DNA of 64,000 bases from contig NZ_JAOVZB010000003.1 in assembly GCF_025716875.1 (NCBI RefSeq), positions 1 through 64,000 on the forward strand. The letters run 5' to 3'. The position numbers and the translations under genes were made by a program. How positions within the stretch are numbered: position 1 is the first letter of the stretch; each line of letters starts with the position of its first letter. Shown here piece by piece: positions 1 through 64,000 of the stretch. The DNA comes from Marinomonas sargassi. GTDB lineage: Bacteria; Pseudomonadota; Gammaproteobacteria; Pseudomonadales; Marinomonadaceae. The notes beneath the pieces were generated by a model. That model did not search any database, was not told the DNA's origin, and saw only the letters and a program-made list of their open reading frames with translations.

Positions 1-99
1 CGTTGAACCACCTGATCCCATCCCGAACTCAGAAGTGAAAAGCGCCATCGCCGATGGTAGTGTGGGGGATCCCATGTGAGAGTAGGTCGTCGTCAAGCT
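1..99 (+). rRNA. rrf: 5S ribosomal RNA, 3' part (5' end outside window)
   Basis: The first ~99 bases align by eye with the 3' five-sixths of bacterial 5S rRNA: the CCGAACTCAGAAGTGAAA segment, the GATGGTAGTGTGGGG segment and the GAGAGTAGG 3' arm are all present in order. About 20 bases of the 5' end lie upstream of the window. It is followed directly by a strong terminator, so it is the end of an rrn operon transcribed into the window. The 3' end is placed by comparison with E. coli 5S and could be off by a few bases. Confidence 0.93.
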
Positions 100-111
100 T
101 TAAATTAAGAG

Positions 112-146
112 AAACCCCATCCTGCTAAGCAGGGTGGGTTTTTTTC
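112..146 (+). terminator. rho-independent terminator of the rrn operon
   Basis: A GC-rich stem (AAACCC-CATCCTGC pairing with GCAGGGTGGGTTT, one bulged base) is followed by a run of seven T. It sits 13 bases after the 5S 3' end. Confidence 0.85.
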
Positions 147-175
147 GTTTATGTTCATAAAAAAGATAAGCACAA

Positions 176-280
176 TACTAGCGTGAGACCCTCTGCAGGA
201 TACGCATGTGAGAGTAACTCAACCTTCAGCTTTAAATTAAGAGAAACCCTATCCTGCGCTGTAGGATGGTTTTTTTTCGT
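176..280 (+). pseudogene. decayed 5S 3'-end copy with its terminator (copy 2)
   Basis: A degenerate version of the 5S 3' end (GTGAGACC, CATGTGAGAGTA) runs into the sequence AGCTTTAAATTAAGAGAAACCC, identical to the linker after the intact 5S. It ends in its own stem-loop with eight T at 271-278. The 5S body is missing and could not form a functional RNA. It looks like a remnant of a tandem duplication of 5S plus terminator. Confidence 0.7.
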
Positions 281-310
281 TTTGGGGTGTTAAACAAGAG
301 TAGAAAGCTT

Positions 311-416
311 AAAACACAATGCTAGTGTGGGGCTCACTATAAGATATGCATGTGAGAGCGGTAACAAAGCTTTAAGCAATAGAAGCCCTGATAGTATATC
401 TGTCAGGGCTTTTTTA
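311..416 (+). pseudogene. decayed 5S 3'-end copy with its terminator (copy 3)
   Basis: The segment GCTAGTGTGGGG...CATGTGAGAGCGG matches the 5S 3' third, and is followed by AAAGCTTTAAG and a new stem-loop (AAGCCCTGATA / TGTCAGGGCTT) with six T. The terminator stem differs in sequence from copies 1 and 2, while the 5S part is recognisably the same, so it has drifted further. Confidence 0.6.
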
Positions 417-468
417 TGTGCGGAAGAAAGTGTCTGGAAGTTTAAATTACCTGATCGTCATGAAGGTT

Positions 469-628
469 TTAACCATCTGCCTCCATCCCGAACTCAGAAG
501 TGACCCTTAATTCGCCGCAGGCGCTCACCGTCGCTGATGATAGTGTGGGGTTCTCTACAGGATACGCATGTGAGAATAGTCCAACCTAAAATAGAAACAA
601 CAGAAGCCCTGATAGGGCTTCTGTTGTT
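469..628 (+). pseudogene. decayed 5S rRNA copy with terminator (copy 4, the longest)
   Basis: This copy retains CCATCCCGAACTCAGAAGTGA, then an insertion-like stretch, then GATGATAGTGTGGGG and CATGTGAGAATAG, so about two thirds of 5S is visible with internal disruption. A stem CAGAAGCCC / GGGCTTCTG follows at 601-623 with a short T-rich tail. The internal changes break helices of 5S, so this is a pseudogene rather than a second working gene. Confidence 0.7.
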
Positions 629-699
629 TGAATGCCTTACGGTAAGCTTTTAATGTTGCTCTAGTGTCTATTTGGAAAAAAGTGCAATAAACTTAAAAG

Positions 700-745
700 C
701 ATCACTCAGTGTAGGGTCACTATTAGATGAATGTTTGAAAGCCTT
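700..745 (+). pseudogene. very degenerate 5S 3'-end remnant (copy 5)
   Basis: CACTCAGTGTAGGGTCACTATTAGATGAATGTTTGAAAG resembles copy 3 with many substitutions. It is the most eroded member of the series and is called only because of its spacing after copies 2-4. The rest of 746-968 shows nothing I can name. Confidence 0.35.
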
Positions 746-968
746 GCACATAATGAAACCTCAAAGGGTAAGTATCCTTAAGGTATAGGATGCCTTTCAT
801 AGTAAAATAGTTAGCTGGGTATACCTAGTTTTTAAGTTGGGGTACTGATCATGTATTGCGGTAGTTAAATTCTGTTAATACTTTGTCGCCCAAAGTAGTA
901 ATTTGGAATTGATGTGTCTCTACTGACTATACTTTTAAAGATTGCCAATCACTTATTGAATAAAGTGA

Positions 969-2546
969 TTAATGTAATTCTGATAGTGTTTGAGGGTTAT
1001 CTTTTAACCACTTTAATAGCTGGATTGATGGTAAAGCTCTACTAAAGAAATATCCTTGTGCGCTTTCAACGCCAAGCCTATTTATGTGTTCTAATTGCTT
1101 TTTATGCTCTACCCCCTCTGCAACTACATCCATCTTTAGTTCTCTTGCCAATGTAATTATTGATGTAAAAATTTTAGGTGTGAAGCTGTCTTCATAAAGG
1201 CTATCCATAAATGTTTTGTCTATTTTTAGTGTGTCGAAGGGGAAGCTTCGTAAAAAGTCTAAGCCTGAGTAGCCAGTTCCAAAGTCGTCGATAGATAAAT
1301 TGATATCTAAGTTTTTAATGGCTTTAAATGTATTAATTGCGAGAGGAAGTTCTTTACTTGATAGAGAGTGGCTCTCAGTGATTTCTAAAGTAAGTTGTCC
1401 TTGTAGCTTTGGGTAATGTTCTAGCATATTTTCTAAAGAGTAAATAAACCCCTTGTCTAGCAATGTTGACCTGTCAATATTTATTGCTGTACGAATATTG
1501 TTTAATGAGAGTGAGTTATTTGTATAAAACTCTCCTACTTTTCTAAAGACTAGCCATGTTAGTTCATTTAGTAATCCTAATCGCCTTGCCGTATCTACTA
1601 TGAATTGTGGAGAGACTTGATCATGGTAGGGGGATTGCCAGCGGATGAGCGCTTCTAAACTGCTAGTGCGATTTTCTTTTAATGAATAAATAGGTTGATA
1701 GTAGACATCGATAGAGCCCCTCTTAATTGCTTCGCGAATGCAATAGGTTAAAGAATGCCGATAGCCTGTAATAGCAAATTGTATAGAGAGTGACAGAAAG
1801 GTAAAAATAAGCCAAAGAATGAAGGAGAAGGGTATCAAGCTTTTTATATGCTCCCAATATAGGCTTGATGGTAGAGAGATGATTAGATTCATATCCCAGT
1901 CTTCCATGGAGATGTTTGTTTCTCTAATCATTGTTACGTGTTCGGGTGGGTGGTTATCGGATATCGCTAGTTTACCTAAGGTGTATTCATAGGGGTGATT
2001 AGGGAGTAGCTCTATGACATCCGCAGCGAATATTTCTGCGGATACTAGACCGCTTATTCCGAGACCTTCCTTGCCCTGATAGAAAGCAATGAAGGTTGAG
2101 TGTCCGATATTGTTGTAGGTGCTACTAAGAGAAACGGTTTTTCTACTATCACTTTGTATTATGCGCTGAACAATGGTCGAAAATATATGGAGGTCTTTTT
2201 TACCAGCACTGGAGCAATATACAATAAAGTCATCGTCAAAAAGCCCAAATTCTTTGAAGTTAGGTGATCTAAGGGCTTCAATTCGCAATTTTTGTATCTT
2301 TTTTTCTGTGCATTGGTGATTTGACAGTTCGATTGAAGCAAGAGAGCTTTTTAACTCTACAAATATAGAGTTCATTTTTGTGTTTAATGTGTCTTCAATA
2401 AGATGTTTTTTGTTATCTAGATCATAGATTAGGTAGATGTATGTGCTTAATAATATTGCGACTATAGTAATAGGGAAGAAGATTACCAAGTTTAAAAATA
2501 AATGCTTTTTCCGTTTAGAAAATAGCTCTTTTATATTGGTTATCAT
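969..2546 (-). CDS. CSS-motif EAL-domain c-di-GMP phosphodiesterase, membrane-bound
   Basis: This 525-residue protein is predicted to hydrolyse cyclic di-GMP in response to a periplasmic signal. A transmembrane segment at about residues 17-40 and a second at about 238-260 enclose a periplasmic domain with C79 and the CSS motif at 111-113, as in the CSS-motif family where the two cysteines are redox-sensitive. The cytoplasmic EAL domain has EALIRW (298-303), NID, EITES, DDFGTGYS, KIDKTF and VVAEGVE, so the metal and substrate residues look intact. There is no GGDEF domain. The start is an ATG with a weak GGAAA-type ribosome site. It stands alone, with a terminator from the next gene upstream. 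Family assignment is firm; the signal sensed is unknown. Confidence 0.9.
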   Translation of the reverse strand: MITNIKELFSKRKKHLFLNLVIFFPITIVAILLSTYIYLIYDLDNKKHLIEDTLNTKMNSIFVELKSSLASIELSNHQCTEKKIQKLRIEALRSPNFKEFGLFDDDFIVYCSSAGKKDLHIFSTIVQRIIQSDSRKTVSLSSTYNNIGHSTFIAFYQGKEGLGISGLVSAEIFAADVIELLPNHPYEYTLGKLAISDNHPPEHVTMIRETNISMEDWDMNLIISLPSSLYWEHIKSLIPFSFILWLIFTFLSLSIQFAITGYRHSLTYCIREAIKRGSIDVYYQPIYSLKENRTSSLEALIRWQSPYHDQVSPQFIVDTARRLGLLNELTWLVFRKVGEFYTNNSLSLNNIRTAINIDRSTLLDKGFIYSLENMLEHYPKLQGQLTLEITESHSLSSKELPLAINTFKAIKNLDINLSIDDFGTGYSGLDFLRSFPFDTLKIDKTFMDSLYEDSFTPKIFTSIITLARELKMDVVAEGVEHKKQLEHINRLGVESAQGYFFSRALPSIQLLKWLKDNPQTLSELH

Positions 2547-2630
2547 TCAGGTTTCCGTATAGTCATTTAGAATATATAACAAATAACATTTTTGTATATG
2601 TATTACTATATGGCTTTTGTATTGGTAATA

Positions 2631-2658
2631 AAAAAAGGCCTTTTTGTAGGCCTTTTTT
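2631..2658 (-). terminator. rho-independent terminator after the GIY-YIG-like gene
   Basis: AAAAAAGGCCT pairs with AGGCCTTTTTTT around a six-base loop. The symmetrical A and T runs mean it could work both ways, but only a minus-strand gene ends here. Confidence 0.8.
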
Positions 2659-2681
2659 TATTTGATAGAGATTGATTATTA

Positions 2682-3380
2682 TTAACTCTTCTTTCTACGG
2701 AAAGCGGAATTTGCCGCTTTAGAAGTTAAATCTATTTTGGCCATAACCAAAGCCATTTCTTCTGCTTCAGCTTGCTGTTGGGACTTCAACTTCTGCTCAC
2801 GTTCTTTTTTGGCTGTTTTTTCTGCCTCTTTAAGCATTTTTTGGATACTAGCTTTACTTTGAGGGCGTTTAGCTACTGCTTTTTTTTCTGGAATCTTCTC
2901 TGTAGGCTCTTTAAGTCTTTCTTCAGAAATTAGCTCTGCGAAGAGAGATTTTATATCTGGTTTTGCTGTGCTTTTCTTTTCTGGTAGCGCAATAGTTTTT
3001 TTGGCAGTAGTTTTTCTTGCTTTTTTAGGTTGCTCGGCTGTTGATACGCCATTTGCATCAAATAGTGCTTTCTTACCAAAATTTAGATTTACAGATTTTT
3101 CTGCAGTTTGCGCTATTTTGTATCCGCGTAAACTTTCACCGTTATAAATCGACAGGTAATCGCTTTCTAATTCATATAACTCTTTTTTATCGCTCGTTTC
3201 GTAAAGTTCTTCTACAGTAAAGGCTGCTGTGCCGTGTTCTTTAATATCATTATAAAGAGGGAAGTCTAAACCAACCTCCGTTGCTTCTACATATTGTTCA
3301 AAACGTTGAAAACCACTATTGAATGATGTGCCAATGTAGTGTTTTCCCGTGATGTTATTTGTGATTTTAAAAACGATCAA
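2682..3380 (-). CDS. GIY-YIG-like nuclease-fold protein with a lysine-rich tail
   Basis: The first ~90 of 232 residues match the GIY-YIG endonuclease pattern: VFKITNNITGKHYIGTS at the start (the first GIY tyrosine is Phe, the YIG is intact), an arginine in QRFEQY, IKEHG, and a glutamate in YELESDYL followed by GYKIA. Residues ~110-232 are rich in Lys, Ala and Glu, are likely helical or disordered, and suit nucleic-acid binding. No defined DNA-binding domain is seen. The start is TTG with AAGAGG about nine bases upstream, and no ATG lies nearby. It could be a free-standing nuclease or a structural derivative. The role is unknown. Confidence 0.6.
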   Translation of the reverse strand: MIVFKITNNITGKHYIGTSFNSGFQRFEQYVEATEVGLDFPLYNDIKEHGTAAFTVEELYETSDKKELYELESDYLSIYNGESLRGYKIAQTAEKSVNLNFGKKALFDANGVSTAEQPKKARKTTAKKTIALPEKKSTAKPDIKSLFAELISEERLKEPTEKIPEKKAVAKRPQSKASIQKMLKEAEKTAKKEREQKLKSQQQAEAEEMALVMAKIDLTSKAANSAFRRKKS

Positions 3381-3472
3381 AAGTCGCTGCCTCTTAGAGT
3401 GTTTTTTAATAGCAAATAGCCCTCCATACCTAGGTTTAAAAAGCTAAGTTTGGAGGGTTATAAAAAGTTAAA

Positions 3473-4099
3473 TTAGTGTTTTATGACGATGTTAAGTCCG
3501 TCACGTACATTTAGATGCACGTTTTCAACGCGTTTGTCTTGAGCGATGAATTGGTTTAGTTGGTTAACAGCTATGTCGCTGTTTTCTTTTGGGTCAAGGA
3601 CTCGCCCTTGCCAAATAGAATTGTCGATGATGATTATACCACCTGAGGCTACAAGGGGTAATACTGCCTTGTAATAGTTTAGATAATTTCTTTTGTCCGC
3701 ATCGATGAAGACAAAGTCAAATTGTCCATCTAGGCCTTCTATTGTGTCTAGTGCAGGACCAAAAATAGCTTTGATTTTATGGCCGTACTCACTTCGATCA
3801 AAAAAAGACTGTGCGAATTCTATCGCTTTAGGGTTGGTTTCACAGCAGATTAGTTCACCATCCTTGTGCATGCCTTCTGCAATAGAAAGGGCGGAGTAGC
3901 CAGTAAACATACCAATTTCGAGTGCACGTTTTGGTTGTGCAACTTTGGCAAGTATTTTTAGCGTACGCCCAATGGTTTTTCCAGATAACTTGTTTGGATA
4001 GCCCATATCAGAATAGGTCTTTTCGATTAACTCAATTAAAAGATCAGGTTCTTGTTGAGTGGTATCGATACAGTAATTATCTAGTTCTTCAGAATGCAT
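3473..4099 (-). CDS. SAM-dependent O-methyltransferase (class I, family 3)
   Basis: At 208 residues it has the size and motifs of the small cation-dependent O-methyltransferases (caffeoyl-CoA / catechol type). The SAM-binding loop is LEIGMFTGYSALSIAEGM, the acidic strand end is CCETNP, the metal-binding DADKRNY lies in FVFIDADKRNY, and IIIDNSIWQGRV is the second metal region. It would transfer a methyl group from SAM to a hydroxyl of a small molecule in the cytoplasm. The substrate cannot be told from sequence. It is a single gene divergent from thrS. Confidence 0.85.
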   Translation of the reverse strand: MHSEELDNYCIDTTQQEPDLLIELIEKTYSDMGYPNKLSGKTIGRTLKILAKVAQPKRALEIGMFTGYSALSIAEGMHKDGELICCETNPKAIEFAQSFFDRSEYGHKIKAIFGPALDTIEGLDGQFDFVFIDADKRNYLNYYKAVLPLVASGGIIIIDNSIWQGRVLDPKENSDIAVNQLNQFIAQDKRVENVHLNVRDGLNIVIKH

Positions 4100-4289
4100 A
4101 ACGCTATATATTTACGTGTTTGTGAAACGGAAGGCAATTTTACTTGGGATACTGAGAAAGTCTATGTTTTAGAGTGATTAAATACATTTGATTTTAAAAA
4201 AAATTGGGATAATGAATTAGTAAAGAAATATTTAAAATTTATTCGCATGAAAAACGAAAAAATGATAGTTTGTCGCCTTCAATTTACAT

Positions 4290-4310
4290 GTGCTCTTTGG
4301 TATGGAGCAC
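4290..4310 (+). promoter_or_regulatory. candidate thrS translational operator: tRNA-Thr anticodon-arm mimic
   Basis: GTGCTC (4290-4295) pairs with GAGCAC (4305-4310), and a T-G wobble extends the stem. This leaves a seven-base loop TTGGTAT, the layout of a tRNA anticodon loop: U33, anticodon GGU, A37. GGU is a threonine anticodon. The hairpin ends 23 bases before the thrS ATG and about 11 bases before the AGGGGA ribosome site. In E. coli, ThrRS represses its own mRNA by binding such a mimic next to the ribosome site. The hairpin is seen; the function is inferred. Confidence 0.6.
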
Positions 4311-4333
4311 CACTGACTCCAATAGGGGAAAAA

Positions 4334-6271
4334 ATGCCTGTAATTACTTTGCCAGATGGCAGCCAACGTTCTTTTTCAAATTCTGTTTCTGTAATGCAAG
4401 TTGCCGAAGATATCGGTCCTGGTCTTGCTAAAGCTACCGTCGCTGGTCGCATTAATGGCGAGCTAGTTGATGCTTGTGAGCTGATTACTGAAGATGCAGA
4501 ACTGAACCTCATCACTGGTCGCGACCCAGAAGGGATCGAAATCATCCGTCACTCATTTGCTCACCTTGTTGGGCATGCTGTTAAACAACTTTATCCAACA
4601 GCAGAAATGGCGATTGGCCCTGTAATTGATGAAGGCTTCTATTACGATATTGCCTATGAACGTCCTTTTACACCAGATGATTTGGCTGTTATTGAAAAGC
4701 GTATCGGTGAGCTGATTAAAACCGATTATGATGTCGTTAAGAAAATGACACCGATTGCTGAAGCTCGTAAAGCATTTGAAGAGCGCGGTGAAACCTATAA
4801 AGTTGCTTTGATTGATGACATGGACGAGTCTGTGACAAGTGTTGGTCTGTATCATCATGAAGAATACATGGATATGTGTCGCGGTCCTCATGTACCTAAT
4901 ACCCGTGTATTGCGTCATTTTAAACTTATGAAGCTAGCTGGAGCGTATTGGCGTGGTGACTCGAATAATGAGCAGCTACAGCGAATATACGGTACAGCTT
5001 GGAATGATAAGAAAGAGTTGAAAGCGTACCTAAGACGTATCGAAGAAGCTGAAAAACGCGATCACCGTAAGTTAGGTAAAAAGCTCGATTTATTCCATGT
5101 TCAAGAAGAAGCACCAGGTATGGTATTTTGGCACCCTAAAGGTTGGAGCCTATACCAGACTGTTGAGCAATATATGCGCGATAAATTGCGCGAAAATGAC
5201 TACCAAGAAGTCAAGACACCTCAAATCGTTGATAGAGTGCTATGGGAGAAGTCTGGTCATTGGGGTAAGTATCACGAGAATATGTTTACTACACATTCTG
5301 AAAACCGTGATTACGCCGTTAAGCCTATGAATTGCCCTTGTCATATTCAGGTTTATAACCAAGGTCTTAAAAGTTACCGTGATCTACCATTCCGTATGGC
5401 AGAATTTGGTTCTTGTCACCGTAATGAACCTTCTGGTGCCTTACATGGCATTATGCGTGTTCGTAACTTTGTACAAGATGATGGCCATATTTTTGTGACT
5501 GAGGATCAAATTCAGCAAGAAGTGTCTGAGTTTATTGATTTGCTTCACGAAGTTTATGACGACTTTGGCTTTACTGAAATTATTTACCGCCTTTCTACTC
5601 GTCCAGAACAGCGAGTTGGCTCTGACGAGGTATGGGATAAATCAGAAAAAGCATTGGCGGATGCGCTTGATGCTGCAAAACTTGATTGGGAAGAGCTTCC
5701 AGGTGAAGGTGCTTTCTATGGGCCGAAAATTGAGTTTTCTTTGAAAGATGCCATTGGCCGAGTATGGCAGTGTGGCACAATGCAAGTTGACTTCTCTATG
5801 CCGACTCGACTTGGCGCTCAATATGTTTCTGAGGATGGCTCACGTCAAACGCCGGTAATGTTGCATAGAGCTATTGTTGGTTCGCTGGAGCGTTTTATCG
5901 GGATTTTGATTGAAGAAACAGAAGGGTCTTTCCCAGCTTGGTTAGCACCAGAACAGGTGGTAATTATGAATATTACCGATCGTCAGGCTGAGTATTGCAC
6001 TAATTTAGAAAAAATATTGAGTTCTAAAGGCTTTAGAGCAAAACTTGACTTGAGAAACGAGAAGATCGGGTTTAAAATTCGCGAGCATACAATTCAGCGC
6101 ATTCCATACATGGTTGTTGTTGGAGACAAAGAAGTTGAACAAGGTCAGGTCGCTGTTCGTACAAGAACAGGAGAAGATCTTGGAGTGATGAGTATTTCTG
6201 ATTTTGAAGCTTTGCTTGAAAATCAAGTTGCTCACCGTAGCCGTAAACAAGAAGTGGAGATAGAGCTATAA
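4334..6271 (+). CDS. thrS: threonine-tRNA ligase
   Basis: This enzyme charges tRNA-Thr with threonine in the cytoplasm. It has 645 residues from the chosen ATG: N-terminal TGS domain ([14 protein letters not shown]), editing domain with [11 protein letters not shown] and the metal-binding [15 protein letters not shown] region, class II catalytic core with the zinc cysteine in [29 protein letters not shown], and a C-terminal anticodon-binding domain. A frame extension of 29 codons upstream (ATG at 4247) is rejected because the family starts at MPVITL, AGGGGA stands before 4334, and the extension covers the operator-like hairpin. It is first in an operon with infC, rpmI, rplT, pheS, pheT and ihfA. 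Regulation is likely translational autorepression. Confidence 0.97.
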
Positions 6272-6279
6272 AAGGTAAC

Positions 6280-6813
6280 ATGAATCGTGGACGTGCTAGT
6301 AGTAAGCAGCGTCCTCAAATCAACGAAAACATTCAGGCATCCGAAGTCCGTCTAATCGCGGCCGATGGAGAACAAATTGGTGTAGTTTCGATTGAGGAGG
6401 CGCTCAAAGCTGCTCGTGAGGCAAGCCTTGATTTGGTGCAGATTACAGACTCTGATCCTGTTGTTTGTAAAATAATGGATTACGGTAAGCATATTTTTGA
6501 GCAGAAAAAAGCAAAAGCTGCTCAGAAGAAAAATGCGAAACAAATTCAAGTTAAAGAAATGAAATTCCGTCCAGGGACGGAGGAAGGGGATTATCAGGTA
6601 AAACTCCGCAACCTGATACGTTTCCTTGAAGGCGGGGATAAGGCTAAGGTGTCTTTACGATACCGAGGTCGTGAAATGGCCCATCAGGAGCTTGGTATGC
6701 AACTTATGAATCGAGTCGCTCAAGACTTAGAGGAATATGGTTCAGTAGAACAAGCTGCGAAAATGGAAGGTCGTCAATTGACTATGGTGCTAGGCCCCAA
6801 AAAGAAGAAGTAA
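6280..6813 (+). CDS. infC: translation initiation factor IF-3
   Basis: IF-3 binds the 30S subunit and polices start-codon choice. The 177 residues align end to end with E. coli IF-3: QINENI at the N-terminus, [13 protein letters not shown], the lysine-rich linker, [27 protein letters not shown] and the final LGPKKKK. The gap from thrS is eight bases. The alignment places initiation at an ordinary ATG at 6280; E. coli infC uses AUU, which drives discriminatory autoregulation. The ribosome site (AAGG) is close, about four bases from the ATG. Confidence 0.97.
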
Positions 6814-6874
6814 TTAACATAACTTAGGTTATTGAAATTACATTAACATTAACGAATGCGAGAGTGGTTTTATC

Positions 6875-7069
6875 ATGTCCAAAATTAAGTCACACAGTGG
6901 CGCATCTAAGCGCTTCAAACGTACCGCGAATGGTTTTAAACATAAGCAGTCTCATACTAGTCACATTTTGACTAAGAAATCGACTAAACGTAAGCGTCAC
7001 CTTCGTTCTTTGAACCAAGTAGCGCAAAGCGACAAAGCGTTAATCGTACGCATGTGTCCATACATGTAA
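6875..7069 (+). CDS. rpmI: 50S ribosomal protein L35
   Basis: This very basic protein of 64 residues has the L35 signature: [18 protein letters not shown] at the start, then [15 protein letters not shown] and a C-terminal MCPYM. It lies between infC and rplT as in other gammaproteobacteria. In E. coli, L20 represses this gene and its own by binding RNA in the infC-rpmI leader; I did not identify the matching RNA fold here. Confidence 0.97.
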
Positions 7070-7114
7070 GTCTCATTTTTTAGTTTATTAATTTAATTAG
7101 TATAGGAAGTTATT

Positions 7115-7471
7115 ATGCCTCGCGTAAAACGTGGTGTTCAGGCTCGTCGCCGTCACAAGAAGATTTTAAAGCAAGCTAAAGGTTACTACGGTGCACGTAG
7201 CCGTGTATTTCGTGTAGCTAAACAGGCTGTCATCAAAGCTGGTCAATATCAGTACCGTGACCGTCGTCAGCGTAAGCGTCAATTCCGCGCATTGTGGATT
7301 GCTCGTATCAACGCTGCTGCACGTATCAATGGTCTATCTTACAGCCGTTTCATTGCTGGTTTGAAAAAAGCAGCTATCGAAATCGACCGTAAGGTTTTGG
7401 CTGACCTTGCTGTGTACGAGAAAGAAGTTTTTGCTGCTATCGTTGAAAAAGCGAAAGCAAGCTTGGCTTAA
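7115..7471 (+). CDS. rplT: 50S ribosomal protein L20
   Basis: Its 118 residues match the L20 family along the full length: [38 protein letters not shown], the [15 protein letters not shown] helix and the [12 protein letters not shown] region. L20 is needed for early 50S assembly and is the usual autorepressor of the rpmI-rplT pair. A strong hairpin terminator follows before pheS. Confidence 0.97.
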
Positions 7472-7549
7472 TTTCTGACGTAGCCTTAGAGTGGTTCGAT
7501 CTTGAAAGAAAAACTTCTGAAAAGAACGAATGATTCAATGCAGTCTTTG

Positions 7550-7590
7550 ATAGGGGGAGAGCCAGCGGTTCTTCCCCTATTTTATTTTTT
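7550..7590 (+). terminator. strong hairpin terminator/attenuator between rplT and pheS
   Basis: A 14-bp stem (7550-7563 with 7567-7580, two wobble pairs, three-base loop AGC) is followed by TTTATTTTTT. The pheS ribosome site GGAG starts at 7591, immediately after the T tract. It is placed exactly where E. coli has the pheST attenuator. No leader peptide with phenylalanine codons is visible upstream, so it may act as a partial terminator only. Confidence 0.85.
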
Positions 7591-7601
7591 GGAGTGTATA
7601 A

Positions 7602-8597
<996 letters not shown>

Positions 8598-8619
8598 CCC
8601 ATCGACCTAGGATGTTTTT

Positions 8620-11004
8620 ATGAAGATTAGTGAAAATTGGCTAAGAGAGTGGGTCAATCCAAACATTAGTAGTGATGATTTGGTTGCTCAGATTACTCTT
8701 GCTGGACTTGAGGTAGATGAGGTTACTCCTGTTGCGTCTGAGTTTTCTGGCGTAGTGGTTGGTGAAATCATCAGTGCTGACCCTCACCCTAATGCGGATA
8801 AGCTGCAAGTTTGTAAGGTGTCTGATGGCTCGGAAGAGTTTCAGGTAGTTTGTGGTGCACCAAATGCCCGTGCAGGCATTAAAATCCCATTTGCTAAAAT
8901 TGGTGCTGTTCTTGATGGCGACTTTAAAATCAAGAAGGCAAAGCTTCGTCAAGTTGAGTCATTCGGTATGTTGTGTTCTGCATCTGAGCTAGGTGTTAGC
9001 GAAGATAATGATGGCATCATGGAATTACCTGAATCGGCAACAACAGGTGAAGATTTCCGCGTTTATTTAGACCTAAATGATCAAATTATTGATGTTGATC
9101 TTACCCCGAACCGTAGTGACTGCCTAAGTGTTGCCGGTCTGGCGCGCGAAGTAGGTGTATTGAATCAAGTTGACTTGACACCTGTGGCAGTGGCTCCTGT
9201 AGAGGCAACTATTGATGATGTGTTTCCTGTCAATGTTCTTGCAGTAGAGCAATGCCCTCGCTACCTAGGTCGAGTTATCCGTGGTGTAAATGTTTCTGCT
9301 GAAACACCACTATGGATGGTTGAAAAATTGCGTCGTAGCGGTATCCGTTCTATTGATCCAGTTGTTGATATTACCAACTATGTCATGCTTGAACTTGGTC
9401 AGCCGATGCACGCTTTTGATTTGGCGAATTTATCTGAGTCTGTTGTTGTTCGTATGGCAGAAAAAGATGAAAAGATTACCTTGCTTGACGGTCAGAATAT
9501 CTCTCTACGTGAAGATACTATGGTGATTGCGGATGAAAATACGCCTTTAGCCATTGCTGGTGTCATGGGGGGAGAGGGTTCTGGTGTTAATACAGAGACT
9601 CAAGATGTTTTCCTTGAGAGTGCTTTTTTCACACCGCTTGCTTTAGCGGGTAAAGCGAGATCTTATGGATTGCATACAGATGCTTCCCATCGCTATGAGC
9701 GAGGCGTAGATGCGACTCTACAAGAGCAAGCAATTGAACGCGCAACTGCGCTTCTGCTTGAAATTGTTGGTGGTCAAGCTGGCCCTGTTACACATGCCGT
9801 TAATGAAGGGGCTTTACCTGAAGCGGCTGTTGTTACTTTACGTCGTAAGAAGTTAGATCAATACCTTGCTGTGTCTATAGATAAAGACCTTGTGACTGAT
9901 ATTCTGACGCGCCTTGATTTAGAAATGATTGAAGTGACAGATGAGTTTTGGAAAACCAAAGCGCCATCCCATCGTTTCGATATTGCAATTGAAGCGGATC
10001 TAATTGAAGAAGTGGCCCGTATTTACGGCTATGACAACTTACCATCTTCTATGCCTGAAGCGGCAGTGAACTTTACTGCTATCTCGGAAAGTAAAACGCC
10101 TATCCAGCAGCTGCGTTCTGTATTGGTTGCTCAAGGTTACCAAGAAGCGGTGACCTATAGTTTTATTGACCCTAAGTTAAGCAAACAGTTCTTACCAGAG
10201 ATTGAACCAGTTCCATTGGCTAATCCAATATCTGCAGATATGGGTGTGATGCGCCCAAGCCTATTGCCAGGTTTGGTGAAAGCATACTTGCATAATCAGA
10301 ATCGTCAGCAATCACGAGTACGTTTGTTTGAAACGGGTCGTCGCTTTATTGGCTCAGTAGAAGCTTTAGATGAGTTGGATCAACAAAAGCAAATTGCTGG
10401 TTTAATTGCAGGTAGTCGTGATTCTGAGGCTTGGTACCATAACTCTGAGAAAGTAGACTTCTATGATGTGAAAGCTCATGTCGAGTCTTTATTTGCTTTG
10501 AATGATGGTGTAACACCAAGTTACAAGCGTTCTGAGTGTGAGTTCTTACATCCTGGTCGTTCAGCTGATATTTTTGTTGACGGTGAATTTGTTGGTTTAA
10601 TGGGAGAGTTGCATCCTCAACTAACCAAGGATCTTGGATCGAATCAGCCTCTTTATGTTTTTGATATCGCATTAGATGCTGTACTGAGTGCTACTTTACC
10701 TGAGTATAAAGCGGTTTCACGCTTCCCTGAGGTTCGTCGAGATTTAGCCTTATTAGTTGATCGCTCAGTACCAGTGAGTGAATTGGAGCGCGTTATTGCT
10801 GCTTCTGCTGGTGATGCTTTTAAAAGTGTCTTGGTTTTTGATGTTTATCAGGGTCAAGGTATTGATGAAACACAAAAAAGTGTCGCTTTGGGCTTGACGT
10901 GGCAGCTTACTTCACACACTCTTAGTGATGAAGAAGTAAACAACTCTGTTGAGCAAGCTGTTACTGCATTGTCAGAGCAGTTAGGAGCCGTTGTAAGGGG
11001 GTAA
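8620..11004 (+). CDS. pheT: phenylalanine-tRNA ligase beta subunit
   Basis: This 794-residue subunit has the usual order of domains: an EMAP-II/OB tRNA-binding domain at 40-150 ([20 protein letters not shown]), the B3/B4 editing domain, the B5 domain ([25 protein letters not shown]), a catalytic-like domain, and the C-terminal FDX-ACB anticodon domain starting at [15 protein letters not shown]. The B3/B4 site normally hydrolyses Tyr-tRNA-Phe. The protein ends four bases before ihfA, the arrangement known from E. coli. Confidence 0.97.
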
Positions 11005-11008
11005 TAAT

Positions 11009-11305
11009 ATGGGATCGTTGACTAAAGCGGACCTTGCTGAAAACTTAGTAGACTCTATTGGTCTAAGTAAGAAAGATTCAAAAGAGCTAGTAGAAGGTTT
11101 TTTTGATGTCATTCGAAGTACTTTGATTGAAGGCCAGCAGGTTAAGCTATCTGGATTTGGTAATTTCGAAGTTCGTGAAAAAAGTCAGCGCCCGGGACGT
11201 AACCCTAAAACAGGTGAAGAAATCCCTATTACCGCTCGAACAGTTGTTACATTTAGACCGGGGCAAAAGCTTAAGTCTAAAGTTGAAGACTACATGCAAG
11301 AGTAA
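11009..11305 (+). CDS. ihfA: integration host factor alpha subunit
   Basis: This is a DNA-bending nucleoid protein that acts as a heterodimer with IhfB. The 98 residues carry the HU/IHF fold with [20 protein letters not shown], the [10 protein letters not shown] turn, and the DNA-intercalating arm [14 protein letters not shown]. The length is that of IhfA. It is the last gene of the translation operon and is followed by a clear terminator. Confidence 0.97.
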
Positions 11306-11320
11306 TTATCTTTTGTTTAA

Positions 11321-11350
11321 AAAAAGCCATCTTTTGTAGATGGCTTTTTT
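11321..11350 (+). terminator. rho-independent terminator of the thrS-ihfA operon
   Basis: AAAAAGCCATCT pairs with AGATGGCTTTTTT around a five-base loop, ending in six T. The following bases to 11583 are AT-rich and should contain the tRNA promoter, but I cannot fix a convincing -35/-10 pair. Confidence 0.9.
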
Positions 11351-11581
11351 GTATCCATAGTATCAGCAAGAAGGCCATTTTTTGTTTTTCTATGTTGATG
11401 TTTTAACCATCAAAAGTAGCTATTGTCCTAAAGTAAAAATATATTCAGATCAATAGCTAAGTCAGTTTCGTTGCAAGATTCTCATTGCTTCATTAAATTG
11501 AAAAAAAAGAAATAAAACTCTTCCATTTTCAATTCGTTATAGTAATATACGCACCCGCTGACAACGACATAGTTGTGAGTT

Positions 11582-11660
<79 letters not shown>

Positions 11661-11674
11661 AGATAATGAGAAAT

Positions 11675-11750
11675 GCCGCTATAGCTCAGTTGGTAGAGCA
11701 TCTGACTTGTAATCAGAGGGTCCCGAGTTCGACTCTTGGTGGCGGCACCA
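11675..11750 (+). tRNA. tRNA-Thr (anticodon TGT), copy 1
   Basis: This is a 76-base cloverleaf with acceptor GCCGCTA / TGGCGGC, anticodon loop CTTGTAA (TGT) and encoded CCA. Four copies with the same sequence follow one another with different spacers. Confidence 0.95.
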
Positions 11751-11813
11751 TTAATTGGTCAAAGCTTTTTCTTAATTTAAGAGAAAGTAAAAAAAGATTT
11801 TGCTTATATTTAG

Positions 11814-11889
11814 GCCGCTATAGCTCAGTTGGTAGAGCATCTGACTTGTAATCAGAGGGTCCCGAGTTCGACTCTTGGTGGCGGCACCA
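11814..11889 (+). tRNA. tRNA-Thr (anticodon TGT), copy 2
   Basis: It is identical by eye to the copy at 11675, with a 63-base spacer before it and CCA encoded at the end. Confidence 0.95.
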
Positions 11890-11932
11890 TCAACTGATGT
11901 AGACTAAATATTCGTAAACTGCGTACGGTAAT

Positions 11933-12008
11933 GCCGCTATAGCTCAGTTGGTAGAGCATCTGACTTGTAATCAGAGGGTCCCGAGTTCGACTCTTGGTGG
12001 CGGCACCA
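11933..12008 (+). tRNA. tRNA-Thr (anticodon TGT), copy 3
   Basis: It is identical by eye to copy 1, with a 43-base spacer before it that is unrelated to the other spacers. Confidence 0.95.
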
Positions 12009-12048
12009 TCACTCTTTATTGAGTGAGTACAATTTAATTTAGCATTAA

Positions 12049-12124
12049 GCCGCTATAGCTCAGTTGGTAGAGCATCTGACTTGTAATCAGAGGGTCCCGA
12101 GTTCGACTCTTGGTGGCGGCACCA
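12049..12124 (+). tRNA. tRNA-Thr (anticodon TGT), copy 4
   Basis: This is the last of four identical tRNA-Thr genes and is followed 26 bases later by the first tRNA-Val. Confidence 0.95.
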
Positions 12125-12150
12125 CTTAAGTGGAAATTGTTAAATGAATT

Positions 12151-12226
12151 GGGTGTGTAGCTCAGTTGGGAGAGCGTCGCCCTTACAAGGCGAATGTCGG
12201 GAGTTCGAACCTCTCCACACCCACCA
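12151..12226 (+). tRNA. tRNA-Val (anticodon TAC), copy 1
   Basis: Acceptor GGGTGTG / CACACCC, anticodon loop CTTACAA giving TAC, encoded ACCA. It is the first gene of a 262-base tandem unit carrying Val and Asp tRNAs. Confidence 0.95.
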
Positions 12227-12285
12227 CTAACTAAACAGTGGGCTCATAAACTTTTATAGGGTGAGCAAGAGTTTTAGATTGTGTT

Positions 12286-12362
12286 GGAGTGGTAGTTCAG
12301 TTGGTTAGAATACCTGCCTGTCACGCAGGGGGTCGCGGGTTCGAGTCCCGTCCATTCCGCCA
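12286..12362 (+). tRNA. tRNA-Asp (anticodon GTC), copy 1
   Basis: This 77-base cloverleaf has acceptor GGAGTGG / CCATTCC, anticodon loop CTGTCAC giving GTC, and encoded GCCA. It lies 59 bases after tRNA-Val copy 1. Confidence 0.95.
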
Positions 12363-12412
12363 TTACTTATTTAAGCAGCAAGTAATAGGTTAGATAGAAA
12401 GATGCTTATTAT

Positions 12413-12488
12413 GGGTGTGTAGCTCAGTTGGGAGAGCGTCGCCCTTACAAGGCGAATGTCGGGAGTTCGAACCTCTCCACACCCACCA
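12413..12488 (+). tRNA. tRNA-Val (anticodon TAC), copy 2
   Basis: It is identical by eye to the copy at 12151, exactly 262 bases downstream. Confidence 0.95.
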
Positions 12489-12547
12489 CTAACTAAACAG
12501 TGGGCTCATAAACTTTTATAGGGTGAGCAAGAGTTTTAGATTGTGTT

Positions 12548-12624
12548 GGAGTGGTAGTTCAGTTGGTTAGAATACCTGCCTGTCACGCAGGGGGTCGCGG
12601 GTTCGAGTCCCGTCCATTCCGCCA
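12548..12624 (+). tRNA. tRNA-Asp (anticodon GTC), copy 2
   Basis: It is identical by eye to the copy at 12286, exactly 262 bases downstream. Confidence 0.95.
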
Positions 12625-12674
12625 TTACTTATTTAAGCAGCAAGTAATAGGTTAGATAGAAAGATGCTTATTAT

Positions 12675-12745
12675 GGGTGTGTAGCTAAGTTGGATTAGAT
12701 TCTTACAAGGTGCATAGACCATAGGGAGTTAAAACTCCAGATCGA
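12675..12745 (+). pseudogene. decayed tRNA-Val
   Basis: It begins GGGTGTGTAGCTAAGTTGG like the Val genes, then has lost the D-loop and anticodon-stem bases (only TTACAAGG survives) and keeps a damaged GGGAGTT T arm. There is no matching acceptor end and no CCA. It lies in register with the 262-base repeat, so it is a broken copy. Confidence 0.75.
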
Positions 12746-12778
12746 GAGATCTAAAATAACTTTATTTTAAAGTAAAGC

Positions 12779-12854
12779 GGGTGTGTAGCTCAGTTGGGAG
12801 AGCGTCGCCCTTACAAGGCGAATGTCGGGAGTTCGAACCTCTCCACACCCACCA
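12779..12854 (+). tRNA. tRNA-Val (anticodon TAC), copy 3
   Basis: This is an intact Val gene identical to copies 1 and 2, 104 bases after the start of the decayed copy. Confidence 0.95.
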
Positions 12855-12913
12855 CTAACTAAACAGTGGGCTCATAAACTTTTATAGAGAGAGCAAGAGT
12901 TTTAGATTGTGTT

Positions 12914-12990
12914 GGAGTGGTAGTTCAGTTGGTTAGAATACCTGCCTGTCACGCAGGGGGTCGCGGGTTCGAGTCCCGTCCATTCCGCCA
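12914..12990 (+). tRNA. tRNA-Asp (anticodon GTC), copy 3
   Basis: It is identical to the other Asp genes and lies 135 bases from the start of Val copy 3, the same spacing as in the first two units. It is the last gene of the array. Confidence 0.95.
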
Positions 12991-13176
12991 TTTTTACTTT
13001 ATTCAAAGTAGCCTTTTATATCCTTTCCCTGATTTATTCTTTGAAATAATATTTCATAACATTAAATATCTATTTCTATCATTATCGCTTTGATAAAATA
13101 ATACCCTTGCCTAGGTTAAATGGAATTAAATTAGCTTTCTTGTATTAAGCCCTAATAAAAATAATAAGGAGCTCAT

Positions 13177-14478
13177 ATGCTTGTTAACGGTTCGAAATAC
13201 TTAAAACTTAGTTCTGTTGCAATACTGATACTTTCTTCTTCTCTTTCTCATTCTGCGGGATTTGCTTTAAACGACCACAGCGCCACAGCATCTGGTAGTG
13301 CTCTTGCCGGTGCGGCTGCGTCGGATACTGACATATCATTTAGTTACTGGAATCCAGCGTTATTTTTAAATACCACAAAATCGACTATCTATGCTTCTGG
13401 GGCACTTATTATCCCTAGTACTGAAGTGGAGGTTACAGAGGCTTCCACAGCTAGTGCCACAGGAGGTCTAGACCTTGGTACTGATACAGTCAGTAACTAT
13501 GTGGACGAGACTTTAATCCCTGCTTTATATTTTGCTAGGCCACTTTCCGTGAATACAGTTGCAGGGGTCTCTTTGAATACGCCTTTTGGCTTATCTGGAG
13601 ATTATGGTGATGATTGGTCAGGTCGTTTTCATGCAACAGAAAGTAGTATTCAAGATATTGCTTTAAGCTTTACTCTTGCTCATAGAATGAACCAGAAGCT
13701 CTCATTAGGAGGGAGTTTGCAGCTTCACCAAGCTGAGGTTGTATTAGGTTCAGCAGTAGGAAGTACTAATTCGGCTGCAGGTGGAGAGGGAACAGGTTAT
13801 ATTGAAGCTGAAGCTACTGGATATGGTTATAGCCTCGGTGTTTTATTTGAGCCAGTACAGGGGACTCGAATTGGCTTAGGCTACCGTAGTAAAGTAGACT
13901 TTGATTTTGAGGGCAGTGTCACTTATTCAGGAGTTTCCTCGACTTTAGCAGCTCTTGCGAGTCTTGAAGATACTACAGTAACTGATTCCTTAACATTCCC
14001 TTCATTATTAACAATTAGTTTAGATCAGCATCTCTCTAATAAACTTACTCTTGGCCTCACAGCCATGAAAACAGGTTGGGATGTGGTTGATGAGTTGAGG
14101 ATTGACTACGATAGTAATCAGTCTGATTCCGTTGTGACATTTAGTTATACTGATCAATGGTTTTATTCAGCAGGGCTGTCGTATGATTATTCTGATAAGT
14201 GGGTTCTTCGAACAGGTGTAGCAGTGGATCAGTCGCCTGCTACGGACGAATACCGTTCCGCTAGGGCGCCAGATGGAGACAGATACTGGTTTACTTTAGG
14301 TGGAACTTACATCTATTCAGGAGATACCACCTTGAACTTCTCTTATGCTTATGTAGAAGTTGAAGATGTTTCTATAGCTAGAGGTGACGCAGACGAAGAT
14401 AGCTCTCGTGGTAACCTCTCTGCGGACTATGAATCATCAGTTCATATTATTTCACTTGCATTAAACACAAGTTTCTAA
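13177..14478 (+). CDS. fadL: FadL/OmpP1-family outer-membrane long-chain fatty acid transporter
   Basis: This 433-residue outer-membrane beta-barrel should import long-chain fatty acids or other hydrophobics. It has a signal peptide (1-27, ending SHSAG), then the FadL N-terminal hatch pattern AGFALNDHSATASGSALAGAAAS, the FSYWNPALF segment, the PFGLSGDYGDDWSGRFHA region and alternating barrel strands to a C-terminal Phe. AAGGAG lies before the ATG. Substrates would feed FadD and the beta-oxidation genes at 24-34 kb. It may instead carry aromatic hydrocarbons, as some FadL homologues do; the symbol is by family. Confidence 0.85.
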   Translation: MLVNGSKYLKLSSVAILILSSSLSHSAGFALNDHSATASGSALAGAAASDTDISFSYWNPALFLNTTKSTIYASGALIIPSTEVEVTEASTASATGGLDLGTDTVSNYVDETLIPALYFARPLSVNTVAGVSLNTPFGLSGDYGDDWSGRFHATESSIQDIALSFTLAHRMNQKLSLGGSLQLHQAEVVLGSAVGSTNSAAGGEGTGYIEAEATGYGYSLGVLFEPVQGTRIGLGYRSKVDFDFEGSVTYSGVSSTLAALASLEDTTVTDSLTFPSLLTISLDQHLSNKLTLGLTAMKTGWDVVDELRIDYDSNQSDSVVTFSYTDQWFYSAGLSYDYSDKWVLRTGVAVDQSPATDEYRSARAPDGDRYWFTLGGTYIYSGDTTLNFSYAYVEVEDVSIARGDADEDSSRGNLSADYESSVHIISLALNTSF

Positions 14479-14493
14479 AAACTAGTAAAAAAT

Positions 14494-14531
14494 AAAAAGT
14501 CAGACTTGGAATACTGAAGTCTGCCTTTTTT
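14494..14531. terminator. bidirectional terminator between fadL and the GGDEF-EAL gene
   Basis: CAGACTT (14501-14507) pairs with AAGTCTG (14517-14523), flanked by an A run on the left and six T on the right. It lies between two converging genes. Confidence 0.75.
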
Positions 14532-14544
14532 GTTCTTGATAATA

Positions 14545-16794
14545 CTAATAAACCATTCTTAGTTCTTTTGCTTTCTCATTTCCTTTTGCGGTCCAATCAC
14601 TCATAGGGGAAGGTTTTCCGAAATAGTAGCCTTGTAGTGTATGGCAACCTAGTGCAATAAGTAGGTTTGCTTGTTCTTTTGTCTCAATCCCTTCTGCTAC
14701 CACTTTCATATTAAGCGATTCAGCCAGTTGTATGGTGGATTTGACAATATCTATATGTCGTTGATCGTTAGGTAGGGGGCTAATAAAGCGCCTATCAATT
14801 TTTAATATGTTCGCCGGAATATCGATTAATTGACCTAAGGAAGCTTGCCCCGTTCCAAAGTCATCAATTGCGATTGAAAAACCATACTGAGATAAGCTTC
14901 TTAATCGTTTGTGTATCAGAGGGTTTGTCATCACAGCACTTGTTTCTGTTATTTCTAATTCTAGGAGGTCGCTTAACCAAGGCTTTTCATTGATGAGCGT
15001 CATCAAAAGGGCAAAGAAGGAGTCGTTCATTAACTCTTGGCCTGCTAGATTGAATGCAATAGGGATATGTATGCTTTCCTTATGCCATTCAGAGAGGGTT
15101 TTAACAATAGATATGACAAAGTTTTCAGAAAGCACTGGAAGTAAGCCAAGGTCTTCAGCAATTTTTATGAAGCTAAGAGGAGAGACGAACTTACCGTCTA
15201 GTTTCCAACGGGCTAAGGCTTCGAAAGAGCAAATTTCACCTCTTGAATTGACTTGAGGTTGAAGCCACATATCAAGCTCTTTGTTTTTTATAGCTTCGCT
15301 TAGTCTTAGTCCTAATTTGTGTTCTTCGATGAGCTTGTTTTCTAGATCATTATTATAGTAGGAGAAGCGCTCAGAGCTACTGGAGTTCTCTAAAGCCATT
15401 TCACAATGGTCGAGTAATACCTCTGCTTCACTTCCATCCGTGTGGAAGTAGGCGATACCTATTTGATAGTCCATATTGAGTATGTTTCTATCTAATTTTA
15501 TTTGGCTAGGCAAAATCGATTGGATAAAAGTGGTTAAGTTTTTCTTGATCAGGTGGGTTTGGTTTAATTGCACAAAGCAAGCGAACTTAACACCATGTAA
15601 GCGACCTATTATGGCTTGTTCAGAAAGTGTGTCCTGAAGGGTATTGCTAAACTCCAGAATAACCTTGTTAGCAGCTTTTTTACCATATTGCTTGTTTAGG
15701 AGCTTGAACTGGCACAAATGCACAATGAACATAGCGCCCGTTAAATGGTGATTGTTTTTTTCAATTCTTTGATTAACTTGTCGGCAAAAATTTTGAAGAT
15801 TGGGTAACTTAGTCAAAGAGTCGAAATGCGTTAAGCGGCTATTCGTTTGCTGTGAATTGTGTAATTTCTCCTGAATCGCCTTAAGTTGGGTAGTGTTTTC
15901 TAAATGTAAGGCATGATGGTTGTGTTTTGCTAGGTAAGCTCTATGGGAAGATATGTGAATATTAGGGTTACTTTTTAATGTGCATTCAGTGGTACCAGAC
16001 TCCCATAATGTCTGATTGTTTTGATTGATAGGCACTATCCAGTCAGTAATAGAAGAGTGAGCAAATTGCTTTTTGTTTTTAATGGAAAGTAGTTTTCGAG
16101 CGAGTTTATTTACTTTCAATAAACGCCCACTTTTATCACATAAGATAGTGGGGGTTCCGGTATTTTCGAAAAATTCCTCATGAAGAGCGTAGTTAGTATT
16201 GAGCCTAGTGTTTAAAGACCGCATGATGGAAATGTTATTTTCTAAAATGTATAAAATTCTAGATACAGCGAATGAAAGGCTAACATTTAAGGTAATAAAA
16301 ACGAGCAGCTGGTAATAAAAAGAAGACATAGCTTCGATATTAGATAGCAAAGGTTGTCCGTTGGTTACTAAATAAAATGGATAAATATTCAGTAACATTA
16401 CAGCAATTGAAGCTTTAAGGTTAAATAGTAACCTAGTGATGATGGGTAACGAGTAAAGGGAAACTAAAGCATAATTTTGTGCGTAAAAATCATTACTAAT
16501 AATCAAATGTAAAAAACTAACTATTAGAGTTAAGGTGAATATTATAGCGCTGGCTTTTGGTGATTTTTTGCTAAGGAAAAGTAATGCAGAAAATATAGCT
16601 AAATAGGCGGTATTAGAACTGAAGAAATGAAGTCCGTTGGAAATTACAAGACCATGAAGTTCTGATATGGCAAAAATGAATACTGTTAGGGAAAGTAGTA
16701 TTCTCAAAGACCCTTCTTTAAAACTACTTTCGTTATCATTTAAAGCAAGCTTAGGATCAATTAAAAAAAATTCTTTTAGCGCATTTATCAACAT
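14545..16794 (-). CDS. membrane GGDEF-EAL protein, probable c-di-GMP phosphodiesterase with a degenerate GGDEF
   Basis: This 749-residue protein has several transmembrane segments at about 32-185 (MASE-like, not assigned to a named type), a PAS-like region at ~205-300, a GGDEF domain at ~320-480 and an EAL domain from ~500. The GGDEF motif is replaced by HGVKF (400-404), so cyclase activity is unlikely. The EAL motifs are complete: EALARW (525), LEITET, IDDFGTGQASL, LKIDRRF and VVAEGIET. It is expected to break down cyclic di-GMP, with the dead GGDEF perhaps sensing GTP. It is monocistronic and converges on fadL. Confidence 0.88.
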   Translation of the reverse strand: MLINALKEFFLIDPKLALNDNESSFKEGSLRILLSLTVFIFAISELHGLVISNGLHFFSSNTAYLAIFSALLFLSKKSPKASAIIFTLTLIVSFLHLIISNDFYAQNYALVSLYSLPIITRLLFNLKASIAVMLLNIYPFYLVTNGQPLLSNIEAMSSFYYQLLVFITLNVSLSFAVSRILYILENNISIMRSLNTRLNTNYALHEEFFENTGTPTILCDKSGRLLKVNKLARKLLSIKNKKQFAHSSITDWIVPINQNNQTLWESGTTECTLKSNPNIHISSHRAYLAKHNHHALHLENTTQLKAIQEKLHNSQQTNSRLTHFDSLTKLPNLQNFCRQVNQRIEKNNHHLTGAMFIVHLCQFKLLNKQYGKKAANKVILEFSNTLQDTLSEQAIIGRLHGVKFACFVQLNQTHLIKKNLTTFIQSILPSQIKLDRNILNMDYQIGIAYFHTDGSEAEVLLDHCEMALENSSSSERFSYYNNDLENKLIEEHKLGLRLSEAIKNKELDMWLQPQVNSRGEICSFEALARWKLDGKFVSPLSFIKIAEDLGLLPVLSENFVISIVKTLSEWHKESIHIPIAFNLAGQELMNDSFFALLMTLINEKPWLSDLLELEITETSAVMTNPLIHKRLRSLSQYGFSIAIDDFGTGQASLGQLIDIPANILKIDRRFISPLPNDQRHIDIVKSTIQLAESLNMKVVAEGIETKEQANLLIALGCHTLQGYYFGKPSPMSDWTAKGNEKAKELRMVY

Positions 16795-16921
16795 TGTCTA
16801 ACTTCTTAATTATAGAAAAGAATTGGGCGAATCACCTTGCTTATACTTACATTTACTTACATAGACACTACCTAAAAATAGATAGTTTGACTACGCTTTT
16901 GCAATGCATTAAGAGAGATTT

Positions 16922-18028
16922 TTACACTGAAAGGCATTTTAAGTGGTTGTCCCACAATATATTTGTATGTTTTTTGATCATGGTTGTGGAGCCGACTATT
17001 GGGTTATATCTCATTAATGTGCCTGTGCCACTGCTTAGCAAAAACTCATGTGAAGAGTCCGTTGGAGCTATACCACAAACGTCACGGCAATTTTTTAATC
17101 CTAGATATGTTTTTGAATTCACATCCCAAAACGCAACTAAACCGCCACGGGGCGTACTTATCGCTAGAATATTCCCCGACTTGTCAAAACAAACGCTGCC
17201 ACAATACTGTTTAAACCGTATTCTTACATCTTCTGGCATCGATAAATATTTTATATCTGACCAACTAATATGAGATAAAGCTACTAAAGGTACTTGATCT
17301 CGAAGGTCTCCTTTATATTGAAAGCCTAATGCAGCTATACCGTCGCGATTAATATCTAGGTGCCTAATACTAAGCTGAGAATATTCCTTGGGGTGAGTTA
17401 ATTTGTTAAGAGGTTGGCCGTTCTCTAAAGACAGATAAGTTAGGTTTGGCTCCATTGTTTCTCTGTTTAGAATTTCCCTATCGTTATTCGGGTGAGTTTT
17501 TAGCCCACCGTTAGCAATTGCCAAAGTATTCCCCTGCCACAAGATAGATTCGTGAGGGCCAATACCATTACTACTATATTCATGAATAATTTCTCCACTA
17601 GGCCATTGGCGAATAAATATTTTCCCCGCCCCAGATGGGTAGTGGTTTTCCTGAGTAATAAGGTTTTTGCCGTCATCTGAGAATGTTGCGTGTCCGTAGA
17701 AATGATGACCTTTCTGAGGTTCGATACGCTTTATAAGTTGAGCATCAGCTAGGTTATAAAAATGCATAAAATAACCTGGTCTTCGTGACACTATACCAAT
17801 AATCGCTTTTTCAGGGTGAATGACGGGGGCATGTGCTCTAGCTGGAAGAGTATTTTTCCAAAGTATTGAGCCATTATCATCGATTACACCGAAATAATGC
17901 TTCTTTTCAGGAGTGGAAAAGGCGGAAGCGTACAGTTTTCTATTTGTCCCAGCACCTGATATCTCAGCCCATGTCGGTGTTAGGGTTAAAGCGGAACCCA
18001 GGGCGAGAAATGATCGCCTTGTTAACAT
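16922..18028 (-). CDS. DUF1513 beta-propeller-like protein, Tat-exported
   Basis: This 368-residue protein has a twin-arginine signal (LTRRSFLALG at residues 2-11) and a cleavage region near residue 25. The mature part has repeated beta-rich blades (YFGVIDDNGSILWKN, IGIVSRRPGYFMHFY, HESILWQGNTLAIANGG), typical of DUF1513. It ends a four-gene operon with two imelysins and a di-haem protein, two bases after the stop of the preceding gene. The same set occurs in pseudomonads (PA4370-PA4373 as I recall), where it is linked to iron. The biochemical role is unknown. Confidence 0.8.
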   Translation of the reverse strand: MLTRRSFLALGSALTLTPTWAEISGAGTNRKLYASAFSTPEKKHYFGVIDDNGSILWKNTLPARAHAPVIHPEKAIIGIVSRRPGYFMHFYNLADAQLIKRIEPQKGHHFYGHATFSDDGKNLITQENHYPSGAGKIFIRQWPSGEIIHEYSSNGIGPHESILWQGNTLAIANGGLKTHPNNDREILNRETMEPNLTYLSLENGQPLNKLTHPKEYSQLSIRHLDINRDGIAALGFQYKGDLRDQVPLVALSHISWSDIKYLSMPEDVRIRFKQYCGSVCFDKSGNILAISTPRGGLVAFWDVNSKTYLGLKNCRDVCGIAPTDSSHEFLLSSGTGTLMRYNPIVGSTTMIKKHTNILWDNHLKCLSV

Positions 18029-18030
18029 GT

Positions 18031-19089
18031 TTAATCACCGTCTCTACTATTAAAGCCAATTTGAAAGCCAAGATTAGTCACTAAATTTGTTAGGTAAGAC
18101 TGACTAAGAGAAATAGATTTTACCAGTGGGGTTGCCATGGTTACTTTTTCATTTTGCTCTTGGGTAGGTGCAAAAAAGTCACTTGGTAGCTGTAGGGCTA
18201 ACCTTTGGTTTTCAATGAGTTGAGCCTCAAGCTTTTTGGCAAGTTCTGGTTGCGACTTTATTGCTATATCGAATAGAGAAGGGGACCCAGAATGATAAAT
18301 TTTACGGTATGCTTTCAAGTTTTCATGGATGCTGTTTAGCGATAGGTCGCTCCGATAAAACTCAGCTAGCTTGAGGTTCTGGCGACCATGATAGCCAATT
18401 GGTGTTTCTAGTTTTGCATCTTTTACGGCGGACATATGTTCAATCCACTGTTGTAAAAATAATTCCATGGCTGCTTTTTCTTTATCAAATCCGCTGCCTT
18501 CTTCATCAAATACCCAGTCTTGAGCACTAGCGTTTTTCCATTGTAAGCTTACTTCGTTTGCACTTTCAGAATGGTGTTTAGTGACTCTCTTAAGTAAGTC
18601 ACAGTGCTTCTGAGAGTTTATTGGGTCAAAGTCTGGGTGGTACAGTAAGCTTTCTATTGCTGTTAGACCTCTTACTGCAATACTGGCCGAGGTCCAAAAT
18701 TTTGGTGCGTCCATTGCCTCAGTATCCGTTTGCGTTAGTGCTCTCAACTGCCTTTGAGTAATGCCTTTTTTATCAGGCCAGTATTCAAATGCGTAATATC
18801 GCATGAAATAGGTTACGGGGCCAAAATTTAACCATTGTATCTTCTGCCAATCCAGAGTGTTTTCTTTGAAGCTGTCCTTTGCTTGAGTAAGGGTTTGTGA
18901 GGATGGGGTGCTGCAAAAGGCATAGCTTGAATTCTGTAGTTTTTGAGCAGAGGCAGAGTAGTTGTTATACCCATTTTTAATGACGTGATTGACTATGCCA
19001 TTAAGCGGCTCCTGCCATTCATTAGCGGAAGCTTGTATAGGGCTTGCAATGCTCATTGCTAGAAATATGTATTTAGAAAGCTGTTTCAT
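18031..19089 (-). CDS. imelysin-family periplasmic protein (second copy)
   Basis: This 352-residue protein has a signal peptide (residues 1-22, ending IQASA) and the all-helical imelysin fold. The family motif GxHxxE is seen as GLTAIESLLY, so the glutamate stays but the histidine is threonine. Imelysins (peptidase M75 / EfeO-related) sit in iron-uptake loci. Its ATG shares one base with the upstream stop (TAATG), so it is translationally coupled to the di-haem gene. The loss of the His suggests a different metal site from its paralogue at 20540. Confidence 0.8.
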   Translation of the reverse strand: MKQLSKYIFLAMSIASPIQASANEWQEPLNGIVNHVIKNGYNNYSASAQKLQNSSYAFCSTPSSQTLTQAKDSFKENTLDWQKIQWLNFGPVTYFMRYYAFEYWPDKKGITQRQLRALTQTDTEAMDAPKFWTSASIAVRGLTAIESLLYHPDFDPINSQKHCDLLKRVTKHHSESANEVSLQWKNASAQDWVFDEEGSGFDKEKAAMELFLQQWIEHMSAVKDAKLETPIGYHGRQNLKLAEFYRSDLSLNSIHENLKAYRKIYHSGSPSLFDIAIKSQPELAKKLEAQLIENQRLALQLPSDFFAPTQEQNEKVTMATPLVKSISLSQSYLTNLVTNLGFQIGFNSRDGD

Positions 19090-20474
19090 TAAAGAGATTC
19101 CAGAAAATAGATAAGTTTGCTGCGTTGTGTTGATTCTAATTGTTTATAAAACTGTTGGCTTTGCTTCGCCTCGCCGCCATGCCATAAAATGGCTTCTTCA
19201 ATTGTACGAGCTCTACCGTCGTGTAAAAAGCCTTTTCGTCCAGATACTTTCTCGGATAAGCCTATTCCCCATAAAGGTGCAGTGCGCCACTCATTAGGAT
19301 GAGCAGAAAATATGGGAAAGCCACTTGCTAGGTCATCACCCATATCATGTAATAGCATATCTGTAAAAGGGTAAAAGATTCGGTTGTTTAATATTGGGTA
19401 AGTTGCATTACTGCCTGTTGTCATTTTCGGAATATGGCAAGCAGCACAGTTAGCTTGGTCGAAATACTTTTTACCTTCTAAAAAGTCTGTATCTCTTAAA
19501 TTTCGCATCTTGGGAGGGGATGACAAAGATACGAAAAGATTAACCAGCTTAACTTGCTCTTTATCCGCTTCAACATTACCTAAGTGTGTGCTGTTTCCGT
19601 TTAAACTACTAATGCAGGCAACCTGATGTTCTGTACAATCTCCAGAAGGCGATCTTTCTAAAGGAGTAGATAAGCCTAAGTCGATATTAAATGCTTGTTG
19701 GTTTTGAACATTAACAGAAGTCGCTGTCGCTTTATAACCAAAACGACCAATCGATTTAGTGCCATGTTTGTTAGTTACGACCCAGTTTACTCGGCCGCTA
19801 ATGCCGTCTTTATTGGAGTCTTCAGGGTCGGCATTTTTAAGAATGACATCATCTGGAATATTATCTAATAATCCCATGCCCACTAGAGGAGGTGACACGA
19901 GTAGTGCAATTTCTGTATTTTCTCCCAAGGGACCATAGTTAAGAGAGCTCCAAGATATTGACGGCTTGCGTAATTCGACAATAGTGCCATCCGCTAGCTT
20001 TTCTTTCTTTACAGTATAAGTTAGTTGGAAGTCGCCTTCAGAAGTAACTCCTTGAGAGTTGTGGCCTTGTAATTGTTTGCCATAAACTTCGTCACCCAAA
20101 TTGGGGTATATGGTTTGAGGGTTTAACTCTTGATTCGGTACCTTTTGGCCAAATCGAACCAAAAATGAGGGGATACTAGAGCCATAAATATTTGGTTCAG
20201 GTGCATGGCCACGACCGTTTAGAATATGGCAGTTATTACACGAGCGAGTATTAAAAAGAGGCCCTAGTCCATCGCTTGCCGTTGTAGAGGAGGGAGATGG
20301 CACCCAAAATTTCTGAAAGACAGATTCGCCAATTTTAAAATTAAGTTTTTGTTCAACAGGAAGGCCACTGATTGGCTGGGAGTAATCGTTGGCAAATATA
20401 GGGGATTGTAAACAAATATAGCTGGCAAGGATGCCAGCTATATTGAGTACAGGGTGTTTAAAACTTAATCTCAT
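19089..20474 (-). CDS. DUF1111-family di-haem oxidoreductase, periplasmic
   Basis: This 461-residue exported protein (signal peptide 1-29) has two c-type haem sites, CNNCH (79-83) and CAACH (343-347). The region with LLHDMGDDLASG and the C-terminal FLHDGRARTIEEAILWHGGEA are typical of the family annotated as thiol oxidoreductase or cytochrome c peroxidase-like. In this operon it may change the redox state of iron presented to the imelysins; that is inference. The gap to the upstream imelysin gene is 65 bases. Confidence 0.85.
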   Translation of the reverse strand: MRLSFKHPVLNIAGILASYICLQSPIFANDYSQPISGLPVEQKLNFKIGESVFQKFWVPSPSSTTASDGLGPLFNTRSCNNCHILNGRGHAPEPNIYGSSIPSFLVRFGQKVPNQELNPQTIYPNLGDEVYGKQLQGHNSQGVTSEGDFQLTYTVKKEKLADGTIVELRKPSISWSSLNYGPLGENTEIALLVSPPLVGMGLLDNIPDDVILKNADPEDSNKDGISGRVNWVVTNKHGTKSIGRFGYKATATSVNVQNQQAFNIDLGLSTPLERSPSGDCTEHQVACISSLNGNSTHLGNVEADKEQVKLVNLFVSLSSPPKMRNLRDTDFLEGKKYFDQANCAACHIPKMTTGSNATYPILNNRIFYPFTDMLLHDMGDDLASGFPIFSAHPNEWRTAPLWGIGLSEKVSGRKGFLHDGRARTIEEAILWHGGEAKQSQQFYKQLESTQRSKLIYFLESL

Positions 20475-20539
20475 AAATAGATAAATACCATTATTCGACT
20501 AAATATAACACCCTTATTGAGCTTGGTTAGCACTCTATT

Positions 20540-21832
20540 TTATTCAAATACGGCGCTTGGGTTGTCCAAACTATCAGAGCCTTCTAAAGCAATTCCTTGA
20601 AGATCTAATTCATGGATCACTTCTTCGATCACTCGAGTTTCGTTTACTAGTGAGTCAACGAAAGTTTGAACTAGTTGATTACCAACAGTGTTGTTAGTAG
20701 CAATAAGTACGTCAAAAGTTTGACCTTGTTCAGCAGCATCAACCATTGCTTGAGCAGCAGCTTCAGTTAGTTCAAGCTTAGCTTTCATTTCAACATCAAG
20801 TTTAGCATCTTGTTGAGATACTAGTTTAGATAGAGAAGGGCCTTTAACCCAGCTACCGTCAACGCGCTTATATTCACCTAGGTAAACATTTTTGATGCCT
20901 TGAGCGTCATGGTAGTGAGACCAATGAGTGTTATCTGAGAAACAGTCATGTTCTTCTTCTGGGTCATGTAGCATTAGACCAAGTTTTGTTCTTTCGCCGC
21001 CAAGCTCACCGTAAGCTAAGCTACCCATGCCTGTAAGCATAGTTGATAAGCCTTCTTCAGCAGACTGGTCAGTTAATGCGACGCGTGCTTCACCACCTTT
21101 TTTCCAGTTATTTGCCATTTCTTCAAGGTCTGAAATAAGAAGGTCAGTTGCTGCCACTAGATAGTCACGACGACGATCACAGTTTCCATTAGTACAGTTG
21201 CTTAGATCAAAATCTGTAGCTGGACGTTCGCCTGCACCAGGGTTTGTACCGTTTAGATCTTGTCCCCAAAGTAAAAACTCAATCGCGTGGTAACCACTTG
21301 CAACGTTTGCTTCTACACCGTCTGCTTCCTGTAAAGACTCTGCAATTAACTCTGGAGTTATATTTGTAGCGTCAACTTTTTCGCCGCCGATCATTAGAGT
21401 TTTAGAGGCGATAACATTGGCTGTGTAAAGAGGGTTAAGATCAGACTCAGTACCGTAGCTGTCTTTTGCTACGTAATCGATTAAACCTTCATCTAATGGC
21501 CAAGCATTTACTTTGCCTTCCCAGTCATCAACGATGGCATTACCAAAACGATATACTTCACTTTGTTGGTAAGGAGCGCGAGCAGCGACCCAAGAGGCAC
21601 GGGCTGCTTCAAGATTGGCTTCTGTTGGTGCTGCTAAAAATGTATTGATAGTTGAGCGCAATTCTTTTGCTGTCACTAATGAGTCTGTGTAAACAGCTTC
21701 TGCGATATCTGCGTAGTGAGATACAACTGCATCAGCAGTCACTGTTGATTCACTTTTAACGCTAGCAGGACCACATGCAGTAAGTGCTGCACCTGCAACA
21801 CAAATTGCAATAGGGGTTAACAATCGTTTCAT
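20540..21832 (-). CDS. imelysin-family lipoprotein (peptidase M75)
   Basis: This 430-residue protein has a lipoprotein signal with lipobox LTAC (Cys20), so it is anchored in a membrane facing the periplasm. The family motif GxHxxE is intact as GYHAIEFLLWGQD (G180, H182, E185). A cysteine pair, NCTNGNCDRRRDYL, is also present. Imelysins were named for insulin-cleaving activity, but the wider family is tied to iron uptake. It is the first gene of a four-gene operon. GGAG precedes the ATG by six bases, and a sigma70 promoter overlapping a Fur-like box lies about 60-90 bases upstream. Confidence 0.87.
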   Translation of the reverse strand: MKRLLTPIAICVAGAALTACGPASVKSESTVTADAVVSHYADIAEAVYTDSLVTAKELRSTINTFLAAPTEANLEAARASWVAARAPYQQSEVYRFGNAIVDDWEGKVNAWPLDEGLIDYVAKDSYGTESDLNPLYTANVIASKTLMIGGEKVDATNITPELIAESLQEADGVEANVASGYHAIEFLLWGQDLNGTNPGAGERPATDFDLSNCTNGNCDRRRDYLVAATDLLISDLEEMANNWKKGGEARVALTDQSAEEGLSTMLTGMGSLAYGELGGERTKLGLMLHDPEEEHDCFSDNTHWSHYHDAQGIKNVYLGEYKRVDGSWVKGPSLSKLVSQQDAKLDVEMKAKLELTEAAAQAMVDAAEQGQTFDVLIATNNTVGNQLVQTFVDSLVNETRVIEEVIHELDLQGIALEGSDSLDNPSAVFE

Positions 21833-21892
21833 TTTTTAGCTCCAAATATAAGTTTGCGCAAGCACGCGATATAGAGATTAATTTGTTTTTTC

Positions 21893-21921
21893 ATAGTATT
21901 GGAAATAAAAACGATTATCAA
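21893..21921 (-). promoter_or_regulatory. sigma70 promoter with embedded Fur-like box for the imelysin operon
   Basis: On the minus strand TTGATA (21921-21916) and TACTAT (21898-21893) are separated by exactly 17 bases. The 19 bases at 21901-21919 match the Fur consensus GATAATGATAATCATTATC at 13 positions, with the ATTATC half complete. The box fills the -35/-10 spacer, so bound Fur would block RNA polymerase. Iron-repressed expression would fit the imelysin operon downstream. Confidence 0.6.
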
Positions 21922-21952
21922 CAGCTCGATGGTCTGAATTACACTATCTTTG

Positions 21953-22537
21953 TTACTTTTTACACTGGTATTGGAATGTGTTGCCTGCGGTTGTTTCTAG
22001 GTCATATTCACAAGCTTTGCTTCTTAGTTGATCTTGCCCCTCCCAAGAGATGCTCATTGTTGTTGGTGACTTGTGCTTATAACTAGGGATAAAGCGATAG
22101 GCCGCGATTACATCAATGCTGCTGTTTGGCCCAAGCTCTACCGTTTGACCAATTAAGCGCTGGCGAGTTTCTTTGTTATAGAGAGTGTAATCTGTTGTGT
22201 ATTCTTGGTCTCCATTTTCATGTGAGAAGTTTAACCAAATTTTTCTATAAGTCTGCGTTTCTGTTGTAGGGTTTTTAAAGCGCAGTTTAGTGTAAATAAT
22301 TTGCGATCTAGATAAGCTTGACTGAGCGCTTTGTCCTACTTTGACATAATCTGACTTACTTTCTTGCCACGGCATCTTGGCGCCAAACGAAGCATCTACG
22401 ATATCGATACTTTGTTTAGAAAAGTGAGTCTCGGCATAAGCAAGAAGGTCTTTGGCAGGTGCATATATGGTTAAAGGCAATATGCAGAGAATCATTATCT
22501 TGTGGAATTTACGTAATGGTGATTTTAGCTTAATCAT
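21953..22537 (-). CDS. secreted protein of unknown function, behind two overlapping LexA-type boxes
   Basis: This 194-residue protein has a basic N-terminus and a hydrophobic stretch (MILCILPLTIYAPA), consistent with a signal peptide or a single anchor. The mature region looks beta-rich, with two Cys near the C-terminus (KACEYD and YQCKK) that may form a disulphide. I recognise no family. AAGGA precedes the ATG at good spacing. Two overlapping CTGT-N8-ACAG boxes lie 19-56 bases upstream of the start, so expression is probably induced by DNA damage. The next minus-strand gene has its own promoter. Confidence 0.75.
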   Translation of the reverse strand: MIKLKSPLRKFHKIMILCILPLTIYAPAKDLLAYAETHFSKQSIDIVDASFGAKMPWQESKSDYVKVGQSAQSSLSRSQIIYTKLRFKNPTTETQTYRKIWLNFSHENGDQEYTTDYTLYNKETRQRLIGQTVELGPNSSIDVIAAYRFIPSYKHKSPTTMSISWEGQDQLRSKACEYDLETTAGNTFQYQCKK

Positions 22538-22555
22538 TTGTATATCCTTTATAGA

Positions 22556-22593
22556 TACTGTTTGTTTATACAGTACTGTATATAAAAACAGTA
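22556..22593 (-). promoter_or_regulatory. two overlapping LexA (SOS) boxes
   Basis: 22556-22575 reads TACTGT-TTGTTTAT-ACAGTA and 22574-22593 reads TACTGT-ATATAAAA-ACAGTA. Both fit CTGT-N8-ACAG exactly and agree with the E. coli 20-base consensus at 17 and 18 positions. They overlap by two bases. They lie 19 bases upstream of the secreted-protein gene on the minus strand and about 290 bases from the plus-strand gene at 22879. The rest of 22594-22878 is very AT-rich with nothing I can name. A TetR-type operator is a possible alternative. Confidence 0.65.
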
Positions 22594-22878
22594 TTTGTGT
22601 GTAGTCCTTTTTTAAAAAAAATATGATTTATTTTTCTTTAACTCTTGATTTTCACTTGATTTAAATTTTTTGATTAAAAAATTAAATAATGTTTGATTTT
22701 ATTTATCGCATTGAAAAATATGGGGAAAATTGTGATTCCCACAGCCTTTTTCACGGAATGTGTGGACAAAGTTTAGAAACTTGTTTTTGTTAAGGTATTG
22801 CCTAATATGTATTCCTTTTGATGGATTTAATGTTCTGACGAACTATAATGCACCCTCAAAAATAGAGAGGTGTAGCTT

Positions 22879-24057
22879 GTGGATAAGGTAGATGTGGTAA
22901 TTATTGGGGCTGGTGCATCGGGTCTAATGTGTGCAGCCACTTCTGCTTATCGTGGGAAAAAGGTTCTTGTAATAGATCATTCAAATAAAGCAGGAAAAAA
23001 AATATTAATGTCGGGCGGTGGGCGCTGTAATTTCACTAATATGGATGCTTCACCAAAGCATTTCTTATCCGATAACCCTCACTTTTGTATTTCTGCATTA
23101 CGACGCTTCTCTTCTCAAGACTTTGTGGACTTAGTCGACCGACATGGTTTGGAGTATACCGAAAAAGCCCCCGGTCAATTATTTTGCCAACACACAGCAA
23201 AGGACCTCCTAAGTATTTTACTTACCGAAGTGGAGTGGTCTGGGGCGGAAATAAAGCTGAACACGCAAGTCAATTCCATTGAGTTTTTGAGTGAGGGCAA
23301 ACTTTTAAAAACCAACCAAGGTGATTTATTGTGTGATTCCCTAGTGATTGCTACAGGTGGATTATCAATTCCAACTAAAGGAGCGACAGGGTTTGGCTAT
23401 GAAGTGGCGAAGCAGATTGGGCATAGCTTATTGCCGACCAGAGCAAGTTTAGTACCTATTACTGTACAGCCAGACCGAAAAGAAACATTAAATGCTTTAT
23501 CTGGAATTGCATGTGATGTGTCAGCGGCATCAAATGGCGTTAGCTTTAATGAGCCTATGTTGTTCACCCATCGTGGGGTTAGTGGACCTTCTATTTTGCA
23601 AATTACCAACTTTTGGCAGCCAGGTGAAGCATTACAAATTAATTTAATACCTGAGTTGTCGTTAGAAAGTTTGATGCGTGTTCGACAAGAATCCCCGAAA
23701 AAAAGCTACGAAGGAGTTTTGTCTACACTTTTAGCTAAACGCTTAATAGACATCATAAAGCTCGACTTTCCTTGGCTGACAGAGCGCTCGGCGCAAATAT
23801 CTAATCAACAACTTGAAGCATTGTATTCCTCGCTTAGTGATTTTGATATTTCACCAAACGGTACAGAAGGATATCGTACTGCTGAAGTAACATTAGGGGG
23901 CATTAATACTAAAGAGGTGTCTTCTAAAACCTTTGAATCACAAAAACAAAAAGGGCTTTTCTTTATTGGTGAAGTGCTTGATGTGACCGGTTGGCTTGGG
24001 GGCTACAACTTCCAATGGGCATGGGCAAGCGGCTATTGTGCTGGTCAATATGTTTAA
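22879..24057 (+). CDS. HI0933/YhiN-family FAD-dependent oxidoreductase (BaiN-like)
   Basis: The 392 residues have an N-terminal FAD-binding GAGASGLMCA (residues 11-20), the family block AGKKILMSGGGRCNFTNM, a second dinucleotide stretch LVIATGGLSIPTKGATGFGY, and a C-terminal DVTGWLGGYNFQWAWASG. These identify the YhiN/HI0933 family of flavoproteins, whose substrate is unknown in most bacteria. The start is GTG with AGAGG upstream. It is monocistronic. The region after it (24058-24340) shows nothing I can name. Confidence 0.88.
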   Translation: MDKVDVVIIGAGASGLMCAATSAYRGKKVLVIDHSNKAGKKILMSGGGRCNFTNMDASPKHFLSDNPHFCISALRRFSSQDFVDLVDRHGLEYTEKAPGQLFCQHTAKDLLSILLTEVEWSGAEIKLNTQVNSIEFLSEGKLLKTNQGDLLCDSLVIATGGLSIPTKGATGFGYEVAKQIGHSLLPTRASLVPITVQPDRKETLNALSGIACDVSAASNGVSFNEPMLFTHRGVSGPSILQITNFWQPGEALQINLIPELSLESLMRVRQESPKKSYEGVLSTLLAKRLIDIIKLDFPWLTERSAQISNQQLEALYSSLSDFDISPNGTEGYRTAEVTLGGINTKEVSSKTFESQKQKGLFFIGEVLDVTGWLGGYNFQWAWASGYCAGQYV

Positions 24058-24340
24058 CACCCTTAATCCTGCTTGTTAAAGCCTTTCGTAGCTTTGAGGA
24101 ATACAAAGCTCAAGAGTAAAGTCTATAAGCAGCTTCTTTCCTTTCTTATTAACTTGTCCACTTCCTAATTGTTCTAGATATTCTATAAACCTTCCCTAGT
24201 GAGTTATGAATACTTTTTTGATCTTTTTTGCCACCAAGATTAACTCCTTTTGTCATTGAGACCGTTGCTATTTTGGAAGAGTCTTTATGGCATGGAGAGC
24301 TTTTGCATGAAGTATTAATAATAAGAATAGGGTGATGACT

Positions 24341-26146
24341 ATGCCAAACTATAAAGCCCCGTTGAGAGATATTAGGTTTGTTACTGAGGAGTTACTTCAG
24401 TTCAATTTACATTACTCAAAACTATCGGGTTGCGAAGAAGCATCACCTGATATGGTATCTGCTATCGTAGAAGAAGGTGCTAAGTTTTCCGAGCGTGTAC
24501 TAGCCCCCCTCAACCGGATTGGTGATATGCAAGGTTGCCAATATAAAGATTCAAACGTGATAACTCCCGATGGTTTTAAAGAAGCTTATCAACAATATGT
24601 AGATGGTGGCTGGCCTTCACTTTCTCACCCAGAAAATGTCGGGGGCCAAGGCTTACCTGACTCTCTAGGCATGATAGTTACCGAAATGATTGCTACCTCA
24701 AATTGGGCATGGAGTATGTATCCGGGTTTAAGTCATGGAGCAATGAAGACAATTGAGCTTCATGGTACGGAAGAGCAAAAGCAACTTTATTTAACCAAGC
24801 TAGTATCAGGAGTGTGGACAGGTACCATGTGTTTGACAGAGTCCCATTGTGGTACAGATCTAGGAATGCTGAAAACCAAAGCTGAGCCTCAAGATGATGG
24901 AAGCTTTAAGGTGTCAGGCACAAAAATATTTATTTCAGCAGGTGAGCACGATATGGCCGAAAATATTGTGCATATTGTATTGGCTAGACTGCCAAATGCC
25001 CCTGAAGGGACAAAAGGTATTTCCTTGTTTATTGTGCCGAAATTTAATCTTGGTGAGTCAGGAGATATAGGTAGTCGTAATGCCGTAACCTGTGGGTCTA
25101 TTGAACATAAAATGGGCATTCATGGTAATGCAACCTGCGTAATGAATTTTGATGGTGCGACGGGTTTTTTAATAGGCCCTGCCAACAAAGGCCTTAATTG
25201 TATGTTTACTTTTATGAATACGGCGCGATTAGGTACGGCCTTGCAGGGTTTAGCTCACAGTGAGTGGGCGCTACAAAACTCTGTTTGTTATGCGAAAGAT
25301 AGGTTGCAAATGCGCTCTTTATCTGGAATCAAAGAACCAGATAAAGCAGCAGATCCAATCATAGTTCATCCTGACGTCCGTCGGATGTTGCTTACTCAAA
25401 AGGCTTTTTCAGAAGGAGGTCGAGCTTTAATTCATTATTGTTCATTATTGGTGGATGTGAGTAAGCGAGGCTCAGAGGAAGAGAGAGTCGAAGCGGAAGA
25501 ACTTATGTCCTTACTCACACCTATTGCGAAAGCTTTTTTAACAGAAACAGGTTTTGAATCTGCAAATTTAGGGCTGCAAGTGTTTGGTGGGCACGGATAC
25601 ATTTCTGAATGGGGTATGGAGCAAAACGTTAGGGATTGCCGAATTTCTATGCTGTATGAGGGAACCACGGGAATACAAGCATTAGACCTGTTGGGAAGAA
25701 AAGTGTTGATGTCACAGGGTGAAACACTTAAGCGATTCACGAAAATCGTTCATAAATTTTGTAAGGAAAATGAATCGCATCCAAGTTTGGGTGAGCTGAT
25801 AAATCAACTAAATGCCTTAAATACCGAGTGGGGAGAGGTGACGATGACAGTTGCCATGAAGGCAATGAAAAACCGAGATGAAGTTGGTGCGGCTTCCGTA
25901 GACTATTTGATGTTTTCTGGTTATGTCACGCTCGCGTATTTTTGGGCGCGTATGGCTGTCTTAGCACAGCAAAAATTAGAGAAGGGGGCAGCAGAGGAAA
26001 ATTTTTATACTGCTAAATTACAAACAGCGCACTTTTATTTTCAGCGAATACTGCCTCGTACTCGGGCGCATATAGCTGCAATGCTCTCCGGAGCTGATAA
26101 TTTATTAGCTATGGACGCTAATGATTTTATATTTTTAGATGACTAA
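24341..26146 (+). CDS. acyl-CoA dehydrogenase, long form with C-terminal domain
   Basis: It catalyses the first step of beta-oxidation, acyl-CoA to 2-enoyl-CoA, passing electrons to ETF. The 601 residues from the chosen ATG contain the family start MPNYKAPLRDIRFV, the FAD-binding MCLTESHCGTDLGMLKT, and the catalytic-base region MLYEGTTGIQALDLLGRKV, followed by the ~130-residue extra C-terminal domain of this subclass. ATG 24341 is preferred over GTG 24332 because AGGG lies about nine bases upstream and homologues start MPNYKAP. It leads the fatty-acid cluster that includes EtfBA. Confidence 0.92.
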   Translation: MPNYKAPLRDIRFVTEELLQFNLHYSKLSGCEEASPDMVSAIVEEGAKFSERVLAPLNRIGDMQGCQYKDSNVITPDGFKEAYQQYVDGGWPSLSHPENVGGQGLPDSLGMIVTEMIATSNWAWSMYPGLSHGAMKTIELHGTEEQKQLYLTKLVSGVWTGTMCLTESHCGTDLGMLKTKAEPQDDGSFKVSGTKIFISAGEHDMAENIVHIVLARLPNAPEGTKGISLFIVPKFNLGESGDIGSRNAVTCGSIEHKMGIHGNATCVMNFDGATGFLIGPANKGLNCMFTFMNTARLGTALQGLAHSEWALQNSVCYAKDRLQMRSLSGIKEPDKAADPIIVHPDVRRMLLTQKAFSEGGRALIHYCSLLVDVSKRGSEEERVEAEELMSLLTPIAKAFLTETGFESANLGLQVFGGHGYISEWGMEQNVRDCRISMLYEGTTGIQALDLLGRKVLMSQGETLKRFTKIVHKFCKENESHPSLGELINQLNALNTEWGEVTMTVAMKAMKNRDEVGAASVDYLMFSGYVTLAYFWARMAVLAQQKLEKGAAEENFYTAKLQTAHFYFQRILPRTRAHIAAMLSGADNLLAMDANDFIFLDD

Positions 26147-26200
26147 AAGGCTTATTAGATTTTGAACCAAGAAACACTATCAAAGAGCAGGAGATTAATT

Positions 26201-26515
26201 ATGAGTGATGCAAAAGCGTTATTTAAAGCTATGGTTAATCGTTTTGACTCAAATGAAGCGAAAAGTATGGACGCTGTGTTTCAATTTGAATTAGATGACT
26301 CCAATAACTATTTTTTATTAGTACAAAATTCAACTTGTGAAATTGGCTATGGTGAGCATGATGACCCAACGGTAACCTTGAATATGGATTTTAATACCTT
26401 AAAGCGGATTGTAGAGGGGGATTTAGATGGTATGTTTGCCTTTATGCAAGGTAAAATAAGGGCAGACGGAGATATAATGCTAGCAACAAAATTAACCCAG
26501 ATTTTCCCCGTATGA
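26201..26515 (+). CDS. SCP2 sterol-carrier-domain protein
   Basis: This small cytoplasmic protein of 104 residues has the SCP2 fold pattern: SMDAVFQFELDDSNNYFLLVQNSTCEI, DPTVTLNMDFNTLKRIVEGDLDGMFAFMQGKIRADGDI. SCP2 proteins bind fatty acyl groups and probably carry substrate for neighbouring enzymes. The start at 26201 is chosen because CAGGAG lies eight bases upstream; a TTG at 26162 would add 13 unlikely residues. It lies between the acyl-CoA dehydrogenase and acyl-CoA ligase genes. Confidence 0.88.
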   Translation: MSDAKALFKAMVNRFDSNEAKSMDAVFQFELDDSNNYFLLVQNSTCEIGYGEHDDPTVTLNMDFNTLKRIVEGDLDGMFAFMQGKIRADGDIMLATKLTQIFPV

Positions 26516-26628
26516 AATATGGAACTTGCTCTTAGATAGTTCCATTGAAATAGTTTATACAGATTTATACGTGGTTAGGTTGCGAATGATAGATTTCTCC
26601 TTAAAAACAAAAATAAGCGGAGTCTAAT

Positions 26629-28320
26629 ATGACAGTAGATGCCTCACCTCAAGCAGACCCTTGTAACTGGAAGAACCCCGGTAGTTATTTGCCGGACTCT
26701 TTTAACCCAAATAATTATCAGTGTTTGACGGATATATTGTCTCTGGCTGTTAGTAAATATGCTAATTTACCCGCTTTTACTAGCCTTGGTCGCACTCTTA
26801 CTTATCAGGAGTTGGACCAAAAATCAGACTTGTTTGCCGCATACTTGCAAAATGAAACGAATTTACAAGTTGGCGATCGGATTGCTATTCAACTTCCTAA
26901 TGTAATTCAGTTTCCAGTTGTTATGTATGGCGCTATGAAGGCTGGTCTTGTAGTCGTTAATACCAACCCTTTATACACACCTAGAGAACTGGAATATCAG
27001 TTTAATGATGCCAATGTTAAAGCGGTCGTAGTGTTCGCAAACATGGCTCATAATGTTGAGAAAATTATAAAAAACACCTCTGTAGAGAAAGTGATAGTGA
27101 CAGAAATCGCTGATTTTCACTCTCCTGTAAAACGTGTATTGATTAACTCTGTCGTTAAATACTTGAAGAAAATGGTTCCTGCCTATTCCTTGCCTGAAGC
27201 GATAACACTTAATCAGGCTTTATCTATAGGAATAGGGAAGCCTCTTGTTAAGCATGTTGCCAAACCTGAAGATATCGCTGTTCTTCAGTATACAGGGGGA
27301 ACAACTGGCGTTGCCAAGGGGGCCATGTTGACTCATGCTAACCTCATAGCAAATATGTACCAGTTACGCTCCCGTCTAACTTCCACTTTAGTGGAAAGAA
27401 CAGAAATCTATATCGCGCCTTTACCTCTATACCATATTTACGCCTTTTTGATTCATGGTTTAACGCTGGTGGAATATGGTGCACACAGTATTTTGATTCC
27501 AAACCCTAGAGACTTACCTGCTTTTATTAAAGAGCTTAAAAACTGGAAATTTACAGGAATGGTAGGCCTTAATACTTTGTTCATGGGGCTATGTAATAAA
27601 CCAGAGTTTAAAAATGTTGATTTCTCTGCGTTAAAACTTACCTGTTCAGGCGGTATGCCTCTTACACACGCAGCGGCTGAAACATGGGAAGAAGTGACTG
27701 GATGCAACATAGTAGAAGGTTATGGTTTAACAGAAACCTCTCCTCTTGTAGCCTTCAATCCATTGGGACAGGAACGTATTGGTACTATCGGTATACCAGT
27801 CGAAATGACCGATGTAAAAATCATCAACGACGATGGAGCCGAAGTGGCACAAGGTGAGTCGGGCATGTTGTGTGTTCGAGGTCCACAAGTCATGAAAGGG
27901 TATTGGAATCGTGAGAAAGATACTCAAGAGGTTATGACAGAAGATGGCTATCTGATTACCGGAGATATTGCTTTGCAACATGCTGATGGTTATCTGCAAA
28001 TTGTTGACCGAGCTAAAGATATGATCATTGTCTCTGGTTTTAATGTCTATCCAACAGAAGTAGAAGAATGCTTGTCATCACACCCAAGTATTTTAGAGTC
28101 TGCAGCAATAGGCATCCCAGATGACTATACTGGAGAAGCGGTGAAGGCTTTCGTTACTTTAAAAGCGGATGTTGACAGTCTAGATTTAGAGGCCTTTCGC
28201 ATTTTTTGTAAGAAACACATGGCTGCGTACAAGGTGCCTAAAATTGTTGAAGTTAGAGACGAACTTCCTAAAACGAATGTTGGTAAAGTGCTACGTAGAG
28301 CGTTGAGAGACGAAGAGTAA
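26629..28320 (+). CDS. fadD: long-chain fatty acid-CoA ligase
   Basis: It activates fatty acids to acyl-CoA using ATP. The 563 residues carry the AMP-forming ligase motifs: YTGGTTGVAKGAMLTHANL (P loop), YGLTETSPLVAFNP (adenine site), GYLITGDIA, DRAKDMIIVSGFNVYPTEVE (hinge) and the final catalytic lysine in KTNVGKVLRR. The length fits FadD. It is likely to work on fatty acids delivered by the FadL homologue at 13177. About 110 bases separate it from the SCP2 gene, so it may have its own promoter. Confidence 0.93.
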   Translation: MTVDASPQADPCNWKNPGSYLPDSFNPNNYQCLTDILSLAVSKYANLPAFTSLGRTLTYQELDQKSDLFAAYLQNETNLQVGDRIAIQLPNVIQFPVVMYGAMKAGLVVVNTNPLYTPRELEYQFNDANVKAVVVFANMAHNVEKIIKNTSVEKVIVTEIADFHSPVKRVLINSVVKYLKKMVPAYSLPEAITLNQALSIGIGKPLVKHVAKPEDIAVLQYTGGTTGVAKGAMLTHANLIANMYQLRSRLTSTLVERTEIYIAPLPLYHIYAFLIHGLTLVEYGAHSILIPNPRDLPAFIKELKNWKFTGMVGLNTLFMGLCNKPEFKNVDFSALKLTCSGGMPLTHAAAETWEEVTGCNIVEGYGLTETSPLVAFNPLGQERIGTIGIPVEMTDVKIINDDGAEVAQGESGMLCVRGPQVMKGYWNREKDTQEVMTEDGYLITGDIALQHADGYLQIVDRAKDMIIVSGFNVYPTEVEECLSSHPSILESAAIGIPDDYTGEAVKAFVTLKADVDSLDLEAFRIFCKKHMAAYKVPKIVEVRDELPKTNVGKVLRRALRDEE

Positions 28321-28395
28321 GCTTAGTCCTGTAGAAAGGCGAACAGGCTTTCTAATAATGGGTAGAGACAGCTCTTCTTTGTGAGGAGAGCTGTT

Positions 28396-29139
28396 GTGAG
28401 CTTATTAGTAACAGAAAAAATTGAATCTGGCCTGCAAATACTGTGTTTGAACCGAGTAGATAAAAAGAATGCGCTTAATTTAGAAATGTATTCTCTGCTT
28501 TCTCAGGCATTGGCAAGAGCGCAGGAAAATGAATCCATTAAAGCCACGTTATTACATGGCGCGGGTGGTAATTTTTCCTCGGGAAATGATATTGATGAGC
28601 TCGCTCAACCGTCTGAGGGTATGCAAGCTGCACTTACCTTTCTTAATGCACTGACACACTATAAAAAGCCAATAATAGCCGCAGTGGAGGGTGCATCCAT
28701 TGGCATAGGGGCAACGTTACTTTTGCATTGTGATATGGTTATCTCGTCTCGTGAGGCAAGGTTTCAATTCCCTTTTGTAAAATTAGGTTTGGTTCCAGAA
28801 GCTGCGTCGACCTACATATTGCCTCGTTTACTTGGTCACCTAAAAGCTTTTGAGATTTTGGTGTTAGGGGAGACTTTTCACGCCAATGTCGCTTATGACA
28901 TGTCTATGGTGAACCATTTATGTGAAGAGGGTGAGGCTTATGATTTAGCCTTACTATATGCTGTTAGGATTGCTTCACTCCCAAGCTTTTCCGTACAAAC
29001 AACCAAGCGTTTATTAAAGAGAGAAGTTCAACCTAGTTTACAAACGTCTTTACAGCAGGAAAGTATTCTCTTTAAAGAAAGCTTAGCTTCCAATGAAACT
29101 CAAAATACGCTGAAAAGTTTCTTTTTGCGCCCCAAATAA
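28396..29139 (+). CDS. enoyl-CoA hydratase/isomerase family protein
   Basis: This crotonase-fold enzyme of 247 residues has LNRVDKKNALNLEMYSLL, the oxyanion-hole stretch GGNFSSGNDIDEL, EGASIGIGATLLLHCDMVI and LGLVPEAASTYILPRLLG. Only the later glutamate (in VPEAAS) is present where hydratases have two, so it could be an enoyl-CoA isomerase. The GTG at 28396 is preferred because AGGAG is seven bases upstream. It lies between fadD and etfB. Confidence 0.87.
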   Translation: MSLLVTEKIESGLQILCLNRVDKKNALNLEMYSLLSQALARAQENESIKATLLHGAGGNFSSGNDIDELAQPSEGMQAALTFLNALTHYKKPIIAAVEGASIGIGATLLLHCDMVISSREARFQFPFVKLGLVPEAASTYILPRLLGHLKAFEILVLGETFHANVAYDMSMVNHLCEEGEAYDLALLYAVRIASLPSFSVQTTKRLLKREVQPSLQTSLQQESILFKESLASNETQNTLKSFFLRPK

Positions 29140-29273
29140 CTCCCACAACAGACTTCTCTTTAGTATTAATTTTTGTGACCTTTTTTGTTAGCTAATGGGC
29201 GCTTTTTTGTTATTGCTGAAAAATGCTTCAGAACTAGTATTGAGTATACAAAAACAATAAAAAGGGGGGATGT

Positions 29274-30026
29274 ATGAAAATCCTAGTATCCGTAAAACGT
29301 GTGATTGATTACAACGTTAAGGTGCGTGTCAACGCTGATAATACTGCGGTTGACTTATCCAACGTCAAGATGTCGATGAACCCTTTTTGTGAAATCGCAG
29401 TAGAAGAAGCTGTTCGTTTAAAAGAAAAGGGAGTCGCAAGTGATATTTTGGTTGTTTCAATAGGTTCCCAAAAATGCCATGAAACCTTGCGTACCGCGCT
29501 GGCATTAGGTGCGGATCGAGCCCTCCATATTGATGCAGAAGACGGTTTAGACTCACTTGTAGTAGCAAAACTGTTAGCGAAAGTAGCAGAAGAAGAATCA
29601 CCTGATTTGATGATTTTGGGTAAGCAATCTATTGACTCAGATAATAACCAAACAGGCCAAATGCTAGCGGCCTTGTTAGACCTTCCTCAAGCTACCTTTG
29701 CCTCAAATCTAGATATTGCAAATAACGAAGCTATTGTAACTCGGGAAATTGATGGTGGCTTACAAACTTTATCTCTTCAGCTTCCCGCTATTGTTACAAC
29801 GGATTTACGCCTCAATGAACCGCGATTTGCCTCTCTGCCAAATATTATGAAGGCCAAGAAAAAGCCGCTTGAGACTAAAACACCTATGGAATTAGGGGTT
29901 AGTACCACTTCTAATCTCAAAATCGTCTCAGTGACTCCTCCACCAGAGAGAAGTGCCGGTGTTAAGGTGGATTCTATAGAAGAGCTTGTAGAAAAATTAA
30001 AAAGCGAAGCGGGGGTAATCTCATGA
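29274..30026 (+). CDS. etfB: electron transfer flavoprotein beta subunit
   Basis: With EtfA it carries electrons from acyl-CoA dehydrogenases to the quinone pool. The 250 residues show the EtfB start [38 protein letters not shown], the AMP-binding [18 protein letters not shown] and the recognition loop region [20 protein letters not shown]. It overlaps etfA by four bases (ATGA), so the two are translated together. Confidence 0.96.
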
Positions 30027-30955
30027 GTATTTTAATTATTGCTGATCATGATAATAGAGAGCTTATGCCTGCAACTCTTAAAGCGATAACCGCAGGGGCA
30101 CAGTTAAGTGGCGATATTCATATCTTAGTAGCTGGCTCTGATTGCTACAATGTGGCTCAACAGGCGGCTTGCGTAAAAGGGGTGGACAAAGTTTTATCTG
30201 CTGAGAACGCTGTATATGAACATCACCTTGCAGAAAATCTGGCTAAGTTGGTGGTGTCTATATCCGATAATTATAGTCACATCTTAGCGTCATCAACTAG
30301 CATGGGTAAAAATGTTCTTCCTCGGGTGGCCGCTGTGCTGGATGTTGCCCAGTTATCAGATGTTACCGAGATTAAGTCTGAAGATACGTTTGTGCGTCCT
30401 ATCTATGCTGGTAATGCCATCGCGACCGTGCAGTCTTCTGATCCAATTAAAGTGCTGACCATTCGTATTACTTCATTTCCTGAAGCCTCAATAAACGCAG
30501 ATGCTGTGCAAATCGAGGTATTGTCTGAAACTATTGAGAGCCACGTATCACGTTTTCTTAATGAAGAATTGACCAAATCAGACCGACCAGAACTTACCTC
30601 AGCTAAAGTTGTTATTTCAGGGGGGCGAGGTATGGGAAGTGGTGAAAACTTTCAGCTTCTCCAAGGTATAGCAGATAAATTAGGTGCCGCGGTTGGTGCT
30701 TCAAGGGCTGCTGTGGATGCTGGCTTTGCGCTAAATGATTTACAAGTAGGGCAAACAGGTAAGACAGTAGCGCCTGACTTGTATATTGCAGTTGGCATCT
30801 CTGGAGCCATTCAGCATCTAGCAGGCATGAAAGACTCAAAGGTCATTGTTGCTATTAATAAGGATGAAGATGCCCCTATTTTTCAGGTAGCAGACTACGG
30901 ATTGGTTGAAGATCTATTCGTAGCTCTCCCCAATTTAGAGAAGGCACTTGAGTGA
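30023..30955 (+). CDS. etfA: electron transfer flavoprotein alpha subunit
   Basis: The 310 residues have the C-terminal FAD-binding domain of Etf[47 protein letters not shown] and [17 protein letters not shown]. It forms the flavin site with EtfB. In this cluster it accepts electrons from the acyl-CoA dehydrogenase at 24341. The electron acceptor ETF:quinone oxidoreductase is not in the window. Confidence 0.96.
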
Positions 30956-31039
30956 GGTTGGTAATGTCCATTTTACTTTATATCCGCTAACACAAGCTCG
31001 TTTGCATAGGCTAAAAATCAATTATAAATGGAGGTCAGC

Positions 31040-33190
31040 ATGCTGTATCAAGGTCAATCAATGACAGTTGTTTTAGATGAGTGTGATGTAGCCACTGTGA
31101 CATTGGACTTAGCTGGAGAGTCTGTTAACAAATTTAATCAGGCCACCCTATGTGAGTTGGCTGATGTCGTTGATTTATTAAAGCATACCGATGATTTACA
31201 AGGAGTAATATTTGCCAGTGCGAAAGAGGCTTTTGTTGTAGGTGCGGATATTACTGAATTTACAACTTGGTTTAGGTTGACTGACGAAGACCTAATGGAT
31301 CAGTTGCTCAATGTGCATAATCTCTTTAACGACATATCCAATTTACCCTGTCCAACGGTTGCAGCAATAAATGGCCTCGCATTGGGAGGTGGTTTAGAAC
31401 TATGCCTCGCCTGTGACTATCGAGTCATGGCGGACACAGCAAAAATTGGCTTACCGGAAACGAAGTTGGGTATATATCCTGGCTGGGGTGGTTGTGTACG
31501 TTTACCAAGGCTTATCGGTGCAGATAATGCCTGTGAATGGATTGCCAGTGGCGCACAAAAGCGAAGTGCCGACGCCTTTAAAGATGGTGCTGTGGATGCT
31601 GTGGTATCAGCGAATAAGGTGAACGAATCCGCTCGCCATTTAATTCAGCAGATAATGGATGGGAAGTTTGATTACCGTCGACGTAGAGATGAGTTACGAG
31701 CGCCAATGGCTTTTTCACCGATTGAGAAACTCATGGTATTTGAGTCGGTACGAGGCGTTGTTGGCGCTAAGGCAGGTCGACATTACCCAGCGCCAATGGC
31801 CGCGGTTAAAACAATAGAAAAGTGCATTAGCCAAGATTTAGACAAAGCATTAGAAACAGAAAGAAAAGGTTTTCTTAAACTAGCGAAGGGCGATGTAGCG
31901 CACTCCCTAGTGAAACTTTTTCTCAGTGATCAATGTGTGAAGAAAAAAGCGGGAATGCTTGCTAAAGATTCTGAGCCAGTAGTCAAATCTGCTGTTTTGG
32001 GTGCTGGTATTATGGGTGGAGGAATTGCCTATCAGTCTGCTTCAAAAGGCACGCCTATTTTGATGAAAGATATTCACGCTGAAGCCTTGCAGCTTGGATT
32101 AGAAGAGGCGAATAAGCTGTTTACTGGTCAGGTTGAGCGAGGCCGTTTAAGTGCTGATAGGGCGCTTAAAAAAATCAGCGCCATCTCCACTTCTTTACAC
32201 TACGACGGATTCGAGAGCGTTGATTTTGTGATCGAGGCCGTGGTTGAAAACAAAGTTATTAAACAACAAGTACTAGCAGAAGCTGAAGATCATATTTCAG
32301 ATCACACCGTGTTGGCCTCAAATACATCGACAATATATATTAGTGAGTTAGCAAGCAATTTAGCTCGGCCTGAAAATTTTTGTGGCATGCATTTTTTTAA
32401 TCCTGTCCATCGAATGCCCTTGGTGGAAGTCATTCGCGGCGAGAAAACCAGTGAGGCGACTATATCTAAAACGGTTACATACGCCTTAGCAATGGGCAAA
32501 ACCCCGATTGTTGTAAACGATTGCCCGGGATTTTTTGTGAATAGAGTTTTGTTTCCTTACTTTTCTGGCTTTTCTCTGATGCTACAAGAAGGGGGTGATT
32601 TCCAAAAAATTGACCGTGTTATGGAAGAGTTTGGCTGGCCAATGGGGCCAGCGTATTTAATGGATGTTGTAGGTATTGATACGGCTTTCCATGCGGATCA
32701 AGTGATGGCGCAAGGTTTTCCAGATCGGATGCAGCATGAAGGTAAAAATGCTGTGGATCGTCTATTCGAACTAAAGCGCTTTGGTCAGAAAAGCAGAGAA
32801 GGCTTCTACACTTATGAGCCAGATAATAAAGGTAAACCGAAGAAGGTTTTTAATCAGGAAATCTATGAAATTCTTGATGAAATAGCACCCTCTAAAAAAG
32901 AGCTAGCAGATGATGAAATTATTGCTCGTATGATGGTTCCCCTTTGTATAGAGACAGTACGCTGTCTCGAAGAAAGTATTATTGCTTCTCCTGAGGAGGC
33001 AGATACCGGCCTGATTTATGGTATTGGCTTTCCTCCATATTTGGGAGGTGTTTTGCATTATCTAGACCAATTTGGCTTGCAGGAGTTTTGTTTTCTTGCT
33101 GACCAATATAGCCATCTGGGTAAGCTGTATGAGCCTACGGAAAATATGCGACTCATGGCCAGTAAACAGCAAAAATATTATAGCGTGTAA
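31040..33190 (+). CDS. fadB: fatty acid oxidation complex alpha subunit (enoyl-CoA hydratase / 3-hydroxyacyl-CoA dehydrogenase)
   Basis: This is a bifunctional enzyme of 716 residues from the chosen ATG. The N-terminal crotonase domain has AFVVGADITEF, NGLALGGGLELCLACDYRVM and GLPETKLGIYPGWGG. The dehydrogenase domain has the NAD-binding VLGAGIMGGGIAYQSASKG and HFFNPVHRMPLVEVIRG. The start at 31040 (MLYQGQSM) is preferred over 31028 because GGAGG lies between them. It forms the trifunctional complex with FadA, 28 bases downstream. Confidence 0.95.
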   Translation: MLYQGQSMTVVLDECDVATVTLDLAGESVNKFNQATLCELADVVDLLKHTDDLQGVIFASAKEAFVVGADITEFTTWFRLTDEDLMDQLLNVHNLFNDISNLPCPTVAAINGLALGGGLELCLACDYRVMADTAKIGLPETKLGIYPGWGGCVRLPRLIGADNACEWIASGAQKRSADAFKDGAVDAVVSANKVNESARHLIQQIMDGKFDYRRRRDELRAPMAFSPIEKLMVFESVRGVVGAKAGRHYPAPMAAVKTIEKCISQDLDKALETERKGFLKLAKGDVAHSLVKLFLSDQCVKKKAGMLAKDSEPVVKSAVLGAGIMGGGIAYQSASKGTPILMKDIHAEALQLGLEEANKLFTGQVERGRLSADRALKKISAISTSLHYDGFESVDFVIEAVVENKVIKQQVLAEAEDHISDHTVLASNTSTIYISELASNLARPENFCGMHFFNPVHRMPLVEVIRGEKTSEATISKTVTYALAMGKTPIVVNDCPGFFVNRVLFPYFSGFSLMLQEGGDFQKIDRVMEEFGWPMGPAYLMDVVGIDTAFHADQVMAQGFPDRMQHEGKNAVDRLFELKRFGQKSREGFYTYEPDNKGKPKKVFNQEIYEILDEIAPSKKELADDEIIARMMVPLCIETVRCLEESIIASPEEADTGLIYGIGFPPYLGGVLHYLDQFGLQEFCFLADQYSHLGKLYEPTENMRLMASKQQKYYSV

Positions 33191-34396
<1,206 letters not shown>

Positions 34397-34420
34397 CAGA
34401 ATTCTTTTATTAATGAGTTA

Positions 34421-34455
34421 AGCATGGTTACCATGATGTTAGTGGTAACCATGCT
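34421..34455. terminator. perfect 13-bp inverted repeat between fadA and the deaminase gene
   Basis: AGCATGGTTACCA (34421-34433) and TGGTAACCATGCT (34443-34455) form a perfect stem with a nine-base loop. The genes on both sides converge on it. The T tract is poor on either side, so it may be a weak terminator, an mRNA end stabiliser or a protein site. Confidence 0.55.
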
Positions 34456-34489
34456 CTATATTTAGTAAAAAATTTCATTCTAATGATTG

Positions 34490-35740
34490 TTAGAGCGTGC
34501 TGATCCAAGGCTTGCTGATTACCTGAGCCGGTTTCCGTTCCACAATGATTTCACCGCGACGAACGGATAAAAGCACTTCACCTTGTTTGCGCAATACACT
34601 GTAATCATCAAAGCCTTCTAATAGTATAAAGTTGGCTGGGTGGCCGACTTTAATACCATAGTTGTTTAAACATAGAGCTTTTGCACTGTTGTCTGTGATC
34701 ATATCAAGGGCACTGGCGTAATCTTTGTAGCCCATCATTTGGCAGATATGCATAGCGAAATCTAATGTGCGTAATAGCTTTCCATTGCCTAATGAATACC
34801 AAGGATCAAAAATCGAGTCTTGTCCTAGACATACATTAATATCTGCTTCACGAAGCTCCTTTACACGCGTCACCCCACGTCGTTTTGGATAGCTATCAAA
34901 TCGTCCTTGAAGGTGAATGCTTTCTGTTGGGCAGGAAATGAAATTAATCCCAGAATTCTTTAGTAAACGAAAAAGCTTCGAACAGTACGCGTTATCGTAG
35001 GAATGCATGGCAGTGGTATGGCTGGCGGTAACTTTTTCGCCCATGTCGTGGAATAGTGCTTCACAGGCAAGAAACTCAAGGAAACGAGAGTTTGGGTCGT
35101 CAATCTCATCACAATGAACGTCAATTAAACGATCGTATTTTTTTGCCAGTTCTATTATTTTTTTAACGGATTGTTCGCCCAGCTCTCTAGTGTATTCAAA
35201 ATGAGGAATGCCACCGACAACATCTGCACCTATTTCAAGAGCTTCCTCCATTAGTTTTAAGCCATTTGGGTAAGAGAGCATGCCGTCTTGAGGAAAAGCG
35301 ACAACTTGTAAATCAATCTTATCCTTTAACTCATCTCTTAATGCACATAGGGTGCGAACACCGATTAAGGTGGGGTCTGTTGTATCTGTATGGGTACGAA
35401 TTGCCTGTACACCGTTTTGAACCAATAGCTCGATTGTTGAGAGGGCCCGTTGTCGAATATCCGCCTCGTTAAGCATAGACTTCCTTTGGCTCCAGCGCTC
35501 AATTCCCTCAAAAAGTGTACCGCTGTTATTCCATTCTGGTTCACCAGCGGTTAATGCCGCATCAAGATGAATGTGTGGCTCAACAAATGGGGCGCATAGA
35601 AGGTTTTCATTGGCATCGAATTCCGAAGAGTGAGCAGACAGGCGTTCCGTTTGTTCTTCAATACTAACAAAGCTGCCATTTTCGATATGTACTGTAAAAA
35701 GTTCTGCTTGATGACGTAAACGAGCATTAATAACTTTCAT
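34490..35740 (-). CDS. CodA-family deaminase, predicted 5-methylcytosine/cytosine deaminase
   Basis: This amidohydrolase of 416 residues aligns along its length with E. coli cytosine deaminase: metal ligands in EPHIHLD (H56, H58), DVHCDEIDD, TASHTTAMHSY, and the catalytic-metal aspartate in GQDSIFDPWY (D308). E. coli has GHDDVFDPWY; the second Asp (D314), which excludes 5-methylcytosine, is Ser309 here. Bacterial CodA homologues lacking this Asp were shown to deaminate 5-methylcytosine to thymine, so that activity is predicted. ATG at 35740 with GAGG upstream is preferred over a TTG at 35752. No codB-type permease is adjacent. Confidence 0.85.
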   Translation of the reverse strand: MKVINARLRHQAELFTVHIENGSFVSIEEQTERLSAHSSEFDANENLLCAPFVEPHIHLDAALTAGEPEWNNSGTLFEGIERWSQRKSMLNEADIRQRALSTIELLVQNGVQAIRTHTDTTDPTLIGVRTLCALRDELKDKIDLQVVAFPQDGMLSYPNGLKLMEEALEIGADVVGGIPHFEYTRELGEQSVKKIIELAKKYDRLIDVHCDEIDDPNSRFLEFLACEALFHDMGEKVTASHTTAMHSYDNAYCSKLFRLLKNSGINFISCPTESIHLQGRFDSYPKRRGVTRVKELREADINVCLGQDSIFDPWYSLGNGKLLRTLDFAMHICQMMGYKDYASALDMITDNSAKALCLNNYGIKVGHPANFILLEGFDDYSVLRKQGEVLLSVRRGEIIVERKPAQVISKPWISTL

Positions 35741-35953
35741 AAGAAACCTCAAATTTTTTGGTGGTCCAACCTAATGGCTAGCTCTTTAGTCTTGTGATAA
35801 CGGAATACTACTCACTAGATTAATGTACTGTTTTGTCATTTATTAGTTGAAAGGGCTTAGGTGTTAAGAGTGCTTCAATTGCACCAATCAATAAATTGCA
35901 GTTATTAATAAGAGAGAGTTTAAGCTATCACAATGTTAGTTTTTATTTATTAG

Positions 35954-38221
<2,268 letters not shown>

Positions 38222-38241
38222 TATCTAAATTAGAAGCTACT

Positions 38242-38275
38242 AAAAAAGCCCTAGTGTTTCCACTAGGGCTTTTTT
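38242..38275. terminator. bidirectional rho-independent terminator between katG and the chemoreceptor gene
   Basis: AAAAAAGCCCTAGTG pairs perfectly with CACTAGGGCTTTTTT around a four-base loop. The A and T runs on both sides serve both converging genes. Confidence 0.92.
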
Positions 38276-38293
38276 AGTTTCTAACACGAGTCC

Positions 38294-39964
38294 TTAGGTT
38301 TTAAACTTATTTGTTACGTTTTGAATAAGCTGAGACTGTTCTTCAAGTCGCGTAAATTGCTCAGTCGCCTCTTCAGAGCCTTTACCGATAGATTCGGCAA
38401 TATCGGCAATATCACTGATATTCTTCGCCATGTCATTGACCACAATAGATTGCTGGTTTGCTGTATTAGAAACGTCCACATTCATAGCCGTAAGTTGCTT
38501 AATAGACTCTGAACTTGAATGGATAATAGTACTAATAGTATCCATGGATTCTATTACTGCGGTTCTTTTTTCTGCACTATTTAGCATATCTTGGATAGTC
38601 TTATCTGCACTTAATTGCAATTTCTCTAAGATGTTCTTAATTTCAACGGTACTTTGTTGGCTTCGTTGTGCCAAGTTACGCACTTCGTCAGCTACAACGG
38701 CAAACCCTCGACCTAATTCACCTGCGCGCGCAGCCTCTATCGCAGCATTCAGGGCGAGTAGGTTAGTCTGTTCAGAAATGCCTTGTATTACACTCAAGAC
38801 AGAGTTGATCTCTTCAACATTGCTACCTAACTCTTGAATTGAGCCTTCAGCGTTATCAAGTACACGGTTTAGGTCATTTAGTACTTCACCAGACACCTCT
38901 ACCTGTTTGAGTACATTTTGTACTTCAGAGTCTGTATTTTCTGCAGATGTACGAGTGTGTTCTGCGTTAGCTGCTATCTCACTTGCTGTGGTAGACATTT
39001 CTTCAATAGCTGCTGCTGTATTTGTTGTTTCCTGAACTTGTCTGGAAGCTGCATTCACTAATGTCTTATTCTGGTTACGAGAAACAGATGCGATTTCATT
39101 TAATTGGCCACAGGCAGTTTTTAAGGTTTCAACATCTGTACTCATGGAAGATAAGAATCTATTGAAGTTCTGCGATATGTCATCAAGAATATCTAGAGAG
39201 CTGTTAGGTAAAGACTTTGTTAAGTCACCTTCGCCATCAGCTAAGTCTTCTACGGCATCTCGTAATGAGTATAGTGCTGTTAACATTAGTTTAACGGAAG
39301 TGAAGATAGCAAAAGCAACGACTGCAGATATTCCTAATATTATTAAGAAGTTATGGATGAGGCTTTCACGCTCTGATTTTTCTAATGCAGTGTCTATTTC
39401 AGACAACATGCCTTCTACACCATCTATGAAGAAGCCTGTAGCAATAGCAACACCCCATTGCTCAATCCAAATAGCGTAGCTATATTTCGCGGAGGGTTCT
39501 GTTTCCCCTTTTTTAGGGAAATAATAAGTAGTAAAACCTTCACCTGATTTTGCCGCATTAATAATGTTCTGTACAATTAGGTTACCGTGTTTGTCTTTTG
39601 AGTTGATAAAGTTCTTTCCAACTCCCTTATCCGAACCGCTCATTAGACGATTTCCTTCACCATCGTACGCAAATAAGTAGCCAACACCTTTGTCAAAGCG
39701 ATAGTTATATAAAAGAGCAAGAGCATCTTTCATGCCTTTTTTACCCGGCATGTCTAAGTAGGGCTTAATTAAACTAGCAGAGGAATCTAAAACAGTAACA
39801 AGTCGTCTTTTTTCAATTTCTATAATGGTGTTTTCCGAGAGTTGAGATACGTCTTTGTTGATTGTGTCTAGTGTTTTTATTTGCATAAAAATGCCTGCAA
39901 TTGCAACCAAAATGAATGGCACAAAAGCAAACATATATATTTGTGTTTTTAGCGACCGAAACAT
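38294..39964 (-). CDS. methyl-accepting chemotaxis protein with an sCache-type sensor
   Basis: This membrane chemoreceptor has 556 residues from the chosen start. A first transmembrane segment lies at ~8-30 and a second at ~205-225. Between them is a single-Cache-like sensor ([41 protein letters not shown]). After a HAMP region comes the signalling hairpin with [20 protein letters not shown]. There is no C-terminal CheR-docking pentapeptide. ATG 39964 has GGGAG eight bases upstream and is preferred over GTG 39979. The ligand is unknown; related sensors bind small organic acids. Confidence 0.9.
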
Positions 39965-40125
39965 ACCCAATACTCCCACTACAATAATATTATTTTATCC
40001 CTCTATCATAGAAGCTTAATTCAAAATGTCTAGAAATTACACCTTAAGCTGGTCTCTAGTTTAGTGAGCCCCAATTTTAAGTCGCGTAAGGTTGAAACAG
40101 GAGGATATAAAGAGGAGAAGGGAAT

Positions 40126-40151
40126 GTATATTCGAGGCGTTTTGAATATAC
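40126..40151. repeat. 8-bp inverted repeat upstream of the chemoreceptor gene
   Basis: GTATATTC and GAATATAC are separated by ten bases, followed on the plus strand by CCTTTTTTGG. It lies in the gap between yejK (ending 40196) and the chemoreceptor start. No plus-strand gene ends here, so it is more likely a regulator site or chance than a terminator. Confidence 0.35.
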
Positions 40152-40195
40152 AATCCTTTTTTGGGGTTCTATACTTAAGTATGTCTATTCTAGTA

Positions 40196-41221
40196 TTAGG
40201 CTAAGGTTTGTAGCTGCTTTAATAAACTTTTCGGTATGTCTTTGAAGGTTAGTGCATTTGAGCTTGAATCATAAGTTATGGACTCGCCCAATAGGTCAGC
40301 ATCAAAACTTAAGGTTAGAGATCTTGAGCTGCCAGACAGTCGAGTTAACTTTTTAAGAGCTGCTTTTTCAACAAAAAGCTCTTTTTCCATTTTAAAATCA
40401 TCTGAATTCGCTATATCCAAAAACTTATTTGCTTGCTCAACTGAAAACTTGGCCTGTACTTCTGTTGCAAGCTCCTTCATTGTTAACGGCTCGTTGTCTT
40501 CAATTTTAGATTGGCAGTGCTCAGACACGACTTTCTTAAAAGTATTAGCCTGTTTGGGAGCAAACTCTTCTGTTTGACAAAATGCAGAGGTTAGATCAAC
40601 AAGTTTTTTGGTCTCTTTTGAAGCTACTTTAGGTTCGTCGCAGCCAATAAATTGGGTGAAGTATTCCTTTTCGAACTTAGGAGCTCGGCCAAACCTGAAT
40701 GCAATATAGCGCCCCTCATCGTTGGATTGCCACGCTGTTAGATTAATACGCAAAGCCATGTGAAGCTTTTCGGTTTCTATTTGATCCACTTGAGATAGGC
40801 TTAAATCTGCACTTAATACAATACCGCTTTTTCTTTTTAATAGAACAATATAGAGAAACTGAGTGTCATGTAGTTCAAAATGGTTAAACCATAGCAAGCC
40901 GCCTTCGGCTTCTTCGACCTGCTCTAAATATTTTAAATACTCTGCGGCACATTCTTTAGTAAAGAGAGAGAAGTCTGCGAAAATGTTATTAGTAAAATGC
41001 TTAGACAAGAGATTGGGTAATTGAGAACCCGTGTCGCTGCCACTAGGGTTTGAAAACCTTCCAGTATTCATACCCGATCGATTAAATAGATTGGTAACTT
41101 GAGCAGAAATGAGAGTGGCTTGGCCATCAACAGGGTTTTCGTTAGGGCGTGCTATTAATAGGGCTTTTTTTTCGCCCTCACATTTTTGTATCTCATGAAC
41201 GATTAAGTTGTTAATAGACAC
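40196..41221 (-). CDS. nucleoid-associated protein, YejK/NdpA family
   Basis: The 341 residues match the YejK (37-kDa nucleoid-associated) family: INNLIVHEI at the start, a middle part with GGLLWFNHFELHDTQFLYIVLLKRKSG, RFGRAPKFEKEYFTQFIGCDEP, and a C-terminal KDIPKSLLKQLQ. These DNA-binding proteins associate with the chromosome; the precise role is poorly known. It is divergent from the small gene at 41305. Confidence 0.87.
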   Translation of the reverse strand: MSINNLIVHEIQKCEGEKKALLIARPNENPVDGQATLISAQVTNLFNRSGMNTGRFSNPSGSDTGSQLPNLLSKHFTNNIFADFSLFTKECAAEYLKYLEQVEEAEGGLLWFNHFELHDTQFLYIVLLKRKSGIVLSADLSLSQVDQIETEKLHMALRINLTAWQSNDEGRYIAFRFGRAPKFEKEYFTQFIGCDEPKVASKETKKLVDLTSAFCQTEEFAPKQANTFKKVVSEHCQSKIEDNEPLTMKELATEVQAKFSVEQANKFLDIANSDDFKMEKELFVEKAALKKLTRLSGSSRSLTLSFDADLLGESITYDSSSNALTFKDIPKSLLKQLQTLA

Positions 41222-41304
41222 TTACTACCTCATATGTTTACTATTAAGCTCTTTACTGTGGCATAAAGCTTTTTAATTAAAATTATTTATTTAATTCAGG
41301 TGTT

Positions 41305-41625
41305 ATGATTAAACCTAAAACGACTAAGAAAGATACGCGTATAGAACTCGAATCATTAGTTGATGAGTTTCTCAAAGCGAAAGGTGAGATTCAGCATGTT
41401 GATATGGGAGAATCAGGCTTAGTCGATGGAAAGTATAACACGAGTCAAGTAGGTTTCAGTGAGCCTAAGAAAGATAGAACACCACTTAATCACGTTGTAT
41501 CTGCTATCCAAAGTCGTAAATTAAATAAAGAGCCTACTAAGAAGGTAAAGGCTCAGGTAAAACCACGTAAAAAAATGATTTATGATGACTTTGGGAGCCC
41601 TATAAGGTGGGTGTGGGTTGATTAA
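41305..41625 (+). CDS. small basic hypothetical protein
   Basis: This 106-residue protein is rich in lysine with no signal or membrane segment. A short segment LVDEFLKAKGEIQHVDMGESG and a C-terminal YDDFGSPIRWVWVD suggest a conserved small cytoplasmic protein. Its location next to a nucleoid-protein gene and its basic character hint at nucleic-acid binding, but I do not recognise the family. Confidence 0.6.
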   Translation: MIKPKTTKKDTRIELESLVDEFLKAKGEIQHVDMGESGLVDGKYNTSQVGFSEPKKDRTPLNHVVSAIQSRKLNKEPTKKVKAQVKPRKKMIYDDFGSPIRWVWVD

Positions 41626-41931
41626 TGCTAGAGCTTATCTCATCACAGGCTCTTGTTTTCAGGTTAGAAGTTAGATTATTGGTCTTTTTGATGTTTCTAT
41701 CTTGATTATTTTTTAGTAATGTAAATTTAGTGTTATGATGTTGGTGTATAAAGATATTATCCTATTTGGGTATATTTTGAGGTTGAATTTATAGAAGGTA
41801 ATCTTTGATTTACATAAAGTTACATTTATGTTCGATTTATGTGCCAAAGATACAAATCTTCGATAGATAAACTGTTGTTTTTTTCTTAATCTAGAATTAT
41901 ACAAATTTACGAACTCTTAAGTGGTAATAAC
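41626..41931. other. intergenic region, no feature recognised
   Basis: These 306 AT-rich bases must carry the promoter of the OmpA-like gene. I see no convincing hairpin, repeat or small gene; the short minus-strand frame across it has no ribosome site and no recognisable product. Confidence 0.5.
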
Positions 41932-42561
41932 ATGAATGTATTATCTAAAACTATTTACATAGCAGGATTGATGCTAGCTTTTAGCCACATTGCGTCGGCA
42001 GAAAGTCTTTATGCGTCCAAAATTCAGCCGCGCTTTGTAGATAATGATAGAGATGGTGTTATCGCTGCTCGTGACCTTTGTCCTGGTACTCCAATTGGAG
42101 CAGCTGTAGATAACAATGGATGTGAAGCTCAAACTAAAAAGCTTTTATCTGTAGAATTGAATGTTTTATTTGATTCTGGGAAGTCCAATATTAGACCTAA
42201 GTTTTATTCTGAGTTGAGAGAGTTAGCTGTTTTTTTGAAAGCTAATCCAAATAGTACTGTTGTAATTGAAGGGCACACCGATGATGTCGGTGCCGAGTCA
42301 TATAACAAAAATCTGTCTCAGGCTAGAGCTTCCTCAATCGCTGATGTCTTGGTAGATAGCTTTAGAATTAAACAAAGCCGTGTTAAAGCGGTTGGTCATG
42401 GTGAAAGTCGTCCAATCGCCACAAACGACACACCTCAAGGAAGAGAAAGAAATAGACGAGTTATCGCAGAGGTTATTTCTGAGCAGAGCATAGCTAATCA
42501 GCGCTGGACTATTTATAGCGTAGATAAAAATACAAATACAGCTTTCAACTCAGCATACTAA
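41932..42561 (+). CDS. OmpA-family protein with a calcium-type TSP3 repeat
   Basis: This 209-residue exported protein (signal peptide 1-23, ending ASA) has a short acidic repeat VDNDRDGVIAARDLCPGTP of the thrombospondin-3 kind, then an OmpA C-terminal domain: FDSGKSNIRP, VIEGHTDDVGAESYNKNLSQ with the peptidoglycan-binding Asp, and the Arg in GRERNRRV. It lacks a beta-barrel, so it is probably periplasmic and binds the cell wall. It is monocistronic with its own terminator. Confidence 0.85.
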   Translation: MNVLSKTIYIAGLMLAFSHIASAESLYASKIQPRFVDNDRDGVIAARDLCPGTPIGAAVDNNGCEAQTKKLLSVELNVLFDSGKSNIRPKFYSELRELAVFLKANPNSTVVIEGHTDDVGAESYNKNLSQARASSIADVLVDSFRIKQSRVKAVGHGESRPIATNDTPQGRERNRRVIAEVISEQSIANQRWTIYSVDKNTNTAFNSAY

Positions 42562-42588
42562 CTAGATTTTTCTTAAAAGAATTTCATG

Positions 42589-42621
42589 AAACCCCTAGGT
42601 ATTTCTGCTTAGGGGTTTTTT
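42589..42621 (+). terminator. rho-independent terminator after the OmpA-like gene
   Basis: AAACCCCTA (42589-42597) pairs with TAGGGGTTT (42610-42618), followed by T residues. The remaining ~260 bases to the next gene hold a G9 run near 42736 and nothing else I can name. Confidence 0.85.
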
Positions 42622-42879
42622 ATTGTCAGTCTTACGCCCAAAAAAGTGCTGCAAATATTATAAATATATGAGGCTAAAGTTTATACTTTTTTAATTTTCT
42701 TAGACTCGAGTGATGAAATGAAGTTTTAGTTGGCGGGGGGGGAGTAACCATACATATTATATGTATTCAGACATTAGTATTTGAGGAGTGTTAAGTAGAA
42801 GTGTTTACTGTATAAAAAGAAAGGAGGGGTGTTGTTATTTTTCTCCCCTTAGTAATGGAGTGTACCCTTTCGGGTTTGA

Positions 42880-43068
42880 TTAACTTGCTTGTTCTAAGTG
42901 CTGTGGACGGACGCTTATTTTCTTTATAGAGGAAATCGAGCTTGCTACAAAGCCTTTAATAGAGTTTAGAAGGCGAATTCGATTTTGACGACGAGTGTAG
43001 TCTGCTGCAGTAGTGTCTTCAAAGCCCCATTTTGCTAATAATGCTTCATATTGCTGTTGAGAATCCAT
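42880..43068 (-). CDS. small hypothetical protein
   Basis: This protein has 62 residues from the ATG at 43068, which has GAGG eight bases upstream; a longer reading from 43164 adds 32 residues of poor character. It starts MDSQQQYEALLAKWGFED and has an arginine-rich middle (YTRRQNRIRLLNSIKG) and a mildly amphipathic tail. I recognise no family. It is divergent from the DUF2947 gene. Confidence 0.5.
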   Translation of the reverse strand: MDSQQQYEALLAKWGFEDTTAADYTRRQNRIRLLNSIKGFVASSISSIKKISVRPQHLEQAS

Positions 43069-43214
43069 AATTTGTACCTCATTTAGTTGATTTGAGTGTT
43101 GCTTGGTAGCAACGCTGTTAATATTAGATTTCAGGTTTATTTTGAGCAAACGATCCTTTTTCACCTTTTAGTTTAGTTTTTTTCACCATATTCTACTGAC
43201 CACTGGAGACTGCT

Positions 43215-43694
43215 TTGTACCAACCTTTAGAGACTTTCTCAAAGTTCTGGATTTTTAAGAGAGACGACCCAAAAATTGAGCCTAATGATTTAGACGGAAT
43301 CCGTCTTCTAACAGAACAGAGGGCAAACGATATCTGGCGAGATTATATAAGTGATGAACAACTCCATCCTGATAAGCTTTCTGATGAAAGCTGGTTGAAT
43401 AGTTCTAGTTTGATGTCGGATGAGGTGTCTAAAGTTCAATGGGAAAAAGTATGGGAAAGTGATCGTGAACAGCTCCCAGAAGATTTTCTTTCTCATTTTT
43501 CTGCATGGGGGGAGGACACGAAAATCTACTTTTGCTGTCATAACGAATTGATATTTGAAACAACATGGTCGATATTTCAGCGAACTTGGAAAGCATTTCT
43601 ATTTCTTGATAATGGTCCAATCCTAATTGGTAAAAAGAAAAAGCAAGCTGCGCAGTTTTTCAGTAGTGGTTGGTGTAACTTACTTTTACGATAA
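43215..43694 (+). CDS. DUF2947 family protein
   Basis: This cytoplasmic protein of 159 residues starts YQPLETFSKFWIFKRDDP, contains CCHNELIFETTWSIFQRTWKAF and ends FFSSGWCNLLLR, a pattern I associate with DUF2947 of marine gammaproteobacteria. The function is unknown. The start is TTG with GGAG six bases upstream; no ATG lies near. It converges on the DTW-domain gene. Confidence 0.7.
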   Translation: MYQPLETFSKFWIFKRDDPKIEPNDLDGIRLLTEQRANDIWRDYISDEQLHPDKLSDESWLNSSSLMSDEVSKVQWEKVWESDREQLPEDFLSHFSAWGEDTKIYFCCHNELIFETTWSIFQRTWKAFLFLDNGPILIGKKKKQAAQFFSSGWCNLLLR

Positions 43695-43716
43695 GCTTAG
43701 ATATAGATTATCAGGG

Positions 43717-43758
43717 TAGGCACAATTACCTTTTAAATATTAAGGTGACAAGTGCCTA
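43717..43758. terminator. hairpin terminator between converging genes
   Basis: TAGGCAC (43717-43723) pairs with GTGCCTA (43752-43758), and inside it ACCTT pairs with AAGGT. A T-rich stretch follows on the plus strand. It lies between the DUF2947 and DTW genes. Confidence 0.65.
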
Positions 43759-43773
43759 ACTATTGTTTTGTTA

Positions 43774-44481
43774 TTAATTGGAAGGCTGATTTCCGCGCCT
43801 TCTGCTCGCTAAACACCTGAAGTTGAATTCCTTATAGTACTCCAATAAATACTCACTTGATTCCATATGCCCAAGAGCATTAAGTAACATAGAAGTAACC
43901 TCAGCTGTAGCAAATTGCATTTGATGTTCTGAGTGTCTCACTAGAAAAGAGCGTTGCGCTTTTTCATTTATTTCATAGTGAGGGATATGGCTTAGCCATT
44001 TGCTTTGATGAAACATTTTGCTGGCCTGTTTCCAAGTCCCATCCAATATGATAAATGTGTGCTTGGACTGCTCATTTCTTGTGTCTGGTGGTGTTTTTCG
44101 ATTATTTCTGTTCTGTTGCTGAGCCGTTTCAGTATTGGGGAACAAGATCGTGCAGTTTCCTGCTTCTCTTTCTAAAAGCTCTAATAGATCAGTAGGTGGA
44201 CCGGCTCTGTCCCAGAGAAAGGCTTGTGTGTTATCCGGAAATAAATCGGCGATGAGCCGACCGCTGTTAGTCGGTTTGTGTATCTCGTCCCTATGATAAA
44301 TTAAGATGAAATTAATAGGGGAAATTTGTTGCTTTCGTAGATGGCAAAAGCACGAAAAATCGGCCATCAGGCATTGTCGGCAACGAGTGAGATTGGACCC
44401 CCTTGCATGGAAGGGTCTCATTGAGTTTAGTTTGCATTGTTCCCGTAATGTATCAACACAGTGTTGCTTGAATTTTGGCAT
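43774..44481 (-). CDS. DTW-domain tRNA-uridine aminocarboxypropyltransferase (TapT family)
   Basis: The 235 residues carry cysteines in TRCRQCLMADFSCFC and the family motif seen as LDGTWKQASKM, with IYHRDEIHKPTNSGRLIADLF. The family transfers the aminocarboxypropyl group of SAM to uridine 47 of tRNA (acp3U). A poorly conserved insert at ~125-140 (rich in Asn, Gln, Arg) is unusual. Function is by family; target tRNAs are not known here. Confidence 0.85.
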   Translation of the reverse strand: MPKFKQHCVDTLREQCKLNSMRPFHARGSNLTRCRQCLMADFSCFCHLRKQQISPINFILIYHRDEIHKPTNSGRLIADLFPDNTQAFLWDRAGPPTDLLELLEREAGNCTILFPNTETAQQQNRNNRKTPPDTRNEQSKHTFIILDGTWKQASKMFHQSKWLSHIPHYEINEKAQRSFLVRHSEHQMQFATAEVTSMLLNALGHMESSEYLLEYYKEFNFRCLASRRRGNQPSN

Positions 44482-44660
44482 TGTTCTCGTTATTTAATCA
44501 TGGCGTTTTTAGTTCAATATTTCACTCGCGTACATAGGTCTTATGATTTACATGAAAAATATGCAAATACAGAGGAATGAAAGCTAATTGTCATTTTTCC
44601 TCTGTTTGTTCTGTTTCGCTCACGATATTGTATCAGGCATCATTAGTTACTGAGCTTAAT

Positions 44661-45410
44661 ATGAGTCGATATTTTTACTCGATAATTTATATATTACTTA
44701 TTCTTGTTGCTTGCATGGCATTTTTGTCCATTGTGGGAGTAAGGGTTGGGATATTTGAGCCGATTACAGGTTTTTCGCTCTTGAGGAAAAGTGTTTTCTC
44801 ATCACTTTTTTTATCCGTTCTCGCATTGTTTTCGTTGGGTATGTGTCGAAGGGAGAAAGACGCTTCGAGCAAACGATTCTTCATCTTAGTGCTGATTGTT
44901 TCTTTCGTTTATAGCTCTTTGTGGATCTCTTTCTACCTGCAAAAATCTAAAATGCCTAAAATAAATGACATCACAACAGACCTGACTGCACCGCCTTCTT
45001 ATATGGGGGTGAATTTTATACGCAGTGCGAAGGAAAATAGTGTGATTTATAAAGATAGTTTCAAACCTATCCAGATGGATTTTTACCAAGAAGTTAAACC
45101 TGCCTTTTTTACTCGTACGAAATTGGAGGTTTATGACGCGGTCAGTCAATTGGTTGCCCAGAGAGGTTGGAGTGTAGTGGTGGCTCATGGACAAGTTGGC
45201 GTTCTTGAAGCTACAGCCAGAACGCCTATATTTGGTTTCCGTGATGACGTTATTATTCGTCTTACAGAAGAAGATGATGGCATAACTAGAGTAGATATGC
45301 GTTCTAGCTCGCGTATTGGTCGTGGTGATTTTGGTCTGAATGCTGAGCGAATAATCTCTTTTATGGATGACCTTGAGAATACTTTAGATGAGCCATTAGC
45401 TACAGAGTAG
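44661..45410 (+). CDS. DUF1499 membrane protein
   Basis: This protein has 249 residues from the ATG at 44661. Three hydrophobic segments at the N-terminus (SIIYILLILVACMAFLSIVG and two more up to ~105) precede a soluble DUF1499 domain: PVQ-like FYQEVKPAFF, AVSQLVAQRGWSVV, DDVIIRLTEEDDGITRVDMRSSSRIGRGD. An earlier ATG at 44577 has a ribosome site abutting it and would put polar residues in front of the membrane segment, so it is less likely. The function is unknown. Confidence 0.72.
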   Translation: MSRYFYSIIYILLILVACMAFLSIVGVRVGIFEPITGFSLLRKSVFSSLFLSVLALFSLGMCRREKDASSKRFFILVLIVSFVYSSLWISFYLQKSKMPKINDITTDLTAPPSYMGVNFIRSAKENSVIYKDSFKPIQMDFYQEVKPAFFTRTKLEVYDAVSQLVAQRGWSVVVAHGQVGVLEATARTPIFGFRDDVIIRLTEEDDGITRVDMRSSSRIGRGDFGLNAERIISFMDDLENTLDEPLATE

Positions 45411-45490
45411 AGCTGACCAATAAGTTTTACTCGTCAATGAAAAGAAGACAAGCTAGACTCTGCTTGCATAACAGTGAAAAGGAATGTTAG

Positions 45491-46075
45491 GTGAGTCTTC
45501 GTAAAGAGCAAAAAGCAAACACAAGAGCGAAAATAAAATCGGTTGCCAAAGAAGCCTTTTTGACGAAAGGGATAGAAGCAACAAGCACCCGTTATTTGAG
45601 CCAGAAATCCGGTATTGCCGTTGGCACCTTGTTTGTTCATTTCCCAGATAAACTCTCTCTTGTTAAAGATATCTTCTTCGAAGAAATGGACAGTGCTTTG
45701 AGAGCTGGAGCCGTATCGCAAACTGTTTGTAGTTCACCGATTGATTATCTACTGCAGATGGCTCAGGTGTTATTCGACTTTTTTGATGATTACGCTGAGT
45801 TCACGCAGCAAATATTGTTAGACAGCATAGTGAAAGGTGGCTTCCATACCAATCAAATGGCTGTTATTTCTGATGGTATTATTAGCCGCTTTAAACAAGC
45901 AGGTGTCGATGAGAAGACGGCTGAAATCTTTTCTGAAAACATGGTGTCTAATTATTGGTATATCTTGCTGAATAGCTTACCTACAGGAACACTGGGGCAG
46001 GCTTCAATAAATCAACTGAAACGCCTGAACCTTCCTTTCGAAGTGTCTTACAATAATGCAGCTAAGAATCAATAA
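45491..46075 (+). CDS. TetR/AcrR-family transcriptional regulator
   Basis: The 194 residues have an N-terminal helix-turn-helix of the TetR kind (KSVAKEAFLTKGIEATSTRYLSQKSGIAVGTLFVHFPDKLSL) and a helical ligand domain. The start is GTG with AAGGA eight bases upstream. It does not neighbour an obvious target gene; the DUF1499 gene 80 bases upstream points the same way and radD is convergent. Confidence 0.85.
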   Translation: MSLRKEQKANTRAKIKSVAKEAFLTKGIEATSTRYLSQKSGIAVGTLFVHFPDKLSLVKDIFFEEMDSALRAGAVSQTVCSSPIDYLLQMAQVLFDFFDDYAEFTQQILLDSIVKGGFHTNQMAVISDGIISRFKQAGVDEKTAEIFSENMVSNYWYILLNSLPTGTLGQASINQLKRLNLPFEVSYNNAAKNQ

Positions 46076-46128
46076 AGAGCAGAACTAATAAAGATCAGAA
46101 GCAATCAGAGCTGAATCAATAAAGTGAC

Positions 46129-47886
46129 TTACTGCAACTCGTTAGCTTTTCTATAGAGCCCTTGATAATCGAATAACCGCTCACTTACTTCCCAATAGTG
46201 TTTTTTCTTCTTCGCAATAACAAAGTCAGGAGTGGGGAGGTAAGGAAGGAATTTCTCGACCTCTTCTAGCGCCTCGAACGTGATTTTTTGGCTCGCGTTT
46301 GCAATCCTACTTCCGAACATTAGATTGAACTGGTTTCGTGACTTCTTAATATTGAAATAAAAGCTTTCCGACAGGGTGACACCGTCTTCATCGTGGTAGG
46401 TTACTTTTAGCCCATTGTCTTTTCTCATAAGAGAGGTTGTTAATCCTGAACAACGCAACACTTTTGTGTCTTTGAGGTTAAGGGCTCTCCTTAAAATATC
46501 GTCTGGATCAATGAGTTTTTCTGAACAGTTTTGACATTCGCGTGCGGCAATGTCGTTCTCTGCATCACATGATGTACAGCGTTTAAAGCGGAATCGATAG
46601 GAGCATTGTTGCTCCTCTCCACCGTCTGAAATTAAACCATGGCAACGTCGTCCAAAATGCTCCAAAACTTCGCCATCTTCACTTAATTTCCCCCAAAACG
46701 TATTAGCAAAATCACATTCAGGGCAGTGTGCTTGAACCGCAACAGAATCTGGCGATGGTTTCTTTTCGCCTATCTCAGGCTGAAAAATGTTGTAGCCATT
46801 GTTGGTGTAGTCCAATACAAGGCAATCTTTTTTTCCTTCGCTCAGGCGTAAACCGCGGCCAACAATCTGCTGAAATAAGCTAATGGACTGAGTTGGGCGT
46901 AAAATGGCGATCACATCCACATGGGGTGCATCAAACCCTGTGGTTAGTACGGACACATTGACAAGGTATTTGATGTGCCTGGCTTTGAAGTCGGCAATTA
47001 ATCGATCTCGCTCGGCGAGCTTAGTAGAGCCTGTGATCAAAGCGGTTTGTTCATTAGGTAGGTAGCTAGCGATTTCTTTAGCATGGTCGATTGTCGCGGC
47101 GAAAATCATCACTCCTTGTCTATCTATGCTTAGCTCAAGTATTTGTTCTGTAATGGCTTTAGTCACTCTTGGGTGTTTATGAATGAGCTCAATTAAAGCA
47201 ATGTCATCGGTGTTTTGTTCACCGTCTAGGCTTTCTGTTAATAGGCTGAAATCATAATGTGAAATGGCAGCATCATAATGAATGGGAGGGGTTAAATAAC
47301 CTTTCTTCACCATGTGCTGTAGAGGAAGTTCAAATATACAGCGTTTGAAAAAGGTGTTTGGGGTATTTCTAGCGTAACCGTGGTAGTGGTGCTGATAAAT
47401 CCAACCATGCCCTAATCGATATGGTGTGGCTGTTAGGCCTAAGACTTTTACATTAGGGTTGACGGTCTGAAAGTGCTGAATGGTTTTTTGATATTGTCCG
47501 CTTTCTTCAAGGGCAACCCTATGACATTCATCTATGATGACCAAGCTGACGCTTTGATCAAAAAGATCTAGGTGACCACTAATGGATTGAATGCTGGCAA
47601 AAGTGACCTTGTCTAAATGGTTTTTCTGCTTTAATCCAGCCGAGAATATGCCTGCATCAGAGCCTGTTGCTAAAAACTTACTGTGATTTTGTTCGACGAG
47701 CTCTTTTACATGTGTCAAGCAAATGACTCGACCTTTGGCGAGGCGACTAAGCTCTGCTATGACTAAGCTCTTCCCCGCGCCTGTAGGCAGCACGATAACA
47801 GCAGGGTCGTTGTTATTACGAAAATGCTCAAGTGAAGCTCTAACGGCTTGCACTTGATAGTCGCGTAATTGAAAAGCTTGGCTCAT
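46129..47886 (-). CDS. radD: RadD-family superfamily 2 DNA helicase
   Basis: The 585 residues align nearly end to end with E. coli RadD (YejH), which helps process recombination intermediates and interacts with SSB. Visible motifs: Walker A PTGAGKSLVIAEL (~36), DECH in VIIDECHRVA, GLTATPYRLG, VLTTGFDAPH, QQIVGRGLRL, and a zinc-binding C-terminal part with CPECDF and CTSCDAENDIAARECQNC. It is a single gene divergent from the 2OG oxygenase. No LexA box is seen upstream. Confidence 0.92.
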   Translation of the reverse strand: MSQAFQLRDYQVQAVRASLEHFRNNNDPAVIVLPTGAGKSLVIAELSRLAKGRVICLTHVKELVEQNHSKFLATGSDAGIFSAGLKQKNHLDKVTFASIQSISGHLDLFDQSVSLVIIDECHRVALEESGQYQKTIQHFQTVNPNVKVLGLTATPYRLGHGWIYQHHYHGYARNTPNTFFKRCIFELPLQHMVKKGYLTPPIHYDAAISHYDFSLLTESLDGEQNTDDIALIELIHKHPRVTKAITEQILELSIDRQGVMIFAATIDHAKEIASYLPNEQTALITGSTKLAERDRLIADFKARHIKYLVNVSVLTTGFDAPHVDVIAILRPTQSISLFQQIVGRGLRLSEGKKDCLVLDYTNNGYNIFQPEIGEKKPSPDSVAVQAHCPECDFANTFWGKLSEDGEVLEHFGRRCHGLISDGGEEQQCSYRFRFKRCTSCDAENDIAARECQNCSEKLIDPDDILRRALNLKDTKVLRCSGLTTSLMRKDNGLKVTYHDEDGVTLSESFYFNIKKSRNQFNLMFGSRIANASQKITFEALEEVEKFLPYLPTPDFVIAKKKKHYWEVSERLFDYQGLYRKANELQ

Positions 47887-47977
47887 ATTTGGAAGTATCT
47901 TGGTGTATTAAAGGTTGAGCTACAGTACCATAAGCCCCTTATAAATTTGACACTTTAACACTGGTTTATACTGACCA

Positions 47978-48679
47978 ATGAGTACAGAAATGACAAATAA
48001 AGACCTGCCAGACAATATTGATTCTATTTTTGAGAGTGACGACCCCTTTTCTCAAGTGTTATCAGATTTACAAACAAAAGGCTGGAGTATTCAAGATGAC
48101 TTCTTCTCAGACGCTTTTATCAAGCTACTAATACAAGAGGCGGAAGGTTTGAATGCAAATGCTATGTCGCAGGCGGGCGTTGGTAGGCATCAAGAGCATC
48201 AAGTTAAATTGAATGCGAGAGGGGATACCATCCAATGGATTGATGGAGATACGCCAGTAAGAAATGCCTTTCTGAATGCGATGGAAGAGTTACGTATAGC
48301 AATCAACCGACGCTTGTTCCTTGGCTTATTTGATTATGAAGCCCACTTTGCACGCTACGGTAAAGGGGCATTTTATGAAAAACATATCGACTCCTTTCAA
48401 GCTGGTGGATCGAGTAGTTCCACTAATCGACTCCTATCGACCGTACTGTATTTAAACCAAGAGTGGTCACAAGACGATGGTGGAGAGTTTGTGATCTATG
48501 ACGAGCACAATACAGACCTTGAAATAGGTCGCTTTCTTCCTAGAAAAGGGCGCTTTGCCGTCTTTTTAAGTGAGTGCTTCTACCATGAAGTAAAGCCAGC
48601 CAATCGGTCTCGGTACAGTATTGCTGGCTGGTTTCGTACCAACAACACAACAGGGCAAAAGCTTGATCCAAATCAATAG
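47978..48679 (+). CDS. 2OG-Fe(II) oxygenase (SM-20/prolyl-hydroxylase-like)
   Basis: The 233 residues have the iron-binding HxD in YEKHIDSFQ, the second His in CFYHEVKPA, and the 2-oxoglutarate-binding Arg in NRSRYSIAGWF, with LSTVLYLNQEW and GGEFVIYDE between. It resembles bacterial prolyl-hydroxylase-like dioxygenases. Its substrate is not evident. The ATG is used without a strong ribosome site. Confidence 0.86.
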   Translation: MSTEMTNKDLPDNIDSIFESDDPFSQVLSDLQTKGWSIQDDFFSDAFIKLLIQEAEGLNANAMSQAGVGRHQEHQVKLNARGDTIQWIDGDTPVRNAFLNAMEELRIAINRRLFLGLFDYEAHFARYGKGAFYEKHIDSFQAGGSSSSTNRLLSTVLYLNQEWSQDDGGEFVIYDEHNTDLEIGRFLPRKGRFAVFLSECFYHEVKPANRSRYSIAGWFRTNNTTGQKLDPNQ

Positions 48680-48832
48680 GCACTTTAATAGGTATGAAAT
48701 TAGTGCTCTAGCTCTTAAATTAGCGCAAATGTTTTTTGCTTCAGGTCTCGAAAAGTTCAACAGATGTTTTTATAATGCGCGCCTTGTTTAACTGCTCTGG
48801 TTTTACGTTCCAGATCGCATAGGAGAAATGTT

Positions 48833-49849
48833 GTGTCAAAAGTTGTTGTATGTGCCCTTTATAAGTTTGTTGAATTGCCTCACTACGAGTCCATTCGTGA
48901 GCCTTTATTAAAAACCTTAGAAGACCATCAAATTCGCGGTACCTTGTTGCTAGCTTCAGAAGGCATCAACGGTACGGTTGCCGGTTCCCGTGAAGGTATT
49001 GATGCCATGTTGGCATGGTTAGATGTGCAGCCAGGCTTAGATAATATCGTCAGCAAAGAGTCCTACGACGACAACATGCCTTTCTACCGTACTAAGGTGA
49101 AACTGAAAAAAGAAATCGTCACCATGGGCGTAGAAGGTATTGACCCTAAACGTGTTGTGGGTACCTACGTTAAGCCTAATGATTGGAATGATTTAATTTC
49201 TGATCCAGATGTACTTTTGGTCGATACACGTAACGACTATGAAGTTCAAATTGGTACCTTCCAAAATGCGGTCAACCCGAAAACAGACACATTCCGTGAG
49301 TTCCCTGACTACGTAAAAGACAACCTCAACCCAGAAAAACATAAGAAAGTGGCTATGTTTTGTACGGGCGGAATTCGTTGTGAAAAATCCACTGCTTATA
49401 TGCTAGAGCAGGGCTTTGAAGAGGTGTATCACCTTGAAGGTGGCATTCTAAAATACCTTGAAGAAGTGCCAAAAGAAGAAACCATGTGGGAAGGTGAATG
49501 TTTCGTCTTCGATAACCGAGTATCAGTAAATCATGATCTTGAGAAAGGGGATTATGATCAATGTCACGCATGTCGTATGCCGATCACAGAAGAAGAAAAG
49601 CAAAGCGAAAAATTCGTACAAGGTGTGAGCTGTGTACATTGCTTTGATAAGTTTACAGATGAGCAGCGCCAGCGTTTTGTAGAGCGTGAGAGACAAGTGC
49701 AGCTTGCTCGCTCCCGTGGCGAAGAGCACATAGGTGCAGAAGTATTAAGTGCCGTAGAAAAGCACAGATTAGATAAAGCCTTGGAAAAAGAGCGTCAGCG
49801 TAAAATACGTGCTGAAAGATCTAGGGAAGGAACTAATAAGTCTTCTTAA
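48833..49849 (+). CDS. trhO: oxygen-dependent tRNA uridine(34) hydroxylase
   Basis: The 338 residues match TrhO (YceA): an N-terminal domain with [18 protein letters not shown], a rhodanese domain with the active Cys in [15 protein letters not shown], and a C-terminal cysteine-rich part with CHACRMPI and SCVHC. It makes 5-hydroxyuridine at the wobble base of tRNA, the first step towards cmo5U/mo5U. The start is GTG with AGGAG seven bases upstream. Confidence 0.93.
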
Positions 49850-49861
49850 CTTCAGTCTTAG

Positions 49862-50142
49862 CAGAGAAACGGACTATCAAGGCAAGAGTAAGCAGGAATG
49901 TTAATACCTTTCAATTGCTCTTAACGAAGAGAGGTCGTTTCTCTGAAAGACCCGAAGGGCGTGAGTTAAACTCTTTTTATTCTTTGTTAAGCTTCTTGCC
50001 AATATGCTCAATATTGGACGGCGAAACTTGCCTCGAATAATAAAGGTTTATCCACACGCTGAAGCCAGTGGACTTGTTCGTACCTTACCCTGGCCAAAAC
50101 CAATACGACTAAGCCCAACTTAATAAGTTGGGCTTTTTTTGA
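49862..50142 (+). ncRNA. candidate structured non-coding RNA upstream of dnaX
   Basis: This gene-free stretch is unusually structured. CAGAGAAAC (49862-49870) pairs perfectly with GTTTCTCTG (49937-49945), extended by GAC/GTC; inside it AAGAG/CTCTT and AGG/CCT continue the stem. CCAATAT/ATATTGG forms a second hairpin at 49999-50017 and TCCAC/GTGGA a third at 50051-50072. The stretch ends in a strong terminator, AAGCCCAACTT/AAGTTGGGCTT plus seven T (50111-50139). It could be a ~280-base independent RNA or the long 3' UTR of trhO. It does not contain the SRP RNA, tmRNA, RNase P or 6S signatures I know. Confidence 0.4.
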
Positions 50143-50285
50143 TCTATTGATAAGTAATTGATCTTTATTGTGAGTTTTTTCTGTATATGTGCCGTTTAGA
50201 TATCTTCCAAAATGCCTAGAATGGTTTCGAAATCCCTCCGACTACCGTACAATTAAAAATCGCTTTTCATTAGCCAGTATTCATC

Positions 50286-52595
50286 ATGAGTTATCAAGTT
50301 TTAGCACGTAAATGGCGCCCACAGAATTTCCTCGAAATGGCTGGGCAAGATCATGTCCTTCAGGCACTAGTGAATGCCTTGCGTCAGCAGCGTTTACATC
50401 ATGCTTATTTATTTACGGGTACCCGTGGGGTTGGTAAAACCACCATAGCGCGTATTTTTGCTAAATGCTTAAACTGTGAAACCAATGGCATTTCGCCAGA
50501 ACCTTGTGGCACGTGTGACAGCTGTCGAGAAATCGTAGAAGGGCGCTTTGTCGATCTGATTGAAGTGGATGCGGCGTCACGAACCAAAGTGGAAGACACC
50601 CGTGAACTTCTAGAAAATGTTCAATATGCACCGACTCGTGGTCGCTTTAAAGTCTATCTGATAGACGAAGTTCACATGCTGTCTACCCATTCCTTCAACG
50701 CGTTATTAAAAACACTGGAAGAGCCACCAGCCCATGTAAAGTTCTTGCTGGCAACCACAGACCCGCAAAAACTGCCTGTGACGATTCTATCTCGCTGTTT
50801 GCAATTCAATCTTAAGAACATGTCACCACAACGTGTGGTGGATTACTTGCAAACCGTATTGAACACAGAAGAAATCAACTTTGATATGCCAGCATTATGG
50901 CAAATAGGGCAGGCTGCCAATGGCAGTATGCGAGATGCATTAAGTTTAACCGACCAAGCTATTGCTTTCGGTAACGGTACGATTGAAGAGTCTGGCGTGA
51001 CTGCTATGTTGGGCTTGGTGAATCAATCACAAATTCTAGGTTTATTAGAAAGCATCGCAGCAAAAAATGCCCCTGAAGTCTTATCGAAAGTGGAAGCGCT
51101 AGCGGATTATCAGCCTGACTTTTCAGCCATTTGTGGCAGTTTGCTAGACAGCCTGCATCGAGTGGCTATAGAACAACAAGTTCCGGGCGCTTTGGTTGAT
51201 CAGCTGGGTGATCTAGGGCGCATTAAAAACATCGCCTCGACAGTCAGCCCAGAAGAAATACAGGTCATGTACCAAAGCTTATTGATAGGTCGTCGAGATT
51301 TGCACCTTGCTCATTCAGTGCGAGCAGGTTTTGAAATGCTGGTGCTTAGGCTGATTGCCTTCCGTCCTGTGGCGCCTATGACGGTTAATCACGATGTTTC
51401 GGCAATGCCGACTTCTGCTCCAGTAAGCTCTGCTCCTGCTAGCTCTGCTCCTATTAATAATGACCCTGTGAACAATGAACCTGTGAACAATGAACCTGCT
51501 AGCGCTTATCCTGAAGAAGCGCCTCAAGCAGAAATGCCACCAGCAGAAGTTTTAGAAGAGTCAACTAGCTCTTCAGTAGAAGAAACCGAAAAAAAAACAC
51601 TGAATGATGCTTCTGCTAATAGCGTCCTAGAAGAGACCATCAAAAGCATCTCCAATAGGGCTGTAGCAGAGCCAGAAGAAGAATCACAAAAAGCATTAGA
51701 AGAGCCAAAGGCAGACATTCAAGAAGCGCCTTTATCCGCTGCTGACATTCCACCTTGGGAAGATCAACCAGATACAGTAGATGATGTTCAAGATAGTACT
51801 CCAAGTGTTATTGAAAGCAGCGCTCAACCTGAGCCAAAGGCGGACTTTGAGCCAGAAGCAGAGCTCGAGCCAGAAGTCGCACCAAAAACCGCGCCTAGAG
51901 AAATGGCAGAGAGTCATGTAAGCACCAATATAACTAAAGCCGATATTTCCTTCCAAGCAAGTGACGATGCCTTTGAGGAAGAAGACGAAGATGAGGCAGA
52001 AGAGCGCGCCATCAACGAAGTCTCAGACCCTTTCAATCCTGCAGCAAACCTAGTCGAAGCGCTGGGTGAAATCACACCTGTTGAAGAGCTCCCTGAAGAA
52101 TCATTAGATACTCAGGTATTAGCTGGTCAGTCTCTTGCACCTATACCAGATACTATTGCCCAGCCAGCATTGGGATTGCCATTGCCTGAGCTTGCTCATT
52201 ATAAAGAATTGACCATGCAGGTCTGGTGGCTGGTGGCACCGCGCTTACCACTAACCGGCTTAGTGCAAAATATTTTAATGAACTCAAGTCTCGTAGATGC
52301 CAGCGAGCAGGGCATTCGTCTTGAAGTTCCATTAGAATATGGCCACATGTTAAACCAAGTACGTTATGAGCAAATACAAGAAGCACTAAGTGGATTTTTT
52401 GAACTATCCGTGCCGCTTATAATCGATACAGTTGAAGACACAAGCGGTGTTACTGCCGAAGAGTTTGCCGCCAGTAAACGGGCGGAAGCATTGCAAATTG
52501 CAATAGAACATCTAAATTCACACCCAATTGTCAAAGCTCTATCAAGTACGATGGGCGCACAGTTGGTTTATGACACAGTTAAAGTAAAAGCCTAA
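50286..52595 (+). CDS. dnaX: DNA polymerase III tau subunit (gamma by slippage)
   Basis: The clamp-loader ATPase has 769 residues as tau. The AAA+ core (1-370) has Walker A GTRGVGKTTIARIF, the zinc cysteines CLNCETNGISPEPCGTCDSC, LIDEVHMLS and the sensor LLATTDPQKLPVTILSRCLQF. A long acidic, Pro/Ser/Glu-rich linker (375-620) contains short repeats (NNEPVNNEP) and leads to the C-terminal tau domains that bind DnaB and the polymerase. A tract of nine A at codons 435-438 is placed where the gamma form ends in E. coli. ybaB and recR follow, the common order. Confidence 0.95.
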   Translation: MSYQVLARKWRPQNFLEMAGQDHVLQALVNALRQQRLHHAYLFTGTRGVGKTTIARIFAKCLNCETNGISPEPCGTCDSCREIVEGRFVDLIEVDAASRTKVEDTRELLENVQYAPTRGRFKVYLIDEVHMLSTHSFNALLKTLEEPPAHVKFLLATTDPQKLPVTILSRCLQFNLKNMSPQRVVDYLQTVLNTEEINFDMPALWQIGQAANGSMRDALSLTDQAIAFGNGTIEESGVTAMLGLVNQSQILGLLESIAAKNAPEVLSKVEALADYQPDFSAICGSLLDSLHRVAIEQQVPGALVDQLGDLGRIKNIASTVSPEEIQVMYQSLLIGRRDLHLAHSVRAGFEMLVLRLIAFRPVAPMTVNHDVSAMPTSAPVSSAPASSAPINNDPVNNEPVNNEPASAYPEEAPQAEMPPAEVLEESTSSSVEETEKKTLNDASANSVLEETIKSISNRAVAEPEEESQKALEEPKADIQEAPLSAADIPPWEDQPDTVDDVQDSTPSVIESSAQPEPKADFEPEAELEPEVAPKTAPREMAESHVSTNITKADISFQASDDAFEEEDEDEAEERAINEVSDPFNPAANLVEALGEITPVEELPEESLDTQVLAGQSLAPIPDTIAQPALGLPLPELAHYKELTMQVWWLVAPRLPLTGLVQNILMNSSLVDASEQGIRLEVPLEYGHMLNQVRYEQIQEALSGFFELSVPLIIDTVEDTSGVTAEEFAASKRAEALQIAIEHLNSHPIVKALSSTMGAQLVYDTVKVKA
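51588..51597 (+). other. dnaX slippage site, G followed by A9
   Basis: The frame reads GAA AAA AAA ACA here (codons 435-438). A shift by -1 (or an extra A in the mRNA) gives ...K-K-N-T-E then TGA, a 440-residue product; loss of one A gives ...K-K-H then TGA, a 438-residue product. Both end the protein after the ATPase domains, as gamma does (431 residues in E. coli). The A AAA AAA heptamer suits ribosomal -1 slippage, and the A9 length matches the transcriptional slippage known for Thermus dnaX. Confidence 0.65.
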
Positions 52596-52611
52596 TTAGG
52601 AGAGAAAGAAA

Positions 52612-52938
52612 ATGTTTAAAGGTGGTATGGGTAACATGATGCGCCAAGCGCAGCAGATGCAAGAAAACATGCAAAAAGCACAGGAAGAAGTGGCTAACCT
52701 TGAAGTAGAAGGTCAAGCCGGTGCGGGTCTTGTGAAAATCGTTATGACAGGTCGTCATGATGTAAAACGTGTTTCTATTGACGATTCCTTATTTGAAGAT
52801 GACAAAGAAATGCTAGAAGACTTAATTGCTGCCGCCGTAAACGATGCAGTACGTAATATCGAAACCACTCAGAAAGAAAAAATGGAAGCGGTAACAGCGG
52901 GTATGTCTTTACCACCTGGCTTCAAAATGCCTTTCTAG
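52612..52938 (+). CDS. ybaB: YbaB/EbfC-family nucleoid-associated protein
   Basis: This small DNA-binding protein of 108 residues starts [17 protein letters not shown] and contains [26 protein letters not shown] and the C-terminal LPPGFKMPF, all YbaB hallmarks. It dimerises and binds DNA. It lies between dnaX and recR, ten bases before recR. Confidence 0.95.
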
Positions 52939-52947
52939 GAGAGAGTC

Positions 52948-53541
52948 TTGTTTAGTCCCTTAATAAAAGAATTAATCGAGTCATTGCGCTGCTTACCGGG
53001 GGTAGGTCCAAGGTCAGCGCAAAAGATGGCTTTGCATTTGTTGGAACGCGATTTTCAAGGGGCGGATAAGTTAGCGGATGCATTAAGAGAAGCGGTTGAT
53101 AAAGTCGGCCGCTGCTCTAGTTGCCGCACCCTGACAGAAGAAGCGGAATGCCAGATCTGCCAAGACCCAGAGCGCGATGCAAAGCGTTTGTGTATTGTCG
53201 AAACGCCAGCGGATGTGGTGGCGTTAGAAGCGGCAGGCTCTTTCGGCGGTCGTTATTTTGTCTTGCTAGGTCACCTATCGCCGATTGATGGCATAGGGCC
53301 AGAAGAATTGGGGTTGGATCGATTAGAAACACTGGTCAGCCATAATGAGGTTGAAGAAGTGATCATAGCGACCAACTCAACAGTGGAAGGGGAAGCTACC
53401 AGCCACTATATTGCTGAAAAGCTAAAACAAATGAATGTCAAAGTGAGCCGTATAGCCCATGGTGTACCTATGGGCGGGGAGCTTGAGTATGTCGATGGTA
53501 ATACTCTTGCATTAGCACTAGAAGGACGGAAAACACTTTAA
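52948..53541 (+). CDS. recR: recombination mediator protein RecR
   Basis: The 197 residues carry the helix-hairpin-helix [21 protein letters not shown], the zinc finger [18 protein letters not shown], and the TOPRIM part [16 protein letters not shown] through [12 protein letters not shown]. RecR works with RecF and RecO to load RecA at gaps. The start is TTG with AGGAG upstream. The downstream rnd gene starts two bases after the stop. Confidence 0.95.
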
Positions 53542-53542
53542 A

Positions 53543-54685
53543 ATGAATGAGCATGATGAAGCGCTAAACATTATTTGGGTAGCGGATAACGAAACACTAA
53601 AAACATGGTGCGACTACTGGGCTGAGTTACCAGTTATTGCTGTCGATACCGAGTTTATTCGCCGTACGACCTATTTTCCTATCACAGGTTTAATTCAAAT
53701 CAGTGAAGGTGAAAAAGCCGTACTTATTGACCCACTTAATATCGACGAATGGGAGCCGCTAAAAGCCTTAATGGTGAACCCTTCTGTTATGAAAGTGTTT
53801 CACGCCTGCTCAGAAGATTTAGATGTGTTTGATCGCCTACTGGGTGTATTACCGACTCCTATGTACGACACGCAAATTGGTGAAGCCTACGCCAGTGCTC
53901 AATGGTCACTTAGCTACGTTAAGCTGATTTTTGAATACTTAAAAATTGAAGTGGCCAAAGATGAAACCCGCTCTGATTGGACTCAACGCCCTTTAACGGA
54001 TGCACAAAAACGTTACGCCGCATTGGATGTTGTCTACCTTGCCAAAGTATACCCGTTACAAGTTGCCCGTTTAGAAGAGAAAAATATGCTTGACTGGGTA
54101 ATGGAAGATGTGGACTCCCTGAAATGGCAATATCAAGTGAATGGCGACCCTGAGCAGAATTGGGCGAATGTGAAAACCGCATGGCGCTTATCTCCAGCTG
54201 GGTTAACCGTATTACGTTTGTTGTTTATCTGGCGAGATGAACAAGCCCGTGAAGAAGATGTGCCTAAAGGGCAAATCCTTAAGGATAGAAGTTTGTGGTC
54301 TGTGGCGAAGAACATGCCGACCCACCATAGGGCAGTCTCCACCACGGAAGAACTTACTGGCCGTCAGCATCGTTTGTATGGTGACAAAATACTGCAAACC
54401 GTGAGCATGGTGAATAAACTGTCGGATGATGAATACCAGCTACCATTAGAAATGCCTCTGCCTTCACAGACTGGGGAATTAACCAAGTCGATCAAAGCCT
54501 TTGTACGTCAAAAGTCTGAAAGCTTAGGGGTGGCACCAGAAGCTATGATGAAGCGTAAACTGCTTGAGCCATTGGTGAGAAGTTTGTTCTACAAAACCGA
54601 TGTGGACTGGCATAACCCTGCAATGACGGGCTGGCGTAAAAGTGTCATTGTTGAGCCGATTTTAGAAAAATTCAAAACGCCATAA
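53543..54685 (+). CDS. rnd: ribonuclease D
   Basis: This 3'-5' exonuclease of 380 residues matures tRNA and other small RNA. It has the DEDD residues in VIAVDTEFIRRTTYFP, VFHACSEDLDVFDRL and the YAALDVVYL block, and HRDC domains at the C-terminal half (LLFIWRDEQAREEDVPKGQILKD). Gene order recR-rnd-ycgL-ycgN is typical of pseudomonads and relatives. Confidence 0.94.
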   Translation: MNEHDEALNIIWVADNETLKTWCDYWAELPVIAVDTEFIRRTTYFPITGLIQISEGEKAVLIDPLNIDEWEPLKALMVNPSVMKVFHACSEDLDVFDRLLGVLPTPMYDTQIGEAYASAQWSLSYVKLIFEYLKIEVAKDETRSDWTQRPLTDAQKRYAALDVVYLAKVYPLQVARLEEKNMLDWVMEDVDSLKWQYQVNGDPEQNWANVKTAWRLSPAGLTVLRLLFIWRDEQAREEDVPKGQILKDRSLWSVAKNMPTHHRAVSTTEELTGRQHRLYGDKILQTVSMVNKLSDDEYQLPLEMPLPSQTGELTKSIKAFVRQKSESLGVAPEAMMKRKLLEPLVRSLFYKTDVDWHNPAMTGWRKSVIVEPILEKFKTP

Positions 54686-54712
54686 TTGAGCGTTTACTAG
54701 GTAGAAACTATT

Positions 54713-55006
54713 ATGAAACAGCATTTAATTGTTGAAGTCTTTCGTTCTTCTAAGCACGATGAAATGTACCTCTATGTGGAAAAAAGCCTTGGTTTAAGCA
54801 AGGTGCCAGAAGAGTTGCTGTCTCGCTTTGGTAAAGGCATTAGTGCCATGACCATGCTGCTAACAGCGGAAAGCAAACTAGCGCGAGCCAATCCTGATAA
54901 AGTCATCGAAGGAATTCGCGAAAAAGGCTTTTACCTACAACTGCCACCAGCGAAAGACGATTACCTACTTGACCTGTATAAAACGCCAACAGAAGCCGCG
55001 TATTAA
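54713..55006 (+). CDS. ycgL: YcgL-family protein
   Basis: This small protein of 97 residues has the YcgL pattern: [48 protein letters not shown]. The family has a compact alpha/beta fold and no proven function. It follows rnd by 27 bases and precedes ycgN by two, so it is in the same operon. Confidence 0.92.
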
Positions 55007-55008
55007 TC

Positions 55009-55488
55009 ATGATAGCAAAGCGTTTTGAACCCTTTTGGAAAACCGTTCCGCTAGAGCAGATGTCTCAATCGGAATGGGAATCCATTTGTGATGGTTGTGG
55101 TAAGTGTTGTCTGCAAAAGCTGCAAGACGAAGACACGGATGAAATCTTTTATACCAATTTATCCTGTCATCAATTAAGCACTTCGACCAGCCAATGTAAG
55201 GTGTATGAAGCGCGTCAACAAAAAGTGCCCGGCTGCATTACCTTAACACCGGATAAGTTAGACGAATTCCAGTGGCTGCCAGACACTTGTAGCTACCGAG
55301 TGTTACACGAAACCAAAGACCTACCAGACTGGCACCCTCTGATAGTGGGTAGCAACAAAGAAATGTTTCGCCAAGGTTTAACCGTAAAAGACTATGCGGT
55401 GAATGAACACAGTGTCGATGAAGAAGATTGGGACACCCACATTATTAAGTGGGTAGACGGTCATCCAGAGCCCTATGATCTAAATTAA
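55009..55488 (+). CDS. ycgN: YcgN-family cysteine-cluster protein
   Basis: The 159 residues have the N-terminal cluster CDGCGKCCLQKLQDEDTDEIF and further Cys at C63 (LSCHQL), C72, C85 and C103, as in UPF0260/YcgN, thought to bind metal. The function is unknown. It directly follows ycgL, and the membrane VWA protein follows after 21 bases. Confidence 0.9.
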   Translation: MIAKRFEPFWKTVPLEQMSQSEWESICDGCGKCCLQKLQDEDTDEIFYTNLSCHQLSTSTSQCKVYEARQQKVPGCITLTPDKLDEFQWLPDTCSYRVLHETKDLPDWHPLIVGSNKEMFRQGLTVKDYAVNEHSVDEEDWDTHIIKWVDGHPEPYDLN

Positions 55489-55509
55489 AAAACGCTAGGA
55501 GTTTTCAAC

Positions 55510-57378
55510 ATGAAGTGGTTAAAAGCAAAAACTGTATTCTTGTCTGCCGTGTTGTCCTTACTCACTCCTTTAGCCCATGCGGATACACAGTTTCGTGTCA
55601 TAGTCGATGCTTCTGGCAGTATGGTCATTAGCGATCCAGATAAACTCACTTCCGAAGCCCTGCGCCTTATTTCGAACCTTGCACCAGAAGAAAAAGCCAC
55701 ACTAGGCATCTGGTTGTTTGGGGAAGCACCTCGAGTGCTACTACCCGAATCTGTTATCAATAAAGATACTAAAACTAAACTAGCAAGCTATGTTGATAGC
55801 TACATCACTCAAGATCTCCAAACTGACCTTGAGGCCATTATTGCCAAGCTACTAAAAACACCAGACGCAGGCAACTTAGCTCCAGGCTTTGAGCGCCACT
55901 GGATTCTCGTAACAGACGGTATGGTAGACATCAGTCTAGATGACGCCGTTAACCAAGCTTCTCGCAACCGTATTTTAAATCAGCTCACAACTCAGCTTGA
56001 AGACAACGAGATTCACCTACATACCATCTCTATGACAGGTTACACAGATAAAGAGCTACTTGAGACCTTATCGGTACGAACGAATGCCATCCATGCAGAA
56101 GCGGCGGTACCAGAAGACTTGCTAGATACCTTTGACCGCATATTCACTCAAGCATCACCATCCGATGAATTACCTCTCGATGGCAATTCCTTTTTCGTCG
56201 ACAGCTCTATTAGTGAAGTCACCATGGTGGTTTTCCATGAAAACGGCATACAGCCCCATGTGATAAAACCCGATGGTAGTGTTTTGTCATTAATAAAAGC
56301 CAAAGATGTTGCTGTCTCGACGTCTGACCACTACACACTCATCACAGTATCTAAGCCAAACGCTGGCGAATGGCAAATTCATAATGTAGATTTAGAGCGA
56401 AGTAGTATTAGGGTTATCACAGACTTAAAAGCCCAAGTAACACCGGTTGCACCTATCTTGTTCCAAAATGAACTTATCTATTCCACTGTCGGGTTGTTTC
56501 AAAGAAACGCGGCAATTAAAGATGAAAAGCTGCTTGGCTTAATGGATATTCAACAGACTCTCTATCGCCATAACGGTACTCAAAAAGAAGTTATCTTCTC
56601 GCAACCTATGACCCGATCTGCCCACCAATTTAAACAGCGTTTAGAAGGGATATCAGAAGCAGGAAGTTATGAGCTAGTTACCGTGATAGATGGAAAAACC
56701 TTCACACGACAACGTAGCCAGCACTTTATCGCTCACCCAGCGATAGAGCTAAAAGGGCGGGCGCTTAATAGTGACACAGTGCAATTCACCGCAACCCCAG
56801 CCAATTTAAAGCTGAATGTATTTCGCTCAAACGTACGCCTAGAGTTAAGTAACTCGCAAAGCATGGAAACGGTAGAGCAAATGCCTTTGACGGGCAGAGG
56901 CAATTGGCAAATCGACTTACCAGCGCCGCCGTATCAATCCTTTAAATTACGTGCACGATTAGTCGGTGTCACGGATCTAGGTGTACGTTTCGATTACTGG
57001 ACACCCTATTGGAACTTCAGTCGTAACGGCAATGACGATGTTATTGTCAGTGAAGGGGATGCCAGCCCATCGGTCGTGCTCTTACCAACTAAAGAGCCTG
57101 CTACCGTTGCCAGTGTGGCTCCTATCATAGTACCGCCAGCCTTAACTATTGTTGACGATGTCGAGGAAGCAACAGAAGAAACGATGGTAGAAGGTACGGA
57201 AGAAGACATGATGGAAGAGGACATGGCCGAAGAAGAAGGTACTTCCTGGCTACAATGGCTCTTGTATATAGGTCTAGGTGTCATTAGTTTAGGCATTCTT
57301 GTTGGTGGTGCTCTTTGGGTCAGGTTATTCATCAAAAATAGAAAAATAAGTCAGGATTTAAGCGAAGAAGATGTGTGA
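55510..57378 (+). CDS. von Willebrand factor A domain membrane protein (TIGR03503-like)
   Basis: This 622-residue protein has a signal peptide (1-25, ending AHA), a VWA domain at ~28-215 with the metal-binding VDASGSM (DxSxS) and a T/D pair in ILVTDGMVD, a long beta-rich middle, an acidic linker with repeated EE/TEE at ~550-590 and a C-terminal transmembrane segment (LLYIGLGVISLGILVGGALWV). It is anchored in the inner membrane facing the periplasm. Similar proteins occur in gammaproteobacteria without known function. It overlaps yafJ by eight bases. Confidence 0.85.
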   Translation: MKWLKAKTVFLSAVLSLLTPLAHADTQFRVIVDASGSMVISDPDKLTSEALRLISNLAPEEKATLGIWLFGEAPRVLLPESVINKDTKTKLASYVDSYITQDLQTDLEAIIAKLLKTPDAGNLAPGFERHWILVTDGMVDISLDDAVNQASRNRILNQLTTQLEDNEIHLHTISMTGYTDKELLETLSVRTNAIHAEAAVPEDLLDTFDRIFTQASPSDELPLDGNSFFVDSSISEVTMVVFHENGIQPHVIKPDGSVLSLIKAKDVAVSTSDHYTLITVSKPNAGEWQIHNVDLERSSIRVITDLKAQVTPVAPILFQNELIYSTVGLFQRNAAIKDEKLLGLMDIQQTLYRHNGTQKEVIFSQPMTRSAHQFKQRLEGISEAGSYELVTVIDGKTFTRQRSQHFIAHPAIELKGRALNSDTVQFTATPANLKLNVFRSNVRLELSNSQSMETVEQMPLTGRGNWQIDLPAPPYQSFKLRARLVGVTDLGVRFDYWTPYWNFSRNGNDDVIVSEGDASPSVVLLPTKEPATVASVAPIIVPPALTIVDDVEEATEETMVEGTEEDMMEEDMAEEEGTSWLQWLLYIGLGVISLGILVGGALWVRLFIKNRKISQDLSEEDV

Positions 57379-58153
57379 GTTATTGGGAATGAGTGCAAAT
57401 GTCCCCACGGATATTTGCTTTAGCTTTTCTGGTTTAAGGGCGCGAGGTGGCCGAACAGGGCCACATAAAGATGGCTGGGGAATGGCCATGTACCGTGATG
57501 GTCAAGTCTGGTCTATCCATGACCCAAGACCCAGTGCCGACTCAGACATGGCCGATGTGATGAGTAAAACCTCACTCAAGTGTGACATTGTCATCAGCCA
57601 TATACGCCAAGCCAATGTGGGCGGCGTGTGTTTATTAAATACCCATCCCTTTAGTCGTTTATTGTGGGGTAAAACATGGTCCTATGCCCACAATGGACAA
57701 CTAGAAGACTCGGAAAACTTAACTATCTCCCGTTACTACCCATTGGGCAGCACGGATTCCGAGCGCGCTTTTTGCTGGATATTAGAAGAACTGAAAACCC
57801 AGTTTGGTGATACGGAACCAAATCTTGATACGCTTTCAAAAGCGTTATCCACTCTGGCTTTACAGCTTAAAGCCAAAGGTGTGTTTAATATGATGCTGTC
57901 AGATGGACAAAAGCTTTACTGCTTTTGTACCACTAAGCTGCATTGGATTACCCGTCGAGCGCCTTTCCAAAAAGCCACCTTGTCGGATGAAGACGTGAGT
58001 GTGGACTTTCAAGCGGTCACCACGGATAAGGATGTGGTGACTGTTATTGCGACTCAGCCTCTAACGGAGGATGAGGTTTGGCAGCAGATGGGGGAAGGGG
58101 AGTTGTGTGTTTTTGAGGGAGGGGAGTTGGTTTTTCAGAGTGCCTCTGAATAG
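57371..58153 (+). CDS. yafJ: class II glutamine amidotransferase, YafJ family
   Basis: The 260 residues begin MCELLGMSANVP, so Cys2 is the Ntn nucleophile after Met removal. HIRQANVGG and HNGQLED are the usual substrate motifs. The family releases ammonia from glutamine, but the acceptor reaction is unknown. It overlaps the VWA gene, so the two are probably co-expressed. It is the last gene before the accessory region. Confidence 0.9.
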   Translation: MCELLGMSANVPTDICFSFSGLRARGGRTGPHKDGWGMAMYRDGQVWSIHDPRPSADSDMADVMSKTSLKCDIVISHIRQANVGGVCLLNTHPFSRLLWGKTWSYAHNGQLEDSENLTISRYYPLGSTDSERAFCWILEELKTQFGDTEPNLDTLSKALSTLALQLKAKGVFNMMLSDGQKLYCFCTTKLHWITRRAPFQKATLSDEDVSVDFQAVTTDKDVVTVIATQPLTEDEVWQQMGEGELCVFEGGELVFQSASE

Positions 58154-58577
58154 CTTTTTTCTTTAGTTAAGTTTAAGAGCATTCTTTCCTTTGGTGCTTT
58201 TCGAGTGCTTTGTTTGGGGAGCATTTTTCCGCCCTGCTGGGCGGGTGACTTTTTGCTAGCGCCCAAAATTCCCCTTAATAAAGAGAAGCAAAAATTCGCT
58301 GGGTCAGAATCTTAACGCCTCATTTTCTTTTTAGAAGTCTTTTTCTCCTACGCGGTCTTTTACGTAAGGTGTTTAGTTTATTGCTGAATGCTTTCTATCT
58401 TTTTCAAACACGGCCGCCCGAGTATCTCACTGTCGTGCAATTAGGATTGCATCGAATTATTTTCTAGAGAATATTAGTATCTAATTGGGCGTGTTTTGTG
58501 CTGGTGGAGTTTTAGGAAGTGCTTTAGTATCAATTAATAAGGGAATTCACAGAATAAATAACGAGCTGTGGAAAAGT
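58154..58577. other. gene-free region before the accessory cassette, partly palindromic
   Basis: 58217-58294 contains nested inverted repeats: CCGCCC/GGGCGG (58229-58244), TTTTTGCT/AGCAAAAA (58250-58257 with 58287-58294), and GGGGA/TCCCC. It is similar in style to the GCGGGT-GACTTTTTG intergenic repeats found in many gammaproteobacteria, probably a REP-like element or terminator of yafJ. The rest (58295-58577) has no coding signal and no clear repeat. Confidence 0.45.
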
Positions 58578-58648
58578 GAATAACACATGCTCGCTTTACT
58601 CGTTTTGAAAATGTGTAAACGCGTATGCGCATTAATAAAATGTTATGT
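58578..58648 (+). other. attC-like site / left boundary of a candidate gene cassette
   Basis: GAATAAC (58578-58584) and GTTATGT (58642-58648) are roughly inverted ends, and between them CGCTTTAC pairs with GTAAACGCG with one bulged base, the style of an integron attC hairpin. The cassette would start at TTATGTGCC (58643). That start is complementary at eight of nine positions to GCGCATAAC at 61343-61351, as expected if both once belonged to one attC. The left half is weaker than at 61345. Confidence 0.4.
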
Positions 58649-58701
58649 GCCTTCATTGCATCTGCGGGTGAAAACTAATATTCGAACTATAAGGAAATAA
58701 T

Positions 58702-61332
58702 ATGGCGAGTGTTATTGCTGAATATCAAAGGTTTTTGGAGGTGTTAGCTGTAAGACCTATAGATAACGACATTCGTCGAATGGCAAACCTAATATATTTT
58801 AATCTTCCACACTTGGCACAGGTGGGTACTGCTCGCAGAGCTCGATCATCACGATTAGTACCGATTGCAATAAACCAACTAGTAGAAACTTCTCCTGAGT
58901 TACCTGAATTTAATAATATTAATGTTGATGGACATAATATTGGTCGCCTGCATCAATTAAGTGTGGGGCCGTTTAGAGGGTTTACAAATCAGGAGATATT
59001 TGACTTAAGCAATCCAATTACTCTTGTCTATGGTGCCAACGGTACAGGGAAGAGTAGTTTTTGTGAGGCTCTAGAAACGGCGTTGTTAGGCTCTATAAGT
59101 GAAGCCCAAGTAAAGCGGATCGATCACAACACTTACTGTAGAAATGCAAGGCTAGGACAATATGTTCAACCTGTTATATCAACAGTAGATGGAAATTATC
59201 CTCCGGTTAATCTAGAGCCAAATGAAGAAAAGTATAGGTTCTGCTTTATAGAAAAAAACAGATTGGATGATTTTGCTCGAATTGCTTCAAGAACTCCAAG
59301 CGATCAAAGGCAATTAATTGCTACGCTTTTTGGTATTGACCAATTTTCGGACTTTGTAAGAGGATTTAACCCTTCTCTTGATGAAAGCTTAAACCTTACT
59401 GGACAATATGCACAAGAGCTTTCAACAAGGCGGCAGTCATTGGCTAGCGCAGAAAAAATCATTCAGGAATTTCCACAGCGCCTTTTAAAAATTATTATAA
59501 ATGAAGGCCAAATTGCAGAAAGAGTTCAGCCAGAAAGCAGCTATGAAGCAGTTAATCTATGGTTAGTTGGAAGTAAGGATCAGCAAGGTCGCCTTCCATA
59601 TGTACAATCTCTTCTTGATGCTCCTTCGCCAACTGTTTACGACTTAACTGCAGAACAGCTTACATCAGCTTTTAATCAAGTATTCGCTATCAATAGTACA
59701 TTGCAAGGCATAAACACTGAATTGACTCGTCGTGCAGGTGAAGTTTCATATAAAAAACTATATGAGTCAGTGCTCCAGCTATCTTCTTTAAACCCGCATA
59801 ACTGCCCAGCATGTGGCACTAACCTTCAGTCTGTAGCTAAAAACCCATATGAGGCTGCAACTACTGGTCTTGAACAACTTGGTGAACTAGCTGGTTTGCA
59901 ACATCAAGCGAAAGAGCAAAGTGAGGCATTGAATGAGTCGATGCGAAACTTACATCAACTGATGGTTAATACAATCAATGCGGCAGCTTTAGTTTGTCCT
60001 CAATTGCTCGCAGAGAACACACTACCAGTTTTGCCTCCGACATCAACTGGTCAATGGCTACAGGTGTGGGTTAATGATAATAATAGTTCTTGGAATGTGT
60101 TGCTAAATCTATGCACACATATTGAAAAGTCAGATTCTGAATCTCGCGAAGCTCTAGCTCAACGCCAACAGCTGGCTGAAGAAAGAACTAGACTTGATGG
60201 ATATCGCATCGAGATAGAGAGGGCAAAATTAATACGGCAAACTGCAGAAAGTGAACTCGCAGAAGCAAGAGCAACAGTCGCCAATTTTGATGAGTCTAAT
60301 AGAGAGCTAATTGAATTGGTAGCTTCTGAGGAGAACGTAGTCGAATTTCATAACAGAGTTAAAAGATCATATGATGGTTTTTTACAAGAGATCCAATCAT
60401 ATCTACGCAATCTACCATCTCAATTGCTACAAGGTTTGGGGCAAAGGGCTCGCGATCTATACAATTCATTCAATCGTGATGACTTACCAGTAGACTTATT
60501 ACAAAGCCTTTGGTTACCAATTGCTGAAAATGGGAAAATTGAACTTGAGTTTCAGGAGCAATCAGGGGTCCGTTATGACGCATTAACACTGCTCAGTGAA
60601 GGACACATTAAGTGTTTGGGGTTAGCAATATTACTTGCAAAGAATATTGAGGAAGGTTGTCCTCTCGTTGTTTTTGATGACGTAGTAAATGCTATTGATG
60701 ATGATCATAGAAATGGGATCTGGAGAACATTCTTCGAAGATGGTTTGCTGGATGAAAAGCAGGTCATCTTAACATCTCACGCTGAGGAATTTCTTCATAG
60801 AATCCAACAAGAGCTAGGTGCGGCAAGGGCAAGTGATATATCACTGTATAAATTTTTGCCGCATCAAGGGGAGCATCACTTACGTGTCGACACCAATCCT
60901 CCTTCAAAGAATTATGTTCTTAAAGCTCAGCAAGCATTTGTTAATGATGATAAACGAGAAGCTCTTTATTACTCTCGAGCAGCAATAGAAAGCTTAACGG
61001 ACCGACTATGGACTTGGATGGGACGGCGCGGAGATGGACGTATTGAACTTAAGCTTAGTGGGCCCCGATCACAGTGGGAGTTGAATAATAAGTGCAATAA
61101 AATTCGTTCTTCTTTGAGAAGGAGCCAGATCTCGTCTAATGCAATTACTTCCTTGCTTGGAGCTCTAGATGCATTGTTAGGAGTAGCTGGAGGCTCAATA
61201 GAATGGGGATACCTAAATAGTGGAACTCATGACTCTCAGCGAGATGGCGAATTCGACCGAGCGGCTGTTGAAACTATTACCCAAGCTGTGAGTGCTTTAG
61301 ATCAAGCCTTAACGGAGCTTAAAAATGGGTGA
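58702..61332 (+). CDS. Rad50-like ABC ATPase with a C-terminal helical domain, candidate defence protein
   Basis: The 876 residues show: N-terminal ~85 residues (unknown), Walker A GANGTGKSS (111-119), a long helical region with a zinc-hook-like CPAC (368-371), ABC signature LLSEGH (630-635), Walker B LVVFDDVVNAID (655-666), H-loop TSHAEE (691-696), then a ~125-residue helical tail (750-876) with SRAAIESLTDRLW and NSGTHDSQRDGEFD. The layout resembles RloC/PrrC-type and other stand-alone Rad50-like anti-phage ATPases; the tail has a HEPN-like look but is not proven. AAGGA lies before the ATG. It is not related to its chromosomal neighbours and is framed by attC-like sites. Confidence 0.7.
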   Translation: MASVIAEYQRFLEVLAVRPIDNDIRRMANLIYFNLPHLAQVGTARRARSSRLVPIAINQLVETSPELPEFNNINVDGHNIGRLHQLSVGPFRGFTNQEIFDLSNPITLVYGANGTGKSSFCEALETALLGSISEAQVKRIDHNTYCRNARLGQYVQPVISTVDGNYPPVNLEPNEEKYRFCFIEKNRLDDFARIASRTPSDQRQLIATLFGIDQFSDFVRGFNPSLDESLNLTGQYAQELSTRRQSLASAEKIIQEFPQRLLKIIINEGQIAERVQPESSYEAVNLWLVGSKDQQGRLPYVQSLLDAPSPTVYDLTAEQLTSAFNQVFAINSTLQGINTELTRRAGEVSYKKLYESVLQLSSLNPHNCPACGTNLQSVAKNPYEAATTGLEQLGELAGLQHQAKEQSEALNESMRNLHQLMVNTINAAALVCPQLLAENTLPVLPPTSTGQWLQVWVNDNNSSWNVLLNLCTHIEKSDSESREALAQRQQLAEERTRLDGYRIEIERAKLIRQTAESELAEARATVANFDESNRELIELVASEENVVEFHNRVKRSYDGFLQEIQSYLRNLPSQLLQGLGQRARDLYNSFNRDDLPVDLLQSLWLPIAENGKIELEFQEQSGVRYDALTLLSEGHIKCLGLAILLAKNIEEGCPLVVFDDVVNAIDDDHRNGIWRTFFEDGLLDEKQVILTSHAEEFLHRIQQELGAARASDISLYKFLPHQGEHHLRVDTNPPSKNYVLKAQQAFVNDDKREALYYSRAAIESLTDRLWTWMGRRGDGRIELKLSGPRSQWELNNKCNKIRSSLRRSQISSNAITSLLGALDALLGVAGGSIEWGYLNSGTHDSQRDGEFDRAAVETITQAVSALDQALTELKNG

Positions 61333-61344
61333 TAAGCAAGTAGC

Positions 61345-61407
61345 GCATAACAAGTCAAAGCACTCGGACGCAGCAACGCTGTGCTGGGAATAAATGGGGC
61401 GTTAACA
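61345..61407 (+). other. candidate integron attC site after the ATPase gene
   Basis: It lies 12 bases after the ATPase stop. GCATAAC (61345-61351) and GTTAACA (61401-61407) are the outer core sites; on the bottom strand AGCAC-AGC pairs with GCT-GTGCT inside, with an unpaired GCGTCCGA, the shape of an attC hairpin. The right end GGGGCGTTA is typical of attC. The G^TT cut would fall after 61401. The spacing to the next gene start (61426) is also typical of cassettes. No integrase or attI is in the window. Confidence 0.5.
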
Positions 61408-61425
61408 CAACATTAGGATAGTTTC

Positions 61426-62217
61426 GTGGAAGTAAGAAAAGATTTATTAGAAGTTGAAGGGTTATTCTACAGGCTACTTGCTATTGGAGAGTCATTTTCA
61501 AAAAATATTGAATACTGGGAGCATCTGAAGAATAAAGAGGATTTTAGATATATTTGCCGAATCCCATTTAATGTTCGCCATTTAGTTGAAGCAGTTTATG
61601 CAGATGGGCGTGATATGGCTCAGTACATGGCATGGACAATTGGTGATGCAAATGAAAATTATGCAGATTTTCCAACATTAACATCAATTATAGAGAAATT
61701 TGATGGTGGGTTGGTCTATGGTGCTTATGATTCAAGTGTACCTGAAAAAGCACAGGAAACCTGTACTGAATTTAACGAAAATATATGGTCTGTAAATCAG
61801 ATGATTGATTTATTTCGGAAGCAAGAGAATTCACTTTTAGCAGTGAAAGTTACACTTAAAATATTGAAGGAAACAGACCTATATAAAAAAGAAAATGGTA
61901 TTGAAATAATGACGAAAACGAATTCAACAATTAATGTTTCAGACGTAACTGGATCTGCAATTAACATAAACTCGACTGGCGCAAGCGTTACTTCAACATA
62001 TAATGAACCAAAAATTTTTTCTAAAATGCTTGAAGCAATTAAAGCAAGCGAACTGGAAAAAGAAGAAATTGATTTGCTATCTGACAACGTGAAAATGCTC
62101 GCAACTAGTTATGAGACTGGAACATTTGGTGATTCATATAAAGACTTTATGCAAAATGTATCTGCACATATAACAGTTCTTTCTCCATTTTTAGCTGGAA
62201 TAGCAGCGTTGCTGTAG
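61426..62217 (+). CDS. unknown cytoplasmic protein of the second candidate cassette
   Basis: The 263-residue protein begins at GTG with AGGA about eight bases upstream. Residues 1-150 are mainly helical with no family I recognise. Residues 163-192 are a Ser/Thr/Asn-rich beta-type linker (INVSDVTGSAININSTG), like linkers that join domains in AbiTii-type and effector-associated proteins. The tail is helical and ends in hydrophobic SPFLAGIAALL. It is AT-rich compared with the core genes. It follows the ATPase in the same direction but probably as a separate cassette. Confidence 0.55.
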   Translation: MEVRKDLLEVEGLFYRLLAIGESFSKNIEYWEHLKNKEDFRYICRIPFNVRHLVEAVYADGRDMAQYMAWTIGDANENYADFPTLTSIIEKFDGGLVYGAYDSSVPEKAQETCTEFNENIWSVNQMIDLFRKQENSLLAVKVTLKILKETDLYKKENGIEIMTKTNSTINVSDVTGSAININSTGASVTSTYNEPKIFSKMLEAIKASELEKEEIDLLSDNVKMLATSYETGTFGDSYKDFMQNVSAHITVLSPFLAGIAALL

Positions 62218-62218
62218 T

Positions 62219-62225
62219 GTTAACA
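62219..62225 (+). other. possible remnant of an attC (R'' core only)
   Basis: GTTTAAC fits the attC core RYYYAAC and stands two bases after the stop of the second cassette gene, where an attC should begin. It is followed by AAGGGTTAGGG; no full hairpin can be drawn, so the site would be truncated. GGGTTAGGG recurs at 62344-62352. Confidence 0.3.
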
Positions 62226-62262
62226 AGGGTTAGGGTAAACTTTAATCACTCTAGTCTATAGA

Positions 62263-62293
62263 AAACCAGTTTAGTTTTTAAGCTGGTTTTTTG
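62263..62293 (+). terminator. rho-independent terminator after the accessory genes
   Basis: AAAACCAG (62263-62270) pairs with CTGGTTTT (62284-62291), extended by weak pairs, followed by six T. Confidence 0.8.
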
Positions 62294-62400
62294 TTTTTAG
62301 GGTTTTGCTTGAAGGTGTGTTGTTGGTGGGGGCGTATTGGAGTAGGGTTAGGGCGTAGTTTTTTAGTAGTAAAATTAAGTTGTAGAAGTAGAGGGATGAA

Positions 62401-62793
62401 ATGTTTAGTCACGTCATGGTTGGGTCAAGTGATATAGAGCGTTCTAAGGCGTTTTACAATACGGTGCTTGCGGTAGTGGGTATTAAAGAAGCGGTGGTGA
62501 ATGTGAATGCAACGGGGCAGACGCGTTTGCTTTATTTACATGGAGGGATGATGTTTGGCGTCACCGAGCCGATTAACGGTGAGCCTGTGACTGTGTCGAA
62601 TGGTGCAACCTTGGGTTTTTTGTGTGATTCGCCAGAGCAGGTGAAGGCATTTCACGATGTGGCGGTGGCGAATCGTGGCACTAGTATTGAGAACCCACCG
62701 GGCCTGCGTGACACCTCTACAGGTAAGAAGCATTTGTGCTATTTCTTGGACCCAGACGGCCATAAAATCTGCGGTATGTATCGTTGCCCTTAA
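62401..62793 (+). CDS. VOC-family (glyoxalase/bleomycin-resistance-like) protein
   Basis: The 130 residues match the VOC fold with HVMVGSSDIERSKAFYNTVL at the start, FHDVAVANRGTSIENPPGLRD and a final YFLDPDGHKICGMY. Metal ligands are a His at 4, and probably His/Asp in the second half. The substrate is not predictable. It stands alone between two terminators. Confidence 0.86.
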   Translation: MFSHVMVGSSDIERSKAFYNTVLAVVGIKEAVVNVNATGQTRLLYLHGGMMFGVTEPINGEPVTVSNGATLGFLCDSPEQVKAFHDVAVANRGTSIENPPGLRDTSTGKKHLCYFLDPDGHKICGMYRCP

Positions 62794-62827
62794 TAGAGCA
62801 AAGTTAACTCTTATATCATATTTACTT

Positions 62828-62859
62828 AAAGCCAGCTTAATATTTTAAGCTGGCTTTTT
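62828..62859 (+). terminator. rho-independent terminator after the VOC gene
   Basis: AAAGCCAGCTTAA pairs with TTAAGCTGGCTTT around a short loop, followed by T residues. The 269 bases from there to 63128 are AT-rich and have no feature I can name; the promoter of the next gene must lie in them. Confidence 0.9.
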
Positions 62860-63128
62860 GCATTTTTAGGCATGAGTACTTTAGTACTGTTTATTTTATG
62901 AGTTAAGTGCTTGTTTAGAATTAATATTCATTTAATAATTTGTAATACTATTACTTCTCTTTAATACCTTATGAATCTCATTTAATTAAAGAGAAGTGTT
63001 GGTGCGCGTGCTATGTAGGTGTTTTTGGAAATGGCCTATAAAAATAAAAATTAACGAATTGTGAGCTGTTTTCCCGCTGTATTTTTATCTTTTGTATGTG
63101 CGGGCGCTACCTTAGCTAGAGGTATGGA

Positions 63129-63755
63129 ATGGAAAAACTGGATAATTTAGATATTTTGATTGTCAATCAAAAAATGGAATTGGGTGAGGTAGTAACTGGG
63201 TTTGAAACCAGAAACCAATACTTGGTGCGAGATAGCGAGGGTAATCGTTTATATCACGCTGTTGAGGAAAAAGGATCAGTACTTTTAAGGCTTTTCTTAA
63301 AGAATAGTCGCCCTTTTAATATGCTCCTTTTATCTGATAAAAATGAAGTGGCGTTAAGCATAAAAAGGAAATTTCGCTTTATCTTCCATGAAGCAGAAAT
63401 TAATGATGCAAACGGGAGAAGGCTAGGGCACATACAGAAGAGGTTTACCTTCTTTAGAAGTGAGTACACTGTATTTGACCGTTATGGAAACGAGATCTAT
63501 CAGTTATCTGGCCCTGTTTTTAAACCTTGGACTTTTTTCATAAAGAATAATGAAAAGGAATACGGAAAAATCACGAAAGAGTGGAGCGGCCTTTTGAAGG
63601 AGTCCTTTAGTGATGCGGATAACTTTGGAGTGGTTTTTCCTTTAGATTTTGATACCAAGTCTAAAGCCCTATTTTTAGGGGCGGTGTTTTTAATCGACTT
63701 TGTTCATTTTGAGAACTCGAAGAGTAAACCTGCAATCTCCATAAAAATGCGGTAG
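63129..63755 (+). CDS. phospholipid-scramblase / LURP-one-like protein
   Basis: The 208-residue protein has the beta-rich tubby-like pattern of scramblase-related proteins: NQYLVRDSEGNRLYHAVEEKGSVLLRLFLKN, RPFNMLLLSDKNEVALSIKRKF, KITKEWSGLLKESFSDADNFGVVFP, and a hydrophobic C-terminal strand (ALFLGAVFLIDFVHFE). In bacteria this family has unknown function; eukaryotic members bind or move membrane lipids. AGAGG stands six bases before the ATG. It is an isolated gene. Confidence 0.72.
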   Translation: MEKLDNLDILIVNQKMELGEVVTGFETRNQYLVRDSEGNRLYHAVEEKGSVLLRLFLKNSRPFNMLLLSDKNEVALSIKRKFRFIFHEAEINDANGRRLGHIQKRFTFFRSEYTVFDRYGNEIYQLSGPVFKPWTFFIKNNEKEYGKITKEWSGLLKESFSDADNFGVVFPLDFDTKSKALFLGAVFLIDFVHFENSKSKPAISIKMR

Positions 63756-63831
63756 TGAAAGCTGAATAAATAAGGTAATCGGTCGGGTCGGAGTAAAATC
63801 AAATCATTTTTACTCTGACTTCATTTATTTT

Positions 63832-63876
63832 GATAATGCTTAAACGCACATACGCATTAATAAAATTTTAGGCGTC
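63832..63876 (+). repeat. second copy of the 45-base motif at 58607-58651
   Basis: GATAATGCTTAAACGC...ACGCATTAATAAAAT(T)TTAGGCG matches 58607-58651 at about 35 of 45 positions, with TAAACGC and CGCATTAATAAAAT conserved. Each copy ends in TTA(T/G)G, near the start of a gene (58702 and 63904). It could be the right half of an attC-like site, or a shared promoter or regulator element. Confidence 0.45.
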
Positions 63877-63903
63877 AATCGAAATTCATCAGAATGGTTC
63901 AAT

Positions 63904-64000
63904 ATGGATATTTGTCAAAAAATATTATGGGTTGATGGTCTGGCCGCCTCTTTTGTTGGGGTGTTGGTTTTTCTGTTTAAAGACTGGTTGCAAGAGCTGT
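63904..64000 (+). CDS. membrane protein, N-terminal part (runs off the window)
   Basis: An open frame from ATG 63904 has no stop before the end of the window (32 codons). It begins MDICQKILWVDGLAASFVG and continues VLVFLFKDWLQEL, a hydrophobic segment that suggests an integral membrane protein. The ribosome site is weak. The start lies 34 bases after the repeat at 63832-63876. Nothing can be said about its function. Confidence 0.55.
   Translation, partial: MDICQKILWVDGLAASFVGVLVFLFKDWLQEL

Follow-up and report, generated by a model that had tools for sequence, protein, structure and literature searches.

To our knowledge, the SOS inhibitors of cell division published so far, SulA apart, cross the membrane once and have an outer part. 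Division arrest after DNA damage in bacteria that lack SulA is known from few cases, mostly in Gram-positives and Caulobacter, and the Gram-positive SOS division inhibitors are usually encoded next to lexA. SidA of Caulobacter, a small membrane protein of 29 aa, has no folded periplasmic domain, in which it differs from the protein described below. It is an SOS-induced inner-membrane division inhibitor of a Gram-negative bacterium and is not a SulA homologue (PMC6851548, PMC13396833). SosA of Staphylococcus aureus has been aligned across one genus, and the residues that directly follow its membrane span are both conserved and required for inhibition (PMC6851548). In YneA, the transmembrane segment binds FtsW (PMC13396833).

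The gene considered here encodes a 194-aa protein of Marinomonas sargassi and lies in a stretch of 64,000 nucleotides (hereafter the window) on contig C6 of a 3.14-Mb genome. Its product resembles SosA in its LexA-type SOS control, probable single N-terminal membrane segment and probable extracytoplasmic C-terminus, all predicted here from sequence, and in the strong conservation directly after the membrane segment that has been described for SosA (PMC6851548). SosA differs in its length (77 aa), its position beside lexA, its lack of a beta-sandwich and its Gram-positive host, and no sequence relation between the two is known. YneA (Bacillus) and ChiZ (Mycobacterium) are SOS-induced bitopic proteins with an extracytoplasmic domain, as proposed for the 194-aa protein, but their outer domain is a wall-binding LysM domain, and no LysM was found in the 194-aa protein. 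Its absence excludes only this subset of inhibitors, since SosA and DivS also lack LysM (PMC6851548). Finally, the gene would share with sulA of E. coli the tight LexA repression and the proposed biological role, whereas SulA is a cytoplasmic FtsZ inhibitor of unrelated sequence.

The layout of the operator, two overlapping LexA boxes, is already known. Specifically, the cea8 (colicin E8) promoter carries overlapping LexA targets (PMC4482635), and Salmonella recN has three boxes, at 8, 26 and 48 bp from its ATG, with 18 bp between the first and the second, the same offset as at the 194-aa gene (PMC8072944). However, cea8 drives a plasmid toxin gene and the recN promoter a DNA-repair gene, and the 194-aa gene looks like neither. 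A literature search found no overlapping double LexA operator on a genus-core chromosomal gene for a membrane protein, nor any paper on the SOS response of Marinomonas. The locus offers a clear natural case of this operator being kept genus-wide on a chromosomal gene that is neither toxin- nor repair-like.

The double LexA box and the predicted SOS regulon of M. sargassi

The features of the locus are as follows.

21953..22537, minus strand: 194-aa gene (open reading frame, 47 orthologues, two AlphaFold models, conservation profile)
within 22540..22551, minus strand: ribosome-binding site AAAGGA, just 5' of the ATG (direct sequence reading)
22556..22575, no strand assigned: proximal LexA box TACTGTTTGTTTATACAGTA, 17/20 to consensus (3 mismatches)
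22567..22582, no strand assigned: palindromic core common to both boxes, TATACAGTACTGTATA, 16 bases, a perfect palindrome
22574..22593, no strand assigned: distal LexA box TACTGTATATAAAAACAGTA, 18/20 to consensus (2 mismatches)

The two boxes share the two bases 22574-22575, which places their centres 18 bp apart. The initial annotation had described this pair, matching the consensus at 17 and 18 of 20 positions and sharing two bases, and both boxes are present where it placed them; its spacing of 19 bases to the gene is right to within one, as 18 bases separate the proximal 20-mer from the ATG start codon. A sigma-70 promoter scan returned no site for the 194-aa gene; by eye, a possible -35/-10 pair overlaps the boxes.

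Searching by pattern with the 20-base LexA consensus TACTGTATATATATACAGTA and a threshold of at most 3 mismatches retrieves only these two boxes in the window, against none in 100 dinucleotide shuffles of it. Genome-wide, the same search finds only 8 sites and a reversed control pattern none. The looser pattern CTGT-N8-ACAG occurs twice in the window against 0.88 expected, which alone is not significant. Scored with a matrix derived from eight further SOS-type sites in the same genome, the two boxes take the top two places in the window (27.8 and 23.3 bits), followed by a site at 14.4 bits. The distal box is letter-for-letter the box found at recA and dinB of this genome, and a fully matching double box occurs in the genome at the 194-aa gene only.

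The repressor itself is ordinary. The genome encodes one full two-domain LexA (DNA-binding domain, 98 bits) with its own box upstream, close to LexA proteins of solved structure (E ~1e-79); a second, partial match of 21 bits falls below the cut-off. Boxes of this kind also lie upstream of recA, dinB, yebG, ruvC, uvrA, one topoisomerase-family gene and one radical-SAM gene. Judged from these promoters, the consensus used fits M. sargassi; the boxes of recA, dinB and lexA are of the same type, and the differing consensus that the initial annotation had allowed for was not seen. Within this genome, the 194-aa gene is the only strong LexA target clearly outside DNA metabolism, two sites being set aside in this comparison: a probably chance site at C6:302672 and the unclassified radical-SAM gene.

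Several other sites of the genome deserve mention in their own right. The radical-SAM gene has the sole perfect 20/20 LexA box of the genome (C4:586569-586588; L061:1001-1016, gene 1042 onward); the family match by itself points to no evident role for it in the SOS response. The topoisomerase-family gene, which by eye resembles topoisomerase III, carries a strong box about 12 bp before its start (C9:174586-174605; L068:1001-1016, gene 1029 onward). A degenerate overlapping arrangement, TATAAAGTACTGTATATTTCAACAG, with one half-site altered, is present in the ruvC promoter region (C6:403866-403890; L064, L129). A lipoprotein-like gene divergent from dinB (L067:1330-1983) is over 300 bp away from the LexA box of dinB and is probably outside its control.

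Conservation of gene and operator

One copy of the 194-aa gene is present in 47 of the 48 Marinomonas genomes, at 43-76% protein identity in the search. The exception, G043, is a 77%-complete assembly in which the adjacent flavoprotein gene is missing as well (25% identity in the best match), which makes the absence of the gene there uninformative. All 47 orthologues, which span 41-75% protein identity and, being related, do not represent 47 independent events, keep the overlapping pair in an identical 18-bp register. Both boxes are perfect at CTGT/ACAG in 36 promoters and one outer half-site has decayed in the other 11, such that at least one perfect box is found in 47/47. A double-pattern search likewise gave a match at the 194-aa gene in every one of these genomes but G015, where the distal box is without its outer half. 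Its other matches are mostly G+C-rich with two mismatches and chance-like, and the AT-rich double box sits at the 194-aa gene.

Forty promoters could be laid out as a gap-free alignment. Among these, the ACAG-TA-CTGT core is invariant or near so (one A-to-G change) and the outer half-sites are nearly so, whereas the spacer and the flanks of the double box vary, giving 28 distinct 34-mers. At promoter columns -25 to -19, immediately upstream of the double box, a CTATACA-like stretch is also conserved in most orthologues; it corresponds to about 22593-22600 in the window, where it reads CACACA, and may represent a -35 element or what is left of a third half-site.

The conserved core raises the question whether a repressor other than LexA reads the operator through the 16-base palindrome, which is perfect, more conserved than the outer half-sites, and centred on ACAGT-[A/G]-CTGT in all 47 orthologous promoters. 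However, two LexA boxes that have TA in common produce such a palindrome automatically. Conservation extends to the outer half-sites (CTGT fully matching in 43/47, ACAG in 40/47), every promoter has at least one full perfect box, and recA and dinB carry the same 20-mer without the palindrome. The conserved outer half-sites and the shared 20-mer make a non-LexA repressor very unlikely.

A second alternative is that the boxes serve a neighbour and the 194-aa gene is a passenger. An HI0933-type flavoprotein gene is divergent and starts about 285 bp from the boxes, and on the other side an imelysin/di-haem oxidoreductase cluster usually follows, with no terminator found between the 194-aa gene and the imelysin gene. 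Against this, the boxes end 10-36 bp before the ATG of the 194-aa gene in 39 of 40 measured promoters, and they remain there both in loci that lack a directly divergent flavoprotein gene (L045, L059) and in loci whose imelysin gene is out of its usual place (L043, L044, L046, L047, L079). We give this arrangement, too, very little credence.

The available data strongly support, at the level of sequence, the 194-aa gene as a core SOS gene of Marinomonas under LexA control. The LexA/SOS control proposed in the initial annotation is made all but certain by the box identity with recA and dinB, the ordinary LexA and the boxes kept in register in 47/47 orthologues, and from these we infer LexA binding and induction by damage at the double box.

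Outside the genus, the picture is different. A single-protein search of 94 genomes from 45 genera of the order matched no genus besides Marinomonas, and a profile search of 390 genomes from 142 genera gave convincing scores in Marinomonas alone, together with four weak partial matches elsewhere (E 0.005-0.06). No relatives were found in 50,697 phage records or 72,556 plasmid records.

Predicted architecture of the 194-aa protein

Searches of Pfam, NCBIfam, PHROGs and PADLOC returned nothing above cut-off for the 194-aa protein, in agreement with the earlier statement that it belongs to no recognisable family. Hints of OapA_N (E 0.086) and of DUF5067 (best 0.015; 9/47 members) were judged to be chance or fold-level. 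AlphaFold models of the window protein and of a second member, which shares about 49% identity with it, both show an unbroken N-terminal helix to residue 39 followed by a beta-sandwich (mean pLDDT 75 and 74; most core strands 81-90). In the window protein, the helix or signal anchor would span about residues 8-39, with a hydrophobic part at 14-28, and the beta-sandwich domain about residues 43-180. A profile search of solved-structure sequences yielded nothing convincing. Fold searches retrieved many Ig-like and beta-sandwich proteins (ApaG, PCuAC, TRAP, FixG-type, DUF4352) with Z up to 7.7; as these scores possibly reflect only a common arrangement, transfer of function from them was rejected. 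The modelled fold is a common one, without an attached function.

At the predicted membrane edge, Y25, P27, K29 and D30 form a motif, Y-x-P-x-K-D, that is invariant in the 47 members. Mean entropy is 0.3 bits over residues 25-30, compared with 2.4 bits in the n-region and 1.9 bits in the h-region. In the members sampled, basic residues precede the hydrophobic stretch and almost no acidic ones do, the charge pattern that an N-in signal anchor would be expected to show. Fast evolution is the norm for signal peptides. The likeliest cleavage site in the window protein is APA|KD, and a cleaved signal peptide is possible there; A28 is not conserved, and 21 of the 47 members carry V, T, I, L or M at the -1 position. 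The variable -1 residue and the invariant motif beside the membrane favour an uncleaved anchor. Cysteines 176 and 192 are also invariant, which fits an oxidised periplasmic domain. Based on hydropathy, the continuous predicted helix and the variable cleavage residue, the protein is probably held in the inner membrane by its N-terminus and exposes a domain to the periplasm.

The initial annotation had taken the product to be secreted and offered a stress-released envelope factor, a toxin or a bacteriocin-like protein as possibilities. An envelope factor is possible. A secreted or stress-released product is less likely than a membrane-anchored one, given a predicted helix that extends beyond the hydrophobic stretch without a break, a non-conserved A28 and an invariant motif on the membrane side. 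An exported toxin, bacteriocin or lysis factor that is released after SOS induction would have a precedent in the overlapping LexA targets documented at the colicin promoter cea8 (PMC4482635) and agrees with the predicted export of the protein. It is nonetheless unlikely, since this is a single-copy core gene with largely conserved neighbours, genus-wide rather than patchy, that has an anchor-like N-terminus, no relative in the phage or plasmid collections and no conserved immunity- or lysis-like partner gene beside it.

A possible brake on cell division

The SulA profile (PF03846) matched neither the 194-aa protein nor anything in the 48 Marinomonas genomes, and SulA was detected in 18 of the 45 genera searched. 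In a genus without SulA, the 194-aa protein is a good candidate for a damage-induced block of division. This complementarity is weak evidence, since many other genera of the order have neither detectable SulA nor the 194-aa protein. The presumed tight double repression suggests that leaky expression is costly. Taken together, the absence of SulA, the parallels to SosA and YneA, a target outside DNA metabolism and the tight repression make a brake on division or septal wall synthesis the best single guess.

In the proposed model, two LexA dimers would sit side by side on the overlapping operators and cover the promoter, keeping the gene almost fully off. DNA damage would lead to RecA-triggered cleavage of LexA and thereby switch the gene on. 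The product, an inner-membrane protein with an N-terminal helix anchor and a periplasmic beta-sandwich domain, could then act as a late brake on cell division in place of the missing SulA. Specifically, the Y-x-P-x-K-D motif may dock on a membrane partner of septal wall synthesis (of the FtsW/FtsI/FtsN type), and the periplasmic domain may block this septal partner, as has been proposed for YneA, SosA and SidA. Taken as a whole, this explanation of the gene as an SOS brake that is kept tightly repressed and acts on division or on the synthesis of the septal wall is tentative, and we rate it somewhat below an even chance. The further step, that Marinomonas has a genus-wide SOS checkpoint protein of a new type, a membrane-anchored beta-sandwich that replaces SulA and stops division from the periplasmic side, is slightly more doubtful still. 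Counting against the division reading, the 194-aa gene is not adjacent to lexA, its product is longer than SosA, and neither homology to known division inhibitors nor a LysM domain was found. The locus nevertheless provides one specific, testable gene in a SulA-less marine gammaproteobacterial genus, with a defined motif to mutate.

The main rival is an SOS-induced factor for envelope protection or repair, an anchored periplasmic protein that would keep the envelope, the wall or a membrane complex stable under DNA damage, or under the oxidative stress that comes with it, while division continues. The periplasmic-type beta-sandwich with its two invariant cysteines speaks for it, as do the copper-chaperone (PCuAC) and FixG-type domains among the fold neighbours and the imelysin/di-haem oxidoreductase cluster that usually lies downstream. 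However, the likeness to PCuAC is at the level of the fold only (5-8% identity), and with one invariant histidine and, apart from the start, no invariant methionine, the sequences give no indication of a copper site. The imelysin cluster, moreover, is not adjacent in several relatives that keep the boxes, and tight double repression better suits a costly product than a housekeeping protector. This envelope role is possible, though we would not expect it to be the answer; the division brake remains our preferred, if tentative, reading.

As to the downstream genes themselves, the minus-strand segment 16922-21832 encodes, in order, an imelysin, a di-haem oxidoreductase, a second imelysin and a DUF1513 protein, and the same order is seen in 13 of 13 long Marinomonas loci. 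A Fur-box-like stretch, recognised by eye, lies at about 21903-21922, ahead of the first imelysin gene, and the cluster looks like an iron-regulated unit apart from the SOS gene.

Follow-up and report, generated by a model that had tools for sequence, protein, structure and literature searches.

The closest described relative of the enzyme considered here is Kpn00632, the 5-methylcytosine deaminase of Klebsiella pneumoniae (Hitchcock et al. 2014, as cited in PMC6186785). The passage of PMC6186785 that deals with it places a serine at the discriminating site (residue 315 in the numbering used there), and also reports that CodA gained activity on 5-methylcytosine when the discriminating aspartate (again numbered 315) was changed to alanine, in agreement with what the original prediction had said of CodA homologues lacking this residue. 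E. coli CodA (1k6w and others) is the second enzyme to be compared. AtzC, N-isopropylammelide isopropylaminohydrolase (2qt3, 4cqb; about 124 bits), belongs to the same superfamily but is far more distant from the protein described below than CodA or Kpn00632.

The DNA analysed (the window) is a stretch of 64,000 nucleotides from Marinomonas sargassi, in a genome of 3.14 Mb that is 99.99% complete. A CodA-type amidohydrolase gene is found at 34490-35740 on the minus strand, encoding 416 aa from an ATG at 35740. The mechanical open reading frame covers 34490-35752 (minus strand) and starts with a TTG at 35752; since the ATG is preceded by 'gagg', it is the likelier start, and the coordinates originally given for the gene, 34490-35740, are right. 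The gene and its surroundings comprise the following features:

33218-34396, plus strand: presumed fadI-like thiolase, convergent neighbour, outside deaminase function (context marker)
34490-35740, minus strand: predicted 5-methylcytosine (probably also cytosine) deaminase; full-length open reading frame, NF006685, best PDB match 4r7w (E 2e-167)
34814-34822, minus strand: Gln-Asp-Ser codons at CodA positions 312-314, from the reading frame; Asp313 kept, Asp314 replaced by Ser
35741-36025, no strand: divergent deaminase-katG intergenic region; on its katG side, as far as about 35922, it matches the stretch between katG and permease in a relative, L023
36026-38221, plus strand: presumed katG (catalase-peroxidase), conserved divergent neighbour, outside deaminase function (context marker)

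The names given to the genes at 36026-38221 and 33218-34396 are our assumption, based on the sequence. The coordinates of the three codons were computed by hand from the frame; the residues are 311-313 when counted from the TTG at 35752, and CodA numbering is the window residue, so counted, plus 1. Elsewhere in the window, 58702-61332 (plus strand) encodes an SMC/AAA ATPase of 876 aa that weakly resembles several defence ATPases (LmuB and mad3 models), and is followed at 61426-62217 (plus strand) by the gene for a 263-aa protein with no Pfam or PADLOC match; the two are possibly an undescribed defence pair. At 19089-21832 (minus strand) a di-haem oxidoreductase (PF06537) adjoins an imelysin-family protein (PF09375) in an iron-uptake-like cluster.

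The active-site segment of the window protein reads CLGQDSIFDPWYSL, as compared to CFGHDDVFDPWYPL in CodA, in an alignment that has no gaps from residue 4 to residue 411. The alignments to CodA and to 4r7w are both ungapped up to the serine site, and the serine therefore cannot shift out of position 314, a displacement that the original prediction had foreseen as possible and that was not seen. In CodA numbering, His61, His63, Gln156, His214, Glu217, His246, Asp313 and Trp319 are kept and positions 312 and 314 are changed, to Gln and Ser. All of the metal ligands (His61, His63, His214 and Asp313) are present together with Glu217, His246 and Gln156. The gap-free alignment thus bears out the claim that Asp314 has given way to Ser in a CodA homologue that keeps its metal-binding Asp. 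The His to Gln change, put forward at the same time as a further difference, is present but is a trait of the group and not a special feature of this protein; and besides the two differences that were named, at 312 and 314, two more had been missed, Thr to Ala at position 66 and PLVN to PTES at 276-279. The changes at these two sites accompany Ser314 throughout both gammaproteobacterial groups of the tree described below.

A serine at position 314 would leave room for a 5-methyl group. In the proposed mechanism, a metal-bound hydroxide in the CodA-type active site would attack C4 of the free pyrimidine base, with release of ammonia; Ser in place of Asp314 would make space for the methyl group and so allow conversion of 5-methylcytosine to thymine, and cytosine (to uracil) and 5-fluorocytosine would probably be accepted too. 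An AlphaFold2 model of the protein (12-row alignment) had a mean pLDDT of 58, and less than 50 in the serine region; because of these low values it was left aside, and the specificity argument rests on the alignment at 62% identity.

As for kinship, the closest solved structures are 4r7w, 4r85 and 4r88 (560 bits, versus 493-504 bits for the CodA entries), whose molecule is called cytosine deaminase in the PDB listing and which we take to be Kpn00632. Kpn00632 is 61.7% identical to the window protein over 405 columns, and has in common with it the PTES and QDS motifs and the clade, while reading SIQDPWY where the window protein reads SIFDPWY; the comparison with a characterised 5-methylcytosine deaminase that had been suggested at the outset thus finds in it the nearest match. 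E. coli CodA, 53.4% identical over 408 columns, shares the metal ligands and the catalytic Asp, but has Thr66, PLVN at 276-279, His312 and Asp314 in place of Ala, PTES, Gln and Ser. Identity to named Marinomonas relatives reaches 89%. The protein also matches Pfam Amidohydro_3 and passes the NCBIfam model NF006685, 'cytosine deaminase', at 594.6 bits against a cut-off of 483, a model which for this protein does not separate the Asp314 and Ser314 groups.

The comparison covered the 87 loci, out of 90, that carry a homologue. In a tree of 80 distinct rows, built by a quick method with SH-aLRT only (no bootstrap) and with a long-branch warning that includes Kpn00632, the window protein and Kpn00632 fall into one group of 60 rows (SH-aLRT 99), all of which have Ser314; the window protein shares descent with Kpn00632 rather than with CodA, and has Ser where an E. 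coli-type CodA has Asp314. At positions 66, 276-279 and 312-314 this group reads A, PTES, QDS in 48 rows, A, PTES, EDS in seven and A, PTEN, QDS in five, whereas the E. coli CodA group reads T, PLVN, HDD throughout, with Asp314 in 11 of 11 rows; the remaining nine rows lie further away, with mixed signatures. Given this signature and clade, the predicted specificity for 5-methylcytosine is well supported.

Other replacements at the same site were also observed. Ser314 occurs with His312, and with PFDN instead of PTES, in two contigs of Bacillota/Clostridia MAGs (deaminases at L028:5983-7200 and L029:2964-4181, each adjoined by a permease match); here the discriminating Asp was replaced separately. 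Cys is found at 314 in CodA homologues of an Anaerolineae, a Paracoccaceae and a cyanobacterial MAG (L030, L031 and L034, reading QDC, SDC and HDC, respectively).

Within Marinomonas the gene is present in 37 of 48 genomes; one of the 11 genomes without it, retained in this count, is only 77% complete (G041). The best match has Ser314 in all 37 (30 loci and seven taken from the tree), so that this residue is not due to chance, and position 312 is Gln in 36 of them and Glu in one. In a sample of the phylum, 121 of 398 genomes had some match, and the best 30 of these 121, taken as loci, divide into 20 with Ser314 and 10 with Asp314.

In the relatives, a recurrent gene order was observed: katG (divergent), a permease, a PucR-type regulator and the deaminase. 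The permease matches NF008241, cytosine permease, at 595.9 bits, and the regulator PF07905/PF13556. Sorted by eye, the 37 Marinomonas genomes that carry the gene form three classes: in 16 the permease adjoins the deaminase (PucR is matched over its full length in eight of these, as fragments in one and not at all in seven); in eight, the window included, the deaminase stands alone beside katG; and in 13 it lies elsewhere without a permease. At L017:5703-5878, pieces of the PucR-type regulator gene remain in the interval from permease to deaminase, a stage of operon decay. On the rpoB tree, the presence or absence of the permease changes five times within the 24 genomes that have the katG locus. 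Outside Marinomonas, 17 loci of the phylum sample are of the Ser type, and 15 of them have a permease match beside the gene within a flank of only 1.5 kb. In Reinekea marinisedimentorum the genes around the operon code for PreA (715.6 bits), a PreT-like protein, a RutR-like regulator and an allantoate/hydantoin-type amidohydrolase, surroundings that point to reductive pyrimidine degradation. More generally, the neighbourhood of the relatives points to uptake and catabolism of free bases. In such an ancestral setting a CodB-like permease would import the base, the PucR-type regulator would control the genes, and the product would pass into pyrimidine degradation.

To either side of the permease and regulator, the window can still be matched to L023. 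Positions 36120-35922 match L023 3071-3273 (73.7% over 205 columns), and 35752-35676, at the start of the deaminase, match L023 6001-6077 (81.8%). L023 3274-6000, which holds the permease and the regulator, has no window counterpart beyond short chance-level matches, and the block from about 35922 to the deaminase start has no match to the L023 katG-permease intergenic region. Two matching blocks with the middle absent indicate that the permease and regulator genes were lost from the window locus, where the deaminase was retained and would now be transcribed from the upstream region that remains. In the genome as a whole there was no match over cut-off to the NCS1 permease family (PF02133); one NCS2 permease was found, and no permease lies beside the deaminase. 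No Rfam match at gathering score was obtained in 34380-36100; there was one terminator-like site (34421-34455), while promoter-like sites numbered 0 versus 4.6 expected in shuffles. By this comparison of loci, the deaminase has outlived the permease and regulator genes that relatives keep adjacent to it. Taken as a whole, we consider it very probable that the window gene is an orthologue of Kpn00632, a deaminase converting 5-methylcytosine to thymine, which was kept when its permease and regulator were deleted.

A serious alternative, to which we give somewhat less than an even chance, is that the enzyme is a broad cytosine deaminase that acts in nature mainly on cytosine, with 5-methylcytosine tolerated and the benefit lying in uracil salvage. 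The window deaminase is the sole CodA-type match in its own genome, and likewise no second close homologue occurs in any of the 20 genomes with a Ser-type enzyme that figure in the 30 best phylum loci (second matches, if any, score about 150 bits or lower); for this reason the enzyme may serve cytosine as much as 5-methylcytosine. The fit of the relatives' partner permease to a cytosine permease model, the name of the model that the protein itself passes, and the missing matches to three thymine-using enzymes (below) all lean the same way. Against this stand the four-site signature held in common with the described 5-methylcytosine deaminase and the clean split from the Asp314 enzymes. A broad deaminase is in any case compatible with activity on 5-methylcytosine, so that this alternative competes with the main reading over physiology and leaves the proposed chemistry as it is. 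The original designation as a probable 5-methylcytosine deaminase accordingly stands for the predicted chemistry, which signature and clade uphold; the natural substrate may be either 5-methylcytosine or cytosine.

The fate of the product was also considered. No match over cut-off was found in the window genome for dihydropyrimidinase (TIGR02033), PreA or thymidine phosphorylase (TIGR02643); thymine, if made, is without a visible route among these three enzymes. With these matches missing and the permease and regulator lost, the suggestion that the enzyme salvages bases from methylated DNA finds no support here. PMC11087268 describes P. aeruginosa as lacking enzymes to scavenge thymine, which is not evidence for the M. 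sargassi strain; among the papers searched, none joined cytosine deaminase, Pseudomonas, 5-methylcytosine, thymine and nitrogen source, and the one that brought Marinomonas together with cytosine deaminase deals, to judge from its title, with melanin in an acetic acid bacterium.

With respect to DNA methylation, the window genome carries two overlapping tandem C5 cytosine DNA methyltransferase genes (G000:C4, about 890898-893163; L002:1414-2550 and 2537-3679), which match PADLOC type II methyltransferase models. PF00145 occurs in 26 of the 48 Marinomonas genomes, namely in 24 of the 37 that carry the deaminase gene and in two of the 11 that lack it (Fisher p 0.013). An association between deaminase and C5 methyltransferase was nevertheless rejected, as five independent pairs on supported branches gave a median sign-test p of 0.5; PF02384, tried as a control family, was too common (47 of 48 genomes). 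An additional scenario, which we regard as unlikely, is that the deaminase, freed from base uptake and catabolism and with the operon promoter region moved adjacent to it, would now serve in housekeeping clearance of intracellular free 5-methylcytosine, arising for example when DNA that the two tandem enzymes have methylated is turned over.

The gene might instead be a decaying relic of the operon, without present function. The permease and regulator are indeed gone, and the window deaminase has a longer branch than that of L035 (0.18 versus 0.031), although the rpoB of the window genome is itself long-branched (0.13). However, the frame is intact, all of the listed active-site residues are kept, and in comparisons of the window gene with 12 relatives pN was 0.069-0.111 versus a saturated pS of 0.785-0.863. 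Among the six orphan copies, dN/dS was 0.018-0.045 in 14 of 15 pairs, the dS of the remaining pair being saturated. Purifying selection among the orphan copies argues for function after operon loss, part of the divergence predating the losses, and a relic is thus very unlikely. Also very unlikely is that the enzyme really acts on another pyrimidine-like base, for instance isocytosine or a cytosine with some other 5-substituent: isocytosine had been suggested earlier as an assay substrate and PMC12828455 describes amidohydrolases as promiscuous, but the isocytosine deaminases described in the passage of PMC6186785 fall on another branch, akin to the 8-oxoguanine deaminases, with Gly at the site.

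An orthologue of Kpn00632 that has lost its permease and regulator is therefore our preferred reading. Enzymes of this kind have been described since 2014, and the window protein adds a member. The Ser314 group is the usual CodA-type enzyme of Marinomonas, and the proteins that are automatically labelled 'cytosine deaminase' include a group with an active site that fits the 5-methylcytosine enzyme. The genus provides a natural series, from full operon through permease only to deaminase alone, in which the role of the enzyme without its uptake genes may be asked.
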